From positions 1 through 50,989 of the forward strand of contig JAAYEJ010000011.1 in the NCBI GenBank assembly GCA_012728835.1: a stretch of DNA of 50,989 nucleotides, given 5' to 3'. Position 1 is the stretch's first letter, and each line of letters starts with the position of its first letter. This DNA is from Candidatus Brocadiaceae bacterium (lineage in GTDB: Bacteria; Planctomycetota; Brocadiia; SM23-32). Under the pieces are notes generated by a model, which did not search any database, had not been told where the DNA came from, and saw only the letters and a list, made by a program, of their open reading frames with translations. Position numbers and translations under genes: made by a program. Shown piece after piece: positions 1-50,989 of this stretch.

Positions 1-42
1 CGTCCGCAGCCCGGTTTCAACGCGTCGGGCGCTCTGCCGGCC

Positions 43-1077
43 TCAACGAGAGGCGAATTCCCTCAGCCGGGTGCCTGCCACCAGGTGAGACAATGTCCGG
101 ATCGTGAACACCTTCCCGCGAGTTGCCAGGATCATCTTCTTCATGTCCTCACGCCGGACTCCGAACCCACGGCCGCCGATGCACGCGACGACCTGGAACT
201 TCGGATCATCTTGCGAGCGTCCGGCGACGCTCAACTCGCCAAGATGCTGAATGCGAGTGACTTTATCGCGCGCCGTGCCATCGTCCTCGGTGAGCTTGGC
301 TTCGATGACAACGCAGGGGTTGAACTCGCTCGGGATGACGAAATCGGGCGCCTGATCGAAACCCGGGATCCGCTGAGCCCTCCTGGTCTTCCGATAGCTG
401 ATTCCGGCGTCGCTGAGAACGTCCTCGATCGCGGACTCCAGCCTGTCGCCGATTAGCTCGCTGACGGAATCGCGATGTCCGGCAAATGGACGGCCCAGGA
501 ATCGTTCGTACAGAAGCATGGCATAGGGAACGCCCATGGAGGCAAGGTGCCGAACGGTCTCAAGTCCCTCGCGTGTGTCCGCCTTGTCAAGACGATGAAG
601 CTGGTCCGTCGCCACTTCGGGATTGCCTTCCTGAAGCAGTTGGCACGCCGTCCGGACCAATGCCTCCACCCTGCTGAATGCGGCGCTGTCCTCGTTGAGG
701 ACGTTCTCGGGCTGCAACCGGATTCGCCGGTCCAGACTCCGGACGAAGCTCTGTGGAACCCTGATCCCGCTTCGCTGAGTCGTGACATATGCCCATTCAG
801 GCGGTGTGAACCCCAACATGGTCCTGAGAACCACGATGGAGATCGGTTCCGCCCGTGCAACGGGGAGGACTCGGGCCGGGGTCATCTCAGTAAAGGCCGC
901 CGTTGCCGCCTTGAGTGCTTCATACGCTTGTTCGAAAGTCGGGTATTCCACGAAGCCGGGGCCCTTGGGCAGAACAAGGAACTCGGATTCGAGACAGGAG
1001 AAGATGGCATCGACAAATGGGTCTGGATCGGCCAGTATTGCGTCCAGTGACGCCTCAAAAGGGAATCTCCGCATCAT
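43..1077 (-). CDS. PD-(D/E)XK nuclease-like protein, probable restriction endonuclease partner
   Basis: 344 residues. I infer it to be the nuclease of a restriction-modification pair. Near the C-terminus, Pro245-Asp246 are followed 13 residues after the Asp by Glu259-Ala-Lys261 in a hydrophobic strand (VVIEAK). This is the PD-x(n)-E-x-K pattern of the PD-(D/E)XK fold. The N-terminal two thirds match no family I recognise. The ATG at 1077 (a second ATG is at 1074) overlaps the end of the upstream methyltransferase gene by about 23 bp, which suggests translational coupling. An in-frame start further upstream at 1233 would lie deep inside the methyltransferase gene and is less likely. Base composition is less GC-rich than in the housekeeping genes, consistent with transfer. 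Nuclease fold is fairly well supported; restriction role is inferred from context. Confidence 0.65.
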   Translation of the reverse strand: MMRRFPFEASLDAILADPDPFVDAIFSCLESEFLVLPKGPGFVEYPTFEQAYEALKAATAAFTEMTPARVLPVARAEPISIVVLRTMLGFTPPEWAYVTTQRSGIRVPQSFVRSLDRRIRLQPENVLNEDSAAFSRVEALVRTACQLLQEGNPEVATDQLHRLDKADTREGLETVRHLASMGVPYAMLLYERFLGRPFAGHRDSVSELIGDRLESAIEDVLSDAGISYRKTRRAQRIPGFDQAPDFVIPSEFNPCVVIEAKLTEDDGTARDKVTRIQHLGELSVAGRSQDDPKFQVVACIGGRGFGVRREDMKKMILATRGKVFTIRTLSHLVAGTRLREFASR

Positions 1078-3250
1078 CGTCTCCGTAGGGAGCAGGGTCC
1101 TCTCGTGCCAGGACGCGCGGTATCTCACAACCCAGATGCCCTTCCACTGCCGGCCATCCCCCGAAGGCTTCAAGCCACTGGTGCACCTGTCGAAGCCGGT
1201 CGGCAACGGATCCGGTCTCCGGCTGCCAGACATCCCTCAAGGCCCAGATGGCCAACCTGGTGAGATGGCCGTAGGCGATACAGCGCATGTCACCTCGCGT
1301 AGGCCGCACACCTGCCACCTTCAGTTGCCGAGTATCCTCGAAGACAAGCTCAGCCACTCCCTCGGGAGTGTCGCGGATCCACTTGCGGGGGACACGCCCC
1401 GCGGACCGGCAAACGAACACGGTGTCGATGATGGATGATCCCGTGCCGCTGATGTGTATCGAGGCCCCCATTTCGGCGGGGCAGGGCATGGAAGCGGAAC
1501 ACACGAGCCTCGAATCCAGCACCGCAACCGCGATCGCGTGGTAGGCGCTCAGGTCATTGTGGTGGTAGGTGAAGACGAAAGGAGAGCCCGGCTTCAGCGC
1601 GCGCGCCATCCGCCTGAACACGGAGGAGAGCCCCTCCGCGAAATGGTCCAGCCCCCGCCCCATGCTCTCATTGCCCGTCAGTTCATCCGCGTTTCGCGTA
1701 GAGGCCCGCTCGAAGACCGCGCATCGATCGCCCGCCAGACGGCGTAGCCAGACATAACAGAAGTCCATCAGTTCGGCGTACTGCACGTTGCCGAAGTAGG
1801 GGGGATCCGTGAACACGGCATCAAGCGACGATTCCTCCAACCGGGCATCGGCCGCATTCTGGCAGAGGAGTTGAACGCTCCGAGGACGGCGCTGGAGGTG
1901 GCCGTTCGGGTGATCGCCGATCCACTCGCCGGGAATCTGCACGACCGATTTCCGACGCCCTTGATGCCGTACCTCGAAGGGATCATCGCAGTACGCCTTT
2001 GCTTTGCGGAACTTGTCGATGATGTTGGTCCATCCTCCGCTCCCTATGCAAACTGCTTTGCGTCGGTCCCGTATCCCGAGGAGATTGGATTCGCACTGCA
2101 CCAGCCCCACCGGGAAGCCGTGAACCGAGAAGACGTCCAGCGACTTCAGCGCGGTGGTGTCGTAACGGCAGAGCATGTTCTGATAGCGAAGCAGATCCGA
2201 GAGATTCGTGGCGAGGGCGTTTCTCACCCGCTCGTCCGGCACCTCCGAGATGAAGCGGGCCGATAGCTCAAGACCGAGCAGTTGACGGGAGTTGAACATC
2301 TGGCGGTAATGTGAATAGCCCCAGCGATGCAGACGGTTCGTCTCATCCCCGGACGGTATCTCATCGTCGGGCACGAACTCTGCCTCGGTTTCTTCCCACC
2401 GCTGGTCGGCTTCGCGGATCTTCTCCAGGTCGTCGGCGTCCGGGCTCTTGAAGTATCGACCGTGATGGCGGTCTCGGCATTCGGGGCAGTGGTACTCCAA
2501 CGCGAAGAGGCGGTGCCGCGGCGGTCCCAGGGAGACATCCGGAAACTGAACGACTGCCCCGCAGCGCGGACAAACACAGCGCCCTCTCTTTGCCGGCCCT
2601 CCGGCATGGAGGTCCCTGTGGCAGGATGCGCATTTGCCGGGGCGGTCTCTGTCTTCGACCTCGGTGAGCGCGCCGCACGCACCGCAAAGGAAGACGTTCC
2701 GAGGATGGCGTGAATCGCCTGCAACCAGGAAACCCGGGAACAGGGCAACATCCTCCCTGCACTGCGGGCAGGTCTGGATCTTCACCCAGAGACAGTACTT
2801 GACGTGCGCGGCGCAGGAGCCACAATGACCGCAGCGTGTCCTGAAGAGGTGGCCAATCTCTCGGTCAAGGTGGCCGCGAAGTGCCGTTGCCGCAACACCA
2901 TAGGCCGCCAGATCCAGGTGCAGGATCTCTTGCTGGACAATCCAGTACGACATCGGGTTGATGTCATATCCGATCACATCGCACCCGATGCGGTTGGCCT
3001 CCAGCAGAGGTGTCCCCCCCCCCATGAACGGGTCAACCACCACAACTCCGTCGCAACTGTGCCCGGAGTAGAAGGACTCTCTGAGTTCCTGACTGCAGAA
3101 CTCAGAGAGCAGGAGCCCTCGAAACAAGGTGCCCGGCCTGCGAGCGAACCACTTGTGCACGGCGATCACTGGCCGGTAGTTCTGCTGAATCTGCTTCTCA
3201 CGCAAGGCAAGAGACGCGATGAACGGAACGTCAAATGCGCGTTCGATCAT
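1055..3250 (-). CDS. Zn-ribbon DNA methyltransferase, DUF1156/COG1743-like
   Basis: 731 residues. Probable amino-methylating DNA methyltransferase (N6-adenine or N4-cytosine). The N-terminus carries REKQI and HKWFARRPGTLFR, resembling the DUF1156 start of COG1743 enzymes. Motif I, DPFMGGGT, is at residues 73-80 (SAM binding) and the catalytic motif IV, DPPY, at 482-485. Between them, residues 140-258 hold at least five CxxC-type pairs, so several zinc ribbons are likely. The order motif I, long insert, motif IV is alpha-class-like, and the insert may hold target recognition. It overlaps the nuclease-like gene downstream, and a good minus-strand promoter lies at 3337-3364. Together they look like a compact restriction-modification module. 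Methyltransferase identity is well supported; target and partner role are inferred. Confidence 0.85.
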   Translation of the reverse strand: MIERAFDVPFIASLALREKQIQQNYRPVIAVHKWFARRPGTLFRGLLLSEFCSQELRESFYSGHSCDGVVVVDPFMGGGTPLLEANRIGCDVIGYDINPMSYWIVQQEILHLDLAAYGVAATALRGHLDREIGHLFRTRCGHCGSCAAHVKYCLWVKIQTCPQCREDVALFPGFLVAGDSRHPRNVFLCGACGALTEVEDRDRPGKCASCHRDLHAGGPAKRGRCVCPRCGAVVQFPDVSLGPPRHRLFALEYHCPECRDRHHGRYFKSPDADDLEKIREADQRWEETEAEFVPDDEIPSGDETNRLHRWGYSHYRQMFNSRQLLGLELSARFISEVPDERVRNALATNLSDLLRYQNMLCRYDTTALKSLDVFSVHGFPVGLVQCESNLLGIRDRRKAVCIGSGGWTNIIDKFRKAKAYCDDPFEVRHQGRRKSVVQIPGEWIGDHPNGHLQRRPRSVQLLCQNAADARLEESSLDAVFTDPPYFGNVQYAELMDFCYVWLRRLAGDRCAVFERASTRNADELTGNESMGRGLDHFAEGLSSVFRRMARALKPGSPFVFTYHHNDLSAYHAIAVAVLDSRLVCSASMPCPAEMGASIHISGTGSSIIDTVFVCRSAGRVPRKWIRDTPEGVAELVFEDTRQLKVAGVRPTRGDMRCIAYGHLTRLAIWALRDVWQPETGSVADRLRQVHQWLEAFGGWPAVEGHLGCEIPRVLAREDPAPYGDDDAEIPF

Positions 3251-3336
3251 CCGAGCCTCCGCGAAAACGGCACGTGCTCAGGGCCGGTCTCTTGCCCCTC
3301 GCGCGGCAACCACCCCACCCGGTGCATCCCACGCAT

Positions 3337-3364
3337 ATCATAGGGGGCATACGCTCCCTGTCAA
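3337..3364 (-). promoter_or_regulatory. Promoter of the restriction-modification pair
   Basis: Read on the minus strand, TTGACA (3364-3359), a 16-bp spacer and TATGAT (3342-3337). It lies about 87 bp upstream of the methyltransferase start and overlaps the 3' end of the kinase gene, so the pair probably has its own promoter. Confidence 0.6.
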
Positions 3365-4309
3365 GCGGTCGGCGGCCTGCCCGGCCGGCGGCGGGCGGCG
3401 GATGCCGACGACGCGGTGCTGCGCATCGCGCTCGACGACGAGGTCGGCGCGGGGGAGGCCCCCGAGGATCAGGCGGCTGTTGGGCTCGTCGACGCGCGCA
3501 AAATGCGCGGCGGCGGCGGCCGGCGAGCGGCCGCCCCGCACGTGTCGCTCGATCATCGCCTCCCGCATCGTCTCAGCCGGAGTCGTCAGGAACAGGCGCA
3601 GGTCCAGAAGCGCCTGCACCTCCGCCCAGGCGCCCTCGCCCAGCAACAGGTAGTTGCCCTCGACCAGCACCAGCCGGTCGGCCGTGCCGATCCGGGCGCC
3701 GTCCGGCACCGGATCGTGCAGCCGGCGGTCGTAGCGCGGCACCGTGTGCGTCCGCCCGGCCTTCAACCGCCGCAGGCAGCGCACGAACGCCTCCGCGTCG
3801 AACGTCTCCGGCGCGCCCTTTCGCGCCCGCAGCGCATGCGCGTCCAGGTCGGCGTTGGAGCGGTGGAAGCCGTCCATGGGGCACAGCGCCGCCCCGCCCC
3901 CCTCCGGCCACGCCCTCAAGAGCAGCAGGGACAGCAGGCCGGCGAACACGGACTTGCCCGACGCCCCCGGCCCGGCGATGCCCACCAGGGCACGCGCCCC
4001 GCCCGGGCGAAGCGCCCGCACGGCCTGGCAGATCGGCAGGTAGAAGCGCCACAACTCCGCCGGACCGAGGCCCGCATGCTCGCGGTGCCCGGCCACGTCG
4101 AGCGCGACGGCCGGACACAGCGCCACGCAGCGGCGGAACGCCTCCGCACGTTCGGCGGCCATGGATGCCGCATCGAGGCCGATCGCCGCCAGGGCCCCGG
4201 TGACGGGGTCGGACCGCACGAGCCGTTCCGCATCGGCCGTCGGCCGGCCGGCCGCACGCAGCGAGTCCAGGAACCCGACCAGTTCCGCGTCCGGCGCCTT
4301 CCCGTCCAC
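3338..4309 (-). CDS. P-loop nucleoside/sugar kinase-like protein (YggC/FrcK-like)
   Basis: 323 residues from a GTG at 4309. It probably phosphorylates a small metabolite in the cytoplasm; the substrate is unknown. Residues 113-120 form a Walker A motif (GPGASGKS). MDGFHRSN, RKGAPETFD and the strand LVLVEGNYLLL are typical of the uridine kinase/pantothenate kinase superfamily, best matching proteins annotated as nucleoside/nucleotide kinase family. The N-terminal ~100 residues are a helical extension. I chose GTG 4309 because GAGGGG lies 6 nt upstream, spanning the stop of the M42 peptidase gene (4320). A TTG at 4357 would overlap that gene. It is probably cotranscribed with the peptidase; a metabolic link is not evident. 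Confidence 0.72.
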   Translation of the reverse strand: MDGKAPDAELVGFLDSLRAAGRPTADAERLVRSDPVTGALAAIGLDAASMAAERAEAFRRCVALCPAVALDVAGHREHAGLGPAELWRFYLPICQAVRALRPGGARALVGIAGPGASGKSVFAGLLSLLLLRAWPEGGGAALCPMDGFHRSNADLDAHALRARKGAPETFDAEAFVRCLRRLKAGRTHTVPRYDRRLHDPVPDGARIGTADRLVLVEGNYLLLGEGAWAEVQALLDLRLFLTTPAETMREAMIERHVRGGRSPAAAAAHFARVDEPNSRLILGGLPRADLVVERDAQHRVVGIRRPPPAGQAADRLTGSVCPL

Positions 4310-4319
4310 GGCAGGCCCC

Positions 4320-5396
4320 TCAGGAGAGCGTGAGGAGTTCGGCCTGCCCGGGCCCAAGTTCCTTGACGACCGTCTCGACCAGTTTGAGCGTCTTGTCGTA
4401 GTCGTCGGCGTGGATGACGCCGGCGTGGCTGTGGATGTAGCGGGCCGGCACGCCGATCACGACGCTGGGCACGCCGCGCTGGTGGATGTGGATGACGCGG
4501 GCGTCGGTGCTGCCCCGCTCGATCAGGCTGACCTGGTGCGGGATGTCGGCCTTCTCGGCCACGTCCATGACGAACTGGGTGAAGCGGCGGTCCGGGATGG
4601 CGCCGCCTTCGAGGACGCAGATGTCGGGCCCCTTGCCCAGGGAGACGGCCGGTTCGCCCTTGATGCCGGGCATGTCGGTGGCCAGGCCGACCTCCAGGAC
4701 GATGCAGAAGTCGGGGTTGACGACGTCGGCGGCCGTCTTGGCGCCGCGCGTGCCGACCTCCTCCTGCACCGTGCCGACGCCGAAGACGGTGTTCGGATGG
4801 TCCGTCTTCTGCAGGGACTGGAGCAGCTCAATGATGAGGGCGCACCCGATGCGATCGTCCCAGGCCTTCGCCAGCAGGTGCTTGCCGTCGCCGAGCTTGC
4901 GGAACGCCTCCTTCGGCACGATGGGGTCGCCGATGCGCACGTGCAGCTTCTCGCGGGCGTGCTTCTGATCGCAAGCGCCGACGTCGATGAACATCGACTT
5001 GCGCTTGATGACCTTGTCGCGTTCCTCCGGCGGCGTCATGTGGGGCGGCGCACACCCGATGACGCCGTCGAGGGGGCCCTTGCGCGTCCAGACGGTCACC
5101 ATGTGCCCCAGCAGCGTCTGGTCCAGCCAGCCGCCCAGGGGCGCGAACCGCAGGTAGCCGTCCTCGGTGATGTCTTTGACCATGAACCCCACCTCGTCCA
5201 TGTGGGCGGGGATCATGATGCGCGGGGAGTCCTCCCGGCCGACCTTCTTGCACACCAGGCTGCCCAGGCGATCCATCTCGAACTCGCCCAGCCCGTCCAG
5301 CGCCTCGCGCATGAACGCCCGCACGGCGTCTTCCGCGCCGGGCACGCCGTCCAGATCCGTCAGCTTCCGCAGAAGCTCCATCGTCTTCCGATTCAT
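4320..5396 (-). CDS. M42-family metallo-aminopeptidase
   Basis: 358 residues. Cytoplasmic di-metal aminopeptidase of the TET/FrvX/YpdE type, expected to trim peptides from the N-terminus. Visible landmarks are AHMDEVG (His65, Asp67), the bridging aspartate region KAWDD (Asp180/181), the catalytic pair QEE (Glu212-Glu213), Glu235 in VLEVGLATD, and the C-terminal metal His322 in RYIHSH. The ATG at 5396 is preceded by AAGGAG at 6 nt spacing. An earlier ATG at 5429 has no comparable ribosome site. The length is normal for the family. A promoter lies at 5442-5469, and the kinase gene follows 10 bp after the stop. Such enzymes are sometimes annotated as endoglucanases, which this sequence does not support. 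Confidence 0.9.
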   Translation of the reverse strand: MNRKTMELLRKLTDLDGVPGAEDAVRAFMREALDGLGEFEMDRLGSLVCKKVGREDSPRIMIPAHMDEVGFMVKDITEDGYLRFAPLGGWLDQTLLGHMVTVWTRKGPLDGVIGCAPPHMTPPEERDKVIKRKSMFIDVGACDQKHAREKLHVRIGDPIVPKEAFRKLGDGKHLLAKAWDDRIGCALIIELLQSLQKTDHPNTVFGVGTVQEEVGTRGAKTAADVVNPDFCIVLEVGLATDMPGIKGEPAVSLGKGPDICVLEGGAIPDRRFTQFVMDVAEKADIPHQVSLIERGSTDARVIHIHQRGVPSVVIGVPARYIHSHAGVIHADDYDKTLKLVETVVKELGPGQAELLTLS

Positions 5397-5441
5397 CGAG
5401 TTCTCCTTCCCGGTTGGATGCCATCGCAAGCGGCTGCGGCC

Positions 5442-5469
5442 AGTATAGCCGTCCGTGCCGGCCAGTCAA
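5442..5469 (-). promoter_or_regulatory. Promoter of the M42 peptidase-kinase operon
   Basis: On the minus strand, TTGACT (5469-5464), a 16-bp spacer and TATACT (5447-5442), about 45 bp upstream of the peptidase start. It overlaps the 3' end of the glycosyltransferase gene, so the two genes form separate units. Confidence 0.6.
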
Positions 5470-6599
5470 ACGGCCGGCCCCGCCTCGCGCGCGGCCTCGT
5501 AGAGCCCGAGGAACCGCGGCACGGCCTCGCGCCATCGGAACCGCGCGGCCCGCGCCAGGCCGGCCGCCCGAAGGCGGCCCCGCAGCGACCCGGACGTCTC
5601 CAGCCGCTCCAGGGCGTCGGCCAGCGCCTCCGGATCGCCCGGCGGCACGATCAGCCCGGCCTCGCCCACGCTCTCGCGCAGTCCGCCGGCATGGGTGGCC
5701 ACCACCGGCGTGCCACAGGCCATCGCCTCCAGCGGCGGCAGCCCGAACCCTTCCACCAGCGAGGGGAAGACCAGCGCCCGCGCGGCGCGGTAGACGCCCG
5801 GCAACTCGCCCCGCGGCAGGTAGCCCGCGCGCACGACGTGCGCGCCCAGTTCCAGGCCGTCCTCCAGGCGCCGCACGGCGCCCTCCCCCCATCCGGGCGG
5901 GCCCACCATCAGCAGCTTGCGCCGCAGCCGGCCGCGCTCACGCAGCCGGGCGAGAGCCCGCAGCAGCACGGGCAGGCCCTTCTTCGGCTCCGGCCGCCCA
6001 ACAAACAGGAACGGCGCTTGCCGCAGCCCCCAGCGAGCGCGCACGTCGCCCGGCCCCGGCCCGTCGGGGCCGAACAGGTCGTCCACGCACGGATGCACGA
6101 CCCGGGCGCGGTCGGCCGCGGCGCCGAACTCCTGCCGCAGCGTCTCGAGCGTCCATTGCGACGTACAGTGGATTGCAGCCGCGCGCCGGATGCTGCGGCC
6201 CTGCATCAGGCCGAAGTGGCAGACGTTCCGCCGCGTGCAATACGCCGGGTGGGTGAGCGCGAGCAGGTCGTGGAGCGTCAGCACGATCGGCAGCCGCGCG
6301 CCCAGGGGCACGACGTAGGAGGGGCAGTGAAGCACCTCGGCCGCATCGCGGCGCAGACGGCGCGGCAGCGCGGCCTGCTCCCAGGCGATGCGCAGGGGGC
6401 GAAGGCGGTTGCGCACCCTCACCGGGACCGCCCGCACGCCCCCGCCGACGGGCAACGCGGGCCCCGCGTCCGCCCCGTGATAGACCAGGTATTCGTGGCC
6501 GGCGCCGCAGGCCGCCAGCCCCCCGATCAGCCCCCGCGTCCAGACACCGACGCCCGTGTCCCGGCCCGTCAGCGCCATGGCGTCGATCGCGATCCGCAC
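5466..6599 (-). CDS. GT4-type glycosyltransferase, group 1
   Basis: 377 residues from a GTG at 6599. Retaining GT-B glycosyltransferase that transfers a sugar from an activated donor, likely in surface polysaccharide synthesis; donor and acceptor are unknown. The N-terminus RIAIDAMALTGRDTGVG is typical of the family. The C-terminal donor-binding domain shows FVGRPEPKKGL, the region FPSLVEGFGLPPLEAMACG with its catalytic Glu pair, and TPVVATHAGG. The GTG is preceded by GGGAG at about 8 nt spacing. The upstream ATG at 6647 lies inside a possible -10 element (TACAAT, 6650-6645) and lacks a ribosome site. No other sugar genes adjoin it. Confidence 0.87.
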   Translation of the reverse strand: MRIAIDAMALTGRDTGVGVWTRGLIGGLAACGAGHEYLVYHGADAGPALPVGGGVRAVPVRVRNRLRPLRIAWEQAALPRRLRRDAAEVLHCPSYVVPLGARLPIVLTLHDLLALTHPAYCTRRNVCHFGLMQGRSIRRAAAIHCTSQWTLETLRQEFGAAADRARVVHPCVDDLFGPDGPGPGDVRARWGLRQAPFLFVGRPEPKKGLPVLLRALARLRERGRLRRKLLMVGPPGWGEGAVRRLEDGLELGAHVVRAGYLPRGELPGVYRAARALVFPSLVEGFGLPPLEAMACGTPVVATHAGGLRESVGEAGLIVPPGDPEALADALERLETSGSLRGRLRAAGLARAARFRWREAVPRFLGLYEAAREAGPAV

Positions 6600-6769
6600 G
6601 CACGGGTCTCCCGGCTGGGTGCCACTTGTCCGCCTTCCCGGGGGCATTGTATGATGAATCGGGGGCTGAATGAACTACCGGGCCGCTCCGGCCACTAATA
6701 ATGAAGAGTGCGTATCACGGCGCGGGGGATCGGCCGGTCGAATTGGGACAGGTCTATAAGGAGAATGGC

Positions 6770-8293
6770 ATGAACCGAAGGGCGACAGCAGCACTGCTAC
6801 TTGTGGTCGGGCTTCTCGTGGGGCTACTCCTGAGCGGTGCGCTGAATACGCCGGCCCCGGCCCTGACTGCCGACGAAGCGGGCGCGCAGCGCAGCGGCAG
6901 CGCCGCCCTGGCCGCGGCCGAGAACGGGCGGAAGCTCGAGGAACTCAGCGAGTTCGCCAACAACCTGGAGACGCTCTTCCAGACCGTCGCCGACTCCGTC
7001 AGCCCCGCCGTCGTGCTGATCGAATCGCAGCGGACCATCACCCGCCGGCCGATGCGCCGCGACCCGCTCCTCGAGGACTTCTTGCGGGGCAGCCCCTTCG
7101 GCGGGCTGGACCAGTTCCTCGGCCCGCAGGGCCGGCAGCCGCGCGAGTTCACCCAGCGCGGGCTCGGCTCGGGCTTCCTGCTCGATCAGGAGGGCCACAT
7201 CCTCACCAACAACCACGTCGTCGGCCAGGCCGACCAACTGCGCGTCCAGCTCTCCGACGGACGCGAGTTCGAGGCCGAGGTCGCCGGCACCGACCCGAAG
7301 ACGGACCTGGCCGTCATCCGCATCTCCGGCAGCACCGAGAACCTGCCCACCCTGCCTCTGGGCGATTCCGACAACGTGAAGGCGGGCCAGTGGGTCATGG
7401 CCGTCGGAAACCCCTTCGGACTCCGCCACACGGTCAGCGTCGGCATCGTCAGCGCCACCGGGCGCCGCATCGGCGCCGCCGACTACGAGAGCATGATCCA
7501 GACCGACGCCGCCATCAACTCCGGCAACAGCGGCGGGCCGCTGGTAAACCTGCGCGGCCAGGTGATCGGCATCAACACCGCCATCGTCGGGCAGGCCAAC
7601 CTGGGCATCGGCTTCGCCATCCCGGCCAACATGGCCAAGGACATCCTGGACGACCTGATCGCCGGCCGCGAGGTCAGGCGCGGGTTCCTCGGCGTCCGCA
7701 TCGAGGCACTCAGGCCCGACATGGCCGAGGCATTCGGCTACAAGGGCACCGGCGGCGCACTCGTACAGGAGGTCACACCCGGCACGCCCGCCGAGAAGAG
7801 CGATCTCCAGGCCGGAGACATCGTCACGTCCCTCAACGGCCGCCCCGTCGCCGATGACAACGATCTGCGCCAGCGCATCGCCGGCACGGCCCCGGGAGAG
7901 ACCATCGAGCTGGGCGTCTGGCGAGACGGCCGCGAGCGAACCATCAGCGTCACCCTTGACGAGTTGACCGACGAGGCCGGAGCCGCCGCCGTCAGCACCG
8001 ACTGGCTCGGGCTGAGCGTGCAGACGCTGACCCCGGAGATGGCCCGCCAGATGGACCGCCCCGGCCTGAGCGGCGTGCTGGTCGCCGACGTCGCCGATGA
8101 CAGCCCCGTGCGGCAGCGCATCCAGCCCGGCGACGTGATCCTCAGCGTGGAACGCACCCGAGTGGAGGACGCCGAACACTACCGCCGGCTCATGTCGGAG
8201 GTCCGCCCCGGCCAGAACGCGCTGATCCGCGTCTACAGCCAGCGCAACGGCTACGCCTTCTTCTTCCTCGTGCAGCGGCCGGCCGAACGCTGA
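6770..8293 (+). CDS. HtrA/DegP-family periplasmic serine protease
   Basis: 507 residues. Envelope quality-control protease and chaperone of the DegQ/DegP/HtrA group. An N-terminal hydrophobic segment (about residues 7-25) serves as signal or membrane anchor. The trypsin-like domain has His149 (TNNHVV), Asp179 (KTDLAV) and Ser254 (GNSGGP), so the catalytic triad is intact. Two PDZ domains follow, about residues 290-380 and 400-500. The ATG at 6770 is preceded by AAGGAG at 8 nt. In-frame codons upstream to 6701 lack such a site. A TAATAA-like -10 at about 6694 is possible, but no clear -35 was seen. The gene diverges from the glycosyltransferase and ends at a hairpin at 8315-8347. Confidence 0.93.
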   Translation: MNRRATAALLLVVGLLVGLLLSGALNTPAPALTADEAGAQRSGSAALAAAENGRKLEELSEFANNLETLFQTVADSVSPAVVLIESQRTITRRPMRRDPLLEDFLRGSPFGGLDQFLGPQGRQPREFTQRGLGSGFLLDQEGHILTNNHVVGQADQLRVQLSDGREFEAEVAGTDPKTDLAVIRISGSTENLPTLPLGDSDNVKAGQWVMAVGNPFGLRHTVSVGIVSATGRRIGAADYESMIQTDAAINSGNSGGPLVNLRGQVIGINTAIVGQANLGIGFAIPANMAKDILDDLIAGREVRRGFLGVRIEALRPDMAEAFGYKGTGGALVQEVTPGTPAEKSDLQAGDIVTSLNGRPVADDNDLRQRIAGTAPGETIELGVWRDGRERTISVTLDELTDEAGAAAVSTDWLGLSVQTLTPEMARQMDRPGLSGVLVADVADDSPVRQRIQPGDVILSVERTRVEDAEHYRRLMSEVRPGQNALIRVYSQRNGYAFFFLVQRPAER

Positions 8294-8314
8294 CGCCGAC
8301 GCCGAACCTCGCGT

Positions 8315-8347
8315 GGGGACGTGTCGTCACAACGACGGCGCGTCCCC
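8315..8347. terminator. Convergent hairpin after the htrA-like gene
   Basis: GGGGACG (8315-8321) pairs with CGTCCCC (8341-8347), and GTCGT/ACGAC form an inner stem around CACA. It sits between the protease stop and the convergent small membrane-protein gene and overlaps the latter's last codons. There is no long T tract. Confidence 0.45.
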
Positions 8348-8506
8348 GCCGTCCGTTCCGCCTCCGTCGTCGCGAGGCAGCTTCCAGCGCATGTAGAGCA
8401 CCGCCCCCACGATCAGGGCCGCATACAGGACGAAGAACAGCACCGTGCGTACAGGCCCGGCCTCGGCGCCGGCGTCCTGCGGATGCGGCAGATTGGCTGG
8501 GTTCAT
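8327..8506 (-). CDS. Small single-pass membrane protein, unknown function
   Basis: 59 residues. One transmembrane helix spans about residues 20-39 (TVLFFVLYAALIVGAVLYMR), with a short N-terminal tail and an acidic, Gly/Asp-rich C-terminal tail. I do not recognise a family. Support for a real gene comes from the ATG at 8506, AAGGA about 8 nt upstream, and a minus-strand promoter with TATACT at 8537-8565. It is convergent with the protease gene and stands alone, so context says little about function. A longer in-frame reading upstream, to about 9175, runs antisense to the L31 gene and looks like noise. Confidence 0.55.
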   Translation of the reverse strand: MNPANLPHPQDAGAEAGPVRTVLFFVLYAALIVGAVLYMRWKLPRDDGGGTDGGDAPSL

Positions 8507-8536
8507 GCGGCCGTCCTTCGTTCCATGGACCGCCTC

Positions 8537-8565
8537 AGTATAGCCGCCCCGTCGCCCGTCCACAA
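8537..8565 (-). promoter_or_regulatory. Promoter of the 59-residue membrane protein gene
   Basis: On the minus strand, TTGTGG (8565-8560), a 17-bp spacer and TATACT (8542-8537), about 30 bp before the start codon. The -10 is strong and the -35 weak. Confidence 0.45.
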
Positions 8566-8703
8566 AGCCAGAGACCCACGCCATGGCGTCGGACGGCAGT
8601 GGACCGAGGCCGGCCGGTGGGGACCGGCCGCCCCGCCGGCGGCGGGCAAGCCCCGGCTGGGGTGCCGTTCGTTCCTGCAGGAGACTACGACGAACAACGA
8701 GAA

Positions 8704-8723
8704 CACAGCCGAGGGCGGCTGTG
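8704..8723. repeat. REP-like perfect palindrome
   Basis: CACAGCCG, a 4-nt AGGG loop, then CGGCTGTG form an exact 8-bp stem. It lies in the 351-bp gap between the small membrane-protein gene and the L31 promoter. From memory, this palindrome and its conceptual translation AQPPSAV recur in many PVC-group genomes, so it may be a dispersed repeat. Only one copy was seen here. Apart from the two promoters, nothing else was recognised in the gap 8507-8857. Confidence 0.45.
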
Positions 8724-8781
8724 CCACACACGGAGCCACGGCCCGGGCCCTCCTCCCGGCCCACGAACCCGCCGTCGGCCG

Positions 8782-8809
8782 TTGATTTCGGGCTCCAATG
8801 GGCTATAAT
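8782..8809 (+). promoter_or_regulatory. Promoter of rpmE-prfA
   Basis: TTGATT (8782-8787), a 16-bp spacer and a perfect TATAAT (8804-8809), about 49 bp upstream of the L31 start. Confidence 0.65.
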
Positions 8810-8857
8810 GATGGGGTTGGTGCGCACTTTTCTCCATGTCGTGATCCGAGAACGGCC

Positions 8858-9103
8858 ATGAAACCGGAAATCCACCCCGAATACGTCGAGTGCGAAGTCG
8901 TCTGCGGCTGCGGCGAACGCTTCATCACGCGGGCCAACGTGCCGACGATCCGCGTCGAAGTCTGCTCCAAGTGCCACCCGTTCTACACGGGCAAGCAGAA
9001 GCTGGTCGACAGCGCAGGGCGCGTCGAGCGGTTCCAGAAGCGCTGGGGCAAGCACATCGAGGAGCGGAAGGCGCGGATCGGCGCCACTGAAGACGCCGGG
9101 TAG
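8858..9103 (+). CDS. rpmE: 50S ribosomal protein L31, zinc-binding type
   Basis: 81 residues. Component of the large ribosomal subunit near the central protuberance and a zinc store. The cysteine-containing form is clear: Cys16 and Cys18 (CGCGERF) plus Cys36 and Cys39 in CSKCHPFYTGKQK, the family signature. The ATG at 8858 gives the expected N-terminus MKPEIHPEY. An in-frame codon at 8798 would overlap the promoter -10. The start has only a weak ribosome site (GAGAACGG). It is followed by prfA, an arrangement common in bacteria, with a hairpin between them that may lower read-through. Confidence 0.95.
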   Translation: MKPEIHPEYVECEVVCGCGERFITRANVPTIRVEVCSKCHPFYTGKQKLVDSAGRVERFQKRWGKHIEERKARIGATEDAG

Positions 9104-9110
9104 CTGCGCC

Positions 9111-9142
9111 GGGGGCTTTCTCGTGCAGACGAGGAAGCCCCC
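9111..9142 (+). terminator. Hairpin between rpmE and prfA
   Basis: A 14-bp stem with one wobble pair (GGGGGCTTTCTCGT at 9111-9124, ACGAGGAAGCCCCC at 9129-9142) around GCAG. Only a short pyrimidine tail follows, so it may attenuate rather than stop transcription into prfA. Confidence 0.6.
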
Positions 9143-9195
9143 TCTGCATGTACGCCCCGGCCGGCCCCATCGCACGCCTGCGGCGGGCAGGAACC

Positions 9196-10329
9196 ATGGA
9201 TCTGAACCAGAAGACCCGAGCGCGTCTGACCGAACGCCTGGAGGCGCTCGCGCGCCGGCGCGCCGAACTCGAAAGCCGGCTCGCCGATCCCGACGTGGCC
9301 GCCGACAGCACCCGGGTGGCCCGACTGGCCCGGGAACTGGGGGCGCTCGGCCCCCTGGCCGCCCTCCGCGACCGCCTGGCCCACGCGCGCCGGCGGGCCG
9401 CCGAGGCCGACGAGACCCTGGCCGAGGCCGGTGACGACGCCGAGATGCAGGAACTGGCCCGCGAGGAACGAGCCGACGCCGAACGCGAGGAGCAGGCGGT
9501 GCTCGAAGAGGCCCTGAACGCGCTGGTCGCCGACGAGGACGGCCGCGAACGGAACGTCATCGTCGAGATCCGCTCCGGAACGGGCGGCGAGGAGGCCGGC
9601 CTGTTCGCCGCCGAGCTGATGCGCATGTACACCCGCTACGCCGAGAAGCATGGATGGAAGGTCGAACTGATGGACCAGAGCGAACGCGACCTCGGTGGAA
9701 TCCGCGAGGTCACGCTCGCAATCGCCGGCCGCGGCGTCTGGCGCCGCCTGCGCTTCGAGAGCGGCGGCCATCGCGTGCAGCGCGTGCCCGAGACCGAGTC
9801 GCAGGGGCGCATCCACACCAGCCTGGCGACCGTCGCCGTGCTGCCGGAGCCGGAGGAGGTGGAGGTCGAGGTCAGTCCGGACGACATCGAGATGTCCTTC
9901 ATGCGCTCCAGCGGGCCGGGCGGGCAGAAGGTGAACAAGACGAGTTCCTGCGTGCGCCTGGTGCACACGCCCACCGGGATCACCGTGCGCTGCCAGGACG
10001 AGAAGTCGCAGCGCGCCAACCGCAACAAGGCGATGAAGCTCCTGCGGGCCAAGCTCTACGAACTCCAGGCCACGCAGGCCCATGACGAACGCGACGCCAT
10101 GCGCCGCGCCCAGGTGGGGTCCGGCGACCGCACGGACCGCATCCGCACCTACAACTTCCCGCAGGACCGCATCACCGATCACCGCGCCGGCGTAGACGTC
10201 TTCGGAATCGAGACGTTCATGCTGGGCGACTGCGACCGCCTCTTCGACGCCCTGGCGGAATTCGACAGGCAGCAGCGCATCCGCGCCTTCGTCGAGGGCC
10301 GGGAGGACGGACCGCCCGCCGCGTCCTGA
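9196..10329 (+). CDS. prfA: Peptide chain release factor 1
   Basis: 377 residues. Class I release factor that recognises UAA and UAG in the ribosomal A site and triggers peptidyl-tRNA hydrolysis. The tripeptide anticodon position is Pro198-Glu-Thr200 in RVPETESQGR, the PxT form of RF1 rather than the SPF of RF2. The catalytic GGQ is at 242-244 in GPGGQKVNK. The N-terminal coiled-coil domain has the usual length. The ATG at 9196 (MDLNQ) gives a normal N-terminus, whereas one at 9148 adds an unrelated stretch. No prmC follows. The stop TGA directly abuts the stop of the convergent gene, giving TGATCA at 10327-10332. Confidence 0.95.
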   Translation: MDLNQKTRARLTERLEALARRRAELESRLADPDVAADSTRVARLARELGALGPLAALRDRLAHARRRAAEADETLAEAGDDAEMQELAREERADAEREEQAVLEEALNALVADEDGRERNVIVEIRSGTGGEEAGLFAAELMRMYTRYAEKHGWKVELMDQSERDLGGIREVTLAIAGRGVWRRLRFESGGHRVQRVPETESQGRIHTSLATVAVLPEPEEVEVEVSPDDIEMSFMRSSGPGGQKVNKTSSCVRLVHTPTGITVRCQDEKSQRANRNKAMKLLRAKLYELQATQAHDERDAMRRAQVGSGDRTDRIRTYNFPQDRITDHRAGVDVFGIETFMLGDCDRLFDALAEFDRQQRIRAFVEGREDGPPAAS

Positions 10330-12654
10330 TCAGCCGGCTCCCACCCCGCCGCGCCGCGCCCCGGACCCGCCGAAGGCCGTCACGGCCAGAACCCCCAGGC
10401 TGGCCACCTTGAGGCCGACCAGCATCGCCGCCGTCCACGACAACCCCAACGCCGGCACCAGCAGCAGCCCCACGCAGATGGCGCCCGCCATGCCTCCCAG
10501 ATGATCGGCCGCGTCGAACACGCCGGCCACCGTGCCGGCGTCGCGGGCTTCCGCCAGGGCCACGCGGGCAGCGAGGGGGAAGACGGCGCCGGTCAGCACG
10601 CCGGCGGCCGCCGCCAACGCCATGAAGGCCCAGGGCGGAAGGACCCCGGCCCCCATGGCGGCGGGGATCGTTGCGATCAACGCGGCCTGCAGCACCTCCA
10701 GCAGCGCCAGCGTCCCCACCGGGCGGCCCCGCGCCAGGCGAACCGCAAGCTGCCCCCCGGCGGCCAGCCCCCCCATGAACAGGCCGACGATGAGGGCGAC
10801 GTCGCGGTAGACGTGACCGAACGCGACCTGGTAGCCGTAGACCACCAGCATCTCGGCCGAGAGCCCCAGGACGCCGGTCGTCAGCACGACCAGCGCGCAG
10901 CCCGCGGGGGCGGCCGCCCGGCGGCCGAGGAGGACCCGAAGGGCGGCCGCAGCGACCAGGCCCAGCGCCAAGGCCCGGAGCGGCCAGGCCGGCCCTGCCG
11001 CCCGAACACGCGTGTGGACGTCGGCCCCCACCTCCGGACCGCGCGGGCCGCCGGCTGCATACTGCCGCTGCAGGGCCAGGAACAGCGTGAACACGACCGG
11101 GCGGTCATCGGTGTTGAGCAGCGCGTCCGGGCGGGCAGCCTCCAGAAGGGCCAGCGTCTCGACGGTGCGCTCCGGCGGGAACTCCAGCGTCCCCAGCGCA
11201 CGCCCGAGCACCTTCGGCTCCAGGCCCAGCCGGTCGAACCGACCCTCCAGCGCCTCCGCATCCGCCGTGACGACGCCCGGCGCGCCGGCGGCGAAGAAGC
11301 AGAACCGATCGCCCGGCCGCACGACCACGTGTTCGAAGACATCGCGCAGCGTGCGGTAGACGCAGCCCGTGTAATCGAGCACGGGGCGGCTGCGGCCGTA
11401 GTTCTCGGCACCGGTGACGTCGCAGACGGCCACGGCCCCGCCCGGGCGCAGGGCATGGCGGAGCATCCGGAAGAACTCCACCGTGTAGTAGCGGGCGGCC
11501 GCTGCGGACGTCGGGTCGCCCACGGCGACGACGATCAGGTCGTAGAGTCCGTCGCCGGCCGCCCCGTCCCGCAAAAAGGCGCGGGCATCCCGCAGGTGCA
11601 GGCGAAATCGAGGGTCCTCCAGCGGCGCACGCAGCTCGACTGCGAGGTGACTGAGCAGGAGGTCGACGACGACGGCGTCGGACTCCAGGAGTTTCAGCGA
11701 GCACACGGAGGTCCTGAGCATCTCCTGGCAGGGCCCGTCCAGCCCGCTCCCGATCATCAGCACGTTGCGGGGGTCGGGGTGCTGCGTCAGCAGCAGGGCG
11801 GCGCGCGCCCGGGCGGCGGCCTCGTCCGGCCACTGCGCGCTCTTGCGGCCGTTGCACAGGAGCAGGTACTCGCCCTGGCGGACGCCCAGTTCCACGTCCT
11901 GGTAGCGTGAGTCCCGGCGGCTAACGAGTTCAAACGCGCTGTAGCTGCGCCAGCGCGCCTGCGCGGTGTGCCACTCCACCAGGTGCCCTCCGCCGACGGC
12001 CAGCGCACACAGCACCGTGCCGAGGGCGATCCACGAGAGCGCGGCCCCGCGTTCGCGCCGGAGCAGTGCATCGAACGTGCCGGCGGCGAACACGCAGGCG
12101 GCGGCGCCGGTCAACAGCGCAGCCGGCCCCACGCGCCCCAGCAGGACGAAGCTCAGGAGGCCGCCCGCTGCGGCGCTCCCCAGCGCCTCCCAGACGTAGA
12201 CGCGCCCGATGCCTCGGCCGGCCCGCGGCACCGCCCCCTCCTCCACCCGGCACGCACAGGTGAAGAAGAACCCCACCGGAAAGGCGGCCGGCAGCGACGC
12301 CGCCGCGCCCCCCACCAGCATCGCATCCACGGACAAAAACGCGCCCGAGCCCGCACCCAGCAACGGGCGCACACACCGCGCCAGGACGAATCCCGCATAC
12401 AACCCCAACGGCACGGCCAGCATCGCCAGCCGCGCCGGCCGCAACGGCCGCCGCACCGCGCGCAGAAGCGAAGCCGCCGAGAGCGCCCCCAAGGCCACAA
12501 ACAGCAGCCACCCGCCGAGCGCGCACGCCAGCGCCGGCTCCGTGCCGTAGAAGCTCACCATCAGCTCCCGCACCAGAACCGTCTGCCCAACCACGGCTGC
12601 CGCCCCCACCGCGGCGGCGGACAGCGACATGGAGGGGCGCCCCGCGCTCAACAT
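10330..12654 (-). CDS. Polytopic membrane protein with spermidine-synthase-like domain
   Basis: 774 residues. The architecture is a block of hydrophobic helices (about 5-220), a soluble Rossmann domain resembling spermidine synthase (about 290-500), and a second helix block (about 545-770). The central domain shows VLMIGSGLDGPCQEML, an acidic strand end LLESD, RDARAFLRD and YDLIVVAVGDPTSA, matching the nucleotide-binding core of SpeE-type proteins. The two membrane blocks look alike: each contains a [V/L]..E[L/M]...Y segment followed by GG-rich helices, suggesting an internal duplication. Substrate and reaction are unknown, and true polyamine synthesis is not established. ATG 12654 has GAGG at 6 nt spacing and a TATAAT -10 about 70 bp upstream (12731-12726). 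The gene is convergent with prfA with no gap. Confidence 0.78.
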   Translation of the reverse strand: MLSAGRPSMSLSAAAVGAAAVVGQTVLVRELMVSFYGTEPALACALGGWLLFVALGALSAASLLRAVRRPLRPARLAMLAVPLGLYAGFVLARCVRPLLGAGSGAFLSVDAMLVGGAAASLPAAFPVGFFFTCACRVEEGAVPRAGRGIGRVYVWEALGSAAAGGLLSFVLLGRVGPAALLTGAAACVFAAGTFDALLRRERGAALSWIALGTVLCALAVGGGHLVEWHTAQARWRSYSAFELVSRRDSRYQDVELGVRQGEYLLLCNGRKSAQWPDEAAARARAALLLTQHPDPRNVLMIGSGLDGPCQEMLRTSVCSLKLLESDAVVVDLLLSHLAVELRAPLEDPRFRLHLRDARAFLRDGAAGDGLYDLIVVAVGDPTSAAAARYYTVEFFRMLRHALRPGGAVAVCDVTGAENYGRSRPVLDYTGCVYRTLRDVFEHVVVRPGDRFCFFAAGAPGVVTADAEALEGRFDRLGLEPKVLGRALGTLEFPPERTVETLALLEAARPDALLNTDDRPVVFTLFLALQRQYAAGGPRGPEVGADVHTRVRAAGPAWPLRALALGLVAAAALRVLLGRRAAAPAGCALVVLTTGVLGLSAEMLVVYGYQVAFGHVYRDVALIVGLFMGGLAAGGQLAVRLARGRPVGTLALLEVLQAALIATIPAAMGAGVLPPWAFMALAAAAGVLTGAVFPLAARVALAEARDAGTVAGVFDAADHLGGMAGAICVGLLLVPALGLSWTAAMLVGLKVASLGVLAVTAFGGSGARRGGVGAG

Positions 12655-12725
12655 GCCAACCTCACAGCGAGACACAGCCGTCACGCATCCGCCAGGGCAC
12701 CGTGCCCCAGCGGCTCCGCGCGGCG

Positions 12726-12731
12726 ATTATA
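12726..12731 (-). promoter_or_regulatory. -10 element of the spermidine-synthase-like gene
   Basis: A perfect TATAAT on the minus strand about 70 bp before the start at 12654. No convincing -35 hexamer was seen at 16-18 bp, so this is a partial call. Confidence 0.45.
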
Positions 12732-12860
12732 CACGATGGCGCACGCGAATCCCGCCCGAACGGCTCGCCCCCGGACCCCACCGCCCCCCCCGGCCCTCGG
12801 GCGAGATGCCCGGAGCTACGCATTCCGCGCCCGGCGCGACCCGGTGGGCACGCCGCCCCC

Positions 12861-12900
12861 CGGCAACAAGAAGGCCGCCCCTGTCTGCCAGGGGCGGCCT
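12861..12900 (-). terminator. Terminator of the secretin locus
   Basis: A perfect 11-bp stem, AGGCCGCCCCT and its complement (12872-12882 and 12890-12900), with a 7-nt loop. Read on the minus strand it is followed by TCTTGTTGCC, a T-rich tail. It lies about 50 bp beyond the stop of the last gene of the envelope locus. The rest of 12655-12952 holds only the -10 element described separately. Confidence 0.75.
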
Positions 12901-12952
12901 CCGGGTCGCTCGGTCTTCCGCGCCGGGCCTCTGCCCGGCGCCGCATCTGTGG

Positions 12953-13294
12953 TCAACGGGTTCCTGTCGCCCACTGCCGAACCAGATCCACGTTCGGCCC
13001 GGACGTCTGGTATTCCGTCAACTGCTTGTCGAACCGGAACGTCCGCGCCGACGTCAACGAGATCCGGTCGTTGTAGTAGGAGTATTCGTAGACGAGCAGG
13101 CTCTGGTCCCGGACGTCGACGAGCACGATCGGGGCAGTCCCCTGGAGTTCCTGGCCCACCACGCAGATCATGCCGCCGGCCGCGCCTTCGCTCTGAGCCT
13201 GGGCGCTGCCCATCAGGCCGCTGCCGGCGAGGGCCAGTCCGGCCGCCACGCCGACGACGGCCACAACTGCCGTCTTCCAGCTTCCTTGTGCCAT
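12953..13294 (-). CDS. Small exported protein at the end of the secretin locus, unknown function
   Basis: 113 residues. An N-terminal signal peptide (hydrophobic core about residues 9-26, probable cleavage after AQA) is followed by a compact domain with the strands MICVVGQ, IVLVDVRDQSLLVYEY and ISLTSARTFRFD. I do not recognise a named family; similar short secreted proteins with a VD.....L.VY pattern occur in planctomycetes. ATG 13294 is preceded by GGAG at about 8 nt. It begins 20 bp after the secretin stop and is followed by a strong terminator, so it is almost certainly cotranscribed with the secretin. It could be a periplasmic accessory or an exported substrate. Confidence 0.7.
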   Translation of the reverse strand: MAQGSWKTAVVAVVGVAAGLALAGSGLMGSAQAQSEGAAGGMICVVGQELQGTAPIVLVDVRDQSLLVYEYSYYNDRISLTSARTFRFDKQLTEYQTSGPNVDLVRQWATGTR

Positions 13295-13314
13295 TGCCGC
13301 TCCGCCCCCTTCCT

Positions 13315-16300
13315 TCACTTGGAGCTCACGCGCTGCTCTTGCTCACCGAGTTCGATGATCTCCGGGCAGGCCATGACGAACAACTGGTCACGGCTCACGC
13401 GGCGGCCTTCGGCCGAGAAGAGGCGCTTGACAACGGGGATCTTGTCCAGGATCGGCACGCCACCCTCGTGGCGCGTCCGCTCGCCGGCAGTCAGGCCGCC
13501 GACGATCAGAACGCCGCGGTCCGGGACACCCACGGTGGTCTCGAGCGTCTGCTCGTTGACCGTGGGCAGTGTCATGAAGTTCTGCACGGCCGCCCCGGCC
13601 CCGCCGCCTTCGCCGCCGGGCACGCCGACGAACGTCGTGAACGGCGCGGTGCGGGTCAGATCGGTCACGGTGATCACAGGCTCCAGCTCCATAAATACGT
13701 ACTTCAGGTCGGCGCTGGCGATCGGCCGCACGCGCAGTTCCACGGTGTCACCCACCTCTTCGATCTCGGGGATCAGGATGTTCCCGTCCACGGAGTAGGT
13801 GGCGATGTAGCTGTAATCGGTCGAGACGCTGATGAAGCCGCGCTGGCCGTTGGCCAGGGTGATCGTCGGGGCGCTGAGCATCTTGACCTGGTCGCGCTTG
13901 TGGCCGAGCCGGAAGGTGCCGCCGATGTCGACGGCCCCCGAATAGCCGAAGTCGAGCGCCAGGCCGCCGGTCTGGGCACCGAAGAACGGGATGCCCGTCT
14001 GGATGAACGACGTGCCCGTGAGCGGCGCCTTGGTGAACGAGAAGGACATCGTGTCTTCGTCGAACTCGGCATCGGCATCGCCGAACGGATGCCCGAACCC
14101 GAACGGCAGCGAGTCGATGATCCCGATGACCTCGCCCTCGCCGTCGAAGCCCAGGACTCCGCCGGGCTGCACCCACGGCACGAAACCGCCGTAGGAGGGG
14201 CTGGCCATGTTGAACCCGTCGATGTTCCCGCTGGCATCGTAGCCGTCCGGATCGAGACTGAAGTGGCTCCAGTTGAAGCCCACCTCGCGCAGGAAGTCGT
14301 TCCCGACCGACAGGAAGCGCACGTCGACCTTGATCTGCACCTTCATGGCCGCGCGCAGCTCCTTGAGGAGCGTCTCGATGCACTCGTGCACCTCGGGCGT
14401 CTGGTGGACCATGATGCTCTGCGGGTCGTGGGCCATGACGACGGCCCGCCCCCGGGGCGCCTGCTGGACCGGCATGCCCATGGCGCCACCGGGGGCAAAC
14501 CCACCCGGCCCGCCGAACCCGGGGCCTCCGATGGCATACGGATCGGCCGGCTGGGCCCCCGCTGCGAACCCGGTGCGGCTGCTCCCGAACGCGCCCCCCT
14601 CGAACCCGGACGAACCGGACTCATCATCGTCGTCCATGTCGATCAGGCCGCCGCTGGTGTCCTCCCAGGTTCCCTCGCCACAGGCCATCTTCATCAGAAG
14701 CACAAGGTTCTGGACACGCGACGTCATGCTCGAGAACCCCTCTTCGTCATCGTCGTCGCTGCTGCTGCTCGACGACCCGCTGCGGTACTGCGGATTGTAG
14801 CCACGGCTGGAGGAGCTGCGGCTGCTGCTTCCACTGCTGCTGCTCCCGCCCCACCCGCTGTCGTCGTCACCGCCACGGTCCTCGTAACTCAGCAGCAGGT
14901 CGCCGACGTTGTAGATCCGCATGTCGTAATCGCGGATGGACTCGGGGCTGCCGATCTTGATCAGGCCGCTCTCGACCTTCCAGGCCATGCCGGTCAGATC
15001 GGTGATCAGGTTGAGCCCGTTCTTCAGCGTCGTGTCGATCGTCAGGGTCACCGGCGCACCGTCCGCCGGGATTTCCTGGCGGCGCAGGCTGTAGCTGACC
15101 GGGGTCACCTGGCGCAGGAACTCCACCACATCCACCAGGGGGGTCTCGTTGAAGGGGAAGCTGACATGCATGTCCAACGCATCGAACACCGGCTTGTCCG
15201 CTTCGGTGTGCCCGAGGCTCGGCCGGTCGGACGGATACGTCGGCGGCCGACGCAGCTCGACCACGTTCTGCCAGAACCCCTTGTCCGGATAGTTGAACGT
15301 TCGAGACGGCACGATCTCCTGCATCGTGACCGCGTTCTCGAACTTCAGATCGCCCCATTCCAGCTTCTTGGCCAGGCGGACCGAGGTGTGGTCGAACTCG
15401 GCATCGCTCAGTATGCCACGCAGCTGGAGGACGGTCGCGTCGCTGGGGTCGACCGCCTCCATGTCATCGAGCAGCAGCTCCGCATCCTCGAAGCGCGCGT
15501 GCTTGATCAGGTCCATCACCTCCTGCGCTCGACGCGCCTGCTCGGCCCGCTGCACCTCGACGATCCTGCGGATATTCTCGTCGGCTGCGTCCGCCGCCTG
15601 CTGCGCTGCGAGGCCGGCCAGACGGCGCTGCGACTCCTCATGGTCCTTCTCGACCGTGGCCAGCAGGCGCTCCACCTCGTCGCGCTGCTGCGAGACGTCG
15701 GCGGAGGTGGCCAGAACGTCGACGGCAAGGCGGGCCTTGCGCAGCTCCACGAGCGCGTCTTCATACTGCTCGTGGGCGTAGAGTTCACGGGCGCGGACGA
15801 TGGAGTTCCTGAGCGACTGCAGCAGGGACTGCACCCGGACGGGCACGCCACTCACCAGCCCGTCCTGCTGGGCCTGCTGCAGGGCGGCCTCCTCGCCCAT
15901 CTGAACGCGGGCCTCGAGGAGCAGTTCCTTGGCCTGCGCGTTCTCCGGGTCCAGGAGGAGTGCCTGCTCGGCAAGCTTCCGCGCCTCGGCCGGCGCGTTG
16001 GAGATGTAGATGGCATGGTGGGCCTGTGCGGCCAGATCAGCCGCCTCCGCCTTGCGCTTCTGCTCTTCGACGATCCGCATGGTTCGGAACTTGTCCAGCA
16101 GATCATCCGCCGCCGGCACCGCTGCGGTGTCCGCATCGGGCGTCACGACCGGGGCGGTCGGCTCGGCCGCAACGGCCTGGCCCGCCGGCGCCTCGCCGAA
16201 CGCAGCCAGTTCGGCGATCGTCGGCGCGTCCTGTCCCGTTGCCGTATCCCCGGCGGCGTATGCAAAGGATGAGACGGCCATCAGACACACGACGCCCACA

Positions 16301-16326
16301 GACACCTGCCCGATCTTCCTAAGCAT
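13315..16326 (-). CDS. Secretin-family outer membrane channel (GspD/PilQ superfamily) with helical-repeat N-terminus
   Basis: 1003 residues. Expected to form the outer-membrane ring of a type II secretion or type IV pilus system. A signal peptide (residues 1-24, ending FAYA) is followed by an alpha-helical, TPR-like region to about 330, with repeat cores such as YAHEQYEDALVELRKARLAV. A secretin N-domain (about 370-480) starts near ALDMHVSFPFNETPL. A Ser/Asp-rich low-complexity stretch follows, then the secretin core beginning VQIKVDVRFLSVGNDFLREVG. The C-terminal signature VPILDKIPVVKRLF and DRGVLIVGGL are diagnostic. ATG 16326 has GGAGG at 6 nt spacing. Its own promoter is at 16435-16464. 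The helical N-terminus resembles repeats in the neighbouring lipoprotein, which suggests the two interact. Confidence 0.92.
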   Translation of the reverse strand: MLRKIGQVSVGVVCLMAVSSFAYAAGDTATGQDAPTIAELAAFGEAPAGQAVAAEPTAPVVTPDADTAAVPAADDLLDKFRTMRIVEEQKRKAEAADLAAQAHHAIYISNAPAEARKLAEQALLLDPENAQAKELLLEARVQMGEEAALQQAQQDGLVSGVPVRVQSLLQSLRNSIVRARELYAHEQYEDALVELRKARLAVDVLATSADVSQQRDEVERLLATVEKDHEESQRRLAGLAAQQAADAADENIRRIVEVQRAEQARRAQEVMDLIKHARFEDAELLLDDMEAVDPSDATVLQLRGILSDAEFDHTSVRLAKKLEWGDLKFENAVTMQEIVPSRTFNYPDKGFWQNVVELRRPPTYPSDRPSLGHTEADKPVFDALDMHVSFPFNETPLVDVVEFLRQVTPVSYSLRRQEIPADGAPVTLTIDTTLKNGLNLITDLTGMAWKVESGLIKIGSPESIRDYDMRIYNVGDLLLSYEDRGGDDDSGWGGSSSSGSSSRSSSSRGYNPQYRSGSSSSSSDDDDEEGFSSMTSRVQNLVLLMKMACGEGTWEDTSGGLIDMDDDDESGSSGFEGGAFGSSRTGFAAGAQPADPYAIGGPGFGGPGGFAPGGAMGMPVQQAPRGRAVVMAHDPQSIMVHQTPEVHECIETLLKELRAAMKVQIKVDVRFLSVGNDFLREVGFNWSHFSLDPDGYDASGNIDGFNMASPSYGGFVPWVQPGGVLGFDGEGEVIGIIDSLPFGFGHPFGDADAEFDEDTMSFSFTKAPLTGTSFIQTGIPFFGAQTGGLALDFGYSGAVDIGGTFRLGHKRDQVKMLSAPTITLANGQRGFISVSTDYSYIATYSVDGNILIPEIEEVGDTVELRVRPIASADLKYVFMELEPVITVTDLTRTAPFTTFVGVPGGEGGGAGAAVQNFMTLPTVNEQTLETTVGVPDRGVLIVGGLTAGERTRHEGGVPILDKIPVVKRLFSAEGRRVSRDQLFVMACPEIIELGEQEQRVSSK

Positions 16327-16434
16327 TCTCCGCCTCCGGTCACTTGCTGTTGTCGCCATGGGGAGCGGACACGCCAGCCCGCCGCACGAATGTCTTTCCC
16401 AAGTACTGGCGCCCGGTGGGCGCGAACTCGCCAC

Positions 16435-16464
16435 TATTAAGTCGGAAAGCAAGCCCATTGTCAA
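16435..16464 (-). promoter_or_regulatory. Promoter of the secretin gene
   Basis: On the minus strand, TTGACA (16464-16459), an 18-bp spacer and TTAATA (16440-16435), about 110 bp before the secretin start. It implies that the last two genes of the locus can be transcribed separately from the upstream four. Confidence 0.5.
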
Positions 16465-16513
16465 GCAAAACCTCTGCGCGTTTGTGATCGGCGCCCTGCC
16501 GGGCCGCCCGGCC

Positions 16514-19500
16514 TCACATGCGGTCCCGGTAAGTTGCCGTCCTCGCGTAGTGCGCCTTCAGCCGCTCGATGGTCTCCCGCACCCGTTCCGCGTCGCCCTC
16601 GCCGTGCGCTTCCACGGCCTGCCGATAGAGGAGTTCGGCTTCCCGTTCCTTCTCCCGGATGGCCTCTTCCACATTCCCGGCATCCTTCTCCATCTGCGCG
16701 CTCAGGGGCGAATCGGCCATCGTCCTCAACCGCGTCAGAGCCTCCGCAGCGGCCAGATAATCCGCCGCATTGTATGCAAGCACGGCACGCGACAGCAACT
16801 TCTTCTGCTCCTCCTCGACCAGAACCTCGATGGCGGAGTCCAGGTCGGCCCGCTCGAACTCCGTCAGCCCGAACGGTCCCGCCTGCACCGCGCGCAAGCC
16901 CGCACTGGCGGTCTCGCGTCCCGTCAGGAGCGCCGCCATCGCGTCGCGGTAGCCGCTCCATGCCTCCTCGCGCTGCTTGGCAGCATCCAGCAGGGCCCGG
17001 CCCTCGACGGCGTACTGCTCCGCCTGCGCCGCTCGGGCCATCTGCCGTTCGCTGAGTTCCAGTGCGGACTCCGCCACCGCAGCCAGCACGTTGCGCCGGA
17101 CGGCGTCCGTCGCCGGCAGCTCTTCGCCGTCGGGCAGGCCCGACAGCAACTGCACCGCCCGGGCCACGTCGCAGGCGTCCAGGGCGGCGGCCGCGCCCGT
17201 CAGGGCCGCCTCGATGTCGCCGGCGCGCCGGATCTCCTCGACTGCGGAGGCGGACCGCTCGGCCACGCTGCGGTCGACCACGTCGGCCGCTTCGGACTCG
17301 ATCGTCTGCACGGCCCGGGCATACTCGCCGCGTTCCAGGGCGTTGTGCGCCCTGCGCAGGGCCAGCGCGAGCTGCCGCTCGGCCAGTTCCCTTCGCGTCG
17401 CTTCCGCCTGCGCCTCCTGGCCCGCCTGCGCCTGCCGAAGCAGCACTGCGGCCAACTCCCGCAGCCGCCGCGTGTCCTCGGCCAGACCCCGTTCGCGGCG
17501 CTCCTCGGCCTCGGCGGTCCGCAGCTTGAGGGCGTCCTTCTGCTGCCGGGCCCAGGCGGCGACGTCGCGGGACACCCCGGCCCCGGTCGCCAGCGCATCC
17601 AGGTGCGGTTCGGCCATCTCCGGACGGCCGGCCTCCAGGTAGGCCGGGGCCAGTTGGCCTGCGATCACCAGCCGCGCCCGCGCCATTTGCTGTCCGAGGT
17701 GACGCCGCAGGTCCGGCGATGCCTGCCCGGTCGCGGCCGACAGGTCGGTCCCCAGGAAGGCGACGACGTGCTCCAGCACGCGCATGCGCGCGGCGCCGGC
17801 CAGCGCCTCCTCCCGGACGGCGGTCAGGACGGCACCGGCACCTTCGAGGGCCGTGTCCAGGTCGCCGCCCGGCAGCGCCGCCCGACACGCATCGACGGCC
17901 GCCACCAGCCGCGCCGCCACGGCCTCCTGCCGGTCGGCCTCTCGGCGCGCGGCCTCCTGCCGCGCGGCAGCGTGGTTCCGCACGTCCGGGCCGACCATGT
18001 CGGCCCCGGCCGCCATGACCAGGTCGAGCGCCCAGCGCGCATGGTCCGGTTCCCCGGCCTCCAGATAGCGCTCGGCCACGGCGGGCAGCCCTGCGTAGCG
18101 CGTGGGCCGGAGCCACCGATCGATGCGGAACGCCTCCTGCGCCGCCTTGGTGACGGCGTCGCGGACGGCGATCTGCCGGGGCGCCAGTTGCACGCCCTCG
18201 GCGCGTGCCAGCGCGACCATCTCCCTGACCCTCAGGTCGGCCTCCAGGAGGTCCGTCTTCATGGCGTCGGTCGCGTCGTCGCAGAGGTCATTGAGCGCGC
18301 GCGTCACGGCCGCCAGATGCGCCTGGCGTCGGCGGGCGTCCTCCAGGGCCTGCGCCCGGAGCCGCACCTGATCGTCCAGGTCGCGCAACGTCGTGCGCGA
18401 ATCGGCGTCGACGGTCTGCAGAACGGCCAACGCCTCGGTCAGGTGCGCCCCGGCGGCGGCGTAGTCCTGAGCGGCGAACGCGCCGTCGTATGCCTCCAGA
18501 GCCTCGCGGACGGCCCGCCGCGCGGCCAGCAGGGCGTCGGCTTCACGTGCCATCCGCTCGGCATCCTCGGCCTCGTGCCGGAGGTGCGCACGCTCGGCGG
18601 CCTTGCGGACGGCCGCGGTCAGTTCCTTGTGCTCCTCCCGCTGGAGGGGGGTCAGCCACTCGGCATGCCCCTCCAGTTCCTCCAGGGAGTCCAAGGCGGC
18701 CGCGTGTTCGCCCTTCTGCGCCAGGGTCCGGGCATCCTGGAGGAGCCGGGTCGCGGCGGCCCGCCGGGCCTCGGCCTCCTCGCGCTCGATCCGGGCGACG
18801 GCGGCCAGCAGCCCGGCCACCTCGTCCAGGTCCGCCTGCACAAGACGGATCCGGCTGTCCCACACCTCCTCGAGCGCACGCCGCGCACCCTCGTAGTCCC
18901 GCGCCTCGTAGAGCATTCGCCCGGTCCGCAACCGGCCGTACAGCCGCTCGAGCGCCTCGCCGACCTCCTCGCGCGCACGCCGCAGGCGCCGGTTGCGCCG
19001 CCAGCCGAAGCTGACGCCGAGCCGGGCGGCCTTGTCCAGATGCGGTCGGGCCTCCACGTACATGCCGCGGTCATACGCCTCCAGGCCGGCGGCCAGCTCC
19101 CGCTCGGCAAGCGCGCGCACTTCGGCCGGGGACAGGCCGGGCTGCACGCCGGTGGCGTCTTCCACCGCGCGGCAGAGTTCGTCGCAGAGCGCTCGTTCCT
19201 CATCCGCCAGCCGCTCCCGAAGGGGCAGCAGGTCCGCCAGGAGGGCCGAAGCCTCCGAGTACACGTCCCCTCGGACGGCCGCCGAGGCCCGCTCGAGCAG
19301 ATCGGTCGCGCGCGCCCTCTCCGCCTGCTCCCGCAGCCGGTCGCGCTGCGCCAGGGCGGCGTCCAGCTCGGTCAGGAGCCGCTCCAGCTCGCGGGACCAC
19401 TGGCCCAGGCGAAGGCCCCGGTCCTTCACGGAGTGCAGGGCCTCCCGGGCCCCTTCCAGATCGCCCGCAGTCAGCAGGCGCTCTCCCCTGGAGATCGCCT

Positions 19501-20320
19501 CGCGCGCGTCCTCGATGGCCTGGACGACGCCTCTGCGCGCCCGCTCCAGGCTGCGCCGGCTCGCGCGGTCCAGCTTCGCGTCGAAGAGCGCGACCATGTC
19601 CAGCCGCGCACGGGCCTCGGCGTAGTCGCCGGCCTCGAACGCCCGCAGTCCCGCATCCAGGTGTTCGCGCGCGCGCAGGGCCCGTTCGGGCTCGCTCAGC
19701 GGGGGCAGCTCGAGCGTGGCCTCCTGGGCCAGGTGGCGCAGTTCGTCGTAGAACAGGCGATCCTGCGGCAGCAGTTCGCCCCTGCGCGGGTCCAGCCGGC
19801 TCACACACAGGGCGGCCCGGCCGTAGAGACGCTCCTCCCACAGGGCCACCGCCTCGGCGAGGAGTTCGGTCGCGGAGGGCTCCACGGCGTCGGCGGGTTC
19901 CGGCACCACGGCGGGGGCGGCCTCCCGGACGTCGGCGGGTTCCGGCACCAGGGGCGGGGCGGCCGCATCGGGGGGCGCCTCGGTGGGGGCCGCACCGGCG
20001 TCATCGGTGCGCGCCAGCGACTGCTGGTGCAGGGCGTTCCTCGCACGGCCCCACAGGACGGCGGTCTGGGTGGCCTGCTCCGGGGTCAGCAGCCGGGCGT
20101 TCGCCCTGAGGGCGTCCAGCAGCAGCAGCGCCTCGGAGTAGCGTCCGCCGTCGACGGCCTCGGCGGCGAGGGCAAGGGTCGGCTCCACCTCTTCGATGCT
20201 CAACACGCGCGCCGAGCCGGCGACCGGATCGACCAGTGCGCCCTTGCAGCCGACGATGGTGGCCAGGATGGCCACGACGAGGGCCAGAACCCGGACGGCG
20301 CGCCGCGCGCTCTGCTGCAT
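16514..20320 (-). CDS. Giant helical-repeat lipoprotein of the secretin locus
   Basis: 1268 residues. The signal peptide ends in a lipobox (ATIVGC, Cys25), so the mature protein is probably lipid-anchored in the envelope. A Pro/Ala/Glu-rich linker covers about 105-150. The remainder is almost wholly alpha-helical and contains at least ten TPR-like hairpin units with a core such as AFEAGDYAEARARLD, YDRGMYVEARPHLDKA, LYEARDYEGARRALEEV, AFAAQDYAAAGAHLTEA, YLEAGRPEMAEPHLDAL and AYNAADYLAAAEALTRL, spaced by long charged coiled-coil helices. I know of no named family for it. By position between the PilMNO-like genes and the secretin, a pilotin-like or periplasmic scaffold role is inferred. The ATG at 20320 has only a weak ribosome site (AGGTTGAACC). 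Confidence 0.8.
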   Translation of the reverse strand: MQQSARRAVRVLALVVAILATIVGCKGALVDPVAGSARVLSIEEVEPTLALAAEAVDGGRYSEALLLLDALRANARLLTPEQATQTAVLWGRARNALHQQSLARTDDAGAAPTEAPPDAAAPPLVPEPADVREAAPAVVPEPADAVEPSATELLAEAVALWEERLYGRAALCVSRLDPRRGELLPQDRLFYDELRHLAQEATLELPPLSEPERALRAREHLDAGLRAFEAGDYAEARARLDMVALFDAKLDRASRRSLERARRGVVQAIEDAREAISRGERLLTAGDLEGAREALHSVKDRGLRLGQWSRELERLLTELDAALAQRDRLREQAERARATDLLERASAAVRGDVYSEASALLADLLPLRERLADEERALCDELCRAVEDATGVQPGLSPAEVRALAERELAAGLEAYDRGMYVEARPHLDKAARLGVSFGWRRNRRLRRAREEVGEALERLYGRLRTGRMLYEARDYEGARRALEEVWDSRIRLVQADLDEVAGLLAAVARIEREEAEARRAAATRLLQDARTLAQKGEHAAALDSLEELEGHAEWLTPLQREEHKELTAAVRKAAERAHLRHEAEDAERMAREADALLAARRAVREALEAYDGAFAAQDYAAAGAHLTEALAVLQTVDADSRTTLRDLDDQVRLRAQALEDARRRQAHLAAVTRALNDLCDDATDAMKTDLLEADLRVREMVALARAEGVQLAPRQIAVRDAVTKAAQEAFRIDRWLRPTRYAGLPAVAERYLEAGEPDHARWALDLVMAAGADMVGPDVRNHAAARQEAARREADRQEAVAARLVAAVDACRAALPGGDLDTALEGAGAVLTAVREEALAGAARMRVLEHVVAFLGTDLSAATGQASPDLRRHLGQQMARARLVIAGQLAPAYLEAGRPEMAEPHLDALATGAGVSRDVAAWARQQKDALKLRTAEAEERRERGLAEDTRRLRELAAVLLRQAQAGQEAQAEATRRELAERQLALALRRAHNALERGEYARAVQTIESEAADVVDRSVAERSASAVEEIRRAGDIEAALTGAAAALDACDVARAVQLLSGLPDGEELPATDAVRRNVLAAVAESALELSERQMARAAQAEQYAVEGRALLDAAKQREEAWSGYRDAMAALLTGRETASAGLRAVQAGPFGLTEFERADLDSAIEVLVEEEQKKLLSRAVLAYNAADYLAAAEALTRLRTMADSPLSAQMEKDAGNVEEAIREKEREAELLYRQAVEAHGEGDAERVRETIERLKAHYARTATYRDRM

Positions 20321-20428
20321 GGTTCAACCTCGACGAAACGCCCTGAATGCGGCCACGCGCCGGCAGACGTTGCGCTCCCCCCCCCTGCACGGCGGCCTCT
20401 CTCGCGTGGGGAAGGTCGATGCGTGCGT

Positions 20429-21769
20429 CTACCGTCCGAACAGCCCTGTGCGCCCGCGGCCTCCGACCGAGCCCGCGCGGGAACGTGCGGCGGCCGCCGC
20501 CTCGTCCCACTTCTCCTGGCCGATCTTGGTCTCTCTGCGGAGCCGCTGGCGCACGAATCCCTCGGCGTCGGCATAGACCAGCCGGTCGGTGGTGATGCCG
20601 CCCTGAAGCAGCACGCCGCGATGGAAGTCGAGCAGCACATTGCCCGTCAGGTAGCTGGTCACGGATCCGTGGATCTGGGCCGTCTGGACACCGCCGATCT
20701 CCTCGCCGGGGGCGACGTTGAACGTCCCGATGGTCGCCTGCCCGGCGCCCGCACTCTGCAATACCTCACAGCGCACGCGCTCCCCGACCGAGCTGGCGAA
20801 GCGGAAGTCCACCAGGGGCTCGACCTCGGCCAGCACGGCGTCCGTGAACTCGCTGGCAGCCGGGTAGGTGTTCGCGCCCACCATGCGCACCTTGTAGCCG
20901 TAGCGCTGTCCGGGCGTCACGCCCGAGTCCTGCCAGTAGATGCCCGTGGGCACCTCTTCCTGCACGCCGGTCAGGGCGCCGGGGACCCCGGGCTGGGTGG
21001 GGACGGGATAGGGCAGCGCGCCCGGGGCGGCGCTGGAGACCTCCTCGGCCTCGACGCTCGCGACCTTCCGGAAGGCGCCGAGCGGGTCTTCCCAATCGCG
21101 CCGCCAGATCTCGTACTGGGCGACCGTCACGCCCTCCTGCTCGTTCAGAGGGTTCGGCACCACGTTCAGCACGACGGCACTGTCGCGCGTGCTGACGATC
21201 TCGAGGCTGCTGGGGGGGAAGGCGGTCTTGCCGGCCGAGGGGTCCACGACGACGGGGTAGACGTGCCGCGCGCCATCGCTGCTGCGCGCCTCGACGACCA
21301 CCTCGCCCGAGTCCGGCCCGCTGGAGAGGCGCACGCGCCGATAGTCGCCCTCCACCGGGTGCTCGAGAAGGCGGATCAGGCCGCCGCTGACCTTGATCTC
21401 CTCCACGTTCAGCGGTGCCCCGAACTCGAGGACGAACGTGCGGTTCGAGCTGATGGCCAGAGGCGGGTAGCGCACCGGCAGCGGCATGTAGAAGTTGTCG
21501 GTAGGCAACGGCTCCGGCTCGGCCACGTCCGTCAACTGCCGTCGCAGCGGGGCCACGTAGTCGCGCGTCTCGGTCTCGACGTGCCGCTCGCGGAGCGCCC
21601 GCTCCAGCCTGTCCAGTTCAGGCTGCACCGCCTGGGGATCGGCCAGACGCGATGCGGAGGTCACGCGCACCATGGCGAACAGCAGGCTCGCCAGCAGGGC
21701 CAGGGCGGCCACGCCGCAGATGATCTTGTCGAAGTACTTGAAGGCGAACCCGTGCTTGACTACCGGCAT
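20429..21769 (-). CDS. Single-pass periplasmic protein of the pil/secretin locus with possible fibronectin-like region
   Basis: 446 residues. One N-terminal transmembrane helix (about 17-36), then a periplasmic part. Residues about 95-190 are beta-rich (FVLEFGAPLNVEEIKVSGG...RRVRLSSG). Residues about 190-325 read like one or more fibronectin type III-like units (AQYEIWRRDW..., YWQDSGVTPGQRYGYKVRMVGANTYPAASEFTDAV). The C-terminal 120 residues end in a basic Ala/Arg/Gly-rich tail. No family is confidently recognised. It occupies the place of PilP in a pilMNOPQ operon, so a bridge between the inner-membrane complex and the secretin is inferred, not shown. The ATG at 21769 has GGAGG at 7 nt. Confidence 0.75.
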   Translation of the reverse strand: MPVVKHGFAFKYFDKIICGVAALALLASLLFAMVRVTSASRLADPQAVQPELDRLERALRERHVETETRDYVAPLRRQLTDVAEPEPLPTDNFYMPLPVRYPPLAISSNRTFVLEFGAPLNVEEIKVSGGLIRLLEHPVEGDYRRVRLSSGPDSGEVVVEARSSDGARHVYPVVVDPSAGKTAFPPSSLEIVSTRDSAVVLNVVPNPLNEQEGVTVAQYEIWRRDWEDPLGAFRKVASVEAEEVSSAAPGALPYPVPTQPGVPGALTGVQEEVPTGIYWQDSGVTPGQRYGYKVRMVGANTYPAASEFTDAVLAEVEPLVDFRFASSVGERVRCEVLQSAGAGQATIGTFNVAPGEEIGGVQTAQIHGSVTSYLTGNVLLDFHRGVLLQGGITTDRLVYADAEGFVRQRLRRETKIGQEKWDEAAAAARSRAGSVGGRGRTGLFGR

Positions 21770-21832
21770 TGTGGACCTCCAACCGCTGCAGAATGCACAT
21801 CGAGCGCCCGCGGCACGTCCGCGCTCGGCCGC

Positions 21833-22993
21833 CTACTGCCCGGCAGTCTCGGCGGACTCGGCGGACTCGGCTTCCTCGGTCTGCGCGACATAGTCCCTGA
21901 CGTATCCCTTCAGGACGACGTCCACAAGCAGCCGGCCCGCCTCGACCTCTTCCGGCGGCCGTCGTTCGCGTCGTACCGCCGTCGTCGACGCCGCCGCCGC
22001 CGCCGCGCGCTGCGGACGGCCGGACCTGGTGGAGGCGCCGGCGCCCGGGCCGCGTCGTCCTCTCTCCTCGATGAAGATCGGGCCGTCGTCCAGGGGAATG
22101 AACCCCCCCATGGCGTCGAAGGTACCCCCGACCGGCGCATAGGTGGCGGCTCCTCGTGCACCGGGCCCCGAACGGGAGCCGATCAGGGCCGAGACCGCGC
22201 TGCCCGTGAGCACTTCCCCGGTCGTGCCCTCCTGACGCTTGGCGCCCAGCGACACCTCCGAGCGACGCTTCATGGACACCGTGGTGACCGCCACGGGCAC
22301 CTCGCACTCCAGGAGCTTCCCGATGACCATCGGTAGGTTCCGGTATTCAATGGCGAACTCGAACTCGAAGGCGATCGGCTGGAACATGGTGGCGTCATCG
22401 GCCGACAGAAGCCGATCCGGCCGTCCGCCGAAGGTAAAGCTCTTCAAGGTCGGAATGACGTCGCTGTCGCGGTTGACCTTGATCATGGCCTGCAGCAGGT
22501 AACGCTGCACCCAGTAGCGTTTCGTCTCTGCCCGCCGGATGTCGGGCGTCGGGTAGTCGTCGCCCAACGTTGCGCTCACCACCACGGTCTGCGGCGCAAT
22601 GGGGAAGTTCGCCTGCACGTCCTCCTCGAGCCGCCTCATCTGATAGTCATAGACGTCCTTCCACTCGTGCGCCGCCACCGGTCGGATCTCACCGTTCCTG
22701 TCGGGTATGTGCTGCTCGAGCAGCTTGCCCTTCTCGGCGAGCAGCTCATTGGCCATCCTCAACTGTTCCTCATACTGCTTCTGGGCCTCGGCCACCGCCT
22801 GCACGTCCAGGGGACTGCGGATGTCGGACTTGGTGCTGAACGACTTGGCGCGCTGCACCTTGCTCTGAAAATCGGACGCTTCCCTGGCGCTCGTCTCCCG
22901 GGCGTCCCGGTACCACACCCCCAGGACGACGCCGCTGACCACCACGAGGAGGCCGAGCGCGATCCAGAACTTCATACGTCTGATCATGTCCAT
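21833..22993 (-). CDS. PilO/GspM-like inner-membrane protein
   Basis: 386 residues. A short cytoplasmic start, one transmembrane helix (about 9-28), a coiled-coil stretch (about 35-95) and a periplasmic domain with ferredoxin-like strand-helix content (YWVQRYLLQAMIKVN, FEFEFAIEYRNLPMVIGKLLECEVPVAVTTVSM). The last 100 residues are Ala/Arg-rich and low in complexity. This layout and the place directly after a PilM-PilN fusion fit the PilO/GspM role in the inner-membrane alignment complex. Sequence identity to known PilO is not obvious. Several in-frame ATGs compete; 22993 lies 10 nt after GGAGG, whereas 23002 is too close to it. Confidence 0.65.
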   Translation of the reverse strand: MDMIRRMKFWIALGLLVVVSGVVLGVWYRDARETSAREASDFQSKVQRAKSFSTKSDIRSPLDVQAVAEAQKQYEEQLRMANELLAEKGKLLEQHIPDRNGEIRPVAAHEWKDVYDYQMRRLEEDVQANFPIAPQTVVVSATLGDDYPTPDIRRAETKRYWVQRYLLQAMIKVNRDSDVIPTLKSFTFGGRPDRLLSADDATMFQPIAFEFEFAIEYRNLPMVIGKLLECEVPVAVTTVSMKRRSEVSLGAKRQEGTTGEVLTGSAVSALIGSRSGPGARGAATYAPVGGTFDAMGGFIPLDDGPIFIEERGRRGPGAGASTRSGRPQRAAAAAASTTAVRRERRPPEEVEAGRLLVDVVLKGYVRDYVAQTEEAESAESAETAGQ

Positions 22994-23050
22994 CGCTTCC
23001 ATGCCTCCCTGGGGTGCACCCGGACACCGGCAACGGCCGCCGGCAGCGAC

Positions 23051-25153
23051 TCACCTCCGGCGCCGTCGCGTCGTCGTCGTCTCAGCCGCAGCGTCTTCCT
23101 GAACGGCCTGGCCGGCCGGTCCCACGTTGACGATGGCATAGCCCTCGAACCCGGCAAACCGCTGCACGCCGTCCCCGGCCTCGTCCAGACGCGCCAGCGT
23201 CTCCTCGTCGCGGTAGATGTTGATGAGACTCCCAACCTGCACGACTTCCGTAAACGCCGGCTTGGCGTCATCGGGGAACTGCGCCTTGCGCAGGTTCTCG
23301 AAGACCTGCGTCTCGATGTAGCGCGGGTCAAGCTGCTTGCTCTCGCAGACGAACCGCAACACGAGGCGCGACTGCAGCGACGAGACGGGTTCCACCTGCG
23401 CTGCCGCTGCGGGCCCGCGCGGCCCGGCCGTCCCGCGTGACGACGCCGACGTCCGCGGTCCCTCCGGCCCCGACCGCCCGCGCGGGGCCATGCTCTCATA
23501 GCCCGCGTCGCGCGCCGCCTGTTCCTCAGCCATCTGTTGCGCGACCATCTGGCGGCCCCTTTCCTCTTCCAGCCGAGCCATCTCGGCAGCGAACGCGAGC
23601 TGCTCCTCATCCCCGACGAGCGCGCCCCTGACGCCTGTACTCCTGCCGCCGCCTGTGGACGCTCCGCCTGCAACCGCAACATACCGGCGGGTCGCCGTGC
23701 CCCAGTCGGCGATGGGGCTCAGGCCCCGCGCCAGCGTCATGGGCTCGACCCAACTGAACTGCTGGGCGACCAGGTAGACGTCCGGCGGCAGCATCTCGGC
23801 GAACGCCGGCAGCAGATGCAGGTAGAGATCCCGCGGGATCTCGGCCCTGGCCAGGGAATTGAGCTTGTTCTCCAGCGACTGCACGGCCTCGGCCTGGGCC
23901 CGGAACTGCTTCTCTATGTCCTCGGCCCTCTGGACGGCCTGGAAGTCCAGGCCCTGGTTGGCCCGTGCGACCTCCTGAGCATGCACCTGCTCGCCCACGG
24001 ACAGGATGACGGCGACGATCAAAACGGCCACGGCGGCGGCCAGCAGCCACGGCTTCTTGGCGGCGACGGCGCCGGCCATCGCCAGTTCCTCGGGGACCAT
24101 GTTGATGTGCAGGCGTGCGTCGCCCGCGCCCTGAACCAGCAGGCCGAGCGCGGGGCAGAACCCCGGCACGGCGGCGCGCACCGCGTCCCTCTCCAGCGAC
24201 GGGGCGAATCGGATGCGGCTCAGGTCCCGGATGGTCTTCACCTCGCACTGGAGGCTGGCGGCCAGCATGTCGGTCAGGCCGGGCAGCTCCATCGTGCCGC
24301 CCAGCGCCAGCACGCGGTCGAACTTCACGTCGCGGGCCAGGCTCTTGTAGTAGCCCAGGGACCTCTGCACCTCGTTGGCCAGGTCCTCGAAGACCGGCTG
24401 CAGGATGCGCAGCACGCGTGCCTTGTGCCCGCTGCGCGCCACGCGGCGCTTGACCGTCTCCGCCTCGGGCGTGCCGACGCCGAACTGGGACGTCAGCGCA
24501 CTGGTGAGATCGCCGCCGGCGACCAGGAGGGTTCGCACCCAGAACCGGGGCGGGTTCAGCACCAGCACGTCGGTCGTGGCCGACCCCACGTCGACCACGA
24601 CACACGGCTCGTCGGCCAGCCCCTCGTAGTGCAGCAGGTTATAGGCGGCCAACGGGGCGTTCTGCACCACGCGCAGATTCCCGCGCCACGGTTCCAGGAG
24701 GCCCATCAGTTCGGCCACACGCTCCCTCTTGAGCGCGAACAGGCCGACCTCGACCTCCTCGCCGATCTCGATCTGGTCCGGGTCCTTGACCGGTTGCCAG
24801 TCCCAGACGACGTCGCTGATGTCGAAGGGGATCTGCTGGCGCGCCTCGTAGCCGATGATCTCGTCCATGCGCTCGAGCACGGGCGGCAGGTTGATGAAAC
24901 GGCTGAAGACCTCGCCGCCGGAGACGCAGACACACAGATCGTCGCGCGGGCCGATCTCGTAACGGGTCCCGAAGGCAACGATGCCCGCCCTGTGCTTCTC
25001 GATCGGGGACGCGTCGTAGCCACAAGGGAGGTCGCCGTATGAGATGGTGTCCATCACGTCGACCGTGATGGCGCCCGACTTCTTGTCGTGGCTGGCACGG
25101 GCAACCTTCAGCGCCCAGTCGCCCAGGTCCAGACTCCATATGACTTTTGCCAT
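23051..25153 (-). CDS. Fused PilM-PilN-like protein
   Basis: 700 residues. Residues 1 to about 350 are PilM: an actin-like ATPase fold with the phosphate motifs WSLDLGDWALKVAR and VVVDVGSATTDVLVL, the YEARQQIPFDISDVVWDWQ segment and the adenosine motif VLALGGTMELPGL. INMVPEELA, which resembles the PilN N-terminal peptide that binds PilM, then leads into a transmembrane helix (about 370-390) and a coiled coil plus PilN-like periplasmic domain to the end. In most type IV pilus systems these are two genes. A low-complexity Gly/Arg/Ala insert lies at about 505-605, and the C-terminus is TTTTRRRRR. The ATG at 25153 follows AAGGAGG and GAGGG sites. A strong promoter is at 25188-25216. Confidence 0.85.
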   Translation of the reverse strand: MAKVIWSLDLGDWALKVARASHDKKSGAITVDVMDTISYGDLPCGYDASPIEKHRAGIVAFGTRYEIGPRDDLCVCVSGGEVFSRFINLPPVLERMDEIIGYEARQQIPFDISDVVWDWQPVKDPDQIEIGEEVEVGLFALKRERVAELMGLLEPWRGNLRVVQNAPLAAYNLLHYEGLADEPCVVVDVGSATTDVLVLNPPRFWVRTLLVAGGDLTSALTSQFGVGTPEAETVKRRVARSGHKARVLRILQPVFEDLANEVQRSLGYYKSLARDVKFDRVLALGGTMELPGLTDMLAASLQCEVKTIRDLSRIRFAPSLERDAVRAAVPGFCPALGLLVQGAGDARLHINMVPEELAMAGAVAAKKPWLLAAAVAVLIVAVILSVGEQVHAQEVARANQGLDFQAVQRAEDIEKQFRAQAEAVQSLENKLNSLARAEIPRDLYLHLLPAFAEMLPPDVYLVAQQFSWVEPMTLARGLSPIADWGTATRRYVAVAGGASTGGGRSTGVRGALVGDEEQLAFAAEMARLEEERGRQMVAQQMAEEQAARDAGYESMAPRGRSGPEGPRTSASSRGTAGPRGPAAAAQVEPVSSLQSRLVLRFVCESKQLDPRYIETQVFENLRKAQFPDDAKPAFTEVVQVGSLINIYRDEETLARLDEAGDGVQRFAGFEGYAIVNVGPAGQAVQEDAAAETTTTRRRRR

Positions 25154-25187
25154 CTAACCCTCGCCTCCTTGTGGCAATTGCGCGCGT

Positions 25188-25216
25188 ATCATAGCCAAAC
25201 GCCTATGGACTGTCAA
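25188..25216 (-). promoter_or_regulatory. Promoter of the pilMN-like operon
   Basis: On the minus strand, TTGACA (25216-25211), a 17-bp spacer and TATGAT (25193-25188), about 35 bp before the start. It overlaps the last codons of miaA, so the envelope operon is uncoupled from miaA. Confidence 0.7.
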
Positions 25217-26162
25217 GCCGACCGTTCAGAACGACCTCGCAGCGATCCGCCAGATCCTGCACACTGCAACATTCGGCGTCCACCCACGTCAGGTCGGGGA
25301 AGTGCGAGAACCACGTCATCTGGTGCTTGGCGTAGCGGCGCGTCTTGCGTTTGATCCGCTCGACAGCCTCCGCAGCGGTGCACCGGCCGGCATGGACGGC
25401 CAGGAATTCCTTGTAGCCAAGCGCCTGTCGCGCCTGGGGCCCCAGGCGCCCGCGCAGGGATTCCACCTCGGCCGGCAGCCCCCGCGCCATCATCCGGTCG
25501 ACCCGCCGGTCGATCCGCGCGTAGAGCTGCTCGCGGGGCCAGCGCAGCCCCACCATCCGATGCGGCACGCGGGGAGGGCCGGCGAACTGGTCCTGCCCGG
25601 CGCTGATGGGACGCCCGGTCAGCCCCGTGTACTCCAGCGCACGCGTCAGCCTTTGTACATCGTTGGGATGAATCCGGCCCGCCGCGTGAGGGTCCCGTTC
25701 GGCCAGCCGCCGGTGCAGGCCCTCGGATCCCTCGGCGGCCAGGAGGCGCTCCAGCTCGGCCCTGAGCGAGCCGTCCCGCCCCGGGCCGTCCAGCAGACCC
25801 CAGAGAAGCGCCTTGAGGTACATCGGCGATCCGGCCACCAGGAGCGGCCGCCGGCCGCGCGCCCACACGGCCTCCATGGCCTCCCGCGCCATCCGGCAGA
25901 ATCGTCCCACGTTGCATGGCTCCTCCGGCTCAAGAACGTCAATCATATGATGCGGCACGGCGGCCATCTGTTCCATCGAGGCCTTCGCGGTGCCGACGTC
26001 CATGCCGCGGTAGACCTGCATCGAGTCCACCGAGACGATCTCCACCGGATGCCGGCGCGCCAGTTCCAGGGCCACCTCGGTCTTGCCGCTCGCCGTCGGG
26101 CCGGTCACGACCCAGCAGGGCTCCGGGCCGATGCGATCCGCCGCCGGTGCCGAATCCGTCAC
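25203..26162 (-). CDS. miaA: tRNA dimethylallyltransferase
   Basis: 319 residues. Transfers a dimethylallyl group to N6 of A37 in tRNAs that read codons starting with U. The P-loop GPTASGKT is at residues 21-28, followed by SVDSMQVYRGMDVGTAK, which holds the catalytic Asp and the prenyl-binding Thr. RLTRALEYTGLTGRPIS and the C-terminal RRYAKHQMTWF are also typical. I chose GTG 26162 because GGAGG lies about 8 nt upstream. A GTG at 26192 would add ten residues and overlap the -35 of the divergent promoter. It is divergent from the ROK kinase gene. Confidence 0.93.
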   Translation of the reverse strand: MTDSAPAADRIGPEPCWVVTGPTASGKTEVALELARRHPVEIVSVDSMQVYRGMDVGTAKASMEQMAAVPHHMIDVLEPEEPCNVGRFCRMAREAMEAVWARGRRPLLVAGSPMYLKALLWGLLDGPGRDGSLRAELERLLAAEGSEGLHRRLAERDPHAAGRIHPNDVQRLTRALEYTGLTGRPISAGQDQFAGPPRVPHRMVGLRWPREQLYARIDRRVDRMMARGLPAEVESLRGRLGPQARQALGYKEFLAVHAGRCTAAEAVERIKRKTRRYAKHQMTWFSHFPDLTWVDAECCSVQDLADRCEVVLNGRLDSP

Positions 26163-26185
26163 GGCCTTCCTCCGGGCTCGATGCG

Positions 26186-26214
26186 TTGACACCCGCGCGC
26201 GGCGCTTCTATAAT
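26186..26214 (+). promoter_or_regulatory. Perfect-consensus promoter of the ROK kinase gene
   Basis: TTGACA (26186-26191), exactly 17 bp, TATAAT (26209-26214): the full sigma70/sigmaA consensus. The start codon follows about 95 bp downstream, leaving a GC-rich leader of roughly 85 nt in which no known riboswitch was recognised. Confidence 0.85.
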
Positions 26215-26308
26215 CGCGCCGCACCGCCGACGGCGGGCCCGCGCCCGCCCCGGCGCCCCCGCACGGGGCCCGCCCCGAACGGACTCGAACGAGCCGGGAG
26301 CCGCAACC

Positions 26309-27256
26309 ATGCCCGAACTGACCGTCGGCGTCGACCTGGGAGGCACGAACATCAAGGTGGGTCTCGTCACCGACCGGGGCGAGATCGTGCACCGCCACCG
26401 CGTGACCACCGAGTCGCAGCGGGGCCCGGAGGCCGTTGCCGAGCGCATCTGCGGGGCCTGCCGCGACCTGCTGGCGGCGGCCGGCTCGGCCGCCGACTCG
26501 GTGCGCGGGGTCGGCGTCGGCAGTCCCGGCACGATCGACATCGCCAACGGCGTGGTACTGTTCTCGCCGAACCTGGTGGGCTGGCACGACATCCCGCTGC
26601 GCGGGCTGATCGAGGACGGCCTGGGCATGCGGTGCGTGATCGACAACGACGCGAACGTCGCCGCGCTGGCCGAGCAGTGGGTGGGCGTCGGCCAGGGAGC
26701 CGGCTCCCTGGTGCTGCTGACGCTCGGCACGGGCATCGGGGGCGGCATCGTGCTGGACGGCCGCATCTGGCACGGCGGCCGGGGCGTGGCCGGCGAGGTC
26801 GGCCACATGAGCATCCACCCCGACGGGCCGGTCTGCGGCTGCGGGAACCGCGGCTGCCTGGAGGCCTATGCCAGCGCCACGGCCATGGTGCGGCGCATGC
26901 GGGAGACGATCGCGGCGGGCACGCCGACCGTCCTGGCCGAGCACGCGGACGAACTGACGGCGGCGCGGATCCACGCGGCCGCCGTCGCCGGCGATCAGGC
27001 CGCCCGCGAGAACATCGAGCAGACGGGCCGCTACCTCGGCCTGGGCGTCTCGAACCTGATGCATATCCTCAATCCCGAAGCGGTTGCGTTCAGCGGGGGC
27101 GTCACGGCCGCCGGCGAGATGCTGCTGGACCCCGTGCGCCGCGAGGTGCGTTGGCGCACGCTCGAGGCCAGCCGCCGCGACGTGCGCATCTCGCTCTCCG
27201 CCCTGCCCGAAGACGCCGGGCTGATCGGGGCCGCCCGCTGCTTCATGCTGGCGTAG
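26309..27256 (+). CDS. ROK-family sugar kinase, probable glucokinase
   Basis: 315 residues. ATP-dependent sugar kinase of the ROK family; glucose is the likely substrate because the sequence resembles bacterial glucokinases, but N-acetylmannosamine or others cannot be excluded. The phosphate motif DLGGTN is at 9-14, the catalytic Asp114 in IDNDAN, LTLGTGIGGGIV at 137-148, and the ROK zinc site is formed by His166 and CGCGNRGC (Cys176, Cys178, Cys183). No N-terminal DNA-binding domain is present, so it is a kinase and not a ROK repressor. ATG 26309 has GGGAG at 8 nt. Its 3' end overlaps that of ruvX by 14 bp. Confidence 0.9.
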   Translation: MPELTVGVDLGGTNIKVGLVTDRGEIVHRHRVTTESQRGPEAVAERICGACRDLLAAAGSAADSVRGVGVGSPGTIDIANGVVLFSPNLVGWHDIPLRGLIEDGLGMRCVIDNDANVAALAEQWVGVGQGAGSLVLLTLGTGIGGGIVLDGRIWHGGRGVAGEVGHMSIHPDGPVCGCGNRGCLEAYASATAMVRRMRETIAAGTPTVLAEHADELTAARIHAAAVAGDQAARENIEQTGRYLGLGVSNLMHILNPEAVAFSGGVTAAGEMLLDPVRREVRWRTLEASRRDVRISLSALPEDAGLIGAARCFMLA

Positions 27257-27695
27257 CGGGCGGTTCGGCGCCGTCGACCCCGCGCTGCGCCGCCGCACGG
27301 TCCAGGTGGCGCTGCAGGATGATCTGCGCCGCCATCCGGTCCACGTCGGCGCGGCGGGTGCGCATGCCCGCGCCCATCTCCGAGAGCGCTCGGTGGGCCT
27401 GGGCGGTCGTCAGACGCTCGTCCATGGTCGTCACGTCCACGTGCGGCAGACGGCGCCGCAGGCGCTTGGCGAACCCGCGCACCTTGCGCGCCTGAATGCC
27501 CTCGGTCCCGTCCATCTGCAGGGGCAGGCCGACGACGATCCGCCCGACCTCCCGCTCGGCCACCAGGCGGGCGATCTCCTCGATCACGTCCTCGCCCTGC
27601 CCGATGGTCGGCAGCGGGTGCGCGGCCACCTCCAGTTCGTCGCTCAGCGCGGCCCCGATCCTGCGCTCGCCGTAGTCCAGCCCCAGTACCCTCAT
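27243..27695 (-). CDS. ruvX: Putative Holliday junction resolvase / pre-16S rRNA nuclease YqgF
   Basis: 150 residues. RNase H-fold nuclease implicated in 16S rRNA 5' end processing and in recombination. Diagnostic segments are LGLDYGERRIGAALSD at the N-terminus (Asp7), IVVGLPLQMDGTEG, DVTTMDERLTT (Glu in DER) and a C-terminal DRMAAQIILQ with Asp. The length is normal plus a short tail. The ATG at 27695 follows a G-rich stretch (AGGACGGGG). The stop overlaps the ROK kinase gene by 14 bp in convergent orientation. A likely promoter is at 27729-27757. Confidence 0.93.
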   Translation of the reverse strand: MRVLGLDYGERRIGAALSDELEVAAHPLPTIGQGEDVIEEIARLVAEREVGRIVVGLPLQMDGTEGIQARKVRGFAKRLRRRLPHVDVTTMDERLTTAQAHRALSEMGAGMRTRRADVDRMAAQIILQRHLDRAAAQRGVDGAEPPATPA

Positions 27696-27728
27696 CGCGC
27701 CCCGTCCTGAACGTGTCGTGTGCCCGCC

Positions 27729-27757
27729 ATTCTACGCGAGAACACCGCACAGGTCAC
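27729..27757 (-). promoter_or_regulatory. Probable promoter of ruvX
   Basis: On the minus strand, GTGACC (27757-27752), a 17-bp spacer and TAGAAT (27734-27729), about 34 bp upstream of the start. The -35 matches four of six consensus bases. Confidence 0.4.
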
Positions 27758-27833
27758 GGGCGGACGCGGTCGGGCAACCGCCGGGCAACGGGCGGGCGAC
27801 GAGGCCCCGGCGCCCCGGCCCCGGCCCATTTCA

Positions 27834-27873
27834 AGAAAAAGGGCCGGAGGGCGGGAATCCGCCGAAACCGGCC
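27834..27873 (-). terminator. Minus-strand terminator-like hairpin between ruvX and mraZ
   Basis: GGCCGG (27842-27847) pairs with CCGGCC (27868-27873), and an inner stem 27850-27854/27859-27863 closes a GAAT loop. Read on the minus strand it is followed by CTTTTTCTTG. No minus-strand gene is seen between here and the mraZ promoter, so what it would terminate is unclear. The 450-bp gap 27696-28145 otherwise holds the ruvX and mraZ promoters and the mraZ leader. Confidence 0.45.
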
Positions 27874-28014
27874 GACAGATGTTCCCCTGCCATATATAGG
27901 CCCCTGCAAGCCGCCGCCCTGCAGCATCCGTCATGCGCGGGCGTTCGGGCGGCCCGTCCCGCGGGGCGGACGCGGAGGCCGGCGGGATGCCGAAGAAAAC
28001 CCGAAAAAACGACC

Positions 28015-28043
28015 TTGACAGCCCGAACAGCGCCGAGTAGTAT
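28015..28043 (+). promoter_or_regulatory. Promoter of the dcw cluster
   Basis: TTGACA (28015-28020), a 17-bp spacer and TAGTAT (28038-28043), about 100 bp upstream of mraZ. It is the only clear promoter found before the tightly packed division genes. Confidence 0.65.
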
Positions 28044-28054
28044 CTGAGCGCTCA

Positions 28055-28125
28055 ACTCAAGTAGGTGTGAGCCGACTCTGACGTTACGGCATGGATATCA
28101 GGGACTTGAGTCAAGAGACTCGAAA
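28055..28125 (+). promoter_or_regulatory. mraZ leader with inverted repeat and small hairpin
   Basis: ACTCAAGT (28055-28062) and its exact complement ACTTGAGT (28104-28111) flank about 41 nt. Overlapping the second arm, GAGTC (28108-28112) and GACTC (28117-28121) form a hairpin around AAGA. These could be a regulator site or alternative RNA structures. MraZ itself is known to bind direct repeats upstream of its own gene, but clear TGGGN repeats were not seen here. Confidence 0.35.
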
Positions 28126-28145
28126 ACAGCCGGGTGGAAATGGGC

Positions 28146-28769
28146 ATGAACGAGTCAGCAATGGGTGGCGCTGAGCGATCAACGGGAAACGGCAGGGACC
28201 CCGGCATGGTGCGGCTGTTCGGCTATCAGGAGGTCCTCAGCCTGGACGCCCGCGGACGGTTCCGCCTGCCGGACGAGTTGTCGGGGCTGCTCTTCCGCGA
28301 ACTCGGCCGCGCCTCGCGTTCGGCCGGCGCCTCGGCCGCCCCGGCCGCCTACGAGCGACTGGCCTTCTACTTCGTGCCCGGCACGCGGCGGCGCATCTTC
28401 CTGTACCCCACGCCGAACATCGACCTGGCGGTGCGCAGCTTCGAGCAGCCGCCGGCCGGCATGCCGCCCGAAGTCGTCCGCCAGGCGCGCGACTACTTCT
28501 ACAACCACATGCGATTCGTGGACGCCGACAAGCAGAACCGGCTCCTGATCCCGGAGGCCCTTCGCCGGCATGCCGAGATCGGCGAGCAGGTGCAGCAGAT
28601 AGCGCTCGTGGCGCAGAACTACTGGCTCACGCTGAGCCGCAGCGAACTCGTCGAGAAGGAGATGGCGGAGAACCTGGGCGCCTTCGAGCAGGTCGCTGCC
28701 GACCTGCTGGACCCGGTCTGCAGGCCCACGCGGGGGTTCGTTCCGCCCGAACCCGAGAGCGACCGGTGA
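28146..28769 (+). CDS. mraZ: Transcriptional regulator MraZ, extended form
   Basis: 207 residues against about 145 in most bacteria. DNA-binding regulator of the division and cell-wall cluster. Two SpoVT/AbrB-type half-domains are visible: LDARGRFRLPDEL near the N-terminus and VDADKQNRLLIPEALRRH in the middle, the second being the D-K-Q-x-R motif. An Ala/Ser-rich insert follows the first half, and the C-terminal tail is longer than usual. Starts at 28134 (GTG), 28140, 28146 or 28206 (ATG) are possible. I prefer 28146, with GGTGG 8 nt upstream; 28206 would give the standard N-terminus MVRLFGYQE. It is the first gene of the cluster. Confidence 0.87.
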   Translation: MNESAMGGAERSTGNGRDPGMVRLFGYQEVLSLDARGRFRLPDELSGLLFRELGRASRSAGASAAPAAYERLAFYFVPGTRRRIFLYPTPNIDLAVRSFEQPPAGMPPEVVRQARDYFYNHMRFVDADKQNRLLIPEALRRHAEIGEQVQQIALVAQNYWLTLSRSELVEKEMAENLGAFEQVAADLLDPVCRPTRGFVPPEPESDR

Positions 28770-28806
28770 CTATGCGGCGGCCTGGCGTGCATGGACGGGA
28801 TGGACT

Positions 28807-29772
28807 ATGCCTCTCGTTGTCCCACAGTGTCGGACTATGGTCGAGCATGAGCACAACAACGCGCCGGTCGGCCCCGTCCTGCACCGCCCCGCCATGGTGG
28901 CCGAAGTCCTCCGGGTGCTCGCCCCGGCGCCCGGAGAGGTCGCCCTGGACCTGACCGTCGGCACCGGCGGGCACTCGGTCGCGCTGGCACGCGCCCTCGG
29001 CCCGGACGGGCTGCTGGTCGGCATCGACGCGGACCCCCGGGCGCTGGAGGTGGCCCGTTGCCGTCTTGCCGGGGAGGCCGCCTGCCGGTTCGAGCTTCAC
29101 GCCGGGCGGTTCGGCCAGGTCCCCGCGACCGTCGCCCGGACCGGCGCATCGGCCTTTGACTGCGTCCTGGCCGACCTCGGCGTGGGCACCCATCAACTGG
29201 ACGATCCCGCGCGCGGCTTCGCCTTCGAGTCCGACGCGCGTCTCGACATGCGCTTCGACCCGTCGGCCGGCCCTTCGGCCTGGGAGGTCGTCAACTCCCT
29301 CCCGGAAGAAGGGCTGGCCGACGTCTTCTACCGGCTCGGCGAGGAACGCCACAGCCGTGCCATCGCGTCGGCCGTCTGCCGCCGGCGCCGGGAGCGCCCG
29401 ATCGACACGCCCGCCGAACTCTCGGACCTGGTCAAGGGAGTGGTCGCCCGCCGCACGCCGCGCCGGCACACGTGGCGCATCCACCCGGCCACGCGCGTCA
29501 TGATGGCCCTGCGCATCTACGTGAACCGGGAGATGGAGGAGCTGGACGCCCTCCTGGACGCCCTGCCCGGGCTGCTGCGTTCCGGCGGGCGCGCGGCCGT
29601 GCTGACCTACCACAGCCTGGAGGCCCGGCGCGTCAAGCAGGCATGGCGCCGCCAGGCGCAGGACGGGCTCCTGACGTTGCTGACCCGATCGCCCCTGCGC
29701 CCGACCGAGCAGGAGCAGGCCGAGAACCCGCGGGTGCGAAGCGCGCAGTTGCGCGCGGCCCGGAAGCTATGA
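28807..29772 (+). CDS. rsmH: 16S rRNA (cytosine1402-N4)-methyltransferase
   Basis: 321 residues. SAM-dependent enzyme that methylates N4 of C1402 in the decoding centre. The SAM site is LDLTVGTGGHS, and the family signature ADLGVGTHQLDDPARGFAFESDARLDMRFD is nearly complete. The C-terminus has AVLTYHSLEARRVK. The ATG at 28807 is used; an ATG at 28837 is an alternative and gives MVEHEHNN, closer to the usual family start. It lies directly after mraZ as in most dcw clusters, and its stop overlaps the ATG at 29769, just upstream of the ftsL-like gene. Confidence 0.95.
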   Translation: MPLVVPQCRTMVEHEHNNAPVGPVLHRPAMVAEVLRVLAPAPGEVALDLTVGTGGHSVALARALGPDGLLVGIDADPRALEVARCRLAGEAACRFELHAGRFGQVPATVARTGASAFDCVLADLGVGTHQLDDPARGFAFESDARLDMRFDPSAGPSAWEVVNSLPEEGLADVFYRLGEERHSRAIASAVCRRRRERPIDTPAELSDLVKGVVARRTPRRHTWRIHPATRVMMALRIYVNREMEELDALLDALPGLLRSGGRAAVLTYHSLEARRVKQAWRRQAQDGLLTLLTRSPLRPTEQEQAENPRVRSAQLRAARKL

Positions 29773-29780
29773 GGTGCAGG

Positions 29781-30113
29781 ATGACACCGATCCGCGTGAC
29801 GGCAATCATCTTCCTGGCCACGGCGCTCGCCCTGGGCGTCGTCTGGCAGAACGCCCGCATCCGGCAGGTGGGCTACGAGCTGTCGGCGCTGAACGGGCGC
29901 CTGGCCGAGCAGCGCGCCGAGCTGGCCATCCACAAGGCGCATCTGAGCAAGCTGAAGAGCCCCCAGCGCATCGTGGCGCTGGTGGAGTGGCTGGGGCTGG
30001 ACCTGCAGGAGCGGCCCGTGCCGCTGCCGCCGCGTCCGGACGGCGCCGGCACGCCGGCCGACGTGCCGGCCGACGAGGCCGAACGGGCCGTCGCCGCCCT
30101 GTCGATGCCATAG
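29781..30113 (+). CDS. FtsL-like small bitopic division protein
   Basis: 110 residues. A short N-terminus, one transmembrane helix (about 5-22, VTAIIFLATALALGVVW) and a periplasmic coiled coil (about 25-60) containing KLKSPQRIVALVEWLGLDL, then a Pro-rich tail. FtsL and DivIC proteins are poorly conserved and share exactly this layout; the place between rsmH and ftsI is that of ftsL. The ATG at 29781 follows GAGGTG closely; another in-frame ATG at 29769 overlaps the rsmH stop (ATGA). Its role would be to help FtsQ and FtsI/FtsW form the peptidoglycan-synthesis complex. The call rests on topology and position. Confidence 0.7.
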   Translation: MTPIRVTAIIFLATALALGVVWQNARIRQVGYELSALNGRLAEQRAELAIHKAHLSKLKSPQRIVALVEWLGLDLQERPVPLPPRPDGAGTPADVPADEAERAVAALSMP

Positions 30114-30139
30114 GAAGGAACGCCGGGTCGCGATCACAC

Positions 30140-31915
30140 ATGGGGAACGCGCACGCAGACAGAAGCGCCGTGGGGGACGAGGGCCGGGCGGGCCGCGGGC
30201 TCCGGATCCGGGCGGGCGCCGCCATGGCCCTGGTGCTGGTCGCCTTCCTGCTGCTGGCCGGCCGCCTGGGGCAGATGCAGATCAGCCAGGGGGCCGAATA
30301 CCGCCGGCTGGCCGACCAGCAGCAGATGCTGGACCGTGAACTGGCGGCATGGCGCGGCCGCATCCTGGACAGCCGCGGCCGGCTTCTGGCCTCCACGGTG
30401 CAGCGCTGGAGCGTCTACGCGGACCCGCAGGCTATCGCGGACCCGGACGGCGCCGCCGTCCTGCTCGGCAGCACCCTGGACCTGCCCGTCGGACGCCTGC
30501 GCGAGCGGCTCGCACGTGATCGCTCCTTCGTGTGGATCAAGCGGCAGGTGACCGAGCGCGAGGCGGACGCGGTGCGCGGGCTGGCCCTGCCCGGCATCCA
30601 CATGCGCCGCGAGAGCAAGCGCCTCTATCCGCAGGGGCGCCTGGCTGCGCACGTGATCGGGTTCACCGACATCGACGGGCGCGGCCTGGCCGGCATCGAG
30701 GCCCGCATGGACGCACTGCTGCGGGGCCGCCCGGGCAGCGAGTCCGTCCTCTGCGACGGCGGACGCCGCATCATCTGCCCGCCGGCCGGGAACCGCACGC
30801 GCGAGCCCTTCGACGGGTTCGACGTGCAGTTGACGCTGGACGCCTACGTGCAGGCCATCGCCGAGGAGGAACTGGCCGCCGCCGTGCGCAGCCACCAGCC
30901 GGAATGCGCGACCGCGCTGGTGATGGACGTGCTGGACGGGTCGCTGCTGGCCATGGCGTCCTGGCCGGACTTCGACCCGCAGGCGCCGGCCGACAGCCCC
31001 GTGCGCAACCAGCGGAACGTGGCCATCTGCGACGCCTACGAGTTCGGCTCGTCGTTCAAGCCCGTGGTGGCGGCCCTGGCCCTGGAAGACGGCACCGTGC
31101 GGCCCGAGACCACCTTCGACTGCCACCAGGGCCGGTGGCGCATCGGCCGGCGCACCCTGAACGACGTCCACGCCTACGGGCTCCTGACGGTCAGCGACAT
31201 CCTCTGCCATTCCAGCAACATCGGCATGGCGCAGGTCAGCATGGCGCTGGGCCTGGAGCGCCTCTACGCCGGCATCCGGCGCTTCGGCTTCGGCCGCCCC
31301 ACCGGCATCGCACTCCCGGGCGAGTCCGGGGGCATCATGCGGCCGTTCCGCACGTGGAACGACTACAGCGTCGTGAGCGTCTCGTTCGGGCAGGAGCTGG
31401 CGGTGACCGCCCTCTCGCTCGTGCGCGCCTTCGCGGCGCTCGCCAACGGCGGGCGGCTCCCCCAGCCCCACATCGTCCGGTCCATCCGGCACACGACCAC
31501 CGGCCGGGAGATCTACTCCGCCTCGGGCGCCCTCGGGGCCACGCACCCCGTCAGTGCCGCCACGTCCGGCCAGGTGCTGACGATGATGCGCCGGGTGGTC
31601 GAGGAGGGGACGGGCCGCCAGGCCATCAGCGCGGAGTATGCGCTGGCGGGCAAGACGGGCACCGCGCAACTGCTGACGGAAGACGGCCGCGGCTACAGCA
31701 ACTCGCGCCATCTGTCCACGTTCGTTGCGGTCGGGCCGGTGCCCGACTGCCGCATCGCCGTGCTCGTCACGCTCAAGGCGCCGACCAGGCACGGCTACTA
31801 CGGGGGCACCGTGGCGGGCCCCGCCGTGCGGAACATCTGCCTGCGCACGCTCAGGCACCTGCGCGTCCCGCCGAGCGAGCCCTCCCCCATCCTGGCCTTG
31901 GGAGCGCACCCATGA
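30140..31915 (+). CDS. ftsI: Class B penicillin-binding protein FtsI (PBP3)-like transpeptidase
   Basis: 591 residues. DD-transpeptidase that cross-links septal peptidoglycan. One transmembrane anchor (about 28-45) is followed by the class B N-terminal domain (RGRILDSRGRLLA) and the transpeptidase domain with Ser304-x-x-Lys307 (GSSFKP), Ser358-x-Asn360 (SSN) and Lys505-Thr-Gly507 (KTGTAQ). All catalytic motifs are intact. No PASTA domains are present. The ATG at 30140 has only a distant GGAAGGAA, so the start is moderately certain. Its stop overlaps the murE start (ATGA, 31912-31915). In known planctomycetes FtsI is retained despite the loss of FtsZ. Confidence 0.93.
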   Translation: MGNAHADRSAVGDEGRAGRGLRIRAGAAMALVLVAFLLLAGRLGQMQISQGAEYRRLADQQQMLDRELAAWRGRILDSRGRLLASTVQRWSVYADPQAIADPDGAAVLLGSTLDLPVGRLRERLARDRSFVWIKRQVTEREADAVRGLALPGIHMRRESKRLYPQGRLAAHVIGFTDIDGRGLAGIEARMDALLRGRPGSESVLCDGGRRIICPPAGNRTREPFDGFDVQLTLDAYVQAIAEEELAAAVRSHQPECATALVMDVLDGSLLAMASWPDFDPQAPADSPVRNQRNVAICDAYEFGSSFKPVVAALALEDGTVRPETTFDCHQGRWRIGRRTLNDVHAYGLLTVSDILCHSSNIGMAQVSMALGLERLYAGIRRFGFGRPTGIALPGESGGIMRPFRTWNDYSVVSVSFGQELAVTALSLVRAFAALANGGRLPQPHIVRSIRHTTTGREIYSASGALGATHPVSAATSGQVLTMMRRVVEEGTGRQAISAEYALAGKTGTAQLLTEDGRGYSNSRHLSTFVAVGPVPDCRIAVLVTLKAPTRHGYYGGTVAGPAVRNICLRTLRHLRVPPSEPSPILALGAHP

Positions 31916-33432
31916 CCCAGACGGCAGAGCCGCCCCGCGCAGTGAGGCTCAGCGACCTGCTGGCCGTCCTGCCCTCCATCCGCATCCGCCCCGCCGCAGA
32001 CCCGGCGATCACGTCGCTGACGAACGACTCGCGGGCGGTCGGCCCGGGCGCCCTGTTCGTCGCGGTGCGGGGCACCAGGGCCGACGGGCACACGTTCATC
32101 CCGCAGGCCGTCGCGCAGGGCGCGGCCGCCGTCGTCTGCCAGGAGGCCCCCGCGGCGGCGCCCGAATGCCCGATCGTGATCGTCCAGGACGCCCGCCTGG
32201 CCCTCAGCGCGCTGGCCGACCGCTTCCACGGCTGCCCCACCGACACGCTGACGGTGACCGGCATCACGGGCACCGACGGCAAGACGAGCACGACCGAGAT
32301 CCTGCGGGCCATCTTGAACACCGCCGGCCGCCCGGCGGGGTCCGTCGGCACGCTGGGCTACTGCATCGGCGGGCGGTGGACGGACTCCGACCTGACCACG
32401 CCCGACCCGATCGCGCTGCACGCGGCCTTCGCCCGGATGGCGGCCGCCGGCATGACGCACGCCTGCATGGAGGTCAGCAGCCACTCGCTGATCCAGCACC
32501 GCGTGGCGCACGTCGACTTCCGCGTGGCCGTGCTGACCAACATCACGCGCGACCACCTGGACACGCACGGCACGCGCGCGGACTACGCGCGCGCCAAGCG
32601 CATCCTGTTCGAGATGCTCGCGCCGGGCGCCGTCGCCGTCCTGCCCGCCGGCGGCGAGTTCACGGAGGACTTCCGGGCCTCCACCGCCGCCGAGGTGCTC
32701 ACCTACGGCATGGACGGGCTGGCGGACGTGACCGGCCGGATCGTCTCGCTCGACATGCGCGGCATGGAGCTGGACGTGCGCACGCCGTTCGGCGCCTGCC
32801 GGGTGTGCACGCAACTGGTGGGCAGCTTCAACTGCCTGAACATCCTGGCGGCCGCCGCGGCGGCGTTCGCCCACGGGATCGACGGCGAGGCCGTCCGGGA
32901 GGCCCTGGCGGGCTTCCCCGGCGTGCCCGGCCGCCTGGAGCGCATCCACGTGCCCGGCCGCGCCGATCTGCCGGCCGTCTGCGTGGACTACGCCCACACG
33001 CCGGCCGCCCTCCAGAAGGTGCTCGGCGTGCTGCGCCCGCTGGTCGGCGGCCGGCTCGTCTGCCTGATCGGCTGCGGAGGCGACCGCGACACGACCAAGC
33101 GCCCGATCATGGGCGACACCGCCGCGTCCATGGCCGACGTGGCCGTGTTCACGGCCGACAACAGCCGCAGCGAACGCACCGAAGACATCATCGCCCAGAT
33201 GGCCGCCGGCGTGCAGCGGCGCGACGCCGAAGTGCACGTCGAACCCGACCGCCGCCGCGCCATCCGGCTCGCCATCTCGCTGGCCGGCACGCCGGCCTCC
33301 ATGGTCGCCCTGTGCGGCCGGGGCTGCGAACGCTACCAGAAGATGGCCGGCCTGAACATCCCGTTCGACGACCGGGAAGTCGCGCGCGACATCATGCAGA
33401 GCATGCCTGTGCGCCGCCGCTTGAGCGCCTGA
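31912..33432 (+). CDS. murE: UDP-MurNAc-tripeptide synthetase MurE
   Basis: 506 residues. Cytoplasmic ligase adding the third amino acid to UDP-MurNAc-L-Ala-D-Glu. The ATP site ITGTDGKTSTTE is at 118-129, the SSHSL region at 189-193, and DYAHTPAALQKVL at 359-371. The amino-acid-selecting motif is Asp416-Asn-Ser-Arg419. Meso-diaminopimelate enzymes usually have DNPR, so this is a near match and suggests meso-DAP, with Pro replaced by Ser. The start overlaps the ftsI stop by 4 bp, indicating translational coupling. Confidence 0.95.
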   Translation: MTQTAEPPRAVRLSDLLAVLPSIRIRPAADPAITSLTNDSRAVGPGALFVAVRGTRADGHTFIPQAVAQGAAAVVCQEAPAAAPECPIVIVQDARLALSALADRFHGCPTDTLTVTGITGTDGKTSTTEILRAILNTAGRPAGSVGTLGYCIGGRWTDSDLTTPDPIALHAAFARMAAAGMTHACMEVSSHSLIQHRVAHVDFRVAVLTNITRDHLDTHGTRADYARAKRILFEMLAPGAVAVLPAGGEFTEDFRASTAAEVLTYGMDGLADVTGRIVSLDMRGMELDVRTPFGACRVCTQLVGSFNCLNILAAAAAAFAHGIDGEAVREALAGFPGVPGRLERIHVPGRADLPAVCVDYAHTPAALQKVLGVLRPLVGGRLVCLIGCGGDRDTTKRPIMGDTAASMADVAVFTADNSRSERTEDIIAQMAAGVQRRDAEVHVEPDRRRAIRLAISLAGTPASMVALCGRGCERYQKMAGLNIPFDDREVARDIMQSMPVRRRLSA

Positions 33433-33443
33433 GACCCCGCACG

Positions 33444-34874
33444 ATGAGGAGCAGACGACTGGACAGCGCGGAGAACAGATCGGCCCGCTTCACCGCCGGC
33501 GAGATCGCGCACGCGTGCGCGGGCGAACTGGCGGCCGGCGACGCCGCAACGCCCGCCTGCGGGGTGGCCACCGACACGCGCCGCACCGTCCGGGGCCGTG
33601 CGTTCTTCGCCCTGGTGGGCGAGCGGTTCGACGGGCACGACTACCTGGGGCAGGCCGTCGCGGCCGGGGCCCGGGTCCTGGCCGTGCAGCATGTCCCCGA
33701 CGGATGGCGGGCGCCGAAGGGCGTCGCCGTGGTGCGGGTCCGCCGCACGGCGTGCGCGCTGTTGGCGCTGGCGGGCCACTACCGCCGCTCGCTGCGCGCG
33801 CGGGTGGTCGCCATCACCGGCAGCTACGGCAAGTCCACCGTGAAGACCATGCTCGGGGCCATCCTCGCGCACGCCGGCCGGTGCACGGTCGCCCCGGCGA
33901 GCTTCAACAACCGCATCGGCGTGGCCCTCTCGCTGCTGTCCGCGCGCACGGACGACGATTACGTCGTCCTGGAGATGGGCACCAACCACCCGGGCGAGAT
34001 CGACGAGCTGGCCGCCGCCGCCCGGCCGGACGTGGGCGTCGTGACCGCCATCGGGGAGGTCCACCTGGACGGCCTGGGCAGCCTGCAGGGCGTCGTGGAG
34101 GCCAAGGCCGAGCTGATCGGCCATCTGAACCCCGCCGGCACGCTCGTCCTGAACGCCGACGACCCGCGCTGCCTGTCCATGGCGCCCCGGTTCGCCGGGC
34201 GGATCGCCACCTACGGCACGCATCCGTCGGCGGACGTGGCGGTCACGAACGTCGATCGCGACGGGTCCGGATGGGCGTTCGAGGCGCTGGGCCGGCGCTG
34301 CCGGCTGGCCTCGGGGGCCTGCCACGACGTTCTGAACGCGGCCGGCGCCCTGTGTGCGGCCGCCGCGCTCGGGGTGCCCGCCGGCCAGGCGGCTCTGGCC
34401 GGCGTGGCCCGGCCGCCGATGCGCTACGAGCGGATCGAGCTGGCCGGCGTGACCTTCATCCGCGACTGCTACAACAGCAACCCGCCCGCCCTCCGGGCCG
34501 CCCTGCGCAGCTTCCTTCTGGAGCCCGCAATCGGCCGCCGGGCCGTCGTCTGCGGCGACATGCTCGAGCTGGGCCTGCACGCCGGCCGGCTGCACAGGGA
34601 GCTCGGGGCGGACCTGGCCGCCTCCGGCGCGGACATCGTGGCGGCGGTCGGGCAGATGGCCCTGGAGTTCGTGGCCGGCTGGTGCACGAAGGCCCGCCCC
34701 GGGCAGCGCGCGTTCCGCTTCGCCTCCGCCGAGGAGGCCTGGCTGCCCCTGTGGCGGCAACTGCGGCCGGGCGACATGGTCCTGCTGAAGGGCTCGCGCG
34801 CCCTGCACCTGGAGACGATCACGGACGCCATCGCCGCCCACCTGGCGCAGCGCAGAAAGGAGGCCGTCGCCTGA
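33444..34874 (+). CDS. murF: UDP-MurNAc-tripeptide D-Ala-D-Ala ligase MurF
   Basis: 476 residues. Adds the D-Ala-D-Ala dipeptide to the UDP-MurNAc-tripeptide, the last cytoplasmic nucleotide-linked step. Visible motifs are DTRRTVRGRAFFALVGERFDG in the N-terminal domain, the P-loop AITGSYGKSTVK, SFNNRIGV, LEMGTNHPGEI, and DCYNSNPPALRAAL in the C-terminal domain. The ATG at 33444 lies 11 bp after the murE stop without a strong ribosome site, so coupling to murE is probable. The stop overlaps the mraY start (TGATG). Confidence 0.94.
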   Translation: MRSRRLDSAENRSARFTAGEIAHACAGELAAGDAATPACGVATDTRRTVRGRAFFALVGERFDGHDYLGQAVAAGARVLAVQHVPDGWRAPKGVAVVRVRRTACALLALAGHYRRSLRARVVAITGSYGKSTVKTMLGAILAHAGRCTVAPASFNNRIGVALSLLSARTDDDYVVLEMGTNHPGEIDELAAAARPDVGVVTAIGEVHLDGLGSLQGVVEAKAELIGHLNPAGTLVLNADDPRCLSMAPRFAGRIATYGTHPSADVAVTNVDRDGSGWAFEALGRRCRLASGACHDVLNAAGALCAAAALGVPAGQAALAGVARPPMRYERIELAGVTFIRDCYNSNPPALRAALRSFLLEPAIGRRAVVCGDMLELGLHAGRLHRELGADLAASGADIVAAVGQMALEFVAGWCTKARPGQRAFRFASAEEAWLPLWRQLRPGDMVLLKGSRALHLETITDAIAAHLAQRRKEAVA

Positions 34875-35923
34875 TGCTCGCCCGACTGCTCAGCGAGTAC
34901 TCCCGGGCCGGCGGCCCCGGCGTTCGGGCGGCCGCGGCGGCCCTCACCGCCCTGCTGATCTGCCTGGCCGCCGGGCAGCCCGTCATCGCCTGGCTGCGCG
35001 CGCGGAAGCTGGGCGAGAAGACGGAGAAGACGCCCATCGACGACCCGGCCCTGCGCGCGCGCATCGCCGCCAAGAGCGGCACCCCCACGATGGGCGGCGT
35101 GCTCATCCTCGGGGCGCTGGTCGTGTCGTGCGCCCTGTGGGCGGACCTCGCGGAGACGGGCGTCCTGGTCGCGCTTGGGACCGCGCTGGCCCTGGCCGTG
35201 CTGGGCGCCGTGGACGACCTGCAGAAGCTGCACGGGACGGGACGCGGCCTCTCGTCGCTCCGGAAGCTCTCCTGGCAGATCCTCATCGGGCTCGGCGCCG
35301 GCCTGGCACTGGCCGGACACGTGCGGGGCACGGCGGCGGCCGGCGCCCTGCTCTCGCCGCCCTGGGCGCTGCTGGGCCGGGCGGCCGTGCCGGCCCTGGC
35401 CGTCTGGGGCGCCGTCTTCGTGGCCGGCATGAGCAACGCGACGAACGTGACCGACGGCATGGACGGATTGCTGAGCGGGCTGGCGGCCCTGGCCTCGACG
35501 GCGCTGGCGGCCGGTTGCCTGATCGCGCACCGCGCGGGGATGGCCCAGGCGGCCGAGCCGGCCGTCTTCTGCGCCGCCATGGCGGGGGCGTGCGCGGGCT
35601 TCCTGTGCCACAACCGCCACCCTGCCCGCGTGTTCATGGGCGACACGGGCGCCCTGGCCATCGGGGGCGGGCTGGCCGCGGCCGCCGTGGCCGCCCGGCT
35701 GGAGGCACTGCTGCTGGTGGTCGGGGCCGTGTTCGTGATCGAGCTGACGTCCTCGGGGCTGCAGATCGCGTCCATCCGGCTTCTGCACCGGCGCGTGCTG
35801 CCGATCGCGCCGGTGCATCACGTGTTCCAGCGCCGGGGCGCGGCCGAGCCGCGCATCGTTCTGGGCTTCCACCTCTGCGGGTTGGCAGCCGCCCTGGCGG
35901 GGCTGGGCCTGCTCTGGTTCTGA
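34874..35923 (+). CDS. mraY: Phospho-N-acetylmuramoyl-pentapeptide-transferase MraY
   Basis: 349 residues. Integral membrane enzyme that moves phospho-MurNAc-pentapeptide to undecaprenyl phosphate to make lipid I. Family motifs include KSGTPTMGGVLIL, AVDDLQK (catalytic Asp pair), NVTDGMDGL, FMGDTGALAIGG and PVHHVFQ. About ten hydrophobic helices are seen. The start shares one base with the murF stop. In most clusters murD follows; here the next gene is ftsW. Confidence 0.95.
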   Translation: MLARLLSEYSRAGGPGVRAAAAALTALLICLAAGQPVIAWLRARKLGEKTEKTPIDDPALRARIAAKSGTPTMGGVLILGALVVSCALWADLAETGVLVALGTALALAVLGAVDDLQKLHGTGRGLSSLRKLSWQILIGLGAGLALAGHVRGTAAAGALLSPPWALLGRAAVPALAVWGAVFVAGMSNATNVTDGMDGLLSGLAALASTALAAGCLIAHRAGMAQAAEPAVFCAAMAGACAGFLCHNRHPARVFMGDTGALAIGGGLAAAAVAARLEALLLVVGAVFVIELTSSGLQIASIRLLHRRVLPIAPVHHVFQRRGAAEPRIVLGFHLCGLAAALAGLGLLWF

Positions 35924-35944
35924 CTCTTGGGAGACGGGCACACG

Positions 35945-37207
35945 ATGCACGACGCAGACGACATCGCGGCCGAAGCGGTCCAGGCCCGCCCGTCGGCGTT
36001 GCAGCTCCCGAGCGCGCGCATTGCGCTCCTGGCGATCGCGCTCTCCTGCTTCGGCCTCGTCATGGTGGCCAGCGTGGCCGGGGTCGACGGCCTGGTGACG
36101 GCCGCCCTGAAGCGCCTGATCGTGACCGCCCTGGCCCTGGGGGCCCTCGCAGTGGGCGCCTGCACGCCCTACCAGTGGTGGCGTCGCCACAACTGGCTGG
36201 TGCTGGCCGCGAGCGGCGCGCTGCTGGTCCTCGTGTTCGTGCCGGGCCTGGGCATGACGCTCAACGGCGCCCGCCGGTGGCTGAACCTGGGGCTGCCGGT
36301 CGGCTGCCAGCCGTCCGAGTTCGCCAAGCCGGCCCTCTGCATCTGGGTGGCCGCCTACTGCGAACGCAACGCGCATCGCATGCGCCACGCCATCTACGGC
36401 TTCCTGCTGCCCATGGCGGTCGTGGGCGCCACCACCCTGCTGATCCTGGCCGAGCCGGACTTCGGCACCGCCGCGCTGGCGGGCGCCGTCTGCACGACCG
36501 TTCTGCTCGTGTTCGGGATGCGTCCGGTCTTCCTGCTCATGGCGCTGGCCGCCGCGATGCCCTTCCTGCAGAAGCTCATCTTCGAGGTGCCCTACCGCTA
36601 CCAGAGGATCGTGGCGTTCATGGACCCGTGGAGCGACCCCCGGGGCAGCGGATACCAGCTCATCCAGTCCAAGATCGCCGTCGGCTCCGGCGGCCTCTGG
36701 GGCCGGGGCCTCGGGGCCGGGCTGCAGAAGGCCGGGTTCCTGCCGGGGGCGGACAACGACTTCATCTTCAGCGTGGTGGCCGAGGAACTCGGGCTGGTCG
36801 GCAGCCTGGCCGTCATCTGCCTGCTGGCGGGGCTGCTCTGGGAATGCTCGAAGGTCATCCTGCGCGCCCGCGACCCCTTCGGGTTCGCCCTGGCGCTGGG
36901 GCTGTCGTGGCTGCTGGGCATGCAGGCGGCCGCGCACATCGCCGTCGTCACAGGGACGGTGCCCACGAAGGGACTGAGCCTGCCGTTCGTGAGCGCCGGC
37001 GGCTCGTCGCTGATCGCCAGCATGGCGGCCGCCGGCATCCTGGTGAGCATCGCCCGCTCGCAGGAAGCCCCGGGACGCCATCCGCTGGCGGCCTGGTCCG
37101 AGGACGTGCCCCTCTACGAACGGGCCGTGCGCCGCGCGCTCGGCGGCCTCGGCGGCGTCTGCCCCCAACCGCTGGCCCGGTTCCTCGAGACCGCAGAGGT
37201 GCGCTGA
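35945..37207 (+). CDS. ftsW: Lipid II polymerase FtsW (SEDS family)
   Basis: 420 residues. Polytopic SEDS glycosyltransferase that polymerises lipid II together with FtsI. Typical segments are GARRWLNLG...QPSEFAKPAL, the loop around YRYQRIVAFMDPWSDPRGSGYQ, FIFSVVAEELGLVGSL and the C-terminal LPFVSAGGSSL. About ten transmembrane helices follow a cytoplasmic tail of roughly 25 residues. ATG 35945 has GGAG about 11 nt upstream; a TTG at 35927 is less likely. Its position between mraY and murG favours FtsW over RodA. Confidence 0.93.
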   Translation: MHDADDIAAEAVQARPSALQLPSARIALLAIALSCFGLVMVASVAGVDGLVTAALKRLIVTALALGALAVGACTPYQWWRRHNWLVLAASGALLVLVFVPGLGMTLNGARRWLNLGLPVGCQPSEFAKPALCIWVAAYCERNAHRMRHAIYGFLLPMAVVGATTLLILAEPDFGTAALAGAVCTTVLLVFGMRPVFLLMALAAAMPFLQKLIFEVPYRYQRIVAFMDPWSDPRGSGYQLIQSKIAVGSGGLWGRGLGAGLQKAGFLPGADNDFIFSVVAEELGLVGSLAVICLLAGLLWECSKVILRARDPFGFALALGLSWLLGMQAAAHIAVVTGTVPTKGLSLPFVSAGGSSLIASMAAAGILVSIARSQEAPGRHPLAAWSEDVPLYERAVRRALGGLGGVCPQPLARFLETAEVR

Positions 37208-37208
37208 G

Positions 37209-38396
37209 ATGACGACCATCCCCCGTGCCGATGGCCTGCGCGTCCTGTTCGCCGGCGGCGGCACCGGCGGCCACCTGATGCCGGGGGCCGCCACGGCCCG
37301 GGCGCTGCAGGAGCTGGTGCCGGGGGCCGCCTCGCTGTTCCAGATGACCCACCGCAGCGCGGAGCGTTCCTGCCTGCCCGCGCTGGCCGGCTGTCGCACC
37401 GCCCGCATGGGCGACCTGCGATGGGCCGGGCCGGCCGGCAAGGTCCTCTGGCCTGCGCGCGCCGGGGCGGCGCTCTCGCGAACGCTCGACGTGCTGCGCG
37501 GCTTTCGGCCGCACGTCGTCGTCGGCCTGGGAGGCGTCAACTCCGTCCTGCCCGTGCTCGTCGCACGCACCCTGGGCATGCGCACGGCCGTCCTTGAATC
37601 GAACGCCCTGCCCGGCCGGGCCGTGCGTGCACTGGCGCCCGTCTGCGACTGCGTGCTGCTGCACTGGCCGCAGGCGGCCGCCGGCTTGCGCGCGCGCCGC
37701 ACGGTGCTGACGGGCAGCCCGGTGCGCCCCGAGGTCCTGGCCGGCGACCGCCGGGCGGCCCGGCGGCGCCTGGGCCTCTGCCCGCTCCGACCCACGCTGC
37801 TGGCCATGGGCGGCTCGCAGGGCGCCCTGGCGCTCAACGAGGCCCTGCTGAGCGCGCTGGGGCTCGTGCGCGCGGGCGGCGCGGACGTGCAGGTGCTCCA
37901 CCTGACCGGCGCGGGCCTGCTGAACGGCACCCGGGAGCGCGCCGCACGGATGGGCCTGACCGGCTACCGCGCCGTCGGGTTCATGGAGCGCATGGCCGAT
38001 GCCTACGCGGCGGCGGACGTCGTACTGGCGCGCGCCGGCGGATCGACGCTGGCGGAACTGACCGCGCTGGGCCTGCCGGCCATCCTGGTGCCCTACCCCT
38101 ACGCCACGGACGGGCATCAGGTCGCCAACGCCGAGGCGGCGGCGGCAGCCGGGGCGGCCGTCGTCATCCCGCAGTCCGCGCTGACCGCGCAGTCGCTGGC
38201 GGACGCCATTCTGGCCCTGGTCCGAGACGATGCGCGCCGCGGCCGCATGGCCGCATGCGCGCGGCGGATCGGCCGGCCCCGGGCTGCCCGCGCCGCGGCG
38301 CTGCACCTGGCCGCACTGGCGGGCGTCGCCCCGCAGGCACGGCCCATCCGGCCGTCAGACGACACAACCATCCACAGACCACTGATCGCAGCCTGA
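37209..38396 (+). CDS. murG: UDP-GlcNAc:lipid I N-acetylglucosamine transferase MurG
   Basis: 395 residues. Peripheral GT28 enzyme that converts lipid I to lipid II at the inner face of the membrane. It has FAGGGTGGHLMPG at the N-terminus, VGLGGVNSVLPV, LESNALPGRAVR, MGGSQGALALNEAL and the UDP-GlcNAc site ARAGGSTLAELTALGLPAI with PYATDGHQVANAEA. The C-terminal 25 residues (after APQARPIRPSDD) extend beyond the normal end. It begins 1 bp after the ftsW stop. Confidence 0.95.
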   Translation: MTTIPRADGLRVLFAGGGTGGHLMPGAATARALQELVPGAASLFQMTHRSAERSCLPALAGCRTARMGDLRWAGPAGKVLWPARAGAALSRTLDVLRGFRPHVVVGLGGVNSVLPVLVARTLGMRTAVLESNALPGRAVRALAPVCDCVLLHWPQAAAGLRARRTVLTGSPVRPEVLAGDRRAARRRLGLCPLRPTLLAMGGSQGALALNEALLSALGLVRAGGADVQVLHLTGAGLLNGTRERAARMGLTGYRAVGFMERMADAYAAADVVLARAGGSTLAELTALGLPAILVPYPYATDGHQVANAEAAAAAGAAVVIPQSALTAQSLADAILALVRDDARRGRMAACARRIGRPRAARAAALHLAALAGVAPQARPIRPSDDTTIHRPLIAA

Positions 38397-38410
38397 AGGA
38401 GACAGAATCG

Positions 38411-39841
38411 ATGAAATGGGAGGGAGGAGGCACGCCCAACATGACGAACGAGCACTGGCACTTCATCGGCATCCTGGGGACGGGCATGCGGGGCATGGCG
38501 ACCTACGCGGCCGAGTGCGGCGCCCGGATCACCGGCTCGGACGTCCACCCGGCCCCCGCCGCGCAGGCCCTGGCCCGCTGCGGCATCCGCGTCAGCCTGC
38601 AGCAGGAGGGCCGCTCGCTGGAGCCGGACACGAACCTGGTCGTCGTCAGCCAGGCCATCGCCGACGACAACCCGGAACTCGTCGAGGCCCGGCGTCGGGG
38701 CCTGGAAGTCGTGCGGTACCCGGAGATGCTCGGGCGCCTGATGGAACGCCAGACGGGCATCGCCGTGGCCGGCACGCACGGCAAGAGCACCACCTCGTCC
38801 ATGATCGCCTACATCCTGCAGCAGGCCGGGCTGGACCCCAGTTACGTGATCGGGGCGGACGTGCCTCAGCTCGGCGGCGGGGCGCATTACGGCTCCGGCC
38901 CGCACATGGTGGCGGAGGCCTGCGAGTACAAGCGGTCCTTCCTGTGCCTGGCGCCGAAGATTGCCGTCATCACCAACGTCGACGCCGACCATCTGGACTA
39001 CTACTACGACATGTGGGACATCCGGGAGGCCTTCGCGGCCTTCGCGGGCTCGGTCGGCGGGGACGGCTCTCTGGTCGTCAACGCCGACGACAAGAACGCC
39101 AGCGCCATCGCCCGGGAGATGGGCGGCCGCCCCATCACGTACGGCATCAATGATAAGAAGGCGACCTACCGGGCCGAACGCCTCTGGCGCGCCAAGGTTC
39201 ACAGCAACTTCGACCTCGTCTGCCGCGGCAAGCGCATCGACCGGTTCGCCCTGCGGCTCTACGGCACCCACAACGTCTCCAACGCCCTGGCCGCCATCGC
39301 CGTCTGCCACCAGGCCGGCGTGGACTTCCCGGTCATCAAGGACGCGCTGGAGGGGTTCGAGGGCGTCGCCCGGCGCCTCCAGTTGCTCGGCACCCCCTGG
39401 AACGTGCCGGTGATCAGCGACTACGCCCACCACCCGAAGGAGATCATGGCCAGCGTCGCGGCCACCCACCAGCGGTTCCCCAAACAGCGCGTGTTCGTCG
39501 TCTTTCAGCCGCATCAGTTCTCGCGCACGCGCAAGATGCTGGCCGAACTGGCCGAGTCCTTCCGCTCCTGCTGGGTGACGTACGTCTGCGACATCTACGG
39601 AGCGCGCGACTCCAGCGCCGACCGCGCGTCCGTCAGCGCACTGGACCTGGTACGGCAGATGAACCACACGGGGCTGCTGGCCCACTACGTGCCCGAGTTC
39701 CGCGACGTCGAGCAGATCATCGTCGCCGACGTGGTCCCCGACGACATCGTCCTGGTCATGGGGGCAGGCGACGTCTTCCAGGTCGCCCACAACATCATCC
39801 CGCGCATCGAGGAGAAGGGCCGCCGCCAGATCGCGGCCTGA
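38411..39841 (+). CDS. murC: UDP-N-acetylmuramate--L-alanine ligase MurC
   Basis: 476 residues. Joins L-Ala to UDP-MurNAc. Motifs are FIGILGTGMRGMA (a variant of GIGGxGM), VAGTHGKSTTSSM with Ser in place of the usual Thr after GK, and EACEYKRSFL with VITNVDADHLDYY, which favours MurC over the recycling ligase Mpl. SDYAHHPKEI and FQPHQFSRT are in the C-terminal part. ATG 38411 (AAGGAG 9 nt upstream) and ATG 38441 (GGAGGAGG 10 nt upstream) are both possible starts. It follows murG by 14 bp. Confidence 0.93.
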   Translation: MKWEGGGTPNMTNEHWHFIGILGTGMRGMATYAAECGARITGSDVHPAPAAQALARCGIRVSLQQEGRSLEPDTNLVVVSQAIADDNPELVEARRRGLEVVRYPEMLGRLMERQTGIAVAGTHGKSTTSSMIAYILQQAGLDPSYVIGADVPQLGGGAHYGSGPHMVAEACEYKRSFLCLAPKIAVITNVDADHLDYYYDMWDIREAFAAFAGSVGGDGSLVVNADDKNASAIAREMGGRPITYGINDKKATYRAERLWRAKVHSNFDLVCRGKRIDRFALRLYGTHNVSNALAAIAVCHQAGVDFPVIKDALEGFEGVARRLQLLGTPWNVPVISDYAHHPKEIMASVAATHQRFPKQRVFVVFQPHQFSRTRKMLAELAESFRSCWVTYVCDIYGARDSSADRASVSALDLVRQMNHTGLLAHYVPEFRDVEQIIVADVVPDDIVLVMGAGDVFQVAHNIIPRIEEKGRRQIAA

Positions 39842-39846
39842 TCGAC

Positions 39847-40719
39847 ATGGCACGGACGCCGGCACTGCACGCTCTGACCACGTTCCGCATCGGGGGAACC
39901 CCGGTGCACTACTACCGGCCGCGCACGCTCGAGGACCTGCGGGCGGCGCTGGACGACTGCCGTCGCCGCCGTCTCCCCTGGCGTCCGCTCGGAGGCGGCT
40001 CCAACGTGCTGGTCGACGAGGGCCCCCTGCCGTTCGCCGTGATCCACGTCCTCCGGCCGGGCTTCGCCCGATTCGACCGACTCGGCCCGGACCTGGTGCG
40101 CGTCGGGGCCGGCATGCTGACCGCCCGGCTGCTGGCGCGCTGCCGCCGGGACGGCCTGGGCGGCCTGGAGTTCCTGGCCGGCCTGCCCGGCACCGTCGGC
40201 GGGGCCGTGCGCGGCAACGCCGGAGCCTGGGGCTCCGAGACGGCCGACGTGCTGGCGCGCGTGCAGCTCGTGCACCCGGACGGAGCGGCCGAGTGGCGCC
40301 CCGGCGCGTCGCTTCGCCGCGGCTACCGCTGCATGGACGTCGGCGGCGCCATCGTGACGGCCGTCGAGCTGAACGTCCGCCCCTGCGCGCCGGAACAGGT
40401 GCGCCGGATCGCCGACGAGTACCTGCGCAGACGCACGGAGCGGCAGCCGGGCGGCGCCCCCAGCGCCGGGTGCATCTTCAGGAACCCCGAGGGCGACTCC
40501 GCCGGCCGCCTGCTGGACCTCTGCGGGCTGAAAGGCCGGCGCGCCGGCGACGCCGAGGTCTCCGATCGACACGCCAACTTCATCCTGAACCGCGGCCAGG
40601 CCACCGCCTCCGACGTTCTGGCACTCATCGGCACGATGCGTCAAGCCGTCCGCAGCCGTTTCCGCCTGGAACTCGAGATGGAGGTCGAACACTGGGCCGG
40701 CGAGCCGATCGCCGCCTGA
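39847..40719 (+). CDS. murB: UDP-N-acetylenolpyruvoylglucosamine reductase MurB
   Basis: 290 residues. FAD-dependent NADPH reductase making UDP-MurNAc. The FAD site is PLGGGSNVLV (about 47-56), with AGLPGTVGGAVRGNAGAWG at 111-129. The type II C-terminal motif GDAEVSDRHANFILN is present. The proton-donor position in the motif PSAG-x-[IV]-F-[RK]-N-P is Cys209 (SAGCIFRNP) where E. coli-type enzymes have Ser. Related enzymes with Cys here exist, so activity is likely. It begins 5 bp after murC without a clear ribosome site. Confidence 0.94.
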   Translation: MARTPALHALTTFRIGGTPVHYYRPRTLEDLRAALDDCRRRRLPWRPLGGGSNVLVDEGPLPFAVIHVLRPGFARFDRLGPDLVRVGAGMLTARLLARCRRDGLGGLEFLAGLPGTVGGAVRGNAGAWGSETADVLARVQLVHPDGAAEWRPGASLRRGYRCMDVGGAIVTAVELNVRPCAPEQVRRIADEYLRRRTERQPGGAPSAGCIFRNPEGDSAGRLLDLCGLKGRRAGDAEVSDRHANFILNRGQATASDVLALIGTMRQAVRSRFRLELEMEVEHWAGEPIAA

Positions 40720-40752
40720 GTGGCCGGATCTGACGCCAGCCGGAGAAGAACA

Positions 40753-41712
40753 ATGAACAGACAACAGAGACTGCGGGTGGCCGTCCTGATGGGCGGCCCC
40801 GGCGGCGAACGCGCCGTGTCCCTGAAGAGCGGCCGGGCCGTGGCCGACGCCCTGCAGCGACGGGGCCACGCCGTCCTGAGCTACGACGTCACAGGCCGCG
40901 CACTGCCCGGCCTGGCCGAACTCCAGCCGGACGTGGCCTTCCTGGCGCTGCACGGCGCCTTCGGCGAGGACGGAACCGTCCAGCAGATGCTCGACGAACT
41001 CGGGATCCCCTACACGGGAAGCGGCCCGGAGGCCAGCCGGATCGCGATGGACAAGGTCGCGGCCAAGCAGGCGTTCCGGCGCAGTGCCATCCCCACGCCC
41101 GAGTACCTGGTCCTCGAGCCCGACGCGTCGGTGCGCGCGGCGCAGACGGCCGTCGAGGAACTGGGCTACCCCGTCGTGTGCAAGCCCGCCGCGGGCGGGT
41201 CCAGCCTGGGGGTGAGCATCGTGCGCCATCCGAACGAGCTGGCCGCGGCCGTCGACGAGGCGCGGCCCCACGGGGGCACCATCCTGATCGAACGCTACGT
41301 CCGGGGCCGGGAGTTCACCGTGGGCATCCTCGAAGGAGAGGCGCTGCCCATGATCGAGCTCGTGGTCCGGCGGCCCTTCTTCGACTACAGCGCAAAGTAT
41401 GAGGACGAGGGGACGCACTACGTCTGCCCCGTCGCCCTGCTTCCGACTCTCTACCGCAAGGCGTGCCGGGCCTCGGTCGATGCCTATGAGGCCCTCGGCT
41501 GCCGGCACATGGCCCGCGTGGACCTGCTCCACGGCTACGACGGCTCGCTGACCGTGCTGGAACTGAACAGCATCCCGGGCCTGACGCCCCGGAGCCTGCT
41601 GCCGATGGCCGCAGAGCACGCGGGCATCGAGTTCCCCGACCTGTGCGAGACGATCGTGCGGGCGGCGCTGCGCGACGCCGCCGTCCGGGCGCCCCGTCGT
41701 CTCTCGGCCTGA
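40753..41712 (+). CDS. ddl: D-alanine--D-alanine ligase
   Basis: 319 residues. ATP-grasp ligase supplying the dipeptide for MurF. It has VLMGGPGGERAVSLKSG at the N-terminus, LHGAFGEDGTVQ, the GSGPEASRIAMDK segment, KPAAGGSSLGVSIV (ATP-grasp loop), FTVGILEG, and the metal-binding LELNSIPGLTPRSLLPMAAEHAG. Length is normal. ATG 40753 follows GGAGAAG with 8 nt. The place between murB and ftsQ is common in dcw clusters. Confidence 0.95.
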   Translation: MNRQQRLRVAVLMGGPGGERAVSLKSGRAVADALQRRGHAVLSYDVTGRALPGLAELQPDVAFLALHGAFGEDGTVQQMLDELGIPYTGSGPEASRIAMDKVAAKQAFRRSAIPTPEYLVLEPDASVRAAQTAVEELGYPVVCKPAAGGSSLGVSIVRHPNELAAAVDEARPHGGTILIERYVRGREFTVGILEGEALPMIELVVRRPFFDYSAKYEDEGTHYVCPVALLPTLYRKACRASVDAYEALGCRHMARVDLLHGYDGSLTVLELNSIPGLTPRSLLPMAAEHAGIEFPDLCETIVRAALRDAAVRAPRRLSA

Positions 41713-41725
41713 GGCGGATCGAGCC

Positions 41726-42667
41726 ATGGCGAAGAAGGCACGAGCCAAGAAGAGCAAGGCCGCGAAGTCCCGGAGCGGGCCGGCCTTTGTGCTCCAACTC
41801 CTGTGGAAAACCGCCGTGGGGCTGCTCGTGCTGGCCGGGCTGGCGGCCGGCGGGTGGTTCGGCGTTCGGACGGCGTGGGGCGCACTGGCCGAGCGGCCCG
41901 AGTTCCAGATCGCGGGGTTCGACCTCGACGACTGCCCGCCCTGGGTGCGCGGGGCTGCGATGGGCCGGCAGCTCCGTGAGGCGCTGCGCGGCGAGCCCTG
42001 TGGGCGGTCGGTCCTGGACCCGGAGGTCGCCGAACTGGTCGCCGCGCGACTGGGCGCAAGCCCGTGGGTCCTCCGCGTCGACGCGGTCCGGCGGCGCATG
42101 CCCGACCGCCTGCACATCGCTCTGACATTCCGCAAACCCGCCGGCATCGTGTGGCTGAACGCCAAGCGCTACATGGTCGACCGGGACGGGCACTGGCTGC
42201 CGGACGACCTCTTCCAGCAGCCGGCCGAATGGGCCGACGTGCAGCTGCCCGTCATCGAGGACCGGCGGTTCAGCCAACACCCCTGCTGGAACGCACCGTG
42301 GAACGGGCCCCGGTTCGCCGTGGGTGCCCGCCTCACGGACTTCTTCCTCCACAACGGCCTCCTGGAGCGGCTCCACGTCTCCACGATCGACGTCGCCGGC
42401 GTCGGCCGCGGCGCGTCCCAGCCCGACATCGTCCTGATCGTTCCGTGGACGCGGGACGACGGCACACCGGCCGAGACCAGGGTGCTCTGGGGGCAGTCGA
42501 CGCAGTACCAGGGGCTGGACGGAGTCGAGGCGCCCCTGCTGGCGACCTCCGACCAGGAAAAGCTCCACAAACTGCTGGCGCAGGTGGCCGTGCGGCCCGG
42601 GTTGAGGCACCTGGCGCACGTCGACCTGCAATACCGGGGGCAGGCGGCCTTCCTCCCGGCCGAATGA
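41726..42667 (+). CDS. ftsQ: FtsQ/DivIB-like cell division protein
   Basis: 313 residues. Bitopic protein that, with FtsL-type partners, recruits and controls FtsW-FtsI. A Lys/Arg-rich cytoplasmic start (MAKKARAKKSKAAKSR), a transmembrane helix (about 28-45) and a POTRA plus beta-domain follow. ASPWVLRVDAVRRRMPDRLHI and the strand YMVDRDGHWLP are the best matches to FtsQ. The rest is divergent, and the periplasmic part is longer than usual. It begins 13 bp after ddl with a weak ribosome site (GGCGGAT). No ftsA or ftsZ follows; a 512-bp gap ends the cluster. Confidence 0.85.
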   Translation: MAKKARAKKSKAAKSRSGPAFVLQLLWKTAVGLLVLAGLAAGGWFGVRTAWGALAERPEFQIAGFDLDDCPPWVRGAAMGRQLREALRGEPCGRSVLDPEVAELVAARLGASPWVLRVDAVRRRMPDRLHIALTFRKPAGIVWLNAKRYMVDRDGHWLPDDLFQQPAEWADVQLPVIEDRRFSQHPCWNAPWNGPRFAVGARLTDFFLHNGLLERLHVSTIDVAGVGRGASQPDIVLIVPWTRDDGTPAETRVLWGQSTQYQGLDGVEAPLLATSDQEKLHKLLAQVAVRPGLRHLAHVDLQYRGQAAFLPAE

Positions 42668-42822
42668 CCGCCGCGCACGGTGCATGTGACCTCCTTCGCC
42701 TCCCCCCCGCCGGCGGGCGCGTTCCGCGCACGGCGCCGGTTGGCCGGCCGCGGCCGCCGGGCGGCAAGCGTCCGTGCACGTGCCCGTGCCGCCCCGCCGG
42801 GCACCGGCGCCGCCACACGGCT

Positions 42823-42852
42823 GGAGGGGCACGCTCGGTCGTGCCCGCCTCC
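42823..42852 (+). terminator. Hairpin at the end of the dcw cluster
   Basis: GGAGGGGCACG (42823-42833) pairs with CGTGCC and CCTCC (42840-42852), with a two-base bulge and a six-base loop. There is no T tract, as for several hairpins in this window. Confidence 0.45.
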
Positions 42853-42916
42853 GTCGCCTTCGCCGACACGCGCCCGCCGTCGCCGGACGACCCGGAGGCC
42901 GGATGCCCCCGGCACT

Positions 42917-42933
42917 GCCGGCGAGACGCCGGC
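42917..42933. repeat. GCCGGC-GAGAC-GCCGGC palindrome, possible dispersed repeat
   Basis: Two GCCGGC arms flank GAGAC, within GGCACTGCCGGCGAGACGCC. From memory, this motif with its conceptual translation AGETPALP recurs between genes in many PVC-group genomes. Only one copy was recognised here. Confidence 0.4.
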
Positions 42934-43001
42934 GCTACCAACTGGACGGGCGCACGCCCCCATGCAGAAGAAGTGTCCAGCACGGAACCCCGTGCCATAT
43001 C

Positions 43002-43031
43002 TTGACAGTGCGTAACAATTTGCGGTATAAG
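43002..43031 (+). promoter_or_regulatory. Upstream promoter (P1) of the FHA-GAF-HD-GYP gene
   Basis: TTGACA (43002-43007), an 18-bp spacer and TATAAG (43026-43031). This AT-richer patch stands out in the gap, about 150 bp upstream of the start. Confidence 0.6.
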
Positions 43032-43073
43032 AATTTCCCTCACACCTGCGGCGGGCCGGCGAGGCATCCTGCA

Positions 43074-43103
43074 TTGCATCGTGCCCACGGCCTTGCGTAT
43101 AAT
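43074..43103 (+). promoter_or_regulatory. Downstream promoter (P2) of the FHA-GAF-HD-GYP gene
   Basis: TTGCAT (43074-43079), an 18-bp spacer and a perfect TATAAT (43098-43103), about 77 bp upstream of the start. Together with P1 it suggests the gene is separately controlled from the dcw cluster. Confidence 0.5.
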
Positions 43104-43179
43104 GCCGCTCGGTTGACTTTGTGGACGTCGCGGGAAGACTGGCTTCCGAGAGACCTGCGGACAGGCACCGGCCCCGACC

Positions 43180-44793
43180 ATGCACGGCAAACTGATACCG
43201 CTCAAAGGCGCCGAGCACACCGAGGTCATTGAGTTGAGCACCGAATGCCCCGTGGTGTTCGGCCGCGGCGAGTCCTGCACGGTGCGCCTGAGCCAGGGCA
43301 GCGTCTCCCGCCGTCACTGCCGGATCGCCCACAAGCAGGGGTTCTTCACCGTCGAGGACCTCGAGAGCAGCAACGGCACGTGGGTCAATGACCACCGGGT
43401 CCGCAAGGCCCTCCTGTTCCACCACGATCGCATTGCGATCGGCGACGCCGAGTTCCGCTTCGTGCTCGAAGACACGCCCCGCCAGGACGAGGCGGTGATC
43501 CTGACCGGCGACACCGACACACCGCCCTTCGGAACCGAGGTCCGGGCGCCCGCCGGGCCGGCTGCCTCGGGCTCGCCCCTCGGCAAAGGAACCGGCGGCG
43601 ACGACCCGTCCATCGAGGAAGACATCGAGCGCCATCTGTCGGCCGTCTGCCGGGTGATCGACAGCGTCGCCGAGGAACGCAACCTCGACCGCCTGTTCGC
43701 CGCCATCATGGACAACGTCATGGAGGTCATGGGCGCGGACCGCGGCTACCTGATCGCGGCCCGGGAACTCAACGGCGTCCTGATCCCTCTGCTGTGCCGC
43801 TACAGGGAGGGCCTTCCGGCGGCGGCGCGCAACAGCTTCAGCCGCAGCATCGTCGTCGAATGCCACGCCACGGGCGACTCGATCCTGCGGTCGGCACCGG
43901 CGGACCGCGTCGACGCCAGCCTGAGCGTCGTCTCCCAGGGGATCCGCAGCGTCCTGTGCTCCCCCATGCGGGACGGCGAAGGAGCGGTCGGCTTCCTCTA
44001 CGTCGACAACGTCGTCGGCTCCCGGGAGTTCACCGAACGCGACCTGAAGGTGCTGGCGGCCATCGGCAACCAGGCGGGCATCGCCGTCCGACGCGCCCAG
44101 CTCGCCCACCAGGTCGAGACCGTCTTCGGCGACGTCATGCGGTCGGTCCTCCGCCTTGTCGAGTTCAGGGACAGCTACACCTGCGGGCACTGCGAGCGCG
44201 TGACGGCCCTGGCCCTGTGCATCGGCGGGCTGATGCCCGAAAGCCGCCCCGACCGCCGCACCATCGAGATCGCCGGCATGCTGCACGACGTGGGCAAGCT
44301 GGCCGTCCAGCTCGACGTCCTGCAGAAGCCCGACAGCCTCACGGAGTCCGAGTACGAGACCGTCAAGCAGCACCCCGCCGCCGGGGCGGCCATCCTGAGC
44401 AGCGTCGACAACGCGGCCGAGATCGCCAGCGCGATCCGCCACCACCACGAACGCTGGGACGGCACCGGCTACCCGGACGGGCTGGCCGGGGAGGACATCC
44501 CGCTGGTGGCACGCCTCCTGGCCCTCGCCGACGCCTTCGACTCGATGGCGACCGAACGCCCCTACAAGTCCGCGCTGCCCCCCGAGAAGATCCTCGGCGA
44601 ACTGGACGAGGGCGCCGGCACGCAGTTCGACCCCCACCTGGTCCGTCTGGTCATGGACGCGCTGCGCACCGGGGACGCCTTCCGGGAGGAGATTCAGAGC
44701 ATCTACCGCGACGAAGGCGGCATGGACCGGCTCGACGACCTGTTCCGCCGCCCGCGCCCGTCCGGGAGGCAGCGGCCCCTGGTGGACGCTTGA
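43180..44793 (+). CDS. FHA-GAF-HD-GYP signalling protein, probable cyclic-di-GMP phosphodiesterase
   Basis: 537 residues. Cytoplasmic. An FHA domain (about 20-95; FGRGESCTVRL, SVSRRHC, SSNGTWVN) would bind phosphothreonine on a partner of a Ser/Thr kinase. A GAF domain (about 150-305) may sense a ligand. The HD-GYP domain (about 315-520) has His369-Asp370-x-Gly-Lys373, the HHHERWDGTGYPDGL motif (GYP at 430-432) and DAFDSMATERPYK, so the metal ligands look intact and c-di-GMP hydrolysis is likely. ATG 43180 has a weak ribosome site. Two promoters lie upstream. It is followed 4 bp later by a lipoprotein gene, so the downstream genes may be cotranscribed. Confidence 0.92.
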   Translation: MHGKLIPLKGAEHTEVIELSTECPVVFGRGESCTVRLSQGSVSRRHCRIAHKQGFFTVEDLESSNGTWVNDHRVRKALLFHHDRIAIGDAEFRFVLEDTPRQDEAVILTGDTDTPPFGTEVRAPAGPAASGSPLGKGTGGDDPSIEEDIERHLSAVCRVIDSVAEERNLDRLFAAIMDNVMEVMGADRGYLIAARELNGVLIPLLCRYREGLPAAARNSFSRSIVVECHATGDSILRSAPADRVDASLSVVSQGIRSVLCSPMRDGEGAVGFLYVDNVVGSREFTERDLKVLAAIGNQAGIAVRRAQLAHQVETVFGDVMRSVLRLVEFRDSYTCGHCERVTALALCIGGLMPESRPDRRTIEIAGMLHDVGKLAVQLDVLQKPDSLTESEYETVKQHPAAGAAILSSVDNAAEIASAIRHHHERWDGTGYPDGLAGEDIPLVARLLALADAFDSMATERPYKSALPPEKILGELDEGAGTQFDPHLVRLVMDALRTGDAFREEIQSIYRDEGGMDRLDDLFRRPRPSGRQRPLVDA

Positions 44794-44797
44794 GGAC

Positions 44798-45670
44798 ATG
44801 ACCCCTGCGAGCCCGACAGACGGCCCTGCACGCAGACCGGCCGGGGCCCTGCCGGCCCTGAGTTGCATCCTGGCCCTGCTGACCACCGGCTGCCCGCTCT
44901 TCCGACCTCGCCCCGCGCCCCCGCCGCTGCCTCCCGGCGAAGTCGTCCGCGCGGTGCGCGCCCTGAGCGAGGGGTTCCATACCGTCACCGACGGCGACAT
45001 CTCCCTGTCCATCCGCACCGTCGACGAGGCCGGACGGGCCCGGCGCCTGCCCACGCTCGGCGGGGCGCTGGCATTCGACGCGCGCCTGCCCGCGCTCTGG
45101 CTCCTCACCGAGAAGCTCACGCGCACGGTCTTCCTGCTCAAGGCCGCCGGCCCCCGCTTCTGGCTCGTCTGCTATTCGACCAACGAACTCGTCACCGGCA
45201 CGGAGATCGCCTACCGCAAGCTCCCTCAACTCCTGCGCCCGGACGAGGTGCGGAGCTACTTCGCCGGCCCCGAGCAGCTCGGCATCTCCTGGCCCACCGC
45301 CGAGATGGTCCTCGAACCGGCCGACTACCGCTTCGACGTCCGCGTGCTCGGCGTCCTTCGCCGGCAGGTCTTCGTGGACCGCCGACGCCTTGTGCTCAGC
45401 GGCATCCGGCGCTACGATGCGCTCGGAAGGGTGGAAACGGACCTGCGGATGGACCGCTACCGGCCGGCCGGAGACGGCCTGTTCCCCAGGCGCCTCTGGC
45501 TCGACCGGCCCCTCAACGGGGTGACCATCGAGCTGCACCTGGGCGACCCGAAGCCGAACAAGCCCCTGCCCGAGGCGACCTTCGCACCGCCGCCCCTGCT
45601 CCCGGGCTGGCGGCTGATCGACCTGGACGTGGAAGACCCGTCCGCCATCGAGTTCTTCAGGGCAGACTGA
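44798..45670 (+). CDS. Lipoprotein with LolA/LolB-like features, unknown function
   Basis: 290 residues. The signal sequence (hydrophobic core about 17-29) ends in LLTTGC with Cys31, a slightly non-standard lipobox. After a Pro-rich linker comes a beta-rich domain (TVTDGDISLSIRTVDEAG..., LLTEKLTRTVFLLKAAGPRFWLVCYSTNELVTG, RLVLSGIRRYDALGRVETDLRMDRY) that reads like the DUF4292/LolB half-barrel that binds lipid or lipoprotein. I infer an outer-membrane lipoprotein-handling role at low certainty. It lies 4 bp after the HD-GYP gene, and its stop TGA is directly followed by the radC start. Confidence 0.65.
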   Translation: MTPASPTDGPARRPAGALPALSCILALLTTGCPLFRPRPAPPPLPPGEVVRAVRALSEGFHTVTDGDISLSIRTVDEAGRARRLPTLGGALAFDARLPALWLLTEKLTRTVFLLKAAGPRFWLVCYSTNELVTGTEIAYRKLPQLLRPDEVRSYFAGPEQLGISWPTAEMVLEPADYRFDVRVLGVLRRQVFVDRRRLVLSGIRRYDALGRVETDLRMDRYRPAGDGLFPRRLWLDRPLNGVTIELHLGDPKPNKPLPEATFAPPPLLPGWRLIDLDVEDPSAIEFFRAD

Positions 45671-46738
45671 ATGCACCAGGAACCAACCCCGCAGGACGGC
45701 CGCGAGGCGGCGGCCCCCTACCGTCGCCTCTACGACACGCTCTGCGCATGGAGCCTCGCGGCCGACGCCGCACGCACGGCCGAACCGGCCGCCGTGAGCG
45801 CCGATGCGCCGGAACTGGTGCGTTTCTGGCAGCGGGTCGGCGCCGTGCCGCGCACCGCATCCGCCGCACGCGGCGCCCACGTCGCACGCACGCTGGCCGA
45901 CGGCCTCGGGCGGGCCACCGGGGACGGCACGGCGCGCGTCTGCGCCCTGCTGGGCCGGTTCTGTGCGGAGACCGACGGCGTCTGCCGGCGCCTGCCCCTG
46001 TGCGACGAGTGCCCCCTGCGCGAGCAGTGCCGCCAGCCCGGCCGGCGCCCGACGATGACCGACCTGCCGCCGGAGGCCCGCCCGCGTGAACGCCTGCTGG
46101 CCTGCGGCGAAGCCCACCTGAGCGACGTGGAGCTGCTGGCCATCATCATCCGCGGCGGCTCCTCGAAGGCAACGGCCCTGGACCTGGCCGCGCGCCTTAT
46201 GCGCGAGTTCGGCACCTTCCGCGGGCTGGCCGCCTGCTCCCCGGCCGAGCTGATGCGCGTGCACGGCATCGGCCCGGCCAAGGCCGCCCAGATCCGCGCC
46301 GCCCTGGCCATCGCGCGGCGCTACGCCGGCGACCGCCTGCCCGCCGGCCGGGCCATCGGCGGCAGCGAGTCCCTCTTCCGCTACATGCGCGAGAAGATGT
46401 TCGGCCTCGACCGGGAGCACTTCTGCGTCCTCCTGCTCGACACGAAGAACCAGATCCTGCGCGAGGAGACCGTCTCGATCGGCTCGCTGAACGAGAGCGT
46501 CGTCCACCCGCGCGAGGTCTTCAAGACCGCCATCCGCCAGAGCGCCTCCGCCGTCGTCTTCGTACACAACCACCCCAGCGGCAATCCCGAGCCGAGCATG
46601 CAGGACCGCCGCCTCACCGACCGGCTCTGCGAGGCCGGCCGCCTCGTGGGCATCCGCGTGCTCGACCACATGATCATCGGACGCGACACCTACTTCAGCT
46701 TCGCCGAGCAGGGGCTGCTGGCTCCCGCCGGACAGTGA
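45671..46738 (+). CDS. radC: RadC-family JAMM protein with cysteine-rich N-terminal extension
   Basis: 355 residues. Residues 129-355 are an ordinary RadC: a MTDLPPEARPRERLL start, a helix-hairpin-helix region (about 180-215) and the JAMM metal motif HNHPSGNPEPSMQD with His299, His301 and Asp312. The biochemical role of RadC remains uncertain. The first 128 residues are unusual: helical, with Cys91, 98, 105, 111, 114 and 120. C-x5-C-x2-C-x5-C in this stretch resembles the iron-sulfur loop of endonuclease III-type DNA glycosylases (C-x6-C-x2-C-x5-C). No ribosome site precedes the internal Met129, whereas ATG 45671 abuts the upstream stop, so the fusion is probably real. RNase H follows. Confidence 0.88.
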   Translation: MHQEPTPQDGREAAAPYRRLYDTLCAWSLAADAARTAEPAAVSADAPELVRFWQRVGAVPRTASAARGAHVARTLADGLGRATGDGTARVCALLGRFCAETDGVCRRLPLCDECPLREQCRQPGRRPTMTDLPPEARPRERLLACGEAHLSDVELLAIIIRGGSSKATALDLAARLMREFGTFRGLAACSPAELMRVHGIGPAKAAQIRAALAIARRYAGDRLPAGRAIGGSESLFRYMREKMFGLDREHFCVLLLDTKNQILREETVSIGSLNESVVHPREVFKTAIRQSASAVVFVHNHPSGNPEPSMQDRRLTDRLCEAGRLVGIRVLDHMIIGRDTYFSFAEQGLLAPAGQ

Positions 46739-46756
46739 CCGCTCGGACAGGGACCC

Positions 46757-47341
46757 ATGGACAAGCACAGACTCCTCCGGGCCGTCTACGAGGCCGTCGA
46801 CTGGTCCCGGCTCTACAATGACCACCCCGACGTCACGCGCCAGGATGTCGACGCCCTCTTCCGCGAACTGGGTGCGCATCCGGCCGTCGCCCCCGAACCG
46901 GCCGCCTCCGAGCAGGCCTCCGGGGCGGCCCTTGGGAAGGAAGCGCATCTGTTCACCGACGGCGCCTCGCGTGGGAACCCCGGCCCGGCCGGCATCGGCA
47001 TGGTCCTGAAGACGCCCGACGGCCGGACGGCCGCCGCCTGGGGCGAGCCCATCGGCCGGACCACCAACAACGTGGCCGAGTACAGGGCGGTGATCGCGGG
47101 CCTGCGCCGGGCGCTCGAACTCGGGGTCGCCCGCGTTCACCTGTTCAGCGACAGCGAACTGCTCGTGCGCCAGCTCCAGGGCACCTACCGGGTCAGGAAC
47201 GCGCGTCTGCGCCCGCTCTACGACGAGGCGACCGCCCTGCTTGGGCGCTTCGCCGCCTGGACGGTCCGCCACGTGCCGCGCGAAGAGAACTCCGAGGCGG
47301 ACGCCCTGGCCACCCGAGGCGCCGGCGCCAACCGGGCATAG
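46757..47341 (+). CDS. Ribonuclease HI-like protein with short N-terminal domain
   Basis: 194 residues. Degrades the RNA strand of RNA-DNA hybrids. The catalytic set is complete: Asp68 ([16 protein letters not shown]), Glu108 ([13 protein letters not shown]), Asp132 ([13 protein letters not shown]) and Asp182 ([11 protein letters not shown]). The form is that of the RVT_3/archaeal-type RNase HI (ypdQ-like) rather than classical E. coli RnhA. Residues 1-45 form a helical extension ([20 protein letters not shown]) that I do not recognise, joined by an Ala/Pro-rich linker. It follows radC by 18 bp. Confidence 0.9.
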
Positions 47342-47375
47342 GCGCCGGGCGGCCGGCCGGGCACGGACGATTGCT

Positions 47376-47404
47376 TTGAACGGCCCGGCCGGATCGGGTA
47401 CGAT
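47376..47404 (+). promoter_or_regulatory. Promoter of glyQ
   Basis: TTGAAC (47376-47381), a 17-bp spacer and TACGAT (47399-47404), about 34 bp upstream of the start codon. Confidence 0.55.
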
Positions 47405-47438
47405 TGGGCCTCCTGAACACACCCCCGGAAAGCACGCC

Positions 47439-48347
47439 ATGGCCAAGCCCCGACTGAACCTGCAGCAGCTCGTCCTGGGCCTTCAGAACTACTGGGCGGA
47501 CTACGGCTGCGCCATCGTCCACCCTTACGACGTGGAGAAGGGCGCCGGGACGTTCCACCCGGCCACCTTCCTGCGGTCGCTGGGGCCGGAGCCCTGGCGG
47601 GCCGCCTACGTGGAGCCCTCGCGCCGCCCGACCGACGGCCGCTACGGCGACAACCCGAACCGCGTCCAGCGGTTCTACCAGTTCCAGGTCATCGTCAAGC
47701 CCGCCCCGGACGACTCCCAGGATATCTACCTGGAGAGCCTCCGCCGCCTGGGCATCGACCTGGCCGCGCACGACGTGCGGTTCGTCGAGGACGACTGGGA
47801 ATCGCCCACGCTCGGGGCGAGCGGGCTGGGCTGGCAGGTCTGGATCGACGGCCTGGAGATCACGCAGTTCACCTACTTCCAGCGCGTCGGCGGCATCGAC
47901 CTGGACCCCGTCTCCCTGGAGCTGACCTACGGCATCGAGCGGATCGGCATGTTCCTGCAGGACGTGCCGGACGTCTTCCGTCTCGAATGGGCGCCCGGCC
48001 TCCTCTACGGCGAGATGCACCACGAGGACGAGGTGCAGTTCAGCCGCTACAACTTCGACGTGGCCGACACGGACATGCTCTTTCGGCTCTTCGACGTCCA
48101 CGAGGCCGAATGCCGCCGCTGCCTGGCCGAAGACCTGCCGCTGCCGGCGGTCGACCAGATGATGAAGTGCAGCCACACGTTCAACCTGCTGGACGCACGT
48201 GGCGCCGTCAGCGTGGCCGAACGCACGAGCTACATCAAGCGGGTGCGCGACCTGGCCTCGGCCATCGCCCGCGGCTACGTGGCGCTGCGCGAACGCCTCG
48301 GCCATCCCCTGCTGCCGCCCGGAGCGCACGGACCGTGCGCAGGTTGA
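47439..48347 (+). CDS. glyQ: Glycyl-tRNA synthetase alpha subunit
   Basis: 302 residues. Catalytic subunit of the bacterial heterotetrameric GlyRS; it forms glycyl-adenylate and charges tRNA-Gly together with the beta subunit. Signature regions are [77 protein letters not shown] and [16 protein letters not shown]. Length is normal. ATG 47439 follows GGAAAG at about 7 nt. The beta subunit gene glyS is not next to it or elsewhere in the window, which is unusual but known. Confidence 0.96.
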
Positions 48348-48372
48348 CTTCCCCGGCGGGCGGACGTATAGT
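48344..48372 (+). promoter_or_regulatory. Promoter of the tRNA gene
   Basis: TTGACT (48344-48349), a 17-bp spacer and TATAGT (48367-48372), 15 bp before the tRNA 5' end. The -35 overlaps the end of glyQ. Confidence 0.65.
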
Positions 48373-48387
48373 CGGCTGTGCACCCGG

Positions 48388-48463
48388 GGGCCCATAGCTC
48401 AATCGGCAGAGCAGCGGACTCATAATCCGCGGGTTACAGGTTCGAGTCCTGTTGGGCCCACCA
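48388..48463 (+). tRNA. tRNA with CAT anticodon (tRNA-Met, or Ile2)
   Basis: 76 nt including an encoded CCA. Acceptor arms GGGCCCA and TGGGCCC pair fully, the D-arm has AGCTCAATCGGCAGAGC, the anticodon stem-loop is GCGGA-CTCATAA-TCCGC, and the T-arm is ACAGG-TTCGAGT-CCTGT. The anticodon CAT fits elongator methionine; it could instead be an isoleucine tRNA modified to lysidine by TilS. The first pair is G-C, so it is not a typical initiator. Confidence 0.93.
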
Positions 48464-48543
48464 GCCGCACCCGGCCCCCCGCCACCGCGTGCGCCTCGCC
48501 GTCGCAGCGGCGCCCCCGCCCTGCAGCGGCCCGTCGGGGCGGC

Positions 48544-48573
48544 TTGACGCCTTCTTCGGACGTGGGCTACACT
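48544..48573 (+). promoter_or_regulatory. Promoter of the methyltransferase-like membrane protein gene
   Basis: TTGACG (48544-48549), an 18-bp spacer and TACACT (48568-48573), about 40 bp upstream of the start. Confidence 0.5.
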
Positions 48574-48612
48574 GGGGGGACAGGCCCGGCTCACGGAAGG
48601 CGGGGGGGGACC

Positions 48613-49359
48613 ATGGCTCTCAGGGACGAACTCATCCGGCAGGGCCGCATGCTGTTCCGGTGGCGCACCTATCTGCCCCTGCTGTTCGTGCCGGTCTTCC
48701 TCGTCGGGCTGGGCAGCGCGGAGCGGCTGGAACGGGCCGCCGGCGACGCGGTCGACGACGTCTACGACTGGGCCTGCGTCGCCATCTCGCTGGTCGGGCT
48801 CGGGTGGCGAGCGTTCGTGTCCGGCACGGTTCCGCATGGAACGTCGGGCCGCAACACAAGGCGTCAGAAGGCGGCCGTCCTGAACACGTCGGGCGCCTAC
48901 TCGGTCGTGCGCCATCCGCTGTACCTGGGGAACTTCCTGGTCTTTCTGGGCGTGCTGATGTCGCCGGGCGTCCCGTGGCTCGTTCTGGTGGGATGCCTGA
49001 GCTACATGGCCTATTACGAGCGGATCATGCTGGTCGAGGAGGAGTACCTGGGCGAGGTGTTCGGGACGGCGTACCGGGTGTGGTCGGACGCCACGCCCGC
49101 GTTTTTGCCTCGATGGTCGAACTGGCGGCCCCCCGAGCTTCCGTTCTGCGCCAGGGCCGCATTGAAGAAGGAGTATGCCACCTTGCTGGGGGTGGCCGTC
49201 ACGTTCGCGGTGCTGGACCACGTCGAGGACTGGCTGGCAGGCGTGCCGGTGACCCTGGAGAGGGACACGGTGGTGCCCGCGCTCATCGTCACGGCCTTCT
49301 GTCTGCTGGTTCGCCTGCTTCACAAGCACACTCGGGCGCTGCACGTCCCGGCACGGTGA
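48613..49359 (+). CDS. Isoprenylcysteine carboxyl methyltransferase/PEMT-like membrane protein
   Basis: 248 residues. Integral membrane protein with about five hydrophobic helices. The conserved C-terminal core GAYSVVRHPLYLGNFLVFLG followed by YYERIMLVEEEYLGEVFGTAYRVW matches the ICMT/phospholipid methyltransferase superfamily, in which His and the Glu-rich helix bind SAM. The substrate is unknown, and bacterial members rarely act on prenylated protein. Two additional helices lie beyond the core. ATG 48613 follows a G-rich run (eight G then ACC). It has its own promoter. Confidence 0.82.
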   Translation: MALRDELIRQGRMLFRWRTYLPLLFVPVFLVGLGSAERLERAAGDAVDDVYDWACVAISLVGLGWRAFVSGTVPHGTSGRNTRRQKAAVLNTSGAYSVVRHPLYLGNFLVFLGVLMSPGVPWLVLVGCLSYMAYYERIMLVEEEYLGEVFGTAYRVWSDATPAFLPRWSNWRPPELPFCARAALKKEYATLLGVAVTFAVLDHVEDWLAGVPVTLERDTVVPALIVTAFCLLVRLLHKHTRALHVPAR

Positions 49360-49466
49360 CCGGGACGGTCGGAGGGCGGGGGCCGGCCCGGTGCGGTCGG
49401 TAGCGGACCGATCGCCGGGAGGCGAGGCCCTCTTTGCGGAAGACACACTCAGAGGAGCAGTGTGCC

Positions 49467-49631
49467 ATGCGGAAGTACCGATGCACGGTCTGCAACTACG
49501 TCTACGATCCGGAACTGGGCGATCCGACACAGGACATCTCGGCGGGGACGCCGTTTGAAGAGCTTCCGGACGACTGGACCTGCCCGGACTGCGGCGTGGG
49601 CAAGGACATGTTCGAGCCGGGAGACGAGTGA
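49467..49631 (+). CDS. Rubredoxin
   Basis: 54 residues. Small cytoplasmic electron carrier with one iron bound by four cysteines: Cys6 and Cys9 ([10 protein letters not shown]) and Cys39 and Cys42 ([12 protein letters not shown]). The spacing and the conserved aromatic and DWTCPxC segments are diagnostic. It often serves oxygen and peroxide detoxification or alkane oxidation in anaerobes, but no partner gene is adjacent. ATG 49467 follows AGAGGAG at about 9 nt. A hairpin at 49668-49687 probably ends the transcript. Confidence 0.97.
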
Positions 49632-49667
49632 CGGGACGCCGGGCAGGCTCCGGCGCCTTGTGCATAG

Positions 49668-49687
49668 CGACGCCCGGCGGGGCGTCG
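49668..49687 (+). terminator. Hairpin after the rubredoxin gene
   Basis: A perfect 8-bp stem CGACGCCC / GGGCGTCG around GGCG, 37 bp after the stop codon. No T tract follows. Confidence 0.5.
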
Positions 49688-49694
49688 ATCCCCC

Positions 49695-49957
49695 GAAAAG
49701 GAAGCGGGCGGGCCGATGCACGGGCCCGCCCGTACTGCACGCGGTTTCAGCACCGCGCGCCACCACCAGACCGGCGCCACAAGGCGCCGCTGCCCTTGGG
49801 AAGGGCAAGCCATGCCTCCCCGCGGATGTCACAGGTGACCGTGGCTGGCACGCCCACGGGGTCGGCCTGACCGGAAGGCGAAAGGACGATTACTGACCAG
49901 AACTACGCCTCGAAAGATCGCTCTCTCCGGCCACGCCTCACCTCGCGTTACCGCGTT
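49695..49957 (-). ncRNA. Candidate structured non-coding RNA, unassigned family
   Basis: On the minus strand, about 260 nt with its own promoter (49964-49992) and terminator. In transcript order I see GTCAC-CT-GTGAC (about 49831), overlapped by CCGTGG..CCACGG; then TGCCCTT-CCC-AAGGGCA (about 49797-49806), GGCGCC-TTGT-GGCGCC (about 49773-49788), GCGCGGT..ACCGCGTGC (about 49739-49760) and the terminator CGGGCGGGCC..GGCCCGCCCG (49732-49705) followed by CTTCCTTTTC. The surrounding genes are all on the plus strand, so it is not a leader of a minus-strand gene. I do not see the hallmarks of tmRNA, RNase P, SRP or 6S RNA, or of the common riboswitches. A short frame starting with GGGGAGG-C-ATG inside it (about 49813) has no recognisable product. 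This call rests on structure and signals only. Confidence 0.5.
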
Positions 49958-49963
49958 ACCTGT

Positions 49964-49992
49964 ACCATACCCCACCGGCGGCCTCCTGGCAA
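49964..49992 (-). promoter_or_regulatory. Promoter of the candidate non-coding RNA
   Basis: On the minus strand, TTGCCA (49992-49987), a 17-bp spacer and TATGGT (49969-49964). The transcript would start near 49957. Confidence 0.55.
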
Positions 49993-50033
49993 GCAGGAAA
50001 TCCCCGATCTGCCTACGCACGGACCGCCGGCAC

Positions 50034-50061
50034 TTGCGCCGCCGGCACCTGGGAGCATAAT
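50034..50061 (+). promoter_or_regulatory. Possible promoter of the TIM-barrel gene
   Basis: TTGCGC (50034-50039), a 16-bp spacer and CATAAT (50056-50061), about 65 bp before the start. The match is modest. Confidence 0.35.
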
Positions 50062-50126
50062 GGACGGTCCGGCGGCGGCGGGTGCCGCACGGGACAGGGC
50101 GTCTTCCACCGGAGGAGCGGCGGACC

Positions 50127-50957
50127 ATGGGTTACGCGGTGATCATGCACGTCAACTACTGCGAGCAGGGCCAGACGGTCGAGGAAATCTGCCGGAGGGC
50201 CGCCGGATGGGGCTTCGACGGCGTGGAGTTCCGCAGTCGGAGGGACTCGGTCGACGAGACGCCCGAGCAGTACATGGACCAGATCGAGGCGGGCGTGGAG
50301 GCGTCGGGACTCCGACAGGTGGTCTTCGGGTCGCCCGGACCGGCGCTGATCAAGCCGGACGCCGCCGAGCGCGCCCGGGAGGTCGAGACGGCGATCGCCT
50401 TCTATCGCCAGGCGTCCCAGCGGTTCGGCGTCCGCACCTGCAATCTGGTCACCGGCTGGCTCGGCATCGGCGAACCGGTCACGGAGGACCACTGGAAGTG
50501 GCAGGTCGAGGGCTGCCGCCGGCTGGCGGACGGCCTGCAGGACGTCGACATCCGCTTCGGCTTCGAGACGCATCGCGGCTACGTCCATGACAAGATCGAG
50601 TCGACCCGCCGGCTGGTGGAAGACGTCGATCGGCCCTCGATCGGCGCCAACCTGGACTACGGCAACATGGTCGGCCAGGAGGACCGGCCGACGCTCGAAG
50701 AGGCGATCAGGGCGTTCGGCACGAAGCTCCACTACGTGCACCTGAAGAACTCCGCGCCCATCCGGCGCGCCCAGGCGCGCGTCTCCACGTCCCTGGGCGA
50801 GGGCGAGATCAACAACCGGGAGTTCGTGCGCCTTCTGAGGCAGACCGGCTTCACCGGCCCGATCTGCGTGGAGGCCCCGCGAGCCGGCGACCGCGAGTGG
50901 TTCGCCCAGCAGGACCTCGCCTACATCCGGGCCGTCCTGCGTGATCTGGGCGCCTGA
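50127..50957 (+). CDS. Sugar phosphate isomerase/epimerase-like TIM-barrel protein
   Basis: 276 residues. Xylose-isomerase-like TIM barrel (AP endonuclease family 2 superfamily), which includes sugar isomerases, epimerases and inosose dehydratases. Landmarks are WGFDGVEFRS near the N-terminus, a metal-site Glu in FGFETHRGYVHD, GANLDYGNM, LHYVHLKN, and GFTGPICVEAPR (Glu) near the end. The metal-ligand pattern Glu, Asp, His, Glu is thus present. Substrate cannot be told. ATG 50127 is preceded by GGAGGAG. An in-frame start at 50082 would lie upstream of that site. Its promoter region faces the non-coding RNA promoter. Confidence 0.8.
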   Translation: MGYAVIMHVNYCEQGQTVEEICRRAAGWGFDGVEFRSRRDSVDETPEQYMDQIEAGVEASGLRQVVFGSPGPALIKPDAAERAREVETAIAFYRQASQRFGVRTCNLVTGWLGIGEPVTEDHWKWQVEGCRRLADGLQDVDIRFGFETHRGYVHDKIESTRRLVEDVDRPSIGANLDYGNMVGQEDRPTLEEAIRAFGTKLHYVHLKNSAPIRRAQARVSTSLGEGEINNREFVRLLRQTGFTGPICVEAPRAGDREWFAQQDLAYIRAVLRDLGA

Positions 50958-50989
50958 GACGGGACGGCGGCGCACCAGCGCCGCAGAGG

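Follow-up and report, generated by a model that had tools for sequence, protein, structure and literature searches.

A candidate small RNA gene on the minus strand between rubredoxin and TIM-barrel genes of a Candidatus Brocadiaceae bacterium

Promoter and terminator signals in the intergenic gap

In a 50,989-nucleotide stretch of DNA from a Candidatus Brocadiaceae bacterium (hereafter the window), a rubredoxin gene and a xylose-isomerase-like TIM-barrel gene are separated by a gap of 498 bp, and the candidate RNA lies within this gap on the minus strand (Table 1). The TIM-barrel gene might also start at an ATG one codon upstream or still further ahead. With a promoter that diverges from the TIM-barrel gene and an end that faces the end of the rubredoxin gene, the candidate has the layout expected for an independent gene; its sequence is present as a single copy in its own genome.

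Table 1. Features in and around the gap (positions in the window; folds are single-sequence predictions)
Feature	Position	Strand	Basis	Remark
Rubredoxin gene	49467..49631	+	Pfam PF00301, E 4e-25	Tail to tail with candidate RNA
Palindrome CGACGCCCGGCGGGGCGTCG	49668..49687	.	Sequence	Between candidate RNA end and rubredoxin gene
Terminator-like hairpin	49696..49732	-	Terminator scan	10 GC pairs, loop 8, tail CTTCCTTTTC
Hairpin with stem GCGCGCGGU/ACCGCGUGC	49732..49766	-	Predicted fold	
Hairpin CGGCGCC-UUGU-GGCGCCG	49772..49789	-	Predicted fold	
Hairpin UGCCCUU-CCC-AAGGGCA	49790..49811	-	Predicted fold	
5' domain	49821..49955	-	Predicted fold, z -2.44	Closing stem CGCGG/CCGCG, AGGUGA/UCACCU
Sigma-70-type promoter TTGCCA-17-TATGGT	49964..49992	-	Promoter scan	9/12 consensus positions
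Possible TIM-barrel promoter TTGCGC-16-CATAAT	50034..50062 (approximate)	+	By eye from sequence	8/12
Xylose-isomerase-like TIM-barrel gene	50130..50957	+	Pfam PF01261, E 2e-33	Divergent from candidate RNA

The sigma-70-type promoter named in the original prediction was recovered by our scan, and transcription of the candidate is expected to start at about 49957 on the minus strand. In the same genome, the tmRNA gene carries a perfect TTGACA-17-TATAAT promoter and the RNase P RNA a perfect TATAAT about 16 nt ahead of its matched start. Thus, such promoters precede stable RNAs in this genome. At the SRP gene, a site of the TTGACA/TATAAT kind was looked for and none was seen. The TATGGT of the candidate is, judged by its letters, an imperfect and weaker version of the tmRNA and RNase P signal. 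Around the predicted RNA start (49943-49960, minus strand), GGTAACGC occurs in two tandem copies, and close to the TIM-barrel gene start (50130-50140) there is a near copy in inverted orientation, GGTTACGCGGT; these repeats could be the site of a regulator or could be due to chance. The possible promoter of the TIM-barrel gene, divergent from that of the candidate, is weak and falls under the scan threshold. It is flanked by the operator-like inverted repeats CGCCGCCGG/CCGGCGGCG (50037-50077).

At the other end of the candidate, the terminator-like hairpin starts 232 bases downstream of the promoter, spans 49732-49705 as CGGGCGGGCC-8-GGCCCGCCCG and is followed by CTTCCTTTTC. It has the highest GC content among the three hairpins listed for 48.5-51 kb; its T-tract is interrupted, with 6 T in 9 bases (CTTCCTTTT). 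A transcript bounded by these signals would be about 262 nt long (49957 to 49696). The original prediction had also assigned the rubredoxin gene a hairpin of its own. The palindrome on that side is real by sequence, but it has a T-run on neither side and in the plus-strand reading is followed by ATCCCCCG rather than T; on that strand it is therefore not an intrinsic terminator of the canonical kind. Apart from this point, the argument that had placed the RNA on the minus strand proved sound.

Scanning the 51-kb window, we found 13 promoter-like and 4 strong terminator-like places (3 minus, 1 plus), and the candidate was the only place on either strand of the whole window where a promoter and a strong terminator followed each other in order at a distance of 80-500 nt. 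Among 4000 dinucleotide shuffles of the gap, a promoter this good appeared in 110 (2.75%) and a terminator this good in 43 (1.1%), and both signals in order in none. Because the window has some tens of gaps from which a reader had picked the candidate, a correction for this choice is due; even with it, the joint chance of the ordered signals stays small. Judged by consensus, the candidate has its own promoter and terminator in the correct order, as a stand-alone intergenic sRNA gene should.

Predicted fold and coding potential

Over the whole 262 nt, the minus strand folds with a z score of -3.99 against shuffles and the plus strand with -2.26. The predicted minus-strand fold consists of a branched 5' domain followed by at least four more hairpins including the terminator, so that scanning and folding together returned the promoter, hairpin chain and terminator in the order originally described. 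Within the predicted 5' domain, a long irregular arm carries an open, AU-richer loop around TAGTTCTGGTCAGTAATCG (49887-49905); CCGUGGGCGUGCCAGCCACGG forms a side hairpin. The 3' half is predicted to form three compact GC-rich hairpins and then the terminator. The loop has no second match at up to 3 mismatches in the window.

As a background, we folded 390 tiles of 260 nt (195 positions on both strands; mean z -0.24, sd 1.36). The candidate ranked second of the 390 (z -5.9), behind a minus-strand tile at 44236-44495 (z -6.1) that runs antisense to part of an HD-GYP-like gene and presumably owes its score to the composition of GC-rich codons. Since antisense strands of genes reach equal z scores, fold stability alone is not diagnostic in this window, and we rejected fold energy as sole proof of an RNA gene.

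Minus-strand open frames of 99-127 codons exist in the gap, the longest of which cross the rubredoxin gene in antisense. They do not show the codon-position GC pattern of the neighbouring genes, in which the second position is low and the third reaches 0.83-0.93, and none matched a Pfam family. This lack of a coding signal is what would be seen at a stand-alone sRNA gene.

Known RNA families and related genomes

Against Rfam, the candidate had no match at the gathering level and nothing convincing up to E 10, which agrees with the earlier statement that no hallmark of a known RNA class was recognised in it; in the whole window, the only match at the gathering level was a tRNA at 48388-48460. 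RNase P, tmRNA and small SRP RNA were each found once above their family thresholds elsewhere in the genome, the lower-scoring tmRNA matches being of tRNA length. These three are stable structured RNAs like the candidate, and RNase P and tmRNA share its promoter type; they differ from it in their location.

No Rfam match to 6S RNA was obtained in the own genome or in eight genomes of the same family (together G000-G008), where this RNA has either been lost or diverged beyond the Rfam model. In one genome of the same order, 6S RNA lies directly before rarA; in the own genome, the surroundings of rarA held no recognisable 6S. Upstream of this gene, we considered a rod-like fold as the missing 6S and dropped it (z +0.9, no Rfam match). 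On a same-family contig, four matches to the Acido-Lenti-1 RNA family lie downstream of rarA (L124:3024-3491). Three of them, above threshold and about 120 bases apart, are on the plus strand; the fourth is weaker and on the minus strand.

Conservation of the candidate was sought at several levels. With blastn, 147 relatives gave only matches of 18-45 bases, which lay in other places and corresponded to various, scattered parts of the query. We then used two covariance models, one per half and each built from a single sequence. The source itself was the sole credible match of the 5' model among the 147 relatives (8 of the same family) and of the 3' model among 58 relatives. Run on 392 phylum genomes, the 5' model gave one borderline match (G179, E 0.008 per genome). 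This match is contained in an rpoA-like gene, the product of which reads as RNA polymerase alpha subunit, and was rejected as chance; a weak match in G084 (E 0.22) was likewise at chance level. Neither a rubredoxin gene nor the candidate RNA was found alongside TIM-barrel homologues (35 loci and relatives), the candidate was absent from the loci of rubredoxin homologues, and in related genomes no match to it preceded the closest TIM-barrel homologues. Searches for mobile origins gave no blastn match in phages and plasmids, no exact core pattern in viral contigs and no mobile-element terminal inverted repeats bounding the stretch. Thus, the conservation in relatives that the original prediction had put up for checking was not borne out, with no homologue from which covariation could have been read in the 8 same-family or the several hundred phylum genomes. 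Between genera, intergenic sRNAs have often been lost or can no longer be recognised. Because the nearest genomes compared, including the 8 of the same family, belong to other genera, the absence of homologues is at most weak evidence against the candidate and does not refute it.

Readings of the locus

The best reading, to which we give about an even chance, is a lineage-specific, stand-alone gene on the minus strand for a small non-coding RNA of about 260 nt. This reading is favoured by the ordered promoter and terminator, by the better folding of the minus strand, and by the lack of a coding signal, the single copy and the absence of a known family. Against it stand the missing homologues, the imperfect promoter, the interrupted T-tract and the equal fold scores of antisense strands. 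For the orphan minus-strand RNA gene first proposed, the orientation, promoter, structure, terminator, missing coding signal and lack of an Rfam match all speak in favour; support from a homologue did not come from the genomes searched.

The main competitor, possible but clearly less probable, is untranscribed or incidental GC-rich intergenic DNA, in which palindromes close to where the flanking genes end coincide with a promoter-like site by chance. The absence of conservation (147 relatives and 392 phylum genomes; 58 for the 3' domain), the formation of hairpins on both strands and the equally good folding of other tiles in this GC-rich window agree with it; the order and joint excess of the signals and the asymmetry of folding between the strands do not. 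The plus-strand orientation of both neighbours and the folding of the palindromes on either strand would also fit a plus-strand element, either a leader of the TIM-barrel transcript or a 3' untranslated region of the rubredoxin gene. We regard this as improbable, given that the plus strand folds less well, that neither a promoter nor a terminator of the quality scanned for lies on the plus strand of the gap and that no match was found upstream of the closest TIM-barrel homologues. A small protein gene on the minus strand, for which the open frames speak, has the slightest chance of all, as these frames show neither codon-position GC bias nor a Pfam match and the longest of them overlap the rubredoxin gene in antisense.

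A further rival, weak and very unlikely, is that the candidate is the strongly diverged 6S RNA of its family and regulates RNA polymerase. The two share size class, intergenic position and a sigma-70-type promoter, a 6S match seems to be missing from the family but exists in one same-order genome, none was found beside rarA in the own genome, and the side hairpin on the 3' side of the arm in the 5' domain loosely resembles the 6S central bubble. In contrast, the candidate did not score with the 6S model (RF00013) at E up to 10, and its predicted fold, compared with the same-order 6S, is branched, lacks the single rod with a central bubble and adds a 3' hairpin array. Moreover, a housekeeping 6S would be expected throughout the family, yet the sister genera searched gave no match to the candidate. 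Equally unlikely would be a new, genus-restricted class of structured RNA, housekeeping or regulatory, that may replace the 6S not found in the family.

If the small RNA gene reading holds, a housekeeping sigma factor would transcribe the candidate from about 49957 to about 49696, and the RNA would comprise the branched 5' domain, the 3' array of GC-rich hairpins and an intrinsic terminator at its end. It would most likely act as a regulatory RNA in trans, either by binding a protein or by pairing with targets through the exposed loop of the 5' domain, the part of the predicted fold that would most obviously serve for it; this mode of action is a guess. The candidate resembles intergenic trans-acting bacterial sRNAs in its intergenic position, own promoter, structured body and terminator, and its size falls within their range of 50-400 nt. 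As a predicted gene, it differs from the members of this class in having no counterpart in Rfam.

On sRNA or 6S in planctomycetes, our literature search returned general works only, among them what is reportedly a survey of 104 candidate structured RNAs (PMC2864571). Orphan sRNA candidates are common in bacterial genomes, and one that comes without conservation or expression raises no general question. The candidate would add one member to a very large known kind and, if transcribed, would represent a small RNA gene not registered so far, from a phylum in which regulation by RNA has been little studied.
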